From: Thermoplasmata archaeon
GTDB taxonomy: Archaea; Thermoplasmatota; Thermoplasmata; Lutacidiplasmatales; UBA184
Length of the DNA stretch: 33,930 nucleotides
NCBI GenBank assembly: GCA_021812305.1
Contig: JAKAOB010000007.1
Location: 1 to 33,930, forward strand
Reading direction: 5' to 3'
The translations under genes and the position numbers were made by a program. The notes beneath the pieces were generated by a model that worked only from the letters and a program-made list of their open reading frames with translations, did no database searches and was not told the origin of the DNA. Positions 1 through 33,930 of the stretch are shown one piece after another (position 1 is the first letter of the stretch; the number at the start of each line of letters is the position of its first letter).

Positions 1-324
1 GGCCCCGAGGGCCTCGCCGCGGCCACGCTGGTGCACGACCTGAACGGCCCGCTCCTCACCGAGGTGATGACCGACCCCGGCGTCCGCGGCCGCGGCTACG
101 CCTCGGCGCTCATCGCACGCAGCCTCGCGGCGATCCGGGCCCGGCGGGCGGCGTCGCCTCCCCGCCTCGTCGTCTCCTGGGCGAACGCGCCGGCGCGCCG
201 CCTCTACCTCGCCCTGGGCTTCGTCCCGGTCGAGGCGACCCGCGGCGTCCGCTGGGTGCGCCCGATCCCGCCGGTCCCGGCGGTCGCCGCCGGTACCGGC
301 GGGCCCCCGGCGCGGGCGACGTAG
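1..324 (+). CDS. GNAT-family N-acetyltransferase, C-terminal part
   Basis: The reading frame is open from the first base of the window, so the start lies outside it. About 107 C-terminal residues are present. They carry the acetyl-CoA-binding motif A of GNAT enzymes (VRGRGYASALI, an R-x-G-x-G/A loop followed by a helix) and then a strand/helix unit ending in ARRLYLALGF, the typical motif B in which a Tyr near the C-terminus helps catalysis. The last roughly 25 residues are a Pro/Ala/Gly-rich tail. GNAT enzymes move an acetyl group from acetyl-CoA to an amine. The acceptor cannot be inferred from this fragment. The family call is firm and the substrate is unknown. Confidence 0.8.
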   Translation, partial: GPEGLAAATLVHDLNGPLLTEVMTDPGVRGRGYASALIARSLAAIRARRAASPPRLVVSWANAPARRLYLALGFVPVEATRGVRWVRPIPPVPAVAAGTGGPPARAT

Positions 325-454
325 CGCGACCGGACGTCCCGCTCCTGCGGGAAGCGTAGATCGCGGACCCGGTCCCGGGCGCGTCCGCGCGGGCGAGCCC
401 GCGGACGGGACGGCCGGCGCCGCCCCTTCGGTCCCCCGGGAATCGACCGGATAG

Positions 455-463
455 TCTAATAGC
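455..463 (+). promoter_or_regulatory. TATA-like box for the 486 hydrolase
   Basis: TCTAATAGC is one of the few AT-rich patches in the GC-rich spacer and is centred about 28 nt before the ATG at 486. That spacing places the transcription start at or next to the start codon, as in archaeal leaderless mRNAs. Confidence 0.45.
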
Positions 464-485
464 GATTCGGCGCGCCGTACCGCGG

Positions 486-1310
486 ATGCCCACGGCCACG
501 GTGCGGGACGGACCGATCCATTACGAGATGGAGGGGGCCGCGGGAGACCCGCTGGTCCTCGTGCACGGGACGTGGGTCGACCATACGACCTGGGGCGCGG
601 TCGTCCCGCTGCTCTCGCCGTCGTTCCGGCTCCTGACCTACGACCTGCGGGGCCACGGGAGGAGCCGGCGCGGTTTCGGTCCGCATCCGGTCGAGGACCA
701 CGTCCGGGACCTCGAAGCGCTGCTGGTCGCGACGGACCACTTCCCCGCCCACGTCGTCGGCAACTCCCTCGGGGGGACGGTCGCCGTCCGGCTCGCGGCC
801 GAACGGCCGGACCTCTTCCGCAGCCTGGTCGTCCACGACCCTCCGATGCTCGGCCTGCTGGACTCCGGGCCGACGGCGGACCTGACGGCGGTGACCGAGG
901 CGATGGACGGCATCGCCGAGGTCGCGGGGTCCGGCGACCTGCGCGGCGCGGCCCAGCGGTTCGTCGACCTGGTCGGGCGGGGCGCGAGTCCCTGGTCGCG
1001 GCTGCCGCCGGCGCTCCAGGAGATGTACGTGGCGAACGCGGCGTGCTGGCTCGAGGAGTACGAGGACTCCCGGAGCGCGTCGGTCGACCTCGATCGGATC
1101 GCGGAGTTCGACCCGCCCGCCTTCCTCACGACGGGCGAGACGAGCCCGCTGTTCTTCGACCTCATCCTCGAGCGCCTGCGCTCCCGGCTGCCGAACGCCC
1201 GCAAGGTCGTCCTCCCGGGCGCGGGGCACGTCCCGCACCTGACCCACCCGGGGCTGTTCGTCGGAGTGCTGGCCGGCTTTCTCCTCGAGCGCACGGTGCC
1301 GCCGCACTGA
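486..1310 (+). CDS. alpha/beta hydrolase
   Basis: A 274-residue cytosolic enzyme of the alpha/beta hydrolase fold, with no signal peptide. The oxyanion-hole segment LVLVHGTW lies at about residues 23-30. The nucleophile elbow GNSLGG has Ser94, and the catalytic His is in GAGHVPHL (about H248). The acid is probably an Asp or Glu after the strand AFLTTGE. The DLRGHGRS segment (about 53-60) is typical of esterases, haloperoxidase-like and C-C hydrolases of this family. The ATG at 486 is favoured because a TATA-like box sits about 28 nt upstream and no better start exists. It is convergent with the next gene (21-nt gap). Fold and catalytic triad are clear and the substrate is unknown. Confidence 0.88.
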   Translation: MPTATVRDGPIHYEMEGAAGDPLVLVHGTWVDHTTWGAVVPLLSPSFRLLTYDLRGHGRSRRGFGPHPVEDHVRDLEALLVATDHFPAHVVGNSLGGTVAVRLAAERPDLFRSLVVHDPPMLGLLDSGPTADLTAVTEAMDGIAEVAGSGDLRGAAQRFVDLVGRGASPWSRLPPALQEMYVANAACWLEEYEDSRSASVDLDRIAEFDPPAFLTTGETSPLFFDLILERLRSRLPNARKVVLPGAGHVPHLTHPGLFVGVLAGFLLERTVPPH

Positions 1311-1331
1311 CCGGGGCGCGGCCGCCCGTGC

Positions 1332-1844
1332 CTACCCGCCGGGGGGCACCGGGGAGGGCGCGGACCCGGCCGGGGGCGCCGCCGTCGGCGCGGGCGTCTC
1401 CGCCTCGAACTCCGGCGGCTTGCGGAAGGCGACGTTGAGCCGGTTCCAGGCGTTGATCTCGACGACGGCGATCGTCAGCTCGATCCGCTCGTGCTCGGTG
1501 AACTCCGCCGAGACCGTCTGCCATTCCGCGTCCGGCACGAGCGCCGGGGTGAGCTCGGTGACGCTCTCGGCCCAGGCGAGCGCCGCGCGCTCCCGGGCCG
1601 AGAAGGCGGTCGAGTCGCGCCACGCGGCGAGGGTGTCGAGCTGGTCCCGGGTGGCCCCGAAGCGGCGAGCCCTCGGGACATGGACGCCGAGGCAGTAGGA
1701 GCATCCGTTCATCTGGGAGACCCGGACCTTCACGAGCTCCACGATCCGCGGAGGGACGGTGCCGCGCCGGACGAACCGGATCATCTCGGCCAGTCCTTTC
1801 GTCGCATCGGGGGCGACCGTGAGGTAGTCCAGACGCTCGGTCAT
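1332..1844 (-). CDS. carboxymuconolactone decarboxylase / AhpD-like protein
   Basis: A 170-residue protein with the AhpD/CMD signature NGCSYCLGVH: Cys48, Cys51 and His55, with an acidic residue (E36) about 12 residues before the first Cys. In AhpD-type proteins this pair acts as a peroxidase or disulfide-reductase active site, and other CMD members are ring-opening lactone decarboxylases. The CxxC pair favours the redox role. The sequence IELTIAVVEINAWNRLNVAF near the C-terminus matches the second conserved helix of the peroxidase-related (TIGR00778/01926-type) branch. About 30 C-terminal residues are Pro/Ala/Gly-rich and probably disordered. The ATG at 1844 begins at the normal family N-terminus. 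Confidence 0.87.
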   Translation of the reverse strand: MTERLDYLTVAPDATKGLAEMIRFVRRGTVPPRIVELVKVRVSQMNGCSYCLGVHVPRARRFGATRDQLDTLAAWRDSTAFSARERAALAWAESVTELTPALVPDAEWQTVSAEFTEHERIELTIAVVEINAWNRLNVAFRKPPEFEAETPAPTAAPPAGSAPSPVPPGG

Positions 1845-1944
1845 GCTGCTCGCCGCGGACCCAACGGTCCGACGGTAGATACCGTTGAGGGACCGCGCCC
1901 GCCGGGCGGGCGGTCGGCGGAAGGAAGGGGTTCGCCCCGCGGGC

Positions 1945-2340
1945 TCAACCGCTCATCAGGAGCAGCTCGTTGCCGTCGGGATCGCGGACCGTGGCGTCCC
2001 AACCCCAGGGATGCTCGGTGAGCGGGCCCGTGAAGTCGACCCCCTTGGCGCGGAGCTCCTCGCACCGGGCCGAGAGGTCCCCGTCGACCAGGAGGAGGAT
2101 CCCCGAGGTGCCCGGTTCGAGGGAACCGTCCTCGGGGTGGCAGAGGTGGAGAGCGCCCCCGCGCCCCCGGCGTCCGACGGTGATCCAGTGGCCCCCGTCC
2201 GTGAGCAGTTCGAGCCCGAGGGCCTCGGTGTACCAGCGCTTGGCGCGCGCGACGTCCGAAACGACGACGGCGACACTGGCGACCCACGGTCGGGAAACGG
2301 TCGGCGTGCGGACGCGCTTGGCGCTTCGTGCTTTGGGCAT
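1945..2340 (-). CDS. VOC-superfamily (glyoxalase-like) protein
   Basis: A 131-residue protein with one glyoxalase/bleomycin-resistance (VOC) module. It begins with a strand-helix unit (ASVAVVVSDVARAKRWYTEALG, about residues 21-42) and ends with the family hallmark ATVRDPDGNELLL (about 116-128), where the Glu is the usual metal ligand. VOC proteins pair beta-alpha-beta-beta-beta units to bind a divalent metal and act as lyases, dioxygenases or resistance proteins, and the exact role is not visible here. The frame stays open far upstream to 3837, but similarity to the family begins only after the ATG at 2338-2340, so I place the start there. The first 18 residues are basic. Confidence 0.85.
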   Translation of the reverse strand: MPKARSAKRVRTPTVSRPWVASVAVVVSDVARAKRWYTEALGLELLTDGGHWITVGRRGRGGALHLCHPEDGSLEPGTSGILLLVDGDLSARCEELRAKGVDFTGPLTEHPWGWDATVRDPDGNELLLMSG

Positions 2341-2559
2341 GCGAGCGGCTCCTTGGCCCGCCCAGCCCAAGGGGGGACATCCGACCGACGGTGAGTCCCC
2401 GAAACGCCCCGATGACCCCCTGTTTCCCAGGAATGGTAACCGACCGTCGTATTCGAGTAGCCCGCCGACGACTGCCCCTCGGACGGCGGAGCCGGGGACG
2501 TTCCGGCACCGCCGCGGAGGACCGGTACGCGGCCGCGCGACCTTCCGCTCGGGTCGATC

Positions 2560-3588
2560 TTGGGAGTGGCGGCGCTCGCCGTCCTCCTGACCGTCCCCGC
2601 GACCGGGGCGACCGCGCCGGTTCCCGCCGGTGGGACCGGCGGGGGGGTGGCCACCTTCGCCGCGGCGGCCTATCGCACCATCTACTACGCGAGTTCGGTC
2701 GACGGGGCCAACCTGTCCTACCTGGAGTGGTTGCCCGCCGGCTACTCCGCCCGGAACACCTACCCTCTGGCCGTCTTCCTCCATGGGCTCGGACAATCGG
2801 GCAGCGAGCTCCTGACCGAGACGCAGGGGCCGGCCACGATCGCGAACGCCTCGGCCTTCGGGTTCGTCCTCATCAGCATCAACACCCGCACCCCGGCGGG
2901 GTTCTACGTCAACTCCCCGTACTCGGGACCGCAGGAGCAGGACGTCCTCGACGCCATCGCCCACGAGGAGTCGCTGCGCTCGATCCGCTCGAGCGCCGTC
3001 TTCCTGTTCGGGACGAGCATGGGCTCGATCGGGGCGTGGTCGATCGCAGGGCACCACCCCTCCCTCTTCCGCGGGATCGGGGCGATCGCCGAGTGCCCCG
3101 AGGTCTACGCGGCGAACTACTGGCACTTCCTTTACGACAAGCCCGGGTACCGCCAGTATCTGACCACCACCGGCGGCCAGGGGCCGAAGACGGCCTACTT
3201 CCGCGCCCAGACCTACTACCTCGACAACGTTCGCTACTATCCCACCAACTACTCCGGCCTTCGCCTCTACGCGGTCCAGGGCAGCGCGGACAACCGCTGC
3301 CCCAACAACCTGGCCCTGTTCGGCTACCAGCAGTCGAACAATACGTTCCTGAACTCCACCTGCCTGGTCATCTCGGTCTGGGGCCAACCGGCGAACTGCC
3401 AGACCCCGTTCGCGAACTTCTCTTCGTTGTTCCCGAAGCTGTACCCGTGGCGTTTCGTCTACGAACCGGGCGGCCTCCACAGCTTCAACGATCTCAATCC
3501 AAAGGACCTCTTCCAATTCTGGACCGGGAAGGTCCCCGTGGGACTCTACTGTGCCCGGATGGGCCAGACCCCCAGCGCCTGTCCCTGA
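2560..3588 (+). CDS. secreted alpha/beta hydrolase (LpqC/feruloyl-esterase-like)
   Basis: A 342-residue putative extracellular esterase. The oxyanion-hole region is AVFLHGLGQSG (about 71-81), the nucleophile elbow is GTSMGS with Ser153, and the likely catalytic His is in GGLHSFND (about H307). This layout resembles polyhydroxybutyrate depolymerase/feruloyl esterase-type secreted hydrolases. Residues 1-19 are hydrophobic (VAALAVLLTVPATGA) and several N-x-S/T sequons occur, fitting export. The start is uncertain: TTG at 2560 or GTG at 2566 are the only candidates after the in-frame stop at 2458-2460, and neither gives the basic n-region usual for a signal peptide. A start-site or frameshift problem upstream is possible. 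Confidence 0.78.
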   Translation: MGVAALAVLLTVPATGATAPVPAGGTGGGVATFAAAAYRTIYYASSVDGANLSYLEWLPAGYSARNTYPLAVFLHGLGQSGSELLTETQGPATIANASAFGFVLISINTRTPAGFYVNSPYSGPQEQDVLDAIAHEESLRSIRSSAVFLFGTSMGSIGAWSIAGHHPSLFRGIGAIAECPEVYAANYWHFLYDKPGYRQYLTTTGGQGPKTAYFRAQTYYLDNVRYYPTNYSGLRLYAVQGSADNRCPNNLALFGYQQSNNTFLNSTCLVISVWGQPANCQTPFANFSSLFPKLYPWRFVYEPGGLHSFNDLNPKDLFQFWTGKVPVGLYCARMGQTPSACP

Positions 3589-3851
3589 GGCGGTGCCGGT
3601 CCCGATCGCCGACGGCGGTCGGTCGTCGGTGCCCCGTCCGGGGCTCCGCCGAGGGCCGTCGTCCCGGTCCGACCAGGGAACGGACCGCACGGTACGGAGG
3701 GCCGCCTTTGCGAGTTCCCCCGAGGGTCCCGAACCCGGATCCCTCCGTACGGAGACCGGGACTTCCGGTCTCTCCCCAAGGGCGCCAGCCCCGGCGAAGT
3801 GTTGCTGACGGTTTGAAGTAGGGTCGGCCCGCCTCATTCCCGGGGGCCGGG

Positions 3852-4982
3852 ATGATCGAAGGCGACTCGAGCGCCATCGGTTCGAACGGCGGCGGGCCGT
3901 CCGACGTACCTGCGGACCCGTCGTCCGTGCCGGCGGTCGGAGAGCGGCGGGGAGCGTGGAACCGGTTCCGGCGGTACCTGGGCCGCCATCCGGTCCTCCT
4001 CCTCGTGCTGCTCTCCCCCGGCATACCGGAATACCTCTCCGGTTCGAGCCCGCTCAACCTCCTGGTCGAGTCCCCCCTGTTCTTCGGCATGTTCCTCGCC
4101 GCCAATCTGGCCCTCTACGGGCCCGGAGTGCTGCTCATCCGGGAAGCGAGGGTGCGTTGGCACAAGGGCTGGGGGACGGTCCTGGTCCTCGCCGCGGCCT
4201 ACGCGGTCCTGGAGGAGGGGATCGCGCTCAGCACCCTGTTCGACCCCCGGGCCTCGGTCGTGGGAGGCCTGGGAGCGTACGGTCACTTCGCGGGCGTCAG
4301 CTGGGTCTGGCTCGTCGGGGTGATGATGGTCCATGTCCTGTTCAGCATCTCGCTCCCGATCCTGCTCCTCGACCTGGCGGTGCCGGCGACGCGCGAGCGC
4401 CCGCTGCTCGGACGGCGGGGGATCGGCGTAGCGGTCGGCCTGCTCGGCCTCGATGTGATCCTGCTGGCCACCGTCGTCGATCGCTTCCTCGGATTCTGGA
4501 TGGGGATCCCCCTCCTGGTGGCCAGCCTCGCCGCCATCGGCGGGCTGGTCGTCCTCGCGCGCCTCCTACCGGCCGATGCCGGCGCCCCGCCGACGGCACG
4601 GCCGACGGCCCCTCCCGCGGTCTTCGCGGCGCTCGGGGCCGGCGTGTTCCTCGGGGTGCTGCTGATCCAGTCGTTCAACGACTCGCTGGGCACTCCCGCG
4701 CTGCTCACCGTCGCGGAGCTGATCGGGTTCCTGGCCGCGGTCGGACTGATCCTGCGCGAGATCGTGGGTCGGCACGGCAACGAGCGGGCGCTCGTGGCGT
4801 TCGCGGCGGGAGCGATCGTCGACATCGCGGTCATCGGGCTGATCGAGGGCCGGCCGATCCCCCTCGTGATCGGCCCGGACCTTCTGGCCGTCGCGTTCTT
4901 CGTGTATCTGTATCGGCACGCCTCCGCTTCGGCGTCCGTCGGGGCGCTCCCGGCGCCCGGAGCGCTCGCGTCCGCGCCCTAG
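3852..4982 (+). CDS. polytopic membrane protein with conserved Glu-Glu motif
   Basis: A 376-residue protein with about 45 polar N-terminal residues and then about nine or ten hydrophobic segments. Conserved-looking features are SPGIPEYLSGSSP (about 55-67), LYGPGVLLIREA (88-99), VLEEGIALSTLFDP (119-132) and a later H145 and H161 inside or near membrane helices. The E121-E122 pair followed by two membrane-proximal His recalls the CPBP/CAAX (glutamic) intramembrane protease arrangement, but the EExxxR and FxxxH consensus is not met, so protease activity is only a hypothesis. The last residues are Ala/Pro-rich. Its stop overlaps the stop of the convergent gene by the shared CTAG at 4979-4982. No substrate can be named. 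Confidence 0.75.
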   Translation: MIEGDSSAIGSNGGGPSDVPADPSSVPAVGERRGAWNRFRRYLGRHPVLLLVLLSPGIPEYLSGSSPLNLLVESPLFFGMFLAANLALYGPGVLLIREARVRWHKGWGTVLVLAAAYAVLEEGIALSTLFDPRASVVGGLGAYGHFAGVSWVWLVGVMMVHVLFSISLPILLLDLAVPATRERPLLGRRGIGVAVGLLGLDVILLATVVDRFLGFWMGIPLLVASLAAIGGLVVLARLLPADAGAPPTARPTAPPAVFAALGAGVFLGVLLIQSFNDSLGTPALLTVAELIGFLAAVGLILREIVGRHGNERALVAFAAGAIVDIAVIGLIEGRPIPLVIGPDLLAVAFFVYLYRHASASASVGALPAPGALASAP

Positions 4983-5662
4983 CGGAGGCGGTGGTCGAGG
5001 AAGCTCAGCGTGCGGTCCCACGCGACCTCGGCCGCGTCGGCGTCATGCTCGGGCCGGTCGCTCTCGAAGAACCCGTGGCGGGTGCCGGGATAGACGAAGA
5101 ACTCGACATCCCGCCGGGCCTCCCGAAGGACGGTCTCCTGCTGCCGGACCTCGGTACCGGGGTGGAACGGGTCGTTCTCGGCGAAGTGGCCGAGGTACGC
5201 CGACTGGCTCCGGGCGTAGTCCACCCCCGGGTTGAGCCCGTAGAAGGTGACCGCGGCGCGGACCCGGTCGCTGCGCGCGGACGGATCGGTGAGGGCCAGG
5301 GCGAGGCGGCCGCCGAGCGAGAAGCCGATGACGCCGATCCCGGGCACGGTGGCGGCCGGATGGGCGACCAGGTAGTCGACCGCCCCGGAAAGCCGGTCGT
5401 GCGTCGCGCGGGAGCGGCGGTCGAAGTCGCGGAACAGGCGGTCGGACTCTCCGGGGGTGGTCGCCACCTGGCCCTCGTAGAGATCGAGGGCGAGGGCGAG
5501 GTGGCCGTCCTTGGCCAGACGGTCCGCGAACGACGGGAAGAACGGAGTGAGGCCCCGGCCACCGTGGAGGATGAGCACCGGCGTCCCTTCCCCGATGTCC
5601 GGCGTGGCGAGGTAACCGCGGGTGGGACCGCTCTCGGAGGGAACGTCGACTGCGACCGCCAT
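4979..5662 (-). CDS. dienelactone hydrolase family protein (Ser nucleophile)
   Basis: A 227-residue alpha/beta hydrolase of dienelactone hydrolase size and order. LILHGGRGL (about 30-38) is the oxyanion region, GFSLGG carries Ser115, ENDPFHP carries Asp164 and GTRHGFFE carries His196. Classical dienelactone hydrolases use Cys in GxCxGG, so Ser here marks the wider DLH-like esterase branch rather than chlorocatechol degradation. It is probably cytosolic. The ATG at 5662 has an AT-rich patch (GTAGTAATC, about 28 nt upstream) as a possible TATA box and a purine-rich GGAGGGA between the two. It is convergent with and overlaps the membrane-protein gene by 4 nt. Confidence 0.87.
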   Translation of the reverse strand: MAVAVDVPSESGPTRGYLATPDIGEGTPVLILHGGRGLTPFFPSFADRLAKDGHLALALDLYEGQVATTPGESDRLFRDFDRRSRATHDRLSGAVDYLVAHPAATVPGIGVIGFSLGGRLALALTDPSARSDRVRAAVTFYGLNPGVDYARSQSAYLGHFAENDPFHPGTEVRQQETVLREARRDVEFFVYPGTRHGFFESDRPEHDADAAEVAWDRTLSFLDHRLR

Positions 5663-5689
5663 GCGCGGTCCGAGTCCCTCCGCCGATTA

Positions 5690-6280
5690 CTACCTGTCGG
5701 TGCGTGGGCCGCCGGCCCCGACGGCCGAGGAGGGCGCCCCTTCGTCGCGGGCGGATCCGGGGCCGCGGGTCCGCCGCCGGCCGGCCGGCCCGGCCCCGAC
5801 GGCGTCCAGATACGCTCCCTCGTCCTCCAGATGGTGGTGGAGCGATTCGGAAAGCAGCGTCCAGAACTGGCCGAGCGCCTGTCGGTTCCCTCCGTGATCG
5901 TCGCGCAGGACGATGTCGAGGAACCATCGGAGCTGCCGCACGCTCTCGGGATAGATCCGGTGCTCGTCGCGGAGCAGTTCCGGCGGCACCCGCCCGGGCA
6001 GCCGGTGACCGTCCAGTGCAGCGAGCAGCGGGTCGGCGCGCTCGGCGTGCTCCTCGAGGGCGCGCTGGACCCGGTCGACCCCCGCGAGGATCTCGGCCGC
6101 CGGCACCTCTTCGAGGAGGACCAGGCGCTCCGCCAGCCGTCGGGAGGACGGCAGGAGCTCGCGGAGCACGTCAGGGGTCGAGCGCAGGGCGGAGATCCCC
6201 TCCGCCGCCGCGACGGAGGGCACTGTGATTTCACCTCGGGAATCTGCGCTCGGACCTACGGAACCGCCCACTTGGGACAT
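5690..6280 (-). CDS. hemerythrin-like (HHE) helical protein
   Basis: A 196-residue, mostly helical protein with His at 78, 92, 107, 129 and 148-150. The segment DDHGGNRQ...SESLHHHLEDEGAYL (about 127-158) resembles the His/Glu iron-binding helices of hemerythrin-like HHE domains (diiron, O2 or NO binding or sensing). The match is divergent and the metal site is inferred. The ATG at 6280 is chosen because the upstream frame is Arg/Pro-rich shadow sequence, and a clear TATA sequence (6309-6313) lies about 31 nt before it. The C-terminal 35 residues are Gly/Arg/Pro-rich and likely disordered. Confidence 0.65.
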   Translation of the reverse strand: MSQVGGSVGPSADSRGEITVPSVAAAEGISALRSTPDVLRELLPSSRRLAERLVLLEEVPAAEILAGVDRVQRALEEHAERADPLLAALDGHRLPGRVPPELLRDEHRIYPESVRQLRWFLDIVLRDDHGGNRQALGQFWTLLSESLHHHLEDEGAYLDAVGAGPAGRRRTRGPGSARDEGAPSSAVGAGGPRTDR

Positions 6281-6308
6281 CGTTTCAACTGTCCGATGAG
6301 GCCATCGG

Positions 6309-6314
6309 TATATG
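6309..6314 (-). promoter_or_regulatory. TATA box of the hemerythrin-like gene
   Basis: Read on the minus strand, CATATACC is centred about 31 nt before the ATG at 6280, giving a start at or within a few nt of the codon. The same TATAT could also serve the divergent gene at 6394, which would then have a leader of roughly 55 nt with a Shine-Dalgarno sequence. Confidence 0.5.
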
Positions 6315-6384
6315 GACTTGCTCACGGAGCGGCTGGGCGAGCCGGGTTCGGCGCCGGGCGCGCCGCGCGGCGCTCCGCCCGTCC

Positions 6385-6390
6385 GGAGGA
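6385..6390 (+). promoter_or_regulatory. Shine-Dalgarno sequence deciding the GTG start at 6394
   Basis: GGAGGA ends 3 nt before the GTG at 6394. The spacing is short but the match to the 16S rRNA 3' end is strong, and it supports the GTG as the start of the UPF0235 protein. Confidence 0.5.
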
Positions 6391-6393
6391 TCC

Positions 6394-6684
6394 GTGACGG
6401 GGGCGGTCGTGCTTTCGGTGCGCGCCGTTCCCGGGGCCCGGCGCGACGAGGTTCGCTACGATGTCTGGGCGCGGGCCTGGGTGGTGGCGGTCCGGGCCCC
6501 CGCGCGCGGCGGGCAGGCCAATCGCGCGATCCTCGGGCTCCTGGCCGACCGCCTCGGGGTGCCGTCCGCCGACCTCGACTGGGTCGGGGGGACCACGAGC
6601 CGCCGCAAGCGCGTGGCGGTGCGCGGGCTTCCCCCGGCGGAGATCGAGCGTCGCCTCGCGGCCTCCGGATCGGCGCCGCGCTGA
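6394..6684 (+). CDS. UPF0235 / DUF167 (YggU-type) protein
   Basis: A 96-residue small alpha/beta protein matching the whole UPF0235 domain. It has V-x-V-x-P-x-A-R-R-D-E near the start and then the family hallmark VRAPARGGQANRAILGLLADRLGVP (about 35-59), followed by GGTTSRRKRVAVRGLP (about 68-83), the usual G-x-x-S-R-x-K element. The family is widespread in bacteria, archaea and eukaryotes. Structures are known but no biochemical role is settled. It starts at GTG with a Shine-Dalgarno sequence and shares its upstream region with the divergent hemerythrin-like gene. Confidence 0.88.
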   Translation: MTGAVVLSVRAVPGARRDEVRYDVWARAWVVAVRAPARGGQANRAILGLLADRLGVPSADLDWVGGTTSRRKRVAVRGLPPAEIERRLAASGSAPR

Positions 6685-6811
6685 TCGCCCACGTCAAGGA
6701 CGCTTGACGGCCGGAGTATCAACCCCCTCTCCCGTGAAGTCGTCGGGCTCGGACGGGGCGGCGGCCTACCTCGTACACCGCTTCGCCCGGGCTCTCTCCG
6801 GGAGGACGACG

Positions 6812-7063
6812 ATGGCGCAGAAGCGTTGGCCGACGTGTATGTGGACGGGAGTCGGACCCGACGGCTCGGAGGTCTTGGCGTGCGACCGCCCGGCCAAGGC
6901 AGTGTTCCTGGACGCGCAGGGTCACCGCCGCTACGCCTGCGTCGACCACCTCGCGTACGTCAAGGCGCGGGCGAGCGAGGGCGACGGCCTCCGGTCGATC
7001 GATCAGTTCGCCGCACCCCCGGGAACCCATCGGGCGATCCCCCTCCAGGTCGTCGTCACCTAG
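6812..7063 (+). CDS. small Cys/His protein, putative zinc binding
   Basis: An 83-residue protein that I do not recognise. Cys9, Cys24, Cys43 and His46 (CMWTG, LACDRPA, YACVDHL) are spaced like a small zinc-binding fold. The ATG at 6812 is preferred over an upstream in-frame start because GGAGGA (6801-6806) ends 5 nt before it and the upstream residues look non-coding. It lies 21 nt before the CBS-domain gene on the same strand, so the two are probably cotranscribed. It has no signal peptide or membrane segment. That it is a real gene is likely; function is unknown. Confidence 0.65.
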   Translation: MAQKRWPTCMWTGVGPDGSEVLACDRPAKAVFLDAQGHRRYACVDHLAYVKARASEGDGLRSIDQFAAPPGTHRAIPLQVVVT

Positions 7064-7084
7064 GGGTCGGAGGGGGGCCGAGCG

Positions 7085-7681
7085 ATGCTGGAGAGCGTGC
7101 ACCCCCCGGTCCGTGCGACCCCCGTCGTGCCGGACGCCTTCCGGGCGCTGACCGTGGGCGACGCCATGACCCGGTCCGTCTACACGGTGACGCCGAAGTG
7201 GTCGTTGCTCGACGCGGCCCGGGCGATGCGTAGCCACCATGTGAGCGGGATGCCGGTGGTCGACGACTCCGACCGCCTGGTCGGCGTCCTTTCCGAGTCC
7301 GACATCGTCCAGGAGCTTCACGCGGCGACGGGCGTCGCGCACGCGCGGGGGGTGCTCGACCTCTTCCTCGCCGCCGCCGGGCTCCGCCGCCACGAGTTGA
7401 TCGACAACTGCCTCCATCACCTGGAGCACCGCAAGGTCGCGGACGCGATGGCCCGACGGCCGGTGACCGTCGCGCCGGACGACTCCCTCGGCGAAGCCGC
7501 CCGGGTCATGCGCCGCTTCAACGTGAACCGGGTCCCCGTCCTGGGCGGCGAGCGGCTGGTCGGGATCCTGACGCGGCAGGACGTCGTGGAGGCGCTCAGC
7601 CGGGTCAGCTCGCGCAGCGAGCCGGCGCCGCGCCGGTTCACCCGCGGCGTCCGCGCCGACGCGACCTCGCGCGCGATGTGA
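7085..7681 (+). CDS. tandem CBS-domain protein
   Basis: A 198-residue protein made of two CBS modules. The first (about 21-75) contains VGDAMTRSVYTVTP and VSGMPVVDDSDRLVGVLSESDI. The second (about 117-180) contains VADAMARRPVTVAPDD and VNRVPVLGGERLVGILTRQDV. CBS pairs bind adenosine nucleotides (AMP, ATP, SAM) and act as energy or metabolite sensors. With no attached catalytic domain, this would be a free-standing regulatory subunit of an unknown partner. The linker between the modules carries a His-rich helix (LRRHELIDNCLHHLEHR). The ATG at 7085 follows the gene at 6812 by 21 nt. The N-terminal 20 residues are Pro-rich. Confidence 0.9.
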   Translation: MLESVHPPVRATPVVPDAFRALTVGDAMTRSVYTVTPKWSLLDAARAMRSHHVSGMPVVDDSDRLVGVLSESDIVQELHAATGVAHARGVLDLFLAAAGLRRHELIDNCLHHLEHRKVADAMARRPVTVAPDDSLGEAARVMRRFNVNRVPVLGGERLVGILTRQDVVEALSRVSSRSEPAPRRFTRGVRADATSRAM

Positions 7682-7691
7682 AGGGATCGGA

Positions 7692-7707
7692 CGGGCGGAT
7701 TCGCCCG
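7692..7707 (+). terminator. possible 3' hairpin after the CBS gene
   Basis: CGGGCG and CGCCCG form a perfect 6-bp stem with a GATT loop 10 nt after the CBS stop codon. No T-tract follows, so a role in ending transcription is only suggested. Confidence 0.25.
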
Positions 7708-7714
7708 GCACCGT

Positions 7715-7724
7715 CCCTTAAGGG
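7715..7724 (+). promoter_or_regulatory. CCCTTAAGGG palindrome at TATA position
   Basis: A perfect 10-bp palindrome whose TTAA centre lies about 28 nt before the ATG at 7748, the position of a TATA box for a leaderless mRNA. Similar TTAA cores precede the genes starting at 10631 and 11860. Confidence 0.4.
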
Positions 7725-7747
7725 GGCGACGAGGGTTCGCCCGTGCG

Positions 7748-8371
7748 ATGGCCTACATCGCCGTGGGGATCGATCTCGCCGGCAGCCCGCGACGGACGAC
7801 CGGGTTCTGTTGCCTGCGCGGGCCCCGCGCGACCCGCCTTCGGCCGCTGGCCACCGACCGGGAGATCCTCGAGGAGATCCGGGCGGACGCCCCCGACGTC
7901 GTCAGCATCGACGCCCCGCTCACCCTCCCGCGGGGCCGCCGACGGCTCGGCGACCGCACGGCGCCGCACTTCCGAGCGTGCGATCTCGCGCTGCGTGCGC
8001 GCGGTATCCCGTTCTTCCCGATCACCCTGGGCCCGATGCGCCTGCTCACCGCGCGGGGGATGCGGCTGCGGCGACGGCTCGAGTCCGAGGGATTGGTGGT
8101 GATCGAGTCCTATCCCGGCGGGGCCCAGGACGTGCTCGGCTGGCCGCGCAAGCAGGACGGGGTCGAGCGGCTGCGGCGCTCGCTCCGGGGGTACGGGCTC
8201 ACCGGCGACATCGAGCGCAGCGGGCTCACCCACGACGAGCTCGATGCGGCGACCGCGGCGATCGTCGGTCGGCTGTATCTGACCGGCGGGGCCGAGGTGC
8301 TGGGCGATCCCACCGAGGGGACCCTGGTGCTGCCGGCGGCGCAGGGCCGGCCGGCGACCCGACGACGCTAG
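7748..8371 (+). CDS. DUF429 family protein (RNase H-like fold)
   Basis: A 207-residue protein with the DUF429 signature set: VGIDLAGSP near the start (Asp9), VVSIDAPLTLP (about 51-61), VIESYPGGAQ (about 118-127) and HDELDAATAAIVGRLYL (about 159-176). These acidic residues occupy the strand and helix positions used for metal binding in RNase H-like folds. The family has no agreed biochemical role, although nuclease-like activity has been proposed from the fold. The start at ATG 7748 coincides with the family N-terminus and has a TATA-like palindrome about 28 nt upstream. The stop shares CTAG (8368-8371) with the convergent tbp gene. Confidence 0.85.
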   Translation: MAYIAVGIDLAGSPRRTTGFCCLRGPRATRLRPLATDREILEEIRADAPDVVSIDAPLTLPRGRRRLGDRTAPHFRACDLALRARGIPFFPITLGPMRLLTARGMRLRRRLESEGLVVIESYPGGAQDVLGWPRKQDGVERLRRSLRGYGLTGDIERSGLTHDELDAATAAIVGRLYLTGGAEVLGDPTEGTLVLPAAQGRPATRRR

Positions 8372-8916
8372 CGCATGAGCCCGGCGCCCCGCAGCTCGGC
8401 GGTGATCTTCTTCACCGCGAGGTCGATGTCCGACGGTTTGCGGGCGCCCGTGCAGACGAGCTTGCCGCTGCCGAAGAGCAGGATGACGACCCGGGGCTCG
8501 TCCATGCGGCAGACGAGCCCGGGAAACTGCTCGGGCTCGTACTCGACGCGGTCGAGACCGAGGGTGACCGCGATGGCGTTGAGGTTGATCTCGCTCTCGA
8601 GGTCGGAGCTCGCGACGATGTTCTGGACCTGGATCTTCGGATCGGACTTGATCTTCTGACCGCTCTTGCGGATCTGCTGCGAGACGATGGCGATCGAGTC
8701 CTCGACCTCCTTCATGCTCTTGCCGCCGGTGCAGACGACCTTGCCCGAGCCGAAGAGGAGGATCGCGGTCTTCGGCTCCTTCAGCCGGTAGATCACGCCG
8801 GGGAACTGGTCGGGTTCGTACTCGGCGCCTTCGAGGTGCAGCGCGATCGACTGCAGATCGAGCTTGTCCGCGAGGGAGAGCGACGCCACCACATTCTCGA
8901 TCCGAATCTTGGGCAT
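8368..8916 (-). CDS. tbp: TATA-binding protein (archaeal general transcription factor)
   Basis: A 182-residue protein consisting of the two direct repeats of TBP. Repeat 1 (about 3-90) contains IRIENVVASLSL, EYEPDQFPGVIYRL, TAILLFGSGKVVCTG and a C-terminal helix. Repeat 2 (about 94-180) contains IQVQNIVASSDL, EYEPEQFPGLVCRM, VVILLFGSGKLVCTG. These are the saddle strands and the Phe-bearing stirrups that kink the TATA box. TBP recruits TFB and RNA polymerase to archaeal promoters, so the host is an archaeon. GTG at 8919 directly precedes ATG 8916; I choose the ATG (MPKIRIENV), the usual archaeal N-terminus. Length is normal for archaeal TBP. This is the most certain gene in the window. Confidence 0.97.
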   Translation of the reverse strand: MPKIRIENVVASLSLADKLDLQSIALHLEGAEYEPDQFPGVIYRLKEPKTAILLFGSGKVVCTGGKSMKEVEDSIAIVSQQIRKSGQKIKSDPKIQVQNIVASSDLESEINLNAIAVTLGLDRVEYEPEQFPGLVCRMDEPRVVILLFGSGKLVCTGARKPSDIDLAVKKITAELRGAGLMR

Positions 8917-8946
8917 CACCCTCGCACGGATTCCTGAACTTAAGGG

Positions 8947-8963
8947 TTTTTATACCATTATAA
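8947..8963 (-). promoter_or_regulatory. tbp promoter, TATA element(s)
   Basis: On the minus strand the sequence TTATAATGGTATAAAAA contains two TATA-like cores in the most AT-rich patch of the neighbourhood. The proximal TATAAAAA (8947-8954) is centred about 34 nt before the ATG at 8916, giving a nearly leaderless transcript. A purine run (GAGGG) just before the GTG/ATG could add ribosome binding. Confidence 0.65.
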
Positions 8964-8989
8964 GGGGCCGATCCCCCGGCCGCCTTGGA

Positions 8990-10006
8990 TCACCGCGCGG
9001 CGATCAGCAGGCTGAGCGGCGACCGCTCGATGCGCACCGCGCCGGTGAGCCGAAGGCCGGCGGCCTCCAGGAACGAGGCGTACTCGGCCTGGGTATAGAG
9101 ATCCCCGGTGCCGGTCGTGGCGAGAAGGGTGAGCGCGAACTGGGCGGCGGCCGGCGGGGTGACCCGGTCGTCGTTCGGCACGAACTCGACGATCGCGACG
9201 CGGCCCGACGGCGACAGGGACGGGGCGATGCGGCGAAGCAGCCGGACGATCGTCGCCGGGTCGAAGTGGTGGAGGAAGTTCGCCGCGAGGACGAGGTCCC
9301 AGTCGCCCTCGATCGGCAGCGAGAAGGCATCGCCCGGCGTGAGCCGGTAGCGCTCCCCGAGGCCGGCGCGGTCGGCGTTCTCGCGCGCCACGGCCAGGAC
9401 CTCGGGCCAGTCGACGCCCGTGACGGTCACCCCGGGGAACCGCCGGGCGACGGCGATCCCGAACAGGCCGTGGCCGGCGGCGAGGTCGATCGCGCGCCGG
9501 GGCGCGGCCCCCGTCGCCGCGAGACGGTCGACGATCCGCTCGGCCGTCCGAGCGACCATCGGGGCCATTCCTCGGGCGTAGTCGATCCAGACCGGGTGTT
9601 CGGCGGCCATCGACCCCCCGGAGGGAAGGCGGGTCCCGCCCTCCCGCACGGCCTCGGTGAGGTGGGCGAACCCTTCGCGCAGCGTCGCGGCGTTGAGGAA
9701 GCGCCGGGCCTCTCCGAGATAGGCCTTGGAGGCCGGATCGAGGTAGAGCGCCGTCTCCGACGTGAGCGCGTAGCGCGCGCCGGATTTGTCGAGCAGCCCG
9801 ATCGTCACGAGGAAGTCGGACAGGATCCGCATCCCGCGGGGCGCGGCCCGGCAGGCCGCGGCCAGGGAGTCGATGTCCGAGGCTCCCCGGGCGATCGCCG
9901 CGAACAGCCCGAGGTCGAGGGCGGCCACGACCGCCTCGGTACGCTGGAAGCCGTTGAGCGCGTCCAGGAAGCGGTCGGGGGTCGGTCGTTCGACGGGCGC
10001 TGTCAT
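8990..10006 (-). CDS. SAM-dependent methyltransferase (O-methyltransferase type)
   Basis: About 338 residues. The N-terminal third (RFLDALNGFQRTEAVVAALDLGLFAAI) is the helical dimerisation/winged-helix region seen in plant/bacterial-type small-molecule O-methyltransferases (Methyltransf_2 and related). It is followed by a class I Rossmann domain with motif I AIDLAAGHGLFGIAVA (about residue 170), the acidic strand end GVDWPEV and DLVLAANFLHHF. The product of such enzymes is a methylated small metabolite; the substrate is unknown here. An ATG at 10054 would add 16 residues, but I prefer the ATG at 10006 because a TATT-type box (10033-10037) lies about 28 nt upstream and the extra residues look unlike the family. 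Confidence 0.88.
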   Translation of the reverse strand: MTAPVERPTPDRFLDALNGFQRTEAVVAALDLGLFAAIARGASDIDSLAAACRAAPRGMRILSDFLVTIGLLDKSGARYALTSETALYLDPASKAYLGEARRFLNAATLREGFAHLTEAVREGGTRLPSGGSMAAEHPVWIDYARGMAPMVARTAERIVDRLAATGAAPRRAIDLAAGHGLFGIAVARRFPGVTVTGVDWPEVLAVARENADRAGLGERYRLTPGDAFSLPIEGDWDLVLAANFLHHFDPATIVRLLRRIAPSLSPSGRVAIVEFVPNDDRVTPPAAAQFALTLLATTGTGDLYTQAEYASFLEAAGLRLTGAVRIERSPLSLLIAAR

Positions 10007-10032
10007 GGGCTCGCCCGAGACCCCGGCCACCG

Positions 10033-10037
10033 TATTT
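10033..10037 (-). promoter_or_regulatory. TATA-like box of the methyltransferase gene
   Basis: On the minus strand CCAAATACGG is centred about 28 nt before the ATG at 10006, the leaderless spacing. It lies inside the longer version of the reading frame and therefore helps decide the start. Confidence 0.4.
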
Positions 10038-10070
10038 GGCCGTTTGCGTCGCACGGAGGAGCGGCGACGC

Positions 10071-10631
10071 CTAGGGGTTCGACACGACGGCGAGGACCCG
10101 GTTCGAGGCCGCGAGCGCCTCGTCCTCGAACCACGCGAGGACGATGAAGTACCACCCGACCACGAGCAGGAGGGGGAGGTCCGGCAGGGTCCGCCCGGCC
10201 GGCTCGACCTCGACGGAACCGCCTTCGAGCCGGGCCTTCTCGCGGACCGGCTCGATGTGGGCCAGCAGCGCGCCGCTCGCGTCCGTCACCTGCCAGGCGG
10301 GCACGAGCAGGCCGGCCCGGCGCAACCGGAACGAGCGTCCGCCGACGAGATCGAACGTACCCTGCCGCAGGTGGACCTCCAGCCGGCCGACGTCGGCGCG
10401 CCCCGAGGCGTCGCGGATCGTCACGTGGGGGGTGAGGAACCCTCCGCGCTTGAGACTCCAGGAGGCCGCGCTCGTCTCGGCCGCGGCGAGCGATCCGCCC
10501 GGCCGGGTCCAGCGCAGGTGGGCGAGGGGGCGATCACCGGCAAGGAGCATGAACTCGGGGGGTTCCTTCGCCGTCCGCATCCACCGCAGGGCGGAGACAT
10601 CGACGGCCGAGAACGGGGCCAGGTCCGGCAT
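10071..10631 (-). CDS. conserved hypothetical, possible Tubby-C/LURP-like beta-barrel
   Basis: A 186-residue protein rich in beta-strands with repeated W/T-D-A-S-G turns (TIRDASGR, QVTDASGALLAHIEP) and a hydrophobic C-terminal helix (LPLLLVVGWYFIVLAWFEDEAL, about 149-171). This order, antiparallel strands wrapping a buried C-terminal helix, is that of the Tubby-C/LURP-one/scramblase-like fold, so the hydrophobic stretch may be a core helix rather than a membrane anchor. I do not recognise a named family. The ATG at 10631 has a TTAA core about 27 nt upstream (GTTAAGG). It is separated from the methyltransferase gene by about 64 nt on the same strand. Confidence 0.65.
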   Translation of the reverse strand: MPDLAPFSAVDVSALRWMRTAKEPPEFMLLAGDRPLAHLRWTRPGGSLAAAETSAASWSLKRGGFLTPHVTIRDASGRADVGRLEVHLRQGTFDLVGGRSFRLRRAGLLVPAWQVTDASGALLAHIEPVREKARLEGGSVEVEPAGRTLPDLPLLLVVGWYFIVLAWFEDEALAASNRVLAVVSNP

Positions 10632-10758
10632 CGTCCGGGTGAGCCGCGGGGCGCCTTAACGGGCTCCCCCCGTCCAAGGGCGGGGCGGGTCCCCCGCGCC
10701 GGCCGCGACCGCCGGTCCCCGGGCGACGCGCCGGCGGGCCGTCCTTCGACGCCCGCCC

Positions 10759-11256
10759 TTAGGGGATCGGGACCCGATGCTCGACCGGCGGCCGGACCTT
10801 CGGCACGTGGACGCTCAGGACCCCGTTGTCGAACGACGCCCGTACCTCGCTGCCCACCACCGGGTCCGGGAAGACGATCTCGCGGTGAAAGCCTCCGATG
10901 AACCGTTCGCGGAGCACGTACGGCCGCTCCGGGGCGGTCCGCCGGCCGTGCGCCTCCCCGGTGATGATCAGGGACTGACCGACGATCTTGACCTCGATAC
11001 GGTCCTTCGGCACCCCGGGGAGGTCGACGTGCACCTCGTAGTCGCTGCCGTGGTCCTCGACGTCCGCGAACGGGCGCGCCCCCAGCGCGGACGGGGTGCC
11101 GGGGTGCTCCCCCTCGCCGCGGGAGCCGAAGTACCGGCGGCGGAACGCCTCGAACTCCTCGAGGGCGTCGCGCAGCGTCGTCTCGAACTCCCGGATCAGC
11201 TCATCGCCGTCCTCGCCCGTGGATCGCGCGAGACGACGGCTCTCGCTCTGGACCAT
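10759..11256 (-). CDS. Hsp20 / alpha-crystallin small heat-shock protein
   Basis: A 165-residue small heat-shock chaperone. The N-terminal arm (1-60) is charged and helical (GDELIREFETTLRDALEEFEAFRRRYF). The alpha-crystallin domain spans about 62-150, from ADVEDHGSDYEVHVDLPGVPKDRIEVKIVGQSLIITGEA to ASFDNGVLSVHVPKV, including the conserved hydrophobic G-V-L motif. It ends in VPIP, the I/V-x-I/V C-terminal motif that docks neighbouring dimers in the oligomer. Such proteins hold unfolding proteins in solution without ATP. The ATG at 11256 is favoured by a purine-rich GGGGGAG upstream and an AT-rich GAGTAAATCC about 40 nt upstream. The longer frame upstream is not Hsp20-like. Confidence 0.93.
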   Translation of the reverse strand: MVQSESRRLARSTGEDGDELIREFETTLRDALEEFEAFRRRYFGSRGEGEHPGTPSALGARPFADVEDHGSDYEVHVDLPGVPKDRIEVKIVGQSLIITGEAHGRRTAPERPYVLRERFIGGFHREIVFPDPVVGSEVRASFDNGVLSVHVPKVRPPVEHRVPIP

Positions 11257-11389
11257 GCTGCGACTCCCCCGCCGAACGACACGGTGGTCGGATTTACTCG
11301 GGCGGTCAATCCCCGTTGACCCGGGAGCGGCCCCTCGCCGGGTTCCCCCGTTGCGACGCGGGAGCACGCCCGGGTCCGCGGGAGGCCGG

Positions 11390-11860
11390 TCACTCCTGGA
11401 CGATCTCGTCCCCCACCGCGTGCGCGAATGCCGCAAGGCGGGCGGCCGACGCGCCCGAGAGGGCCCGGGCGAGGAGGACGGCCCGGGGCGGCCCGGCCAG
11501 TTCCTGGACGAACGCGAGCGCCGACGGCGCGATCCCCCGCAGCGGGAGACCGGCGCCCTCTCCCCCCGCAGGGGCGGGGAAGAGCACCAGGAACAGATCG
11601 CCCTCGGAGGGGGCACCGGCCGGGGGAAATCGGATGCGGCGCGACCATCCCATCGCGCCGGGCGTCAGCTCCGACAGCGGGATCGGTACGAGCGGCCCGG
11701 CACCCAGATCCCGAGACTCGGGAAGCGCCAGCGCGTGCGCGCACGCCTCATCGAAGGTCGAAGCCATCGACTCGGCGGCCTCGGTCAGGGCCACGCCGCG
11801 CGGGGTCGGCGGCGGGGGCATCGGGCGGGAGCGCCGGGGGCCGGGCGAGCTGCGCGGCAT
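11390..11860 (-). CDS. hypothetical protein
   Basis: About 156 residues with strong G/C third-position bias, so it is probably a real gene, but I recognise no family. The first 35 residues are Pro/Arg-rich. The rest alternates helices and short hydrophobic strands (GDLFLVLFPAP, PRAVLLARALSG, AARLAAFAHAVGDEIV). There is no signal peptide, membrane helix or Cys cluster. ATG at 11860 is chosen because GGAGG abuts it and an ATTAAG box lies about 26 nt upstream. ATG 11767 (MASTFDEA) is the main alternative and would remove the low-complexity start. It is divergent from the HD-domain gene. Confidence 0.55.
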   Translation of the reverse strand: MPRSSPGPRRSRPMPPPPTPRGVALTEAAESMASTFDEACAHALALPESRDLGAGPLVPIPLSELTPGAMGWSRRIRFPPAGAPSEGDLFLVLFPAPAGGEGAGLPLRGIAPSALAFVQELAGPPRAVLLARALSGASAARLAAFAHAVGDEIVQE

Positions 11861-11881
11861 CCTCCGGACAGTCCCCACGGG

Positions 11882-11892
11882 CCTCTTAATGC
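11882..11892 (-). promoter_or_regulatory. TATA-like box between divergent genes
   Basis: CTCTTAATGCC (plus strand) has a TTAA core about 26 nt before the minus-strand ATG at 11860. It is the only AT-rich patch in the divergent spacer and may serve both directions. Confidence 0.35.
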
Positions 11893-11959
11893 CGACCCGC
11901 GTCCCCCGGGAAGCGGGATCGGCCCGGAAACGCTTTGGCCCCCGGACCCTCGGCCGGCC

Positions 11960-12544
11960 GTGGACGAGGGGCCCTCACCGGGCGCGGACACCGATGTGGT
12001 GGACGCGATCGCCTTCGCGGTCCGGGCGCACGGGCGGCAGCTGAGGAAGGACCAGCGGACCCCGTACATCGTACACCCGCTCGGAGTATTGCGCCATCTC
12101 ACCGCGGATCTCGGCGTCGTCCGGCCGGTGCTCATGGAGGCGGCCGTCCTCCACGATGTCCTCGAGGATACCCCGACCGTGCGGGCGGCGCTCGCCCAGC
12201 GCTTCGGAGAGCCGGTCGCCGCGCTGGTCGAGGAGCTGACCCTGCCGGCCGAGCTCCACGGCCCCACCGTGGCCGACGCCGCGAAGACCGAGGCGCTCGT
12301 CGCCTCCATCACAACGGCCAGCTGGCCGGCGGTCCTGGTCAAGCTCTGCGACCGGTGGGACAATCTCCGGGACCTGCCCAACGCGGCCTGGTCCGAGGCG
12401 AAGCGCGCCAGCTACCTCGGCCAGACCGCCCAGATCCTCGAGGCCCTCGCGCAGCGGCGCGCGCGATCTCCACCGCCGGCAGCGCTCAACGGGCCGATCG
12501 TCGACGCGGCCAGCGCCGTCCGTCGACTCGGCACCGGGCCGTAG
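11960..12544 (+). CDS. HD-domain hydrolase, SpoT/MESH1-like
   Basis: A 194-residue stand-alone HD domain of the (p)ppGpp hydrolase type. RTPYIVHPLGVLRHL (His39), EAAVLHDVLEDT (His65-Asp66, Glu69-Asp70) and VKLCDRWDNLRDL (Asp131, Asp134, Asn135) match the metal-binding HD set and the ED pair of SpoT/MESH1 enzymes. No synthetase (RelA) or TGS/ACT domain is attached, so it would act only as a hydrolase. MESH1-type proteins can also hydrolyse NADPH, so ppGpp need not be the substrate in an archaeon. The frame is open well upstream. GTG at 11960 is the first start near the family N-terminus, with GTG 11996 as an alternative. Confidence 0.87.
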   Translation: MDEGPSPGADTDVVDAIAFAVRAHGRQLRKDQRTPYIVHPLGVLRHLTADLGVVRPVLMEAAVLHDVLEDTPTVRAALAQRFGEPVAALVEELTLPAELHGPTVADAAKTEALVASITTASWPAVLVKLCDRWDNLRDLPNAAWSEAKRASYLGQTAQILEALAQRRARSPPPAALNGPIVDAASAVRRLGTGP

Positions 12545-12594
12545 GGCCGGCGAACGGCCCGGCTCCGGGGACGTCCCGGGTCCGCGGGGCCACC

Positions 12595-13308
12595 TCAACG
12601 CGCCGTGGGCCCGGTGCGGCGCCCCTCGCGCCGGGCGGCCCGCCGGGCCGCCGCCTCCCGGTCCCGCTCGTCGAGGAGGTGGTAGTATTGGGTAAGGTCC
12701 GCCTCGGCGACGACGTTCGCCTCGCCGGGGGCGAACCGGTCGGGGGTGTCCGGTCGCTCCTGGTACGTCCCTCCGAACTTCTTCGCCACGGTGAGCGAGG
12801 CGGTGTTCGCCCGGAGGATCGTCCCCACGGCCCGGGTCACGCCCACGGCCAACGTCGCGGCGATCATGCGCTTGAGGAGCGCGGTGCCGATCCCGCGACC
12901 CCGGTAGCCCTCCGCGACGGTGAACCCCATCTTCGCGCGCAGGTTCGAGCCCCGGTCTCCGACGAAGCGGATCGTCCCGTAGCCGATCGGACGCGGCTGA
13001 CCGGGAACCACCGCGACGATCAGGACCACCGACCAGTGGGGGAACATCCGCACCGTGGCCCGGGCGAGCCGGCTGGCCAGCACCATGTAGCCGTAGATGA
13101 CCCAGAGGTGGCTGCGGTCGAACGGGAACGGATGGTAGAACCGGCGGGCCTCCGGGGAGAGCTCCATGTACATCTCCACGAGCGGCCGGATGTCCCGGAC
13201 GCTCGAGAGACGCAGTTCGATCGGTAGCGCCGGGTGCGGGGACGACCCGGCCACCGCGGGTACGCCGCCGGACCGATCCGCCTCGCCGAGTTCTCCGACG
13301 GCCGACAT
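12595..13308 (-). CDS. GNAT-family N-acetyltransferase
   Basis: A 237-residue acetyltransferase. After about 28 poorly ordered residues come IELRLSSVRDIRPLVEMYMELSPEARRFYHP (the N-terminal GNAT strand and helix), PIGYGTIRFVG, and the acetyl-CoA motif A MGFTVAEGYRGRGIGTALLKRMI (about 124-146), then AVGTILRANTASLTVAKKFGG (motif B, about 158-178). The C-terminal 25 residues are Arg/Ala-rich. The acceptor is unknown. ATG 13308 is used, but the best promoter-like sequence lies about 120 nt upstream (near 13430), so the leader may be long or the start wrong. It is convergent with the HD-domain gene (50-nt gap). Confidence 0.87.
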   Translation of the reverse strand: MSAVGELGEADRSGGVPAVAGSSPHPALPIELRLSSVRDIRPLVEMYMELSPEARRFYHPFPFDRSHLWVIYGYMVLASRLARATVRMFPHWSVVLIVAVVPGQPRPIGYGTIRFVGDRGSNLRAKMGFTVAEGYRGRGIGTALLKRMIAATLAVGVTRAVGTILRANTASLTVAKKFGGTYQERPDTPDRFAPGEANVVAEADLTQYYHLLDERDREAAARRAARREGRRTGPTAR

Positions 13309-13423
13309 TCCGGTGGTTCTTGCTGTCCGGGCCCGGGCGGAGCCGAGCGCCGCTGCGACCGGTACGGCCGCCGGCGCGCATGTCCTCCCGGTGGGACGGA
13401 AGCCGCTGGTCCTGACGGGGTGC

Positions 13424-13435
13424 GTTTATGTAAAG
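13424..13435 (-). promoter_or_regulatory. AT-rich promoter-like element upstream of the GNAT gene
   Basis: On the minus strand CTTTACATAAAC is the only strong TATA-like sequence in the 218-nt spacer between the response-regulator and GNAT genes. It lies about 120 nt before the GNAT ATG and about 49 nt before an ATG (13381) that has a GGGAGG ribosome site but is in another frame. Confidence 0.35.
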
Positions 13436-13526
13436 CCTCGGGGCCCGGCGTCTCAGCCGGTCGGGCGAAATGCCCCACGGACCAACGGCCGGGGTCGACG
13501 GGGGCCCGCCCGCCGGCGCGGTGCGG

Positions 13527-14594
13527 TCACTCGCGCACCGCCGGGGGAGACCACGACCCCTCGCTGAACCCGAAGAGGAGGTCCCCCTCGGGGGTCCGCG
13601 GCCCGCTGCGGTCGAGCTCCGCGAGGAAGTCGAGCGCGGCGTGACCGCGTTCCGTGAGGGCGATGCGGGATTCATCGCCGGTCACCAGCCCGCCCCGCGT
13701 CAGGTAGCGCAGGTAGAAGCGGATCCGCTCGGTTCCGGAGACTCCTGTCCGATCGGCGAGCCGGGGGCCGTCGGTCGGCCCGGAGGCCAGTTCCCGAAGC
13801 ATGGCGCGCCGACGTGGCCCGGCGAGGCCGCACGGGAACGGCCGCGGGGTCCGGTCGGTCAGCGTCCAGCGCAGGGCGACCAGGTCGCCGTCGCTGAGGG
13901 CGTCGCGATCGACGCCGACGAGCATCCGGCCGGCCCGGGGGATCGCGTTCCGTACTTCGACCATCGCCCGGCCGAGCGCCGCGGCCCCGACTCGCCGGAG
14001 CAGTCCGCCGGGCGCGGCGAGGAGCACCCGCGCGGACGGCCGGCCCTCGAGCCGGGAGCGGATCATCGGTCCGAGCGCTCCCGGTCGCGCAAGGTCGAGG
14101 TCCTGGGAAAAGGACCCCGCGAGCGGAAGGGGACCCGTCGGGGGGGCGAGGACGACCCGCGCCTCCGGCGGCGCCCCCTCGAGCTCCGCCCGTATCTCGT
14201 CGAGGGACCTCGGGGCACAGAGCCGCTCGCGAAAGGCGATCTCCGCCTCGGCGAGGTCGAGCGTGGAGCGGACCGAGTCGTAGCGGAACGGCTTCGGGAT
14301 GTAGTTGAACGCCTCGAGGTCGAGGGCGTCCGCGGCGCTCTGCTCCTCGGGTTGGCCGGTCAGGATGACCGTGAGCACCGCAGGCCAGCGGCGGTGGACC
14401 GCCCGGATGAGCTGGGTGCCGGAGCTGTGGGGCATCTTGAGGTCGGTGAGGAGGACGTCGAAGCGCTCGACCCCCAGCCGCTCCAGCGCGGCGAGCGCCG
14501 ACGGCGCCGTGACGACGGCGTGGCCGTCCCCGATGAGGAGGACGGACAGCTCCTCGAGGAAGATCGGGTCGTCGTCCACCAGCAGGATCCGCAT
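13527..14594 (-). CDS. response regulator: receiver, DUF835-like domain, C-terminal winged helix
   Basis: A 355-residue signalling protein. Residues 1-120 are a receiver domain: acidic Asp7-Asp9 in LLVDDDP, phospho-acceptor Asp51 in LLTDLKMP, Thr79 in ILTG and Lys101 in PKPF. The middle (about 140-260) has ARVLLAAPGGLLRRVGAAALGRAMVEVRNAIPRAGRMLVGVDRDALSDGDLVAL order, resembling DUF835, a domain mostly found in euryarchaeal two-component proteins. The last roughly 75 residues (RRAMLRELASG, GVSGTERIRFYLRYLTRGGLVTGD, IALTERG) form an ArsR/MarR-type winged helix that could bind DNA. No histidine kinase lies next to it, so it is an orphan in this window. The receiver call is firm, the DUF835 and winged-helix calls are by pattern. 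Confidence 0.88.
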   Translation of the reverse strand: MRILLVDDDPIFLEELSVLLIGDGHAVVTAPSALAALERLGVERFDVLLTDLKMPHSSGTQLIRAVHRRWPAVLTVILTGQPEEQSAADALDLEAFNYIPKPFRYDSVRSTLDLAEAEIAFRERLCAPRSLDEIRAELEGAPPEARVVLAPPTGPLPLAGSFSQDLDLARPGALGPMIRSRLEGRPSARVLLAAPGGLLRRVGAAALGRAMVEVRNAIPRAGRMLVGVDRDALSDGDLVALRWTLTDRTPRPFPCGLAGPRRRAMLRELASGPTDGPRLADRTGVSGTERIRFYLRYLTRGGLVTGDESRIALTERGHAALDFLAELDRSGPRTPEGDLLFGFSEGSWSPPAVRE

Positions 14595-14720
14595 GGGATG
14601 AGGTTCTGTCCTCGCTTCCGGGGCAGGTCGGCCGAGGGAATTAGGCCTTGGCCACGGGTCCGTCCTGCGGCCGCGCGGGAGGGCGGGACGTACCGGCCCG
14701 GGCGACGGCGACCGGGGCCT

Positions 14721-15020
14721 TCAGATCTGGCCCGCGGCCCGATGCGATCGCTCCTGCTCCTGAGCCCAACGGGCGAGCCACCGGTACGGTTCGCCGCGGC
14801 CGGGGGAGCGGTCGTCCTCTTCCTCCGCGCTCAGCTCCGCGCACCGGGCCAGGCAGGAGAGACCGTGGAACCAGCGGCCGTGCAGCCGCTGGACGCCCTG
14901 GCCCTTCTCGAAGCGAAGTGCTCGGCGCCCCGTCGGGATGAGGCCCACGCCACAGCCGCTGCACATCTGGGGGGCGGCCAGGGTGAGCCAGGCGATCCGG
15001 TAGTCGCCCGCCGTCGCCAC
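14721..15020 (-). CDS. small zinc-finger-type protein
   Basis: A 99-residue protein that I do not recognise. CSGCGVGL (Cys20, Cys23) and WFHGLSCLARC (His52, Cys56, Cys60) form a likely treble-clef or PHD/LIM-like zinc site around a basic strand-rich middle (TGRRALRFEKGQGVQRLHG). The C-terminal 35 residues are charged. Codon use has very strong G/C third positions, supporting a real gene. GTG at 15020 is used: it starts the frame and an AT-rich TTTCTATC lies about 25 nt upstream. A protein- or nucleic-acid-binding adaptor role is possible but not shown. Confidence 0.65.
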   Translation of the reverse strand: MATAGDYRIAWLTLAAPQMCSGCGVGLIPTGRRALRFEKGQGVQRLHGRWFHGLSCLARCAELSAEEEDDRSPGRGEPYRWLARWAQEQERSHRAAGQI

Positions 15021-15068
15021 GGCCGGGACATGCCGTTCCGATAGAAACGTCCCGCGGTCGGCGGGGTC

Positions 15069-15491
15069 TCAGCTCCGGACGGGCCGGATCACCAGCACCG
15101 GGCAGTGCGCGTTCTGGACCAGCCCGCTCGAGACGCTGCCGAGGAGCAGCCGGCTCCCCCGGGAAAGGCCCCGGGAGCCGACGACGAGCAGGCCCACCCC
15201 CGACCGGTCGGCGAACTCGACGATCGCCTCGATCGCATGGCCCGTGAGGAACGCGACGTCGACGTGCTCGACACCGTGGGCGCGCGCCTTCTCCCGCGCC
15301 TCCTCCAGCATGACGCGGAGGGCATCCTCCTCGGCCTTCCAGGGGATCGAGGACTCGTGGTCCGTCCGCAGCGCCTGGACGGTGAGCACCGTCAGCCTGG
15401 CACCGAAGCGGCGGGCCAGCTCGATCCCCGCATCGAGGGCGTTCGCGGCCGGCGAGGACCCGTCGATCGCGACCGCCACCTTCTCGAACAT
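15069..15491 (-). CDS. universal stress protein (UspA family, ATP-binding type)
   Basis: A 140-residue single USP domain. It begins MFEKVAVAIDGSSPAANALDAGIELA, with the Asp that contacts adenine, and ends with VVGSRGLSRGSRLLLGSVSSGLVQNAHCPVLVI, fitting the G-x2-G-x9-G-S/T nucleotide-binding motif of ATP-binding Usp proteins. Usp proteins form dimers and are induced by many stresses. ATG 15491 is preferred over an upstream in-frame ATG (15533) because it starts exactly at the first family strand and is preceded by GGGAGG (15496-15501). It lies about 70 nt from the flavodoxin gene on the same strand, so cotranscription is possible. Confidence 0.93.
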   Translation of the reverse strand: MFEKVAVAIDGSSPAANALDAGIELARRFGARLTVLTVQALRTDHESSIPWKAEEDALRVMLEEAREKARAHGVEHVDVAFLTGHAIEAIVEFADRSGVGLLVVGSRGLSRGSRLLLGSVSSGLVQNAHCPVLVIRPVRS

Positions 15492-15561
15492 GCCGCCTCC
15501 CTCTCGCGGTCCGGTATGCCCGGGCGAGCCCATAAGCGGCCGGTCGCAGATGGGCTCGCCG

Positions 15562-16104
15562 TCAGGCCGAAGCGGCCGTCGGCTCGCCGGAACGAACGGG
15601 CGGGTGCTCCGCGAGCGCGGCGACGAGCTCGTGACCGAGCGCCTCTCCCAGCGCTTCGAACCGTTCCTCGGCCCCCGATTCGAGGGCCAGACGGTCCGTG
15701 CCGGCCGCGTCCCTCGGACGGCCCACGATGATCGCCGACCGGCGCGGCTCGAGCAACCGCAACCCCATCGCCGCCAGCTCCTTTTCGATGTACCGGGCGG
15801 CGCTGCCCCCCAGCGGTCCCGACGGGTGCGTGTCGAAGGCGAACCCGTACTTCCCCCGGAGGTCGAAGCCGCCGATGTGCCGGAACATCCTCTTGATGTG
15901 GCTCGACGCGGAGAGACCCTCGGTCGGGCCGCCGATCATGACCATGTGGGCGCGGTCGAGGAGGTCGGGGGTGACGTCGGCGTAGAAGCAGTGCGCCGGG
16001 CGGACCCCTGCGACCCGCCCGAGACCCCGTTCGAGCGCCTGGACGACCTGGAAGGTGTGGCCGAACCGTGTATCGTACACGAGCAGGACCTGCGCGTCGG
16101 ACAT
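15562..16104 (-). CDS. flavodoxin-family protein
   Basis: A 180-residue flavodoxin-fold protein. The first strand and FMN-phosphate loop read LLVYDTRFGHTFQVVQALERGL (about 7-28), a variant of the T/S-x-T-G-x-T loop. MVMIGGPTEGLSAS (about 54-67) is the second FMN loop, and GKYGFAFDTHPSGPLGGSAARYIEKELAAMGLRLLEP is the third-strand region typical of flavodoxin/MioC-like proteins. It would carry electrons through FMN; the partner is unknown. ATG 16104 starts at the family N-terminus, with GAGGAGAG about 12 nt and a TTTTCTATCC element about 40 nt upstream. It is divergent from the large surface-protein gene. Confidence 0.85.
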   Translation of the reverse strand: MSDAQVLLVYDTRFGHTFQVVQALERGLGRVAGVRPAHCFYADVTPDLLDRAHMVMIGGPTEGLSASSHIKRMFRHIGGFDLRGKYGFAFDTHPSGPLGGSAARYIEKELAAMGLRLLEPRRSAIIVGRPRDAAGTDRLALESGAEERFEALGEALGHELVAALAEHPPVRSGEPTAASA

Positions 16105-16236
16105 CGGCGTGACTCTCCTCGGCCCGGTGCACGGTCGCGGGATAGAAAAGCGGCGGGTCGCGCCGGATTGACCTCGACAAGGGCCCGGGGCGAGCGGGCC
16201 GTCCGTCCGCGGGCGTGGTAACCCCCATCGGGGACG

Positions 16237-16241
16237 TATAT
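16237..16241 (+). promoter_or_regulatory. TATA box upstream of the Kelch/PKD gene
   Basis: GTATATCC is a good TATA element in the 269-nt divergent spacer. A transcript from it would start near 16266, about 108 nt before the chosen ATG (16374) or almost exactly at an in-frame ATG (16269). A second AT-rich CATAAG near 16302 could give a shorter leader. Confidence 0.45.
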
Positions 16242-16373
16242 CCCGAGGTCCCTCGCCGGTCCGTCTCAATGCGTATCCGCTGGTGCGCTTCCCGTTGGGT
16301 TCATAAGGGGGAGGCCTGTCCGCGCCCCATCAGCGCGGCCGCCTTCGGGTCGGGCCGCCTGCCGGGAGAGAGC

Positions 16374-19247
16374 ATGGGGCCGGGGTCCGTACGGGTCGTC
16401 GCACTGATCGTCGTCGGGTTCGCACTCCTCGGTTCCTTCCCTCTCGCCGCTTCGATGGCGCCGACCGTGGGGACCGCCCCTGCGGTCCCCGTTGCGGGCG
16501 CCGTCGCGGCCGTGGTCCCGGCCGGTGCGGGCGCCGTCGGTTGGGTCAACCTGAGCTCGTCCCTCGGCACCGCCCCGACGCCCCGGATGTACCCGTCGAT
16601 GGCGTACGACCCGCAGCTGGGGGGGGTGCTGCTCTTCGGCGGGGTCACCCACCGCGCGGCCCTCGGCGGCAACGTGACGTACAACGATACCTGGCTGTTC
16701 GCGAACGGCACGTGGACCAACCTGACGTACCGGTACCCCGCGGAGCCGCCGGCCCGGTGGGCCGCGAGCCTGGTCTGGGATCCGCTGGACCATTACATGC
16801 TCCTCTTCGGCGGCCGGGCCAGCAAGGCCCCCCCGAACGGGGTGCCCGGCTTCGTGAACGACACCTGGACGTTCAACGCCTCGACCGGCTGGTCCCGCCT
16901 GTCCCCGTCGAGGGCGCCCTCGCCCCGCGGCTTCTCGCCGGTCGTCTACGACCCCAAGCTGTCGGCCCTCCTCCTCTATTCCGGTGGGGACATCGACTTC
17001 TCGAACGGCACGCTCTCCTCCTTCAACGACACCTGGACGTTCGCCGGCGGTGCGTGGACGAACATCACCGCGACGTCCGGCGCGGGCTCCCGACAATCGT
17101 CGGCCCTCGCCTACGACCCCGCGCTCGGGGCCATCCTTTCGGCGGGGATCATGGCGAACAACAGCCTGTGCACTCCCCTCCGCCAGACCTGGATGTTCAA
17201 TGGAACCTGGAACAAGCTCAACCTCACCGGCCCGCCCCCGGGCGGTTCGATGACCTACGACCCCACCCTCGGCGCTGACCTCTATACCGGCGGCTGCGTA
17301 CCCGTCAACCACGCCCCGCTCGCCCTGACCTGGGAGTACGCCTCGGGCAACTGGACGAACATCACCGGGTCGCTCACCTCGAGCCCGGCGGCCACCTGCT
17401 GTGCGGGCATGGCCTACGACCCCATCGAGAAGATCGACCTTCGCTTCGGGGGCAACCGCCTCGTCCCCTCCACTTCGACCGGCTACGAGAACTTCACCTA
17501 CTCCTTCCCCGTCGCGCCCCTGACCGCGCGCGTCGCGTCGTCGTCCCTGGCGGGGACCGCTCCGCTGTCGGTGAACCTGACCTCGCGGCCCGCGGGGGGG
17601 GACGGCAGTTACACCTTCCTTTGGAGCCTCGGGGACGGAAGCGCGAACGCCTCCACCCTGGACGTGAACCACACCTACAGCAGCCCGGGCACCTACCCCG
17701 TGCGCTACGAGGTGACCGACACCGGCGGCCGCTCGTACAACGTCACGCTCACGATCCGTGTCGGCGCCGACCTCGTGCTGGGCATCTCCGCCACCCCGAC
17801 CACCGGCGAGGCCCCGCTCCCCGTGACGTTCAACGTCACCTCGGCGACCGGCGGGTTCGCGCCGTACAACGTCTCCTGGGCGTTCGGTGACGGCGGCGTC
17901 GCCTTTTCCTCGAACGTAAGCTACACGTACCTCATCGCCGGGAATTTCACGGCGACCGCGACCCTCACCGACTCCGTCGGGGACAGCCTCGTCCGGACCG
18001 TGGCGGTCGACGTGGTCGGTGCGGTGTCGGCGGCGGCCGTGGCCAATGTCACCGCGGGCGTGGCGCCGTTCGCGGTCGGGTTCAGCGGCAGCGCGTCCGG
18101 CGGGCTCGGACCCTACACCTATGCCTGGACCTTTGGGGACGGCGCGTCGGCGTCGGGGCCCTCCGCGGCCCACACCTACGCCAGTCCGGGGACGTACACG
18201 GCCACGCTCAACGTGACGGACGCGTACCTACGAAGCTCCCTCGCCACCGTGTCGGTCGAGGTCGTCGCGCCGCTGGCGGCGTCCGCGAGCGGCGCTCCGG
18301 CCTCCGGGGTCGCCCCGCTGCCGGTCGCCTTCTCGGCCGCTCCCACCGGGGGGCTGGCCCCGTTCACCTACGCCTGGAACTTCGGCGACGGCACGACGGC
18401 CTCCGGCGCCCAGCCGAGCCACACCTACGCCGCCCCGGGCAACTTCACGGCGACGGTCTCGATCGCCGATGCCCTCGGTGAGACGGCCCTCGCCTCGGTG
18501 ACCGTCGACGTCGTCTCCCCGCTGAGCGTCGCGGCGACCGCCTCGGCGGCCGCCGCCGTGTCGCCGGCCGTGATCCAGTTCCGCGCGACGCCCGGGGGCG
18601 GGCTGGGCCCGTACACCTACTCCTGGACGTTCGGGGACGGGGCGAGCGGTTCGGGCGCCACGACGAGCCATACGTACTCCGCTCCGGGGAACTACTCCGT
18701 CACCGTGACCGCGACGGACACCGCCTCGGAGACCGCGACGACCCACCTTGCCGTCGAGGTCGTCGCCGCGCTGACGGCCAGCGTCGCCGCCTCCGCGACG
18801 TCGTTCGAGCTCGGAAGCGCGGTCGTGCTCACCGTCACCGTCTCGGGCGGGCTCGCCCCGGCGGCCTATACGTGGACCTCGGTCCCGACGGGCTGCAGCG
18901 GCACCGCTGCTTCCCAGCTGGAGTGCACCCCGACCGCGGCGGGGACGTACACGGTGACCGTCGACGTGACGGACGCGCTCCACGAGTCGGTGAACACGAG
19001 CGTGACGGTGACCGTGACCTCCGCGTCGGGCTCCTCCTCGAGCGGGCCGTTCGCCGGACTCAGCACCCCGATCTTGATCGGGGTCATCGTGGTCCTGGTC
19101 GTCATCGCGGCGCTGGCCTACCTTCTGCTGAGGGACAGCCGCCGGCGACCCGCCGCTCCCGCGGCGGAGCCGTCCGGGCCGCGGGAGATCGAGGCCCCCC
19201 CATCCGAGGAGGGCGCGGGAGACGTCCCGCCCTCCGACCCGGCCTGA
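16374..19247 (+). CDS. large cell-surface protein: Kelch-like repeats, PKD domains, C-terminal anchor
   Basis: A 957-residue secreted protein. Residues 1-30 form a signal peptide (VRVVALIVVGFALLGSFPLA). About 70-380 hold six Kelch-like repeats, each with a (M/A/V)xYDP turn, a LLFGG-type strand and an NDTW-F motif. Then come five PKD domains (about 382-798), each with a YxWxFGDG core and a HTY(S/A)xPG end. A sixth related repeat follows (799-883) with a Cys pair (PTGCSG, LECTP). A membrane helix (about 901-919) and an acidic Pro-rich tail end the protein. Many N-x-S/T sequons suggest glycosylation. It is likely an adhesin or cell-envelope protein. ATG 16374 is preferred to in-frame ATG 16269 because it directly precedes the signal peptide, has GGGAGAG just upstream, and the intervening codons lack the local third-base bias. 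Confidence 0.85.
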   Translation: MGPGSVRVVALIVVGFALLGSFPLAASMAPTVGTAPAVPVAGAVAAVVPAGAGAVGWVNLSSSLGTAPTPRMYPSMAYDPQLGGVLLFGGVTHRAALGGNVTYNDTWLFANGTWTNLTYRYPAEPPARWAASLVWDPLDHYMLLFGGRASKAPPNGVPGFVNDTWTFNASTGWSRLSPSRAPSPRGFSPVVYDPKLSALLLYSGGDIDFSNGTLSSFNDTWTFAGGAWTNITATSGAGSRQSSALAYDPALGAILSAGIMANNSLCTPLRQTWMFNGTWNKLNLTGPPPGGSMTYDPTLGADLYTGGCVPVNHAPLALTWEYASGNWTNITGSLTSSPAATCCAGMAYDPIEKIDLRFGGNRLVPSTSTGYENFTYSFPVAPLTARVASSSLAGTAPLSVNLTSRPAGGDGSYTFLWSLGDGSANASTLDVNHTYSSPGTYPVRYEVTDTGGRSYNVTLTIRVGADLVLGISATPTTGEAPLPVTFNVTSATGGFAPYNVSWAFGDGGVAFSSNVSYTYLIAGNFTATATLTDSVGDSLVRTVAVDVVGAVSAAAVANVTAGVAPFAVGFSGSASGGLGPYTYAWTFGDGASASGPSAAHTYASPGTYTATLNVTDAYLRSSLATVSVEVVAPLAASASGAPASGVAPLPVAFSAAPTGGLAPFTYAWNFGDGTTASGAQPSHTYAAPGNFTATVSIADALGETALASVTVDVVSPLSVAATASAAAAVSPAVIQFRATPGGGLGPYTYSWTFGDGASGSGATTSHTYSAPGNYSVTVTATDTASETATTHLAVEVVAALTASVAASATSFELGSAVVLTVTVSGGLAPAAYTWTSVPTGCSGTAASQLECTPTAAGTYTVTVDVTDALHESVNTSVTVTVTSASGSSSSGPFAGLSTPILIGVIVVLVVIAALAYLLLRDSRRRPAAPAAEPSGPREIEAPPSEEGAGDVPPSDPA
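17518..18768 (+). repeat. array of five PKD-domain coding repeats
   Basis: Five consecutive units of about 250 nt encode similar PKD domains. The cores SLGDG, AFGDG, TFGDG, NFGDG and TFGDG recur at one-unit spacing, each followed by a H/Y-TY and PG turn. The third to fifth units are the most alike, pointing to recent internal duplication. Confidence 0.75.
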
Positions 19248-19248
19248 A

Positions 19249-19301
19249 CCCGAGGGGGGCGCGGACATCGCGCCCGGTCCGCCCGGGCCCGCGCCCCCGG
19301 G
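19249..19301 (+). terminator. GC-rich inverted repeat between the two surface-protein genes
   Basis: GGGGGCGCG (19255-19263) and CGCGCCCCC (19290-19298) can pair perfectly, with partial pairing extending outward, directly after the stop of the Kelch/PKD gene. No T-tract follows. It could slow or end transcription or protect the 3' end; this is inferred from structure only. Confidence 0.3.
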
Positions 19302-19372
19302 TGACGGCCGGTAAGTGCGCCGGCGGGTATTTGAAGGGGCGAACGGTCGCTGCCGTGGAGCCCGAGAGAACG

Positions 19373-22300
19373 ATGTGGACCGAGGCCCAGTTGCCGAGAG
19401 CACCGCGACGCCGCCCTGTCCTGCGAGGGAGGCCGACGGTCGTCGTCCTGGCCATCGTGTCGATGACCCTGTTGGCCTCGTTCGCCGCCATCGGGTCATC
19501 GTCGGGCGGCGCGTCGACCGGTCGCGCCCCGGGCCCGGTCGCCTCCCTCGCCACCGGGACCGCCCAGGCTCCGGTCGTTGCGCCCTACGGGACGGCCGGT
19601 CCGGCCCGAAGCGCCCCGTTCGACGGGGCCGGTCGCTCCTCCTCGGTGCCGTTCGTGCCGAAGCTGGGGCACTTCACGCTGCCCGGTCCTCGCCTCTCGG
19701 GTTGGGGCGCGTCGGGCGTTCCGCCCGGCGCCGAGGCCCTGGGGACGGCGCTCGCCGGGTCGGGGAGCGCGCCGACGGCTTCGGCGGCGAGCACCCCGGC
19801 CTGGGACAACCGCTTCTGCGCCGGCCTCTGGCCGTGGGCGGCGAACGACTCCGCATCGCAGTCGTACTACGCGAACGGCTGTTACGGCCACGACGAGCCC
19901 GGCATCGAGTTCTACTCCGGCCTCAACGGGAGCGGCGGCAACGTCACGTGGAACGTCACGCTGCCCGTCGACCGCTCCGCGACGCAGAACCAGTCCGACC
20001 TCTACGTCGCGATCTGGTTCGGGATGACCCTCAACGACCCCATGGCCTGGATGCACCAGTGCTTCCTGGAGCTCCAGTTCTACCCCGACCAGTCGTGGAC
20101 GAACCCGGGACCGACCAACCCGAGCGCCACGGCGAACGGGGTTTGGGTCGGCGCGGCGGTCGCCTGGCAGATCGAGGCGTCGACGGGCTACGAGGACCCG
20201 TGCTTCTACCAGCCGCTCTACCTCGGTAACGCGACGTCCGGCCCGGGCTACTTCAACATGACCCAGGGCGATCACCTCACGGTGACGATGACCGGGTGGG
20301 CCAACGATCCTGCGGGGGAATCGATCGTCGTCAACGATCTCACCCAGGGGACGAACTCGTCCCTCGTGATGTACAACTCCGTCGACCACTATCCCGTCGA
20401 CCCGAGCTACGCGACGAACAGCTACGAGAACGCGCTCCAGTGGACGCCGGGCGGTGAGTACCCGGTCGTCTTCGCCTTCGAGAACGGCCACGCCGGCAAT
20501 CCGTCGTACCCGTCCAACAACTCCTACGGGGGCTGCAGCCCCGGTAAGCCCCCCGCCTCGCCGACCTACCCGTCCGTCCCCTGCCCGAGCTACGATCCGT
20601 CGAGCTGGGCGAACGACACCCTGCACCCGTGGCGGATCGGGACCCCGACCTTCTTCAACGCGGCCGCGCGGTCGACCCCGGCCCAGGTCGCCTTCACCCA
20701 AGACTTCGGCGGCGCCGCGGCGATCGCGTCGATCGGCGGCGGCGCCTGCTCCGGCCAGCTGGGGAGCGCGTGGTGCTCGTACCCCTGGTACTCCTACTCG
20801 TGCGCGGCCCAGGCCTTCGAGTTCGGCGCGACCGACTACCCGGGCGTCTCCGCGGACTTCGGGCAATACAACGAGTACTCCCAGGTCCTCGAGACGAACG
20901 GGCTCGGTTTCGGCTTCTTCCCCCCCACCAACTTCTCGATCCCCGCGTGCGGCCGAGCGGCCTACAATGTGACCGTCGCCCCCACGGGCTCGCCGGGGGG
21001 CGCGGTCTACTTCCTGTCGAGCGCCGTCACCTCCTCGACGGCGTTCGGCCCGCTGCTTCCGGGAGAGTACTCGATCCGGCCGTACGCCCCCGCCGGCGCC
21101 GGGTTCACCGGATGGACCACCACGGGCGGGGTCTCGATCCTCGGCTCGGCGGCCGATCCCTGGGCGACCCTGGTCGTCACCGGCCCCGGCGCGGTCCGCG
21201 CGGTCTTCGGGTCCGCTCCCACGACCGCCGTCACGTTCGAGGACACCGGCACGACGCTTCCCGGGTCGATCGTCCTGAGCGCCGCCCGGCTCTACACCGA
21301 CGGCGCCCCGCTCGCGACGATGGCGAACGGTTCCGCGTACGCGCTCTCCCCCGGCATCTACGGAGTCCAGGCGCTCGCGCCGCCGGGGTCGAACTTCAGC
21401 GGCTGGTCCGTCGCGGGCACCGGGGTCTCGATCGCGCCCGACTACTTCCCCTACGCGTGGCTGGACGTCAGCGCCGCGGGCGGGAACGCGACGCTCACGG
21501 CGACGTACGCCCCCTCGTCCAGCACGGACACGGCCTATGTCTACGTCAGCGGCAACGGGACCGCGACCCTCAACGGCACCTCCACCTCGAGCTTCCTTGC
21601 CCTCACCCTATCGGTGGGGGCCTACGCGTTCACCTCCGCGCCCGCCCCGGGATGGGCCTACGCCGGACTGTACTACGGTTCGAGCGCCGTCATCACCGAC
21701 TTCAATCCGGTGACGAACGTCTCGCTCGAGAACGGGTCGTCCTACCTCTACGTCTACTTCACCCCGCTGCCGGTCCGCATCACCCTGGACGACGCCCCCG
21801 CCATCGGTGGGACGATCTCGGCCGACTACGGCACGACCTTCCTCCCGAACGGGGCGACGGTCACCGGCGTCCCGGGCGACAGCTTCTTCGCGGCGGCCGC
21901 GAACGCCGGCTACGCGTTCACTTCGTGGTCGGTCAACAGCTCCCTCGCGGCGGACGTGCTCGCGCCCACGGCCTCGGTGACCGTCGTTCTCGTCAACGCC
22001 TCGGTCACCCTGACCGCCCACTTCGCGGCCGCGACCTACCGGTCGACCGTCGCGTTCGCGGCCGTGCCGGCGGCCGGCGGGAGCATCGAGTTCAACGGCG
22101 TGCCGTACACGAACGGCACCTCGAACACCTCGGTCGCCAACGGGACCTACCTGCTGACCCCGGTTCCGGCCCCGGGCTACTCCGTGGTCGGGCCGATCGT
22201 GGTCAACGGGAGCGCGGTCCTCACCAGCACCTACCTCGGTACGGGGCTGACCGTCAACGGGTCGGCCGCGGTGACGGTCGACTTCGCGCGGGCCCCCGTG

Positions 22301-24046
22301 CCGGTCTACCCGGTCACGTTCGTCGCGAACGTTCCCTACGGGGTCACGGCCGCCCTCGGCAACGTCTCGCTCACGTCCGGGTCCACGGCGTGGGTGTCGA
22401 CGGGCTCGTACGCCCTGAACGTGACGGTGCTCGGCAACGAGACCTTCGAGGGATGGTCCCCGGGGCCGGGGCTCCACATCGGGAGCGTTCCGTCGATCGG
22501 GACGACGCTGAACGTCAGCGGTCCGGGGTCGTTCACCGCCCTCGTCGCCCCGTTCGGGGTGGCGACCGCCCGCGTGAGCCCGAACCCCGCCGACGTCGGG
22601 GTGCCCGTGACGTTCGTCGCGAACGTGAGCGGGGCGGGGCCGTACACCTTCGCCTGGAGCCTTCCCGCCGGTTGCGCCGGCGCCAACGCGAGCACCGTCG
22701 CCTGCGCGGTGGCGGCGGGGGGATCGTACCCCGTCTCGGTCAACGTGACGGACGGCTTCGGCGCGTTCGGCCGCTCGCCGGTCACGACGCTCGTCGTGCA
22801 CGGGCCGGTGGGGGCCGGGCTCTCCTTCTCTCCGGGGACCATCGACCTCGGGATGACCGCCAACGTGACCGTCGTCGTCACCGGCGGCACCGGACCGTTC
22901 TCGTACGCGTGGGGCGCGGTGCCGGCCGGCTGCACCGGGACCGGCGCGTCGCTCCGGTGCACTCCGACGATCTCCGGGACCCTCGTCGCCACGGTCAACG
23001 TCTCCGATGCGTTCGGGCGGTCCTCCCTCGCTACGGCCTTCCTGATCGTGAACCCGCGCCCCTCGGTCTCGGCGTTCCTCGCGAGCCCGCCCGTGACGGA
23101 TGTCGGCGTCACCTCGACCCTCACGGTGAGCGTGACCGGCGGGACCGGTCCCTTTGTCTACGCCTACTCGGGCCTGCCGGCGGGTTGCGCGGGGGCGACG
23201 ACCGCCACGTTCGCGTGCACGCCCGCCGCCGCCGGCTCCTTCGTCGTCCGGGTCAACGTGACCGATACCTACGGCTACGTCGCGACGGAGACCGCCCCCC
23301 TGACGGTGGACCCCGCCCCGGCGCTCGGCCCGCTTACGGCGACCCGTACCCTGCTCGATGTCGGGATGACGACCTCGCTCTCGTCCGCGCCGAGCGGCGG
23401 GACGACCCCGTACGCCTACTCCTGGTCGGCGCTGCCCCCCGGCTGCGTCGGGGTGAACGCCTCGTCCCTCGCGTGCACCCCCGTCGCCCCCGCCACGGTG
23501 ACGGTGATCGTCACGATGACGGACGCCCGCGGCGCCTCGGCGCAGGCCTCGGTCGCGCTCACGGTCGATCCGCGTCCGTCGATCAGCCTCTTCGCCGTCT
23601 CCGCCGCGTCGGTCGCGGTCGGCGGGAGCGTCACCTTCTCGCTCACCGCGACCGGAGGCACCGGCGGGCTGGCCGTCCGCTACTCCGCCCTCCCGCCGGG
23701 CTGCACCGGCGTGAACGTGACATCGATCACCTGCGCGCCGAGCGCCGCCGGCGCGTACTCGGTGGGGGTGCGGGTGACGGACGCCCTCGGGCAGTCGGCC
23801 AACGCGACGGTGGCCCTCACCGTGACGTCCTCCGCGCCCGGGTTCCTCTCGACGACGCAAGGCGACCTCACCATCGGTCTTCTGGTCCTCGCTGCGGTCG
23901 TACTGCTCGGCGTCGCGCTACTGCTGCGGCGCCGCCGGGGCCGGGGGAGCTCGGGCCCGCCCGCCGCGTGGAACGCCGGGGCGGACGCGGGCGGGAACGG
24001 GGCCGGACCGGCCGGCCGCGGGCCGCCGCCGGAGGGGCCGGCGTAG
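19373..24046 (+). CDS. giant cell-surface protein with InlB-like and Cys-pair PKD-like repeats
   Basis: About 1557 residues. A basic start (RAPRRRPVLRGRP) and hydrophobic stretch (about 20-43) form the export signal. A low-complexity linker leads to an unrecognised Cys/Trp/Tyr-rich domain (about 143-530, beginning DNRFCAGLWPWA). About 531-1061 holds six units resembling divergent InlB B-repeats (GFTGWTTTGGV, NFSGWSVAGTGV, AFTSWSVNSS). About 1062-1488 holds five PKD-like repeats, each with a P-x-GCxG and a later Cys. A membrane helix (about 1500-1520), RRRRGRG and a Gly/Pro tail follow. It is probably a glycosylated envelope or adhesive protein anchored like its upstream neighbour. GTG 19355, 25 nt after a TATTT box, is an alternative start. 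Confidence 0.83.
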   Translation: MWTEAQLPRAPRRRPVLRGRPTVVVLAIVSMTLLASFAAIGSSSGGASTGRAPGPVASLATGTAQAPVVAPYGTAGPARSAPFDGAGRSSSVPFVPKLGHFTLPGPRLSGWGASGVPPGAEALGTALAGSGSAPTASAASTPAWDNRFCAGLWPWAANDSASQSYYANGCYGHDEPGIEFYSGLNGSGGNVTWNVTLPVDRSATQNQSDLYVAIWFGMTLNDPMAWMHQCFLELQFYPDQSWTNPGPTNPSATANGVWVGAAVAWQIEASTGYEDPCFYQPLYLGNATSGPGYFNMTQGDHLTVTMTGWANDPAGESIVVNDLTQGTNSSLVMYNSVDHYPVDPSYATNSYENALQWTPGGEYPVVFAFENGHAGNPSYPSNNSYGGCSPGKPPASPTYPSVPCPSYDPSSWANDTLHPWRIGTPTFFNAAARSTPAQVAFTQDFGGAAAIASIGGGACSGQLGSAWCSYPWYSYSCAAQAFEFGATDYPGVSADFGQYNEYSQVLETNGLGFGFFPPTNFSIPACGRAAYNVTVAPTGSPGGAVYFLSSAVTSSTAFGPLLPGEYSIRPYAPAGAGFTGWTTTGGVSILGSAADPWATLVVTGPGAVRAVFGSAPTTAVTFEDTGTTLPGSIVLSAARLYTDGAPLATMANGSAYALSPGIYGVQALAPPGSNFSGWSVAGTGVSIAPDYFPYAWLDVSAAGGNATLTATYAPSSSTDTAYVYVSGNGTATLNGTSTSSFLALTLSVGAYAFTSAPAPGWAYAGLYYGSSAVITDFNPVTNVSLENGSSYLYVYFTPLPVRITLDDAPAIGGTISADYGTTFLPNGATVTGVPGDSFFAAAANAGYAFTSWSVNSSLAADVLAPTASVTVVLVNASVTLTAHFAAATYRSTVAFAAVPAAGGSIEFNGVPYTNGTSNTSVANGTYLLTPVPAPGYSVVGPIVVNGSAVLTSTYLGTGLTVNGSAAVTVDFARAPVPVYPVTFVANVPYGVTAALGNVSLTSGSTAWVSTGSYALNVTVLGNETFEGWSPGPGLHIGSVPSIGTTLNVSGPGSFTALVAPFGVATARVSPNPADVGVPVTFVANVSGAGPYTFAWSLPAGCAGANASTVACAVAAGGSYPVSVNVTDGFGAFGRSPVTTLVVHGPVGAGLSFSPGTIDLGMTANVTVVVTGGTGPFSYAWGAVPAGCTGTGASLRCTPTISGTLVATVNVSDAFGRSSLATAFLIVNPRPSVSAFLASPPVTDVGVTSTLTVSVTGGTGPFVYAYSGLPAGCAGATTATFACTPAAAGSFVVRVNVTDTYGYVATETAPLTVDPAPALGPLTATRTLLDVGMTTSLSSAPSGGTTPYAYSWSALPPGCVGVNASSLACTPVAPATVTVIVTMTDARGASAQASVALTVDPRPSISLFAVSAASVAVGGSVTFSLTATGGTGGLAVRYSALPPGCTGVNVTSITCAPSAAGAYSVGVRVTDALGQSANATVALTVTSSAPGFLSTTQGDLTIGLLVLAAVVLLGVALLLRRRRGRGSSGPPAAWNAGADAGGNGAGPAGRGPPPEGPA
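22558..23835 (+). repeat. array of five Cys-pair PKD-like coding repeats
   Basis: Five units of about 250-258 nt each encode a beta-sandwich repeat with P(A/P)GC(A/T/V)G, a Cys about 8-10 residues later and VTD near the end. The two Cys in each unit could form a disulfide. Unit ends share VDP(A/R)P or NPRP linkers. Confidence 0.7.
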
Positions 24047-24131
24047 CCTCGCGCGTCGCCGGCCGCAGGGTTATCAACCGGCCCGCGGTCGTCGGACCCT
24101 CGGCGGGACCCGACGCCCCGACGGACGGACG

Positions 24132-25112
24132 ATGCAGGGAGGATCGGCCACGGCCGGTGGCTCCCCGGTCGGCCGCGGGCGCGCGTTCCTGCCGGCGCTG
24201 GTCGCGGCGGCGCTCTGGGGACTGTCGGGGACGGCGAGCCAGGCGCTGTTCCAGCGCTACGACTTCCCGGCGCCGGCGCTCGTCAGCCTGCGGATGCTCG
24301 TCTCCGGGGCGATCCTCCTCGTGGTCCTGCGGCCCCGCCTACCCCGGGTCGCCCCGGCGCGCTTCGTGGCCTTCGCGGTCCTCGGCCTCTACGGCGTCCA
24401 GCTGACGTTCTTCCTCGCGATCGCGTACTCGAACGCCGCGACGACCACGCTGCTGCAGAGCCTGTCGCTGCCGTTGATGGCCGGGTACGAGATCGTCGCC
24501 GAGGGACGGCGACCGGACCGTCGATGGGGGGTCGCCGTCGTGCTCGCGGTCCTCGGGACGACGCTGCTCATCCTCGGGCGGACGGGGGGGCTCGGCCTCG
24601 CCGTCAGTCCGACCGGCCTGGTGCTCGGCCTCCTGTCGGCCGGGACGGCGGCGTACTACATCCTCGCGGCGCGCCCGATCCTTCGGACCAACGGCTCGTG
24701 GCCGACCGTCACCTGGGGATTCCTCGTCGGGGGAGCGGCCAGTCTCCCGTACGGCATCCTTTCGTTCGCCGGTTACCCCGGCCCCGGCAGCGCCGTGGGG
24801 ATCGTGGCGGGGCTGAGCGCGTTCGTCATCGTCTTCGGCACCCTCCTCGCCTTCGGCCTCTTCCTCACCACCCTCGGCCCGCTCTCGGCGACCGAGGCCG
24901 GGGTCGCCGGCACGATGGAGCCGATCGCGGCCGCCCTGGCGGCCTTCGTCTTCCTCGGCGTGCTCCTCGCTCCCCTGCAGTACCTGGGCGGCGCGCTCGT
25001 CCTGACCGGAGTCTTCCTGCTCGCGTCGGCCACGCCGCGCCGGGCCCGGTCGGGCTCCGGGGGGAGGGGAAGCGCCGGCCCGGCGGTCCCGGCGGGCGGG
25101 GACGACCCATGA
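24132..25112 (+). CDS. EamA/DMT-superfamily transporter
   Basis: A 326-residue membrane protein with ten hydrophobic segments arranged as two EamA repeats. Repeat 1 runs from FLPALVAAALWGLSGTASQAL to VLAVLGTTLLIL and includes the AIAYSNAATTTLLQSLSLPLMAGYE segment. Repeat 2 starts at GLVLGLLSAGTAAYYILAAR and ends GALVLTGVFLLAS, including LGPLSATEAGVAGTMEPIAAALAAFVFLGV, the usual second-repeat signature. Such proteins export or exchange small metabolites (amino acids, nucleobases, sugars); the substrate is unknown. A GTTATC patch lies about 60 nt upstream. Its stop overlaps the start of the next gene as ATGA, so the two are probably translationally coupled. Confidence 0.93.
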   Translation: MQGGSATAGGSPVGRGRAFLPALVAAALWGLSGTASQALFQRYDFPAPALVSLRMLVSGAILLVVLRPRLPRVAPARFVAFAVLGLYGVQLTFFLAIAYSNAATTTLLQSLSLPLMAGYEIVAEGRRPDRRWGVAVVLAVLGTTLLILGRTGGLGLAVSPTGLVLGLLSAGTAAYYILAARPILRTNGSWPTVTWGFLVGGAASLPYGILSFAGYPGPGSAVGIVAGLSAFVIVFGTLLAFGLFLTTLGPLSATEAGVAGTMEPIAAALAAFVFLGVLLAPLQYLGGALVLTGVFLLASATPRRARSGSGGRGSAGPAVPAGGDDP

Positions 25113-25891
25113 CCGACGCGCCGGCGCCCGCGGCGGCGCCCGCCGCGGTGCCCGCCGCGGCCCCGCCACCGGTCGTCGCCTTCGCGCTCGAAGAGTGCCG
25201 CCTCAGCGTGTTCGCCCTCTTCGAGTCGACCCTGCGGGTCGCAGGGCTCGCCTGGCGGCTCACGACCCCGCGCGGAGCGGGGCCGGTCGTCGCCCGCCCG
25301 CGCCAGCGCGCCCGCTCCCGGCTCCACGCGGAGCTCCTGGCGCTGCGGTACGCCGGCCCGGCCCTCGGGGAGGCCGGGTGCCGGGGCGTCGTGGTCCGCA
25401 CCGAGGACCCCCGCCTCGTCCGGGCGGTCGAGGGCCGCTCCGGTCGCCCCGATGCGCGCGGGCGGGTCGAGGCGCGGCCGCTCCGGCGGCTCCTCGAACG
25501 GACGGGCGGCTACCGCCTCGAGGTGGTCCGGCCGATCGCGGACCCCGAGCTCGTCCGGGCCGCCGGGGGCGCGCTCGACGAGGCGATCCATGTCGCGACG
25601 GAGCGACGCGAGCGGAGGGCCGTCGCCCTCGAGGAGGTCGTTGCCCGGGCCGGGACGGTCCACCTGCGCTGGCGCGACGCCGGCTGGATCGCGAACGGAC
25701 GCTACCCCGTCCGGCTCGATCCCCCGTCCTGCGAGTGCCCGGCCTGGGCGCGGCGGTGGGCCGGGGTCAGCCTCGCCGGGCGCCGCGCCGCCCGTTTGCC
25801 CTGCAAGCATCTGGTCGCCCTCGCGCTCCGGGAAGGCCGGGCGGACCTCGACGAGCTCGCCGCGCTCGGCCGCCGTGCCGCTCCCGAGTGA
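25109..25891 (+). CDS. SWIM zinc-finger protein with predicted RNase H-like domain
   Basis: A 260-residue protein. The C-terminus has a SWIM zinc finger: Cys208-x-Cys210 in PSCECPAW and Cys232-x-His234 in PCKHLVALAL. The N-terminal 20 residues are Ala/Pro-rich. Residues about 22-165 follow the order of an RNase HI fold: strands (VFALFES, LAWRLTTP), then SRLHAELLALRYA (Glu75), GVVVRTEDPRLVRAVEGR (Asp100), a basic helix (PLRRLLERTGGY), strand LEVVRPIADP and helix GALDEAIHVA (Asp157). The first catalytic Asp is not evident, so activity is uncertain. The ATG at 25109 overlaps the transporter stop (ATGA). The SWIM call is firm. The RNase H-like call is my inference by pattern. Confidence 0.78.
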   Translation: MTDAPAPAAAPAAVPAAAPPPVVAFALEECRLSVFALFESTLRVAGLAWRLTTPRGAGPVVARPRQRARSRLHAELLALRYAGPALGEAGCRGVVVRTEDPRLVRAVEGRSGRPDARGRVEARPLRRLLERTGGYRLEVVRPIADPELVRAAGGALDEAIHVATERRERRAVALEEVVARAGTVHLRWRDAGWIANGRYPVRLDPPSCECPAWARRWAGVSLAGRRAARLPCKHLVALALREGRADLDELAALGRRAAPE

Positions 25892-26426
25892 CGCGACCGA
25901 CGGCGTCGTCGGATCGTGTGCGGGCGCCCCCGCGGACCCGTGGGAGCTCGCGCTTCGCACCCGGGAGGCCCCCCACCGGGCCGTCGACCGCCGCCGGGGT
26001 CCTATCCCGCGCGCGACCCCACGGTCGAACGGACCCGGGTCGTGATCGGGCCGCGGCGCGAGCCGGACGTGGGCGTCGATCCCAACGGGATCCCCGGGAG
26101 CCCCCGACGGCCGAAGATGCGCGGGAACGGACGGAGGCGACCACGGCCGTGCCCGCGCGGCCCGCGAGGTCCGGTTCCCCGGGCACGCACGCCGGGTCGC
26201 CCGCCCACGGGAGCCGGCGAGCTTTCCCTGCCGTTCCCCAAAGCCGTGTCCCCCTGGTGGGCCGCTCCTCGCTGCGAGCGTCCGACAGCCGCTCGAGCGC
26301 GGCGCTCGACCGGTCCGGCAGCTGAGCTCGGGCCCGGGCGGGCGCAGCGACCGGCACGGGCGAAGGGGCGGGCGGCGATGAGACGGGGGGCGCACCGTAC
26401 TTGTAGCGCGGCGTGTTGGGAAGCTC
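25892..26426. other. 535-nt stretch with no supported gene
   Basis: Reading frames cross this stretch on both strands, but they are Arg/Pro/Gly-rich, lack family motifs and lack the strong third-base G/C bias of the neighbours. I see no tRNA arm pattern or RNase P/SRP RNA motif. A minus-strand frame starting at 26459 (MASRRPGGPFHELPNTPRY) is the least unlikely small protein. An AT-poor but TATA-positioned GTACTTGTA lies at 26396-26404. Confidence 0.5.
26396..26404 (+). promoter_or_regulatory. possible TATA element for the 26427 gene
   Basis: GTACTTGTA is centred about 27 nt before the GTG at 26427, the spacing of leaderless starts elsewhere in the window. The match to a TATA box is weak. Confidence 0.3.
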
Positions 26427-28292
26427 GTGGAACGGTCCTCCGGGCCGGCGGGACGCCACCCCGACGAGGTGTTGCAGGAGGCCTTCGCCCGCACCGGACG
26501 CCCCGCGACCGGTCGTTCCCCACGTACGACGGACCCCTCGGCCGTTCCTTCACCGATCGCCCGGACATGGGCGTACCGGCTCGAGGCGGCCCTGGCGCAG
26601 CGACGGCTCGAGGAGTGCCGTCGCCTCGTGCGCCACCCCCCGTTCGGCGAATCCCCGAATCCCCTGGCCCGCGCCGACGCGCTCACGGCGGAGGCGGGGT
26701 TCCTGCTCTTCGACCACGCACCGGGCCGGGCGGAGCTCGCGCTCCGCGACGCGGACGCGGCGTACGAAACGATCCTCCCGGAGCCGGAAGACGCCCGGGC
26801 GGTGGCCGTCTTCCACGCCCTGACCCACCGGCGGCTCGCGGAAATCCACCAGCACTCCGGCGACGCGGGGGCGGGGATCCGAGAGCTGGCCCGCTCGCTG
26901 AGCCTCCTTCAGGCGGGGCCGACGCGGGGGCCGGCCGGCGCGTGGGCGCTCGCCGTGCGGGGCGCCGTCCACGGGCTGCGCGCGGAGCTCGAACGGACCC
27001 GTTTCGACCTCATCGCCTCCCGCCGCGACTGGGCGATCGCGGCCCGGGAGGGCGAGGCCGCCGCCCGTCGATGGCCGGCGCTCGACTTTGCTCGCGCGGA
27101 CGCCATCGCGGCCCGGACCCAGCTCGCGTTCTCGGCGGTGTGGAGCTCGCGCCTGAGGGACGCGGACCGGCAGCTCGACCGCGCGCTGCGCGCGGTCGGC
27201 CCGGGGTGGAGTCGGGCCGATGCCGGCATTCGCCCGGCGCTGAGCGTGGCCCGCACCCTCCTGCTCGTCGCGCGGCTGCGGGTCCTCGAGCTGCGGCTCG
27301 ACCTCGCGCTCGGCCTGTATCGGGACTCCGAGCACGCGTTCTCCCGGACCCTCGCTCGCCAGCCCGGCTCTCCGGCGGTCCGCGCCGAGATGGCGGAAGC
27401 GCTCGTGGGCCAGGCGGTGATCGTGGCCCTCCGGGGCCGTTCCCGGCGGGCCCGCCGCCGGTTCGACCTCGCCCTCGACCGGGCCCGCGAGGCCGTCGCC
27501 ATGGCACCGCGGCGGCCGGAGCTCTGGTCGACCCTCACCCGGGTGCTGCTCGTGCGCAGCGGGATGGCCCAAGCGTTCGAGCCGGCCGAGAGCCCGCTCG
27601 TGGCCGCGACGGCCGCCCTCGCGGCGGGGCGCCGGTGCGTGCGCTTCGGCGAATCGAACCTGCGCCACCGGCGGGACCTCGCGAACGCGCTCCGGCGCGT
27701 CGGACAGATCGAAGGCCGGTCGCCGGGCCGGCGGGGCCGCGCGCTCCGCCACCTGAACGAGGCGGCGTCGATCCTGGGCGGGATCGTACGGGAGAACCCG
27801 AAGGACGCGCCCTCCCGAGCCCGCCTCGCGGTCGTCCTGAGCGACCTCATCTCGGTCGAGCCCGACTCGGGGCGGCCGCGGCGCGCCCGCGACCTCTTCG
27901 AGCGCGCCGTGGGGGAAATGAACACGTTCGCGGCGTACTTCCCGACCGGCTTCCTGGTCCCCGGTCTCCTGGGGTACGTGCGTCGGGCGTACGCCGTCAG
28001 CGCGGCCGCCGGGCTGCCCCCCCGGGCCCGGCTGATCGAGCTCGAGCGGAGCCGGGACGCGTACGCGAGCGCCCGGGCCCGGGCGCCGGGGTACCTGCCG
28101 GCGCTGTGGGGGGTGCGGGACGTGAGCGCCCTCCTCGCCACGACCGACGGCCGTACCGCCGCCGGGCGCCGACGCGACCGCGCGACGGTCGCCGCGGTGG
28201 ACGACGTCCTGCGGCGGGCGGGGATCCGCCCCCGCGAGACCTTCGACGAGCTCGATCCCGCGGGGGGATTCCTCGGGCTCGCGATGCGGTGA
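26427..28292 (+). CDS. large helical-repeat (TPR-like) protein of unknown function
   Basis: A 621-residue, Arg/Ala/Leu-rich protein that is almost entirely helical. Helix pairs with TPR-like A-x-x-x-Y/L-x-x-A spacing recur, for example SEHAFSRTLARQPGSPAVRAEMAEALVGQAVIVALRG and RRRFDLALDRAREAVAMAPRRPELWSTLTRVLL (about 300-380), and later RARDLFERAVGEMNTFAAYFP and LERSRDAYASARARAPGYLPALWG. It has no signal peptide, membrane helix, Cys cluster or nucleotide-binding motif. It probably serves as a protein-interaction scaffold, but I cannot name a family or partner. GTG 26427 is used; the first 40 codons have weaker base bias, so a later start is possible. It is convergent with the next gene (7-nt gap). 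Confidence 0.7.
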   Translation: MERSSGPAGRHPDEVLQEAFARTGRPATGRSPRTTDPSAVPSPIARTWAYRLEAALAQRRLEECRRLVRHPPFGESPNPLARADALTAEAGFLLFDHAPGRAELALRDADAAYETILPEPEDARAVAVFHALTHRRLAEIHQHSGDAGAGIRELARSLSLLQAGPTRGPAGAWALAVRGAVHGLRAELERTRFDLIASRRDWAIAAREGEAAARRWPALDFARADAIAARTQLAFSAVWSSRLRDADRQLDRALRAVGPGWSRADAGIRPALSVARTLLLVARLRVLELRLDLALGLYRDSEHAFSRTLARQPGSPAVRAEMAEALVGQAVIVALRGRSRRARRRFDLALDRAREAVAMAPRRPELWSTLTRVLLVRSGMAQAFEPAESPLVAATAALAAGRRCVRFGESNLRHRRDLANALRRVGQIEGRSPGRRGRALRHLNEAASILGGIVRENPKDAPSRARLAVVLSDLISVEPDSGRPRRARDLFERAVGEMNTFAAYFPTGFLVPGLLGYVRRAYAVSAAAGLPPRARLIELERSRDAYASARARAPGYLPALWGVRDVSALLATTDGRTAAGRRRDRATVAAVDDVLRRAGIRPRETFDELDPAGGFLGLAMR

Positions 28293-28299
28293 GGCCCGG

Positions 28300-28614
28300 C
28301 TACTTCGATTCGCGCAGCGCCTTCTCGACGTCTCGTCGCACGGCCTCGAGGTCGTCGGCCGCCTTCTTGAGAACCTTGCGCGCGGCCCCGTGCGGGTCCG
28401 CGGCGGCGGTCTTCGCCTTCGCAAGGACGAACTCCGAGACCCGGGACGTGGCCGCGGCGAGCTCCTTGGCCGCGCGCCGAGCTTCCGTGAGGGCGTCGTT
28501 GACGGGGTCCTTCGGCGGGTCCGGAAGGTTGAACGGCCGACCGCAGGAGCCGCACACCGGCGCACCGGCGGTCATGTTCGCTCCGCACCAACGGCACGTG
28601 GCGGCCGCGCTCAT
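28300..28614 (-). CDS. zinc-ribbon / coiled-coil protein
   Basis: A 104-residue protein. Residues 7-24 form a zinc ribbon with two CxxC knuckles (CRWCGAN, CGSCGRP). After a Pro-rich hinge (NLPDPPKDP) the rest is a long charged helix (ALTEARRAAKELAAATSRVSEFVLAKAKTAAA, then LKKAADDLEAVRRDVEKALRE) likely to form a coiled coil. This resembles small double-zinc-ribbon adaptor proteins, but I recognise no named family. ATG 28614 starts right before the ribbon. The ATG at 28677 would add 21 residues without a motif. A GGAGGTG sequence lies upstream at about 28631-28637. Confidence 0.72.
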   Translation of the reverse strand: MSAAATCRWCGANMTAGAPVCGSCGRPFNLPDPPKDPVNDALTEARRAAKELAAATSRVSEFVLAKAKTAAADPHGAARKVLKKAADDLEAVRRDVEKALRESK

Positions 28615-28711
28615 GGCGATGGGACACCTCCGAGCATGCCCCACGGAGGAAGCCGGGGACCTTAGAGTTGACGGCACGGCCGTCCGGCCGCCCCCCGGTG
28701 CGAGGTTCGGC

Positions 28712-29095
28712 TCACGGCGGTCGAAGACCGACCACCGCGACGGCCGGGACCTCGTCGAGGCTGTGGCGGCGGGACCACCGCGCCAGCACGGGGAAGATCG
28801 CCTCGAGCTCGAGCGTCTTCGCCGTCGGTCCGTACTCGACCCGGGGGGGCGTCTCCCGGTAGGAGCGTCGCTCCAGGAAGCCGTGGTCGACCAGGACGCG
28901 GAGGCGCTGGCTGAGGGTCTTCGGCGAAAGGAGGAGCGACCGCTCGAGCTCGGTGAACCGGTGGGGGCGTCCGTCCCCGAACAGGTGAAGGATGCCCAAC
29001 ATGTGCGGCCGACCGAGGATCGCGAACAGCTCGGTGACCTGGCAGCCGCCGGCCCGGCGCTCCCCGGGGGCCCGCCTGGGTGCCGACCTCGGCAT
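28712..29095 (-). CDS. HxlR-family winged-helix transcriptional regulator
   Basis: A 127-residue DNA-binding protein matching HxlR/MarR-like regulators. It shows CQVTELFAILGRPHMLGILHLFGDGRPHRFTELERSL (the HxlR helix-1 and Cys region), LLSPKTLSQRLRVLVDHGFLERRSY (the recognition helix and wing) and VEYGPTAKTLELEAIFPVLARWSRRH. Some HxlR proteins sense quinones, hypochlorite or aldehydes through the N-terminal Cys (here Cys18). It is divergent from the LUD-domain gene across 145 nt of AT-rich, palindrome-rich DNA, so it probably controls that gene and itself. ATG 29095 lies about 28 nt from a CTATAAC box. Family call is firm and the effector is unknown. Confidence 0.9.
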   Translation of the reverse strand: MPRSAPRRAPGERRAGGCQVTELFAILGRPHMLGILHLFGDGRPHRFTELERSLLLSPKTLSQRLRVLVDHGFLERRSYRETPPRVEYGPTAKTLELEAIFPVLARWSRRHSLDEVPAVAVVGLRPP

Positions 29096-29102
29096 GCTAA
29101 AG

Positions 29103-29119
29103 ACTATGCGAAGGATAGT
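29103..29119. promoter_or_regulatory. inverted repeat near the HxlR start, candidate operator
   Basis: ACTAT (29103-29107) and ATAGT (29115-29119) form an inverted repeat with a 7-nt centre between the hxlR-type gene's TATA box and its ATG. The position would let the regulator block its own promoter. Inferred from symmetry and place only. Confidence 0.4.
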
Positions 29120-29127
29120 GTTATAGC
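29119..29127 (-). promoter_or_regulatory. TATA box of the HxlR-type gene
   Basis: On the minus strand GCTATAACA is centred about 28 nt before the ATG at 29095, the leaderless spacing. It overlaps one copy of a TATAGC repeat (29122-29127) and an imperfect palindrome TAGC-TTAC-GCTA (29124-29135). Confidence 0.55.
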
Positions 29128-29210
29128 TTACGCTAGACCCGGTCCGTTTTGACCGAGTCAGGTGACGGGTGGGGTCGGCGACGCGTGGTTACCTAATTGC
29201 CATTGTATAG

Positions 29211-29231
29211 CATAAATACTTTCGAAAATAT
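29211..29231 (+). promoter_or_regulatory. LUD-gene promoter with TTTCGAAA palindrome
   Basis: CATAAATAC (29211-29219) is centred about 27 nt before the ATG at 29241. Immediately downstream is the perfect palindrome TTTCGAAA (29220-29227), extended to ATA-C-TTTCGAAA-A-TAT (29216-29231). Copies of TATAGC flank it at 29206-29211 and 29229-29234. This is likely a TATA box with an overlapping regulator site. Confidence 0.55.
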
Positions 29232-29240
29232 AGCTCACTC

Positions 29241-29918
29241 ATGACCGCAGCCGCGTCCGCCCCAGCCCCGAAGGCGTCTTCCCCCAGCCCGTCCACGCCC
29301 GAGCCGAACCCGGAGTTCAGCCGCCCGGCGACCGCCGCCCGCATCGAGGCGACGGTGAAGGCGCTCGAGGGACGAGGCATCCACGCCGTCGTGGTGGCGG
29401 ATCGGGACGCGGCCCGCCGCGCGGTGCTCGATCTTCTCCCGCAGGGAGCCGGGGTCCTCGACGCGACCTCGCAGACGATGCAGGCGACCGGGATCGCCGA
29501 GGCGATCCGCGTGCCGGGAAAGTACCGGGACATCCGCGCCGAGCTCACCGAGCTCGCGCGCGAGAAGAAGACCCTGGAGCAGCGCCGGACCGGGTCCGCC
29601 CCGGAGTACATCGTGGGGAGCGTCCATGCCGTCACCGAGCAGGGCCAGGTCGTCATCGCCTCCGCGACGGGGAGCCAGCTCGGGCCGTACGCCTTCGGAG
29701 CGATGCATGTGATCTGGGTCGTGGGCGCCCAGAAGATCGTCGCGAACCTGGACGAGGCGTTCCGGCGCGTCCGCGAGTACACCTACCCCCTCGAGGATCG
29801 CCGCGCGCTCGTCGCCTACGGCATGGGAAGCACCATCGCGAAGACGCTCGTGATCGAGCGTGAGGTCCAGCCCGGACGCATCACCATGGTGATCGTCCGC
29901 GAGAACCTCGGGTTCTAG
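29241..29918 (+). CDS. LUD-domain protein (LutC/YkgG-like)
   Basis: A 225-residue LUD (DUF162) domain protein. After a Pro/Ser-rich start come IHAVVVADRDAARRAVLDLLPQGAGVLDATSQTM and the core SVHAVTEQGQVVIASATGSQLGPYAFGAMHVIWVVGAQKIVANLDEAFRR, ending in GRITMVIVRENLGF, the usual C-terminal strand. LUD proteins include LutC of L-lactate utilisation, but stand-alone members often have no known role. No lutA/lutB (Fe-S) genes are adjacent, so lactate oxidation is not supported here. Its stop shares CTAG (29915-29918) with msrA. A strong AT-rich promoter and a divergent HxlR gene suggest inducible control. Confidence 0.9.
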   Translation: MTAAASAPAPKASSPSPSTPEPNPEFSRPATAARIEATVKALEGRGIHAVVVADRDAARRAVLDLLPQGAGVLDATSQTMQATGIAEAIRVPGKYRDIRAELTELAREKKTLEQRRTGSAPEYIVGSVHAVTEQGQVVIASATGSQLGPYAFGAMHVIWVVGAQKIVANLDEAFRRVREYTYPLEDRRALVAYGMGSTIAKTLVIEREVQPGRITMVIVRENLGF

Positions 29919-30508
29919 CGGAACGTCGGAGGGTCGCCGGCCGACGCCGGCGACCGGAGACGATCGGCGTACCGGGCCCGGAACTTCGCGAGCTTCGGGG
30001 CGATCACGGCCCGACAGTAGGCCTGCTCGGGGTTGCGGCGGAAGTAGGCGCGGTGGTACTCCTCCGCCGGGTAGAATTCGGTGAGCGCGGCGATCTCCGT
30101 GACGACCGGATGGCGCGGGCCGAGCTCGCGCGCGACCTCGGCCCGGACCGCTTCGGCGTCGGCGCGTTGGGCGTCGCCTCGGTAGAGGATGACCGAACGG
30201 TACTGTGGCCCCACGTCGTGGCCCTGCCGGTCGCGGGTCGTCGGGTCGTGCGTGGCGAAGAAGATCCCGAGGAGCTCCCGGTAGGGGAGAGCCCGGGCGT
30301 CGAACCGCACCCGGACGACCTCGGCGTGTCCGGTCGTCCCGGTGCAGACCTGCTCGTACGTCGGGCGCGGAACGTGGCCCCCGGCGTAGCCGGGCTCCAC
30401 CCCGACGACCCCGGCGAGACCGTCGAAGACGGCCTCCGTGCACCAGAAGCAGCCGCCGCCCAGGACCGCCGACTCCTCCGTCCGGGGGGCGGCCGTCGGT
30501 TCGCTCAC
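29915..30508 (-). CDS. msrA: peptide methionine sulfoxide reductase A
   Basis: A 197-residue MsrA. It reduces methionine-S-sulfoxide in proteins, repairing oxidative damage. The catalytic motif is GGGCFWCTEAVF (Cys20, Cys23), followed by EPGYAGGHVPRPTYEQVCTGTTGHAEVVRV (the conserved GYxGG and TGHAE elements), FATHDPTTRDRQGHDVGPQYRSVI and EYHRAYFRRNPEQAYC, which carries a later Cys that may act in recycling. GTG 30508 is chosen over TTG 30547 because it overlaps the stop of the upstream cupredoxin gene as GTGA, typical of translational coupling, and starts near the family N-terminus. It is convergent with the LUD gene (shared CTAG). Confidence 0.95.
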   Translation of the reverse strand: MSEPTAAPRTEESAVLGGGCFWCTEAVFDGLAGVVGVEPGYAGGHVPRPTYEQVCTGTTGHAEVVRVRFDARALPYRELLGIFFATHDPTTRDRQGHDVGPQYRSVILYRGDAQRADAEAVRAEVARELGPRHPVVTEIAALTEFYPAEEYHRAYFRRNPEQAYCRAVIAPKLAKFRARYADRLRSPASAGDPPTFR

Positions 30509-31140
30509 GGGTTCGGGGGCGCGGACCGCGAGGGCCGGCGCCGCCAAAGGAGGAGCAGGGCGGCCACGACCACTATCGCCGCCAGGGCGACGGCGGCGTA
30601 GAGGTAGACCGGCGTCGACATGGCCGAGGGCGAGGTCGCGCCGGTGCTCGAGGTGAGGGTACCGAACATCCCGGACTGGAAGTGGCCGGGGATCTCGCAG
30701 AGGAATTCGTACGCTCCGGCCGGGGGGGCGGTAAAGTTGGCGTAGAAGGTCCGGCCCGGGAGGTCCCCGAGGCTGAGGTTCACGAGGGGTGGGTGCGCGG
30801 CGAAGAAGGCGAAGATCTGCGCGGGGGTCGACGTGCCGGCGAACGTGTAGCCGGCGACGGACGAGAGCGTGAACGTGTGGTTGAAGTTCGCTTCCTGGGT
30901 CACCTCGAGCTCGACGGGAGCGCCCGCGATGACGCTGAGATCGGAGGGGACGAAGGTGAAGCTCCCCGTCGCGCTCACCCGGACGACGCTAGCCCCGCCC
31001 ACCTCGGGCGCGCGGGGGGACTCCAGGGCGCTCGCACTGCCGGCAAGCACCAGCGCCATCGTCCCGAGGACCACCGCGAGCGCGCGGGGGGGTGCCGAGC
31101 CCCTCGCGCTCCTCGCCCATCCGACCGACGATCGACCCAT
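30505..31140 (-). CDS. membrane-anchored cupredoxin (blue copper protein)
   Basis: A 211-residue secreted copper protein. A signal peptide covers about 1-39 (ALAVVLGTMALVLAGSASA). The cupredoxin domain (about 50-163) provides the type 1 copper ligands His88 (NFNHTF), Cys148, His153 and Met158 (FLCEIPGHFQSGMFG). A Ser/Thr linker leads to a C-terminal membrane helix (about 177-199) and RRRP. It would pass electrons at the outer membrane face, as do halocyanin- and sulfocyanin-like proteins; partners are unknown. ATG 31140 has a TATTAGTA box about 26 nt upstream. The GTGA overlap with msrA makes an operon that pairs copper electron transfer with oxidative repair. Confidence 0.9.
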   Translation of the reverse strand: MGRSSVGWARSARGSAPPRALAVVLGTMALVLAGSASALESPRAPEVGGASVVRVSATGSFTFVPSDLSVIAGAPVELEVTQEANFNHTFTLSSVAGYTFAGTSTPAQIFAFFAAHPPLVNLSLGDLPGRTFYANFTAPPAGAYEFLCEIPGHFQSGMFGTLTSSTGATSPSAMSTPVYLYAAVALAAIVVVAALLLLWRRRPSRSAPPNP

Positions 31141-31162
31141 GCCCCCTCAGCGTTCGCGCCCC

Positions 31163-31170
31163 TATTAGTA
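31163..31170 (-). promoter_or_regulatory. TATA box of the cupredoxin-msrA operon
   Basis: On the minus strand TACTAATA (CTACTAATAGG) is centred about 26 nt before the ATG at 31140, consistent with leaderless transcription of the two-gene operon. Confidence 0.55.
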
Positions 31171-31236
31171 GAGGTGTCCCGCTCCCGCCGCCGGCGCGGA
31201 GGCACCGATTCGGCGCCCTCGCGCGCGGCCCCCTCG

Positions 31237-31806
31237 CTAGACGGCGAGGAGGTACCAGATCCAGACGACCGCGATCACCACGACCCACGCGCCGGCGATC
31301 AGCACCGGGATGTCCCCCCAGAGCTCGGTGGGCCGGATCGAGTCCGCCCACGGTAGACCGGTGCCGGGAGCGAACCGACGCGCATGCGCCGCGTACGGCC
31401 GCGCGAGGTCGAGGACGAGCTCGGGGGCCCCCGGGCGCGGGGCGAGCCGTGCCTCGAGCGGGCCGGCGACCGGGGGGGCGACCTTTTCGAGCTCGGCCGC
31501 GGCGGTGCGCCAGAGGTCCATCGCCGAGGTGGTCCGGTGCAGGACGAGGCCCCATACTCCGCAGATGAGCAGCCCGAAGAGCGCGAGCAGGGTGGAGACC
31601 GTAGAGAAGACCCCCGGCTCGTGCAGGAGGTTGATGACCAGGAGGACCTGGGCGGCCACGAGCGCGGCCACGATGGCCGCGAAGTAGCTCGTCCGATAGT
31701 CGGCGAGCTGGGCCTCGTGCTCGGCGAGGCGCTGGTACTTGTCGTGGAGCCAGCGCCGCTCCTCCCCCGTCAGCCGAGACGGCGCTTCCGCCGCGGGTGC
31801 GATCAT
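31237..31806 (-). CDS. small membrane protein, three predicted helices
   Basis: A 189-residue protein that I do not recognise. An amphipathic charged N-terminal helix (EERRWLHDKYQRLAEHEAQLADYRTS, about 15-40) leads into two membrane helices (about 41-63 and 70-92). A soluble Pro/Leu-rich middle (about 95-160) follows, and a third membrane helix (about 167-187) ends the chain. The helix-2TM pattern is loosely like SLATT/RipA-type small membrane proteins, but no hallmark residue allows a call. There is no signal peptide. ATG 31806 starts the frame; its upstream region holds a strong inverted repeat rather than a clear TATA box. Confidence 0.65.
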   Translation of the reverse strand: MIAPAAEAPSRLTGEERRWLHDKYQRLAEHEAQLADYRTSYFAAIVAALVAAQVLLVINLLHEPGVFSTVSTLLALFGLLICGVWGLVLHRTTSAMDLWRTAAAELEKVAPPVAGPLEARLAPRPGAPELVLDLARPYAAHARRFAPGTGLPWADSIRPTELWGDIPVLIAGAWVVVIAVVWIWYLLAV

Positions 31807-31842
31807 GCCGGCCCCCGATCCCCGACGCGTCCGGCGGCCTCA

Positions 31843-31867
31843 TCAAGCCCCGCTTCAGCGGGCTTGA
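31843..31867. promoter_or_regulatory. strong inverted repeat in divergent spacer
   Basis: TCAAGCCCCGCT and AGCGGGCTTGA pair over about 11-12 bp with one bulged base and a TC loop. It sits between the divergent membrane-protein and flavoprotein genes. It could be an operator for one of them or an RNA hairpin in the membrane-protein leader. Confidence 0.4.
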
Positions 31868-31930
31868 CCCCGGCGGCGGGAGATCCAAACGGCGCGGTAC
31901 GTCATCGGCACTTCACGGAACGATATTCCT

Positions 31931-31953
31931 CCCCGAACGGGGTCCCTTCGGGG
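31931..31953 (+). promoter_or_regulatory. 7-bp inverted repeat overlapping the ribosome site of the 31963 gene
   Basis: CCCCGAA (31931-31937) and TTCGGGG (31947-31953) are perfectly complementary, with a CGGGGTCCC loop. The right arm runs into the GGGGAGGGG ribosome-binding sequence (31951-31959) before the ATG at 31963. If transcribed, the stem could hide the ribosome site. A GATATTCC element just upstream (31922-31929) is a possible TATA box, in which case the repeat would act as DNA. Confidence 0.4.
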
Positions 31954-31962
31954 GAGGGGCCC

Positions 31963-32535
31963 ATGCTGGGAGATCTGACGCGAGCGCAGATCGAGAAGGT
32001 GCTCTTCTCCGAAGTGATCGCCCGCCTCGGGTGCGTCGACGGCGATCGGGCCTACGTCGTGCCCGTCACGTACGCGTACGACGGTCGCTTCGTCTACGGT
32101 CATTCGGCCGAAGGAGAGAAGATCCGGCTGATGCGGCGGAACCCCTCGGTCTGCTTCGAGGTCGAGCGGGTCGAGGACCTCGCCAACTGGCAGTCGGTGA
32201 TCGCCTGGGGCTCCTTCGAGGAGCTCCACGGCGAGACGGCGACCGAGGCGAGCCGGTTCCTCGCGGCGCGACTGCACCCGTTCACGGGGTCGCGGTCGGC
32301 TCCGCTCGAGGTCCCGCTCCCCCAGTGCGCGGGACCGCCCCCCGGGAGGCCGAGCGGACGCCCGATCGTCGTCTACCGCCTTCGGCTCACCGAGAAGACG
32401 GGGCGCTACGAGCGGGCGGTGGACGCCCCGCTCGCCCCGGCCGTCGAACCGCCGGCGCTCCACGTACCGGAAGCCCTGGCGGCCGCTTCCGTCAGCACCG
32501 GACCGCACGGCATCCGATTGGGCCCGCCCGGATAG
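31963..32535 (+). CDS. PNPOx/NimA-like FMN-binding split-barrel protein
   Basis: A 190-residue protein of the pyridoxamine 5'-phosphate oxidase-like split-barrel family. Strand order is clear: LGCVDGDRAYVVPVTYAYDGRFVYGHSAEGEKIRLMRRNPSVCFEVERV (about 22-70), then WQSVIAWGSFEEL (about 74-86) and IVVYRLRLTEKTGRYER near 130-146. NimA-type members bind FMN and reduce small substrates or act as heme- or F420-related proteins. The ligand here is not evident. The last 45 residues are Pro/Ala-rich. ATG 31963 has GGGGAGGGG about 4 nt upstream. Its 3' end overlaps the tail of the convergent hydrolase frame by 130 nt. Confidence 0.87.
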   Translation: MLGDLTRAQIEKVLFSEVIARLGCVDGDRAYVVPVTYAYDGRFVYGHSAEGEKIRLMRRNPSVCFEVERVEDLANWQSVIAWGSFEELHGETATEASRFLAARLHPFTGSRSAPLEVPLPQCAGPPPGRPSGRPIVVYRLRLTEKTGRYERAVDAPLAPAVEPPALHVPEALAAASVSTGPHGIRLGPPG

Positions 32536-33332
32536 GACGGGTCGATTCGGACGCGGCCCCGTCCCGGCGACGCCCGTCCGGCGACCTCGCGACCGGGCCG
32601 ATCCGGGCGTGCGGGAGCCGTCGAGCCCGGGGGACGCGGAGGGGTGGGGGACGGGCCGAGGTGGGCCCGGAACCACTCGGCCGTCTCTCGCGATACGGCC
32701 TCGAGCGCCCCCGGCTCTTCGAAGAGGTGCCCGGCTCCCGGCACGACCACGAGGCGTTTGGGCGCGCGGAGGAGGGAGTACGTCGCCTCGTTCAGGGCGC
32801 GGACCTCGGGGTCCTCGCTCCCGACGAGGAAGAGCGTCGGGCAGCGCACCTCGGAAACGACCGCATCGGCGAGGTCGCTGCGTGCACCCCGCAGCACGAT
32901 CGCCCGGACCGCCTCCGGGTGCGCCACCGCCGCGCGCAGGGCGACGGCCCCCCCGGTGCTCGCCCCGTAGAAGCCGAGCGGGCGCGCGGCCGTCTCGGGT
33001 CGCCCGAGGAGCCACTCGGTCGCGCGGATCAGACGGCCCGTGAGCAGGGGAATGTCGAACCGGTACGCGGCGTTCGCCTCGTCGGCCCGGGCCTCGGCCG
33101 GGTCGAGCAGGTCGAGGAGGAGCGTCCCGAACCCGAGGCGCTTCAGGCCGCGGGCGACCTCCCGGTTCCTCGGGCTGCGGCGCCCGCTGCCGCTGCCGTG
33201 GGCGAAGAGGATGAGCCCGTTGTTCCCGCGGGCCGGGACTAGATCCGCATCCAGGTGCCGGGCATCGAACGGGATCTCGACCGCCCGGCTCGCGGCCGCC
33301 GGGACGGGGTCTCGGCGCCTACGTTGCTCCAC
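32406..33332 (-). CDS. alpha/beta hydrolase (dienelactone-hydrolase-like)
   Basis: About 308 residues. GLILFAHGSGSGR (about 39-51) is the oxyanion region, YGASTGG carries Ser125, GSEDPEV carries Asp174 and GAGHLFEEPG carries His202, completing an alpha/beta hydrolase triad. GTG 33332 overlaps the stop of the upstream phosphoribosyltransferase by 14 nt. In many bacteria the same two domains are fused in one chain, so a shared task is likely though not known. The enzyme domain ends near residue 226 (AEWFRAHLG). The frame then continues as about 80 Pro/Arg/Gly-rich residues that overlap the convergent flavoprotein gene, so the true stop may be earlier (sequencing error) or the tail may be real. 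Confidence 0.82.
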   Translation of the reverse strand: MEQRRRRDPVPAAASRAVEIPFDARHLDADLVPARGNNGLILFAHGSGSGRRSPRNREVARGLKRLGFGTLLLDLLDPAEARADEANAAYRFDIPLLTGRLIRATEWLLGRPETAARPLGFYGASTGGAVALRAAVAHPEAVRAIVLRGARSDLADAVVSEVRCPTLFLVGSEDPEVRALNEATYSLLRAPKRLVVVPGAGHLFEEPGALEAVSRETAEWFRAHLGPSPTPPRPPGSTAPARPDRPGREVAGRASPGRGRVRIDPSYPGGPNRMPCGPVLTEAAARASGTWSAGGSTAGASGASTARS

Positions 33333-33930
33333 CGCTCCCCCCGGCGGACCCGGCCCGCAGCATCTCGAGAACCTCGGCGTCCTCGACCTGGGGGAAGGAA
33401 CGGTACCACTCGCCCACCGCGTAGAAGACCTCGGGCGTGAGGACGACGACGAGCTCGTCGACCTCCGCGGCCAGCGCACGGGCCGTCGACGCCGGACTGA
33501 CGCCGAGGGCGAGCACGAGGCGGGACGCCCCGCGAAGGCGCAGGGAGCGGAGGGCGGCGCGGACGGTCCCGCCGGTGGCGATCCCGTCGTCGACGACGAT
33601 CACCGTCCGTCCCCGGGGGTCGATCGCCGGGCGGCCGGCGCGGAACAGCCGCGAGCGCCGCTCGATCTCGGCGAGCTCGCGCTCGATCACGGGGGCCAGC
33701 GATGATTCGCTCTCGCCGAGCTCGCCCGCCCGGTCCCGATCGATCAGTCGAACTCCGCCCTCGGCGACGGCGCCGAGGCCGTACTCCGGGTCCGACGGCG
33801 CGCCCACCTTCCGTACGAGGATGACATCGAGCCCGAGCCCCAGACGGCGGGCGATCTCGGCGGCGACCGGCACCCCGCCCCGGGGGATCGCGAACACGAC
33901 CGCATCCGTGCCGCGGTAGGCGAGATCGGA
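33319..33930 (-). CDS. phosphoribosyltransferase (type I), N-terminus outside window
   Basis: About 203 residues are present; the frame is open to the window edge (SDLAYRGTDAVVFAIPRGG), so the start is missing. The PRPP-binding loop VIVVDDGIATGGTVRAAL has the two acidic residues and GxTG-type turn of type I phosphoribosyltransferases. VFAIPRGGVPVAAEIARRLG and DVILVRKVGAPSDPEYGLGAVAEGG match the family that is often fused to a dienelactone-hydrolase domain, as in mycobacterial proteins of this kind. The nucleobase or other acceptor is unknown. Overlap with the hydrolase gene implies coupled translation. Confidence 0.9.
   Translation of the reverse strand, partial: SDLAYRGTDAVVFAIPRGGVPVAAEIARRLGLGLDVILVRKVGAPSDPEYGLGAVAEGGVRLIDRDRAGELGESESSLAPVIERELAEIERRSRLFRAGRPAIDPRGRTVIVVDDGIATGGTVRAALRSLRLRGASRLVLALGVSPASTARALAAEVDELVVVLTPEVFYAVGEWYRSFPQVEDAEVLEMLRAGSAGGSGGAT

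Follow-up and report, generated by a model that had tools for sequence, protein, structure and literature searches.

The window analysed here is the whole stretch of 33,930 nucleotides from a Thermoplasmata archaeon, and window coordinates of genes and residues are given on its forward (+) strand. A coding sequence with an ATG start (25109..25891) encodes a protein of 260 aa, in which an RNase HI-like domain (residues 28-160, 25190..25588) is followed by a SWIM zinc finger module (residues 184-257, 25658..25879). Upstream lies the gene of an EamA-family transporter identified by Pfam (24132..25112), and comparison of sequence and neighbourhood located an ATGA overlap between its stop codon and the start of the RNase HI-SWIM gene (25109..25112).

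Codon-usage gene calling preferred the 25109-25891 frame despite an overlapping antisense ORF of 637 aa. Homologs of the encoded protein were present in 13 other genomes of the same genus (Thermoplasmata), which gave a family of 14 members with a patchy distribution (14/78 genomes of the genus); nearly all of the related records were Thermoplasmata archaeon MAGs. The frames were open in the sampled genomes carrying the gene, and dN/dS relative to the closest species was approximately 0.26 for the RNase H part and 0.15 for the SWIM part. The protein is under purifying selection, which is strongest on the SWIM module, its best-conserved part (mean identity 68% versus 42%). Because of the homologs in 13 genomes and the dN/dS values of about 0.15-0.26, the ORF is on sequence grounds a real gene rather than a chance ORF.

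Genomic neighbourhood of the gene

The pairing with the EamA gene, described earlier as an odd partnership that may reflect cotranscription, is genuine in the window but recurs in just one other genome among the carriers (G066). Functional coupling with the transporter was rejected, the pairing being confined to these two genomes and the gene having different neighbours elsewhere; the EamA transporter is a local neighbour and not a conserved partner. A surface protein of 1557 aa with PKD/InlB repeats is encoded upstream of the transporter gene (19373-24046), and its place is conserved in G066. On the other side of the gene a HxlR regulator, a LUD-domain protein, MsrA, and a plastocyanin/sulfocyanin-like protein are clustered (28712-31140) and are possibly redox-related.

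Many members of the genus have the RNase HI-SWIM gene placed after an alpha/beta hydrolase gene, and in several of them a thermosome gene is found farther upstream, with an asnA-like gene on the opposite strand downstream (thermosome and asnA were named by eye from the sequence). Coupling with the hydrolase was rejected as well, since the hydrolase occurs without the gene nearby in three genomes (G041, G073, G031) and lies apart from it in the window. At the edge of the window (32406-33930), an alpha/beta hydrolase of the family found as upstream neighbour in most relatives overlaps a phosphoribosyltransferase-like ORF. No fixed operon partner was found in the neighbourhoods across the carrier genomes.

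Domain architecture and active-site positions

The AlphaFold model of the window protein, built with an alignment of the 14 sequences (mean pLDDT 86), contains strands at residues 29-39, 44-53, and 56-65, a helix at 71-89, a strand at 93-98, helices at 101-107 and 113-130, a strand at 135-139, and a helix at 146-181 that begins inside the domain. This order of elements is that of RNase HI. The best Foldseek match of the model was Halobacterium RNase HI (4e19; E=3e-7, target TM 0.72), followed by Rv2228c and then E. coli RNase HI. The Pfam model RVT_3 (PF13456, RNase HI family) matched 10 of the 14 members (best E 2.7e-8), though in the window protein itself the match was below the cut-off (E=0.17), and a profile including the intact relatives described below retrieved both 3hst and 4e19 with E<1e-4. 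The preliminary description had proposed an RNase H-like fold and named structure prediction, Foldseek comparison and HMM searches as checks on it; the AlphaFold, Foldseek, RVT_3 and 3hst/4e19 profile results bear the proposal out, and the first part of the window protein is, according to the predicted structure and these matches, an RNase HI fold.

The C-terminal module, with two beta hairpins before it, was recognized by the Pfam SWIM model PF04434 (E=1e-4, 22.2 bits versus a curated cut-off of 19.6), which matched 13/14 members. The two halves of the zinc motif, located by sequence and alignment, are C208-x-C210 (25730..25738) and C232-x-H234-x-x-A237 (25802..25819). All four putative zinc ligands are present in every member whose region is complete, so that the earlier assignment of CxC...CxH as a SWIM finger stands. 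Modelled alone, the module had a pLDDT of 84, and comparison of this model with solved structures gave no match. The module has conserved basic residues and the net charge of the protein is positive.

The catalytic register was obtained from a HMMER profile alignment to the solved RNases HI 3hst and 4e19 and from a joint alignment with the intact fusions and canonical paralogues, and the two agreed. At the positions of the catalytic tetrad D10-E48-D70-D134 the window protein has Phe35 (25211..25213), Glu75 (25331..25333), Glu99 (25403..25405), and Val149 (25553..25555). The E48 position is thus retained, as in 13/14 members, and the D10 and D134 positions are substituted. Across the genus, the D10 position is Asp in just three of the 14 members, the D70 position is Asp in the sister genome G066 and mostly Pro elsewhere, and the D134 position is acidic in none. 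The T43-N44-N45 motif of RNase HI contacts the hybrid; it is absent from the family, being SRL in the window protein and TLI or SRV-like in the rest of the genus.

These alignments correct the earlier assignment of three of the four acidic positions to Glu75, Asp100, and Asp157: Glu75 does occupy a catalytic position, and the other two were misassigned. Asp100 is the residue right after the D70 position, and Asp157 (25577..25579), eight residues beyond the D134 position, matches a non-catalytic Asp of RNase HI ('LANEALD'). Conservation of the three residues had been proposed as a further check: Glu75 is kept in 13 members and Asp157 is invariant in the genus (14/14), but Asp100 is replaced in 7/14, so on this residue the preliminary description is contradicted by its own measure. 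Its alternative guess, a nucleic-acid-binding factor or an inactive nuclease fold, gains support from the aligned sequences, and with D10 and D134 substituted inactivity is likelier than its author thought. An active canonical RNase HI was rejected because of the lost catalytic positions, and the RNA-cutting site of the window protein appears lost. Catalysis would be covered by other enzymes, since each of the 14 carrier genomes also has a canonical RVT_3 protein (RNase HI) at another locus and 12 of them encode RNase HII; the two genomes without RNase HII are 57% and 78% complete.

Intact and inactive fusions in other archaea

Three RNase HI-SWIM fusions with a complete DEDD site were identified: L058 in a genome of another Thermoplasmata family (G173), L046 in Geoglobus sp. 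UBA235 (Archaeoglobi), and L104 in G432, another archaeon of that class. They have the two-domain order of the window protein and differ from it in the full tetrad and in their mobile- or defence-like neighbours. The L046 gene (L046:7498-8303) is split into two frames by a frameshift within a run of seven A residues. The sequence there, CTA AAA AAA TAA, places a canonical A_AAA_AAA -1 slippery heptamer immediately ahead of the stop codon of the zero frame; the split may represent either a programmed frameshift or a one-base indel. Inactive fusions were found in two Archaeoglobi (L116:1909-2490 in G597 and L117:187-777 in G662). These share with the window protein the domain order and the kept E48, have lost D10, D70, and D134, and differ in lineage and SWIM subtype. 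Three further candidates (L111 in G495, L110, and L113) proved to be plain RNase HI, and no RNase HI-SWIM fusion was found in viral, phage, and plasmid collections at the sensitivities used.

In a phylogenetic tree built with three catalytic columns removed, the inactive fusions fell in two places and a single clade of them was rejected (AU p=7.7e-7); L058 and L046 have the SWIM subtype of the genus family and branch adjacent to it. A single origin of the SWIM fusion gave AU p=0.21. From these sequences it seems that the active site was lost at least twice in archaeal RNase HI-SWIM fusions, a result that is strong but not final because of the long branches and uneven composition of the tree.

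The genomic context of the relatives was also compared. L058 sits in a defence-like island (L102:1391-13126) between a TmtA-like protein of 1510 aa and an N6-methylase of 944 aa, both of which match PADLOC models; the L046 region encodes a DnaA-like protein of phage type and is rich in short ORFs, and L104 is near TFB, C2H2, and HNH genes. The inactive L116 has aconitase-family (leuC/leuD-like), PhoU, L21e, Rpb4, and RrnaAD genes as neighbours, and L117 adjoins a periplasmic-binding protein in a setting that is less clear. In these few cases (three of them intact), intact fusions are in mobile- or defence-like contexts and inactive ones in housekeeping chromosomal settings. No PADLOC model matched the window protein (P0001), L104, or L058, and identity with a known defence protein was rejected on this basis.

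Putative function and alternative explanations

From the computed domains, predicted fold, catalytic substitutions, intact relatives, two separate losses, and purifying selection we infer inactivity, nucleic-acid binding, and a biological role. The reading that we favour, with a probability of about 0.5, is that of a domesticated, catalytically inactive archaeal RNase HI with a C-terminal SWIM module, kept as a probable nucleic-acid-binding factor. The ancestor would have been an archaeal RNase HI-SWIM fusion with a complete DEDD site, as in the mobile- and defence-like regions of other archaea; within the genus the active site would then have decayed, with selection retaining the fold and, to a greater degree, the SWIM module. 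Given the domain families and the net positive charge, the window protein probably binds nucleic acid. The SWIM module with its basic residues may contact either nucleic acid itself or a partner bound to it, and a second binding or scaffold surface may be offered by the dead RNase H fold. The protein would occupy its site without cutting, in a role that is probably linked to transcription or replication, and would be expressed from whichever operon hosts the gene, the transporter being no partner.

A serious though unlikely rival is that the SWIM module serves as an adaptor between proteins, in the manner of Shu2/SWS1 with a RAD51 paralogue; it would engage a partner in recombination, of the RecA/RadA family or another, and would not itself recognize nucleic acid. 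The SWIM motif given for Shu2/SWS1 is the extended form CxC...CxHxxA (PMC6316741), and the window protein has this form in full (C208, C210, C232, H234, and A237), the alanine being nearly invariant among members. Yet the motif is not unique to Shu2/SWS1, which are described without an RNase H part (PMC6316741), no RecA-family gene was identified adjoining any copy, and the RNase H part of the window protein suggests nucleic acid.

Less likely again is that the RNase H part has kept enzymatic activity through a rearranged set of acidic residues (e.g., E39 and E75 with either E147 or D157) and cuts a different substrate, to which the SWIM module targets it. The predicted fold is well preserved, every one of the 14 members has an acidic residue at E39 and at E147, and E75 and D157 are as conserved as noted above; with D10 kept in three members and conserved acids at E39, E147, and D157, the genus proteins could, judging by the alignment, still hold some metal site. 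Continued catalysis is hard to reconcile with a D134 position that is never acidic, a D70 position that is mostly Pro in the genus, the lost TNN motif, and the canonical enzymes encoded by the same genomes, and the inactive Archaeoglobi forms L116 and L117 have no E39 counterpart. A decaying, selfish or leftover gene without cellular function, passive after transfer from a mobile element, would agree with the patchy distribution, the catalytic loss, the lack of a fixed operon partner, and the mobile- and defence-like contexts of relatives, but it is improbable given open frames, dN/dS values far below 1 for each domain (the selection test disfavours it), unbroken SWIM ligands, and one chromosomal neighbourhood shared by several divergent species.

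The fold, the element order, and the E48 position are common to the window protein and to the RNases HI of Halobacterium (4e19) and Rv2228c (3hst), from which it differs by the substituted D10, D70, and D134, the lost TNN motif, and the added SWIM module. The MULE-transposase domain has an RNase H-like fold. In plant FAR1/FHY3 a domain derived from a MULE transposase lost catalysis and, together with a SWIM module, became a transcription factor (PMC13306707). FAR1/FHY3 are the nearest functional parallel to the window protein, by analogy and not by membership: they are eukaryotic, their FAR1 DNA-binding domain is absent from the window protein, no homology was found over the RNase H part, and Pfam profiles detected neither the MULE transposase nor the FAR1 family in the 14 members, only RVT_3 and SWIM. 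B. subtilis RNase HI is a homolog reported to lack RNase H activity, in a genome having other RNases H; it differs in lineage, and the searched text names no SWIM module for it (PMC1950709).

The earlier statement that no characterised protein has this pairing holds insofar as none was found in the literature, but FAR1/FHY3 qualify it, as they combine SWIM with a domain derived from a MULE transposase (PMC13306707). No published description of an RNase H or RNase HI with SWIM, or of its repeated inactivation, was found in the open-licence literature, and the window protein has no NCBIfam name. Both domains are known; it is their pairing and repeated inactivation for which no description was found in that literature.

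A broader and more doubtful possibility, drawn by analogy, is that archaea repeatedly turn RNase HI-SWIM enzymes of mobile elements into zinc-finger regulators that are dead as enzymes, reside in the chromosome and sit on a class of nucleic acid without cleaving it, a prokaryotic counterpart of FAR1/FHY3. Reports of SWIM proteins from proviruses of archaea and from a rudivirus (PMC11899642, PMC4866403, PMC3569270) fit a mobile origin. If true, there would be a route from a mobile-element RNA-cutting enzyme to a non-cutting archaeal chromosomal zinc-finger protein, taken more than once, and the occurrence of intact and inactive members within one class makes the change directly testable. The genus protein would then represent a new type of nucleic-acid-binding factor in archaea.
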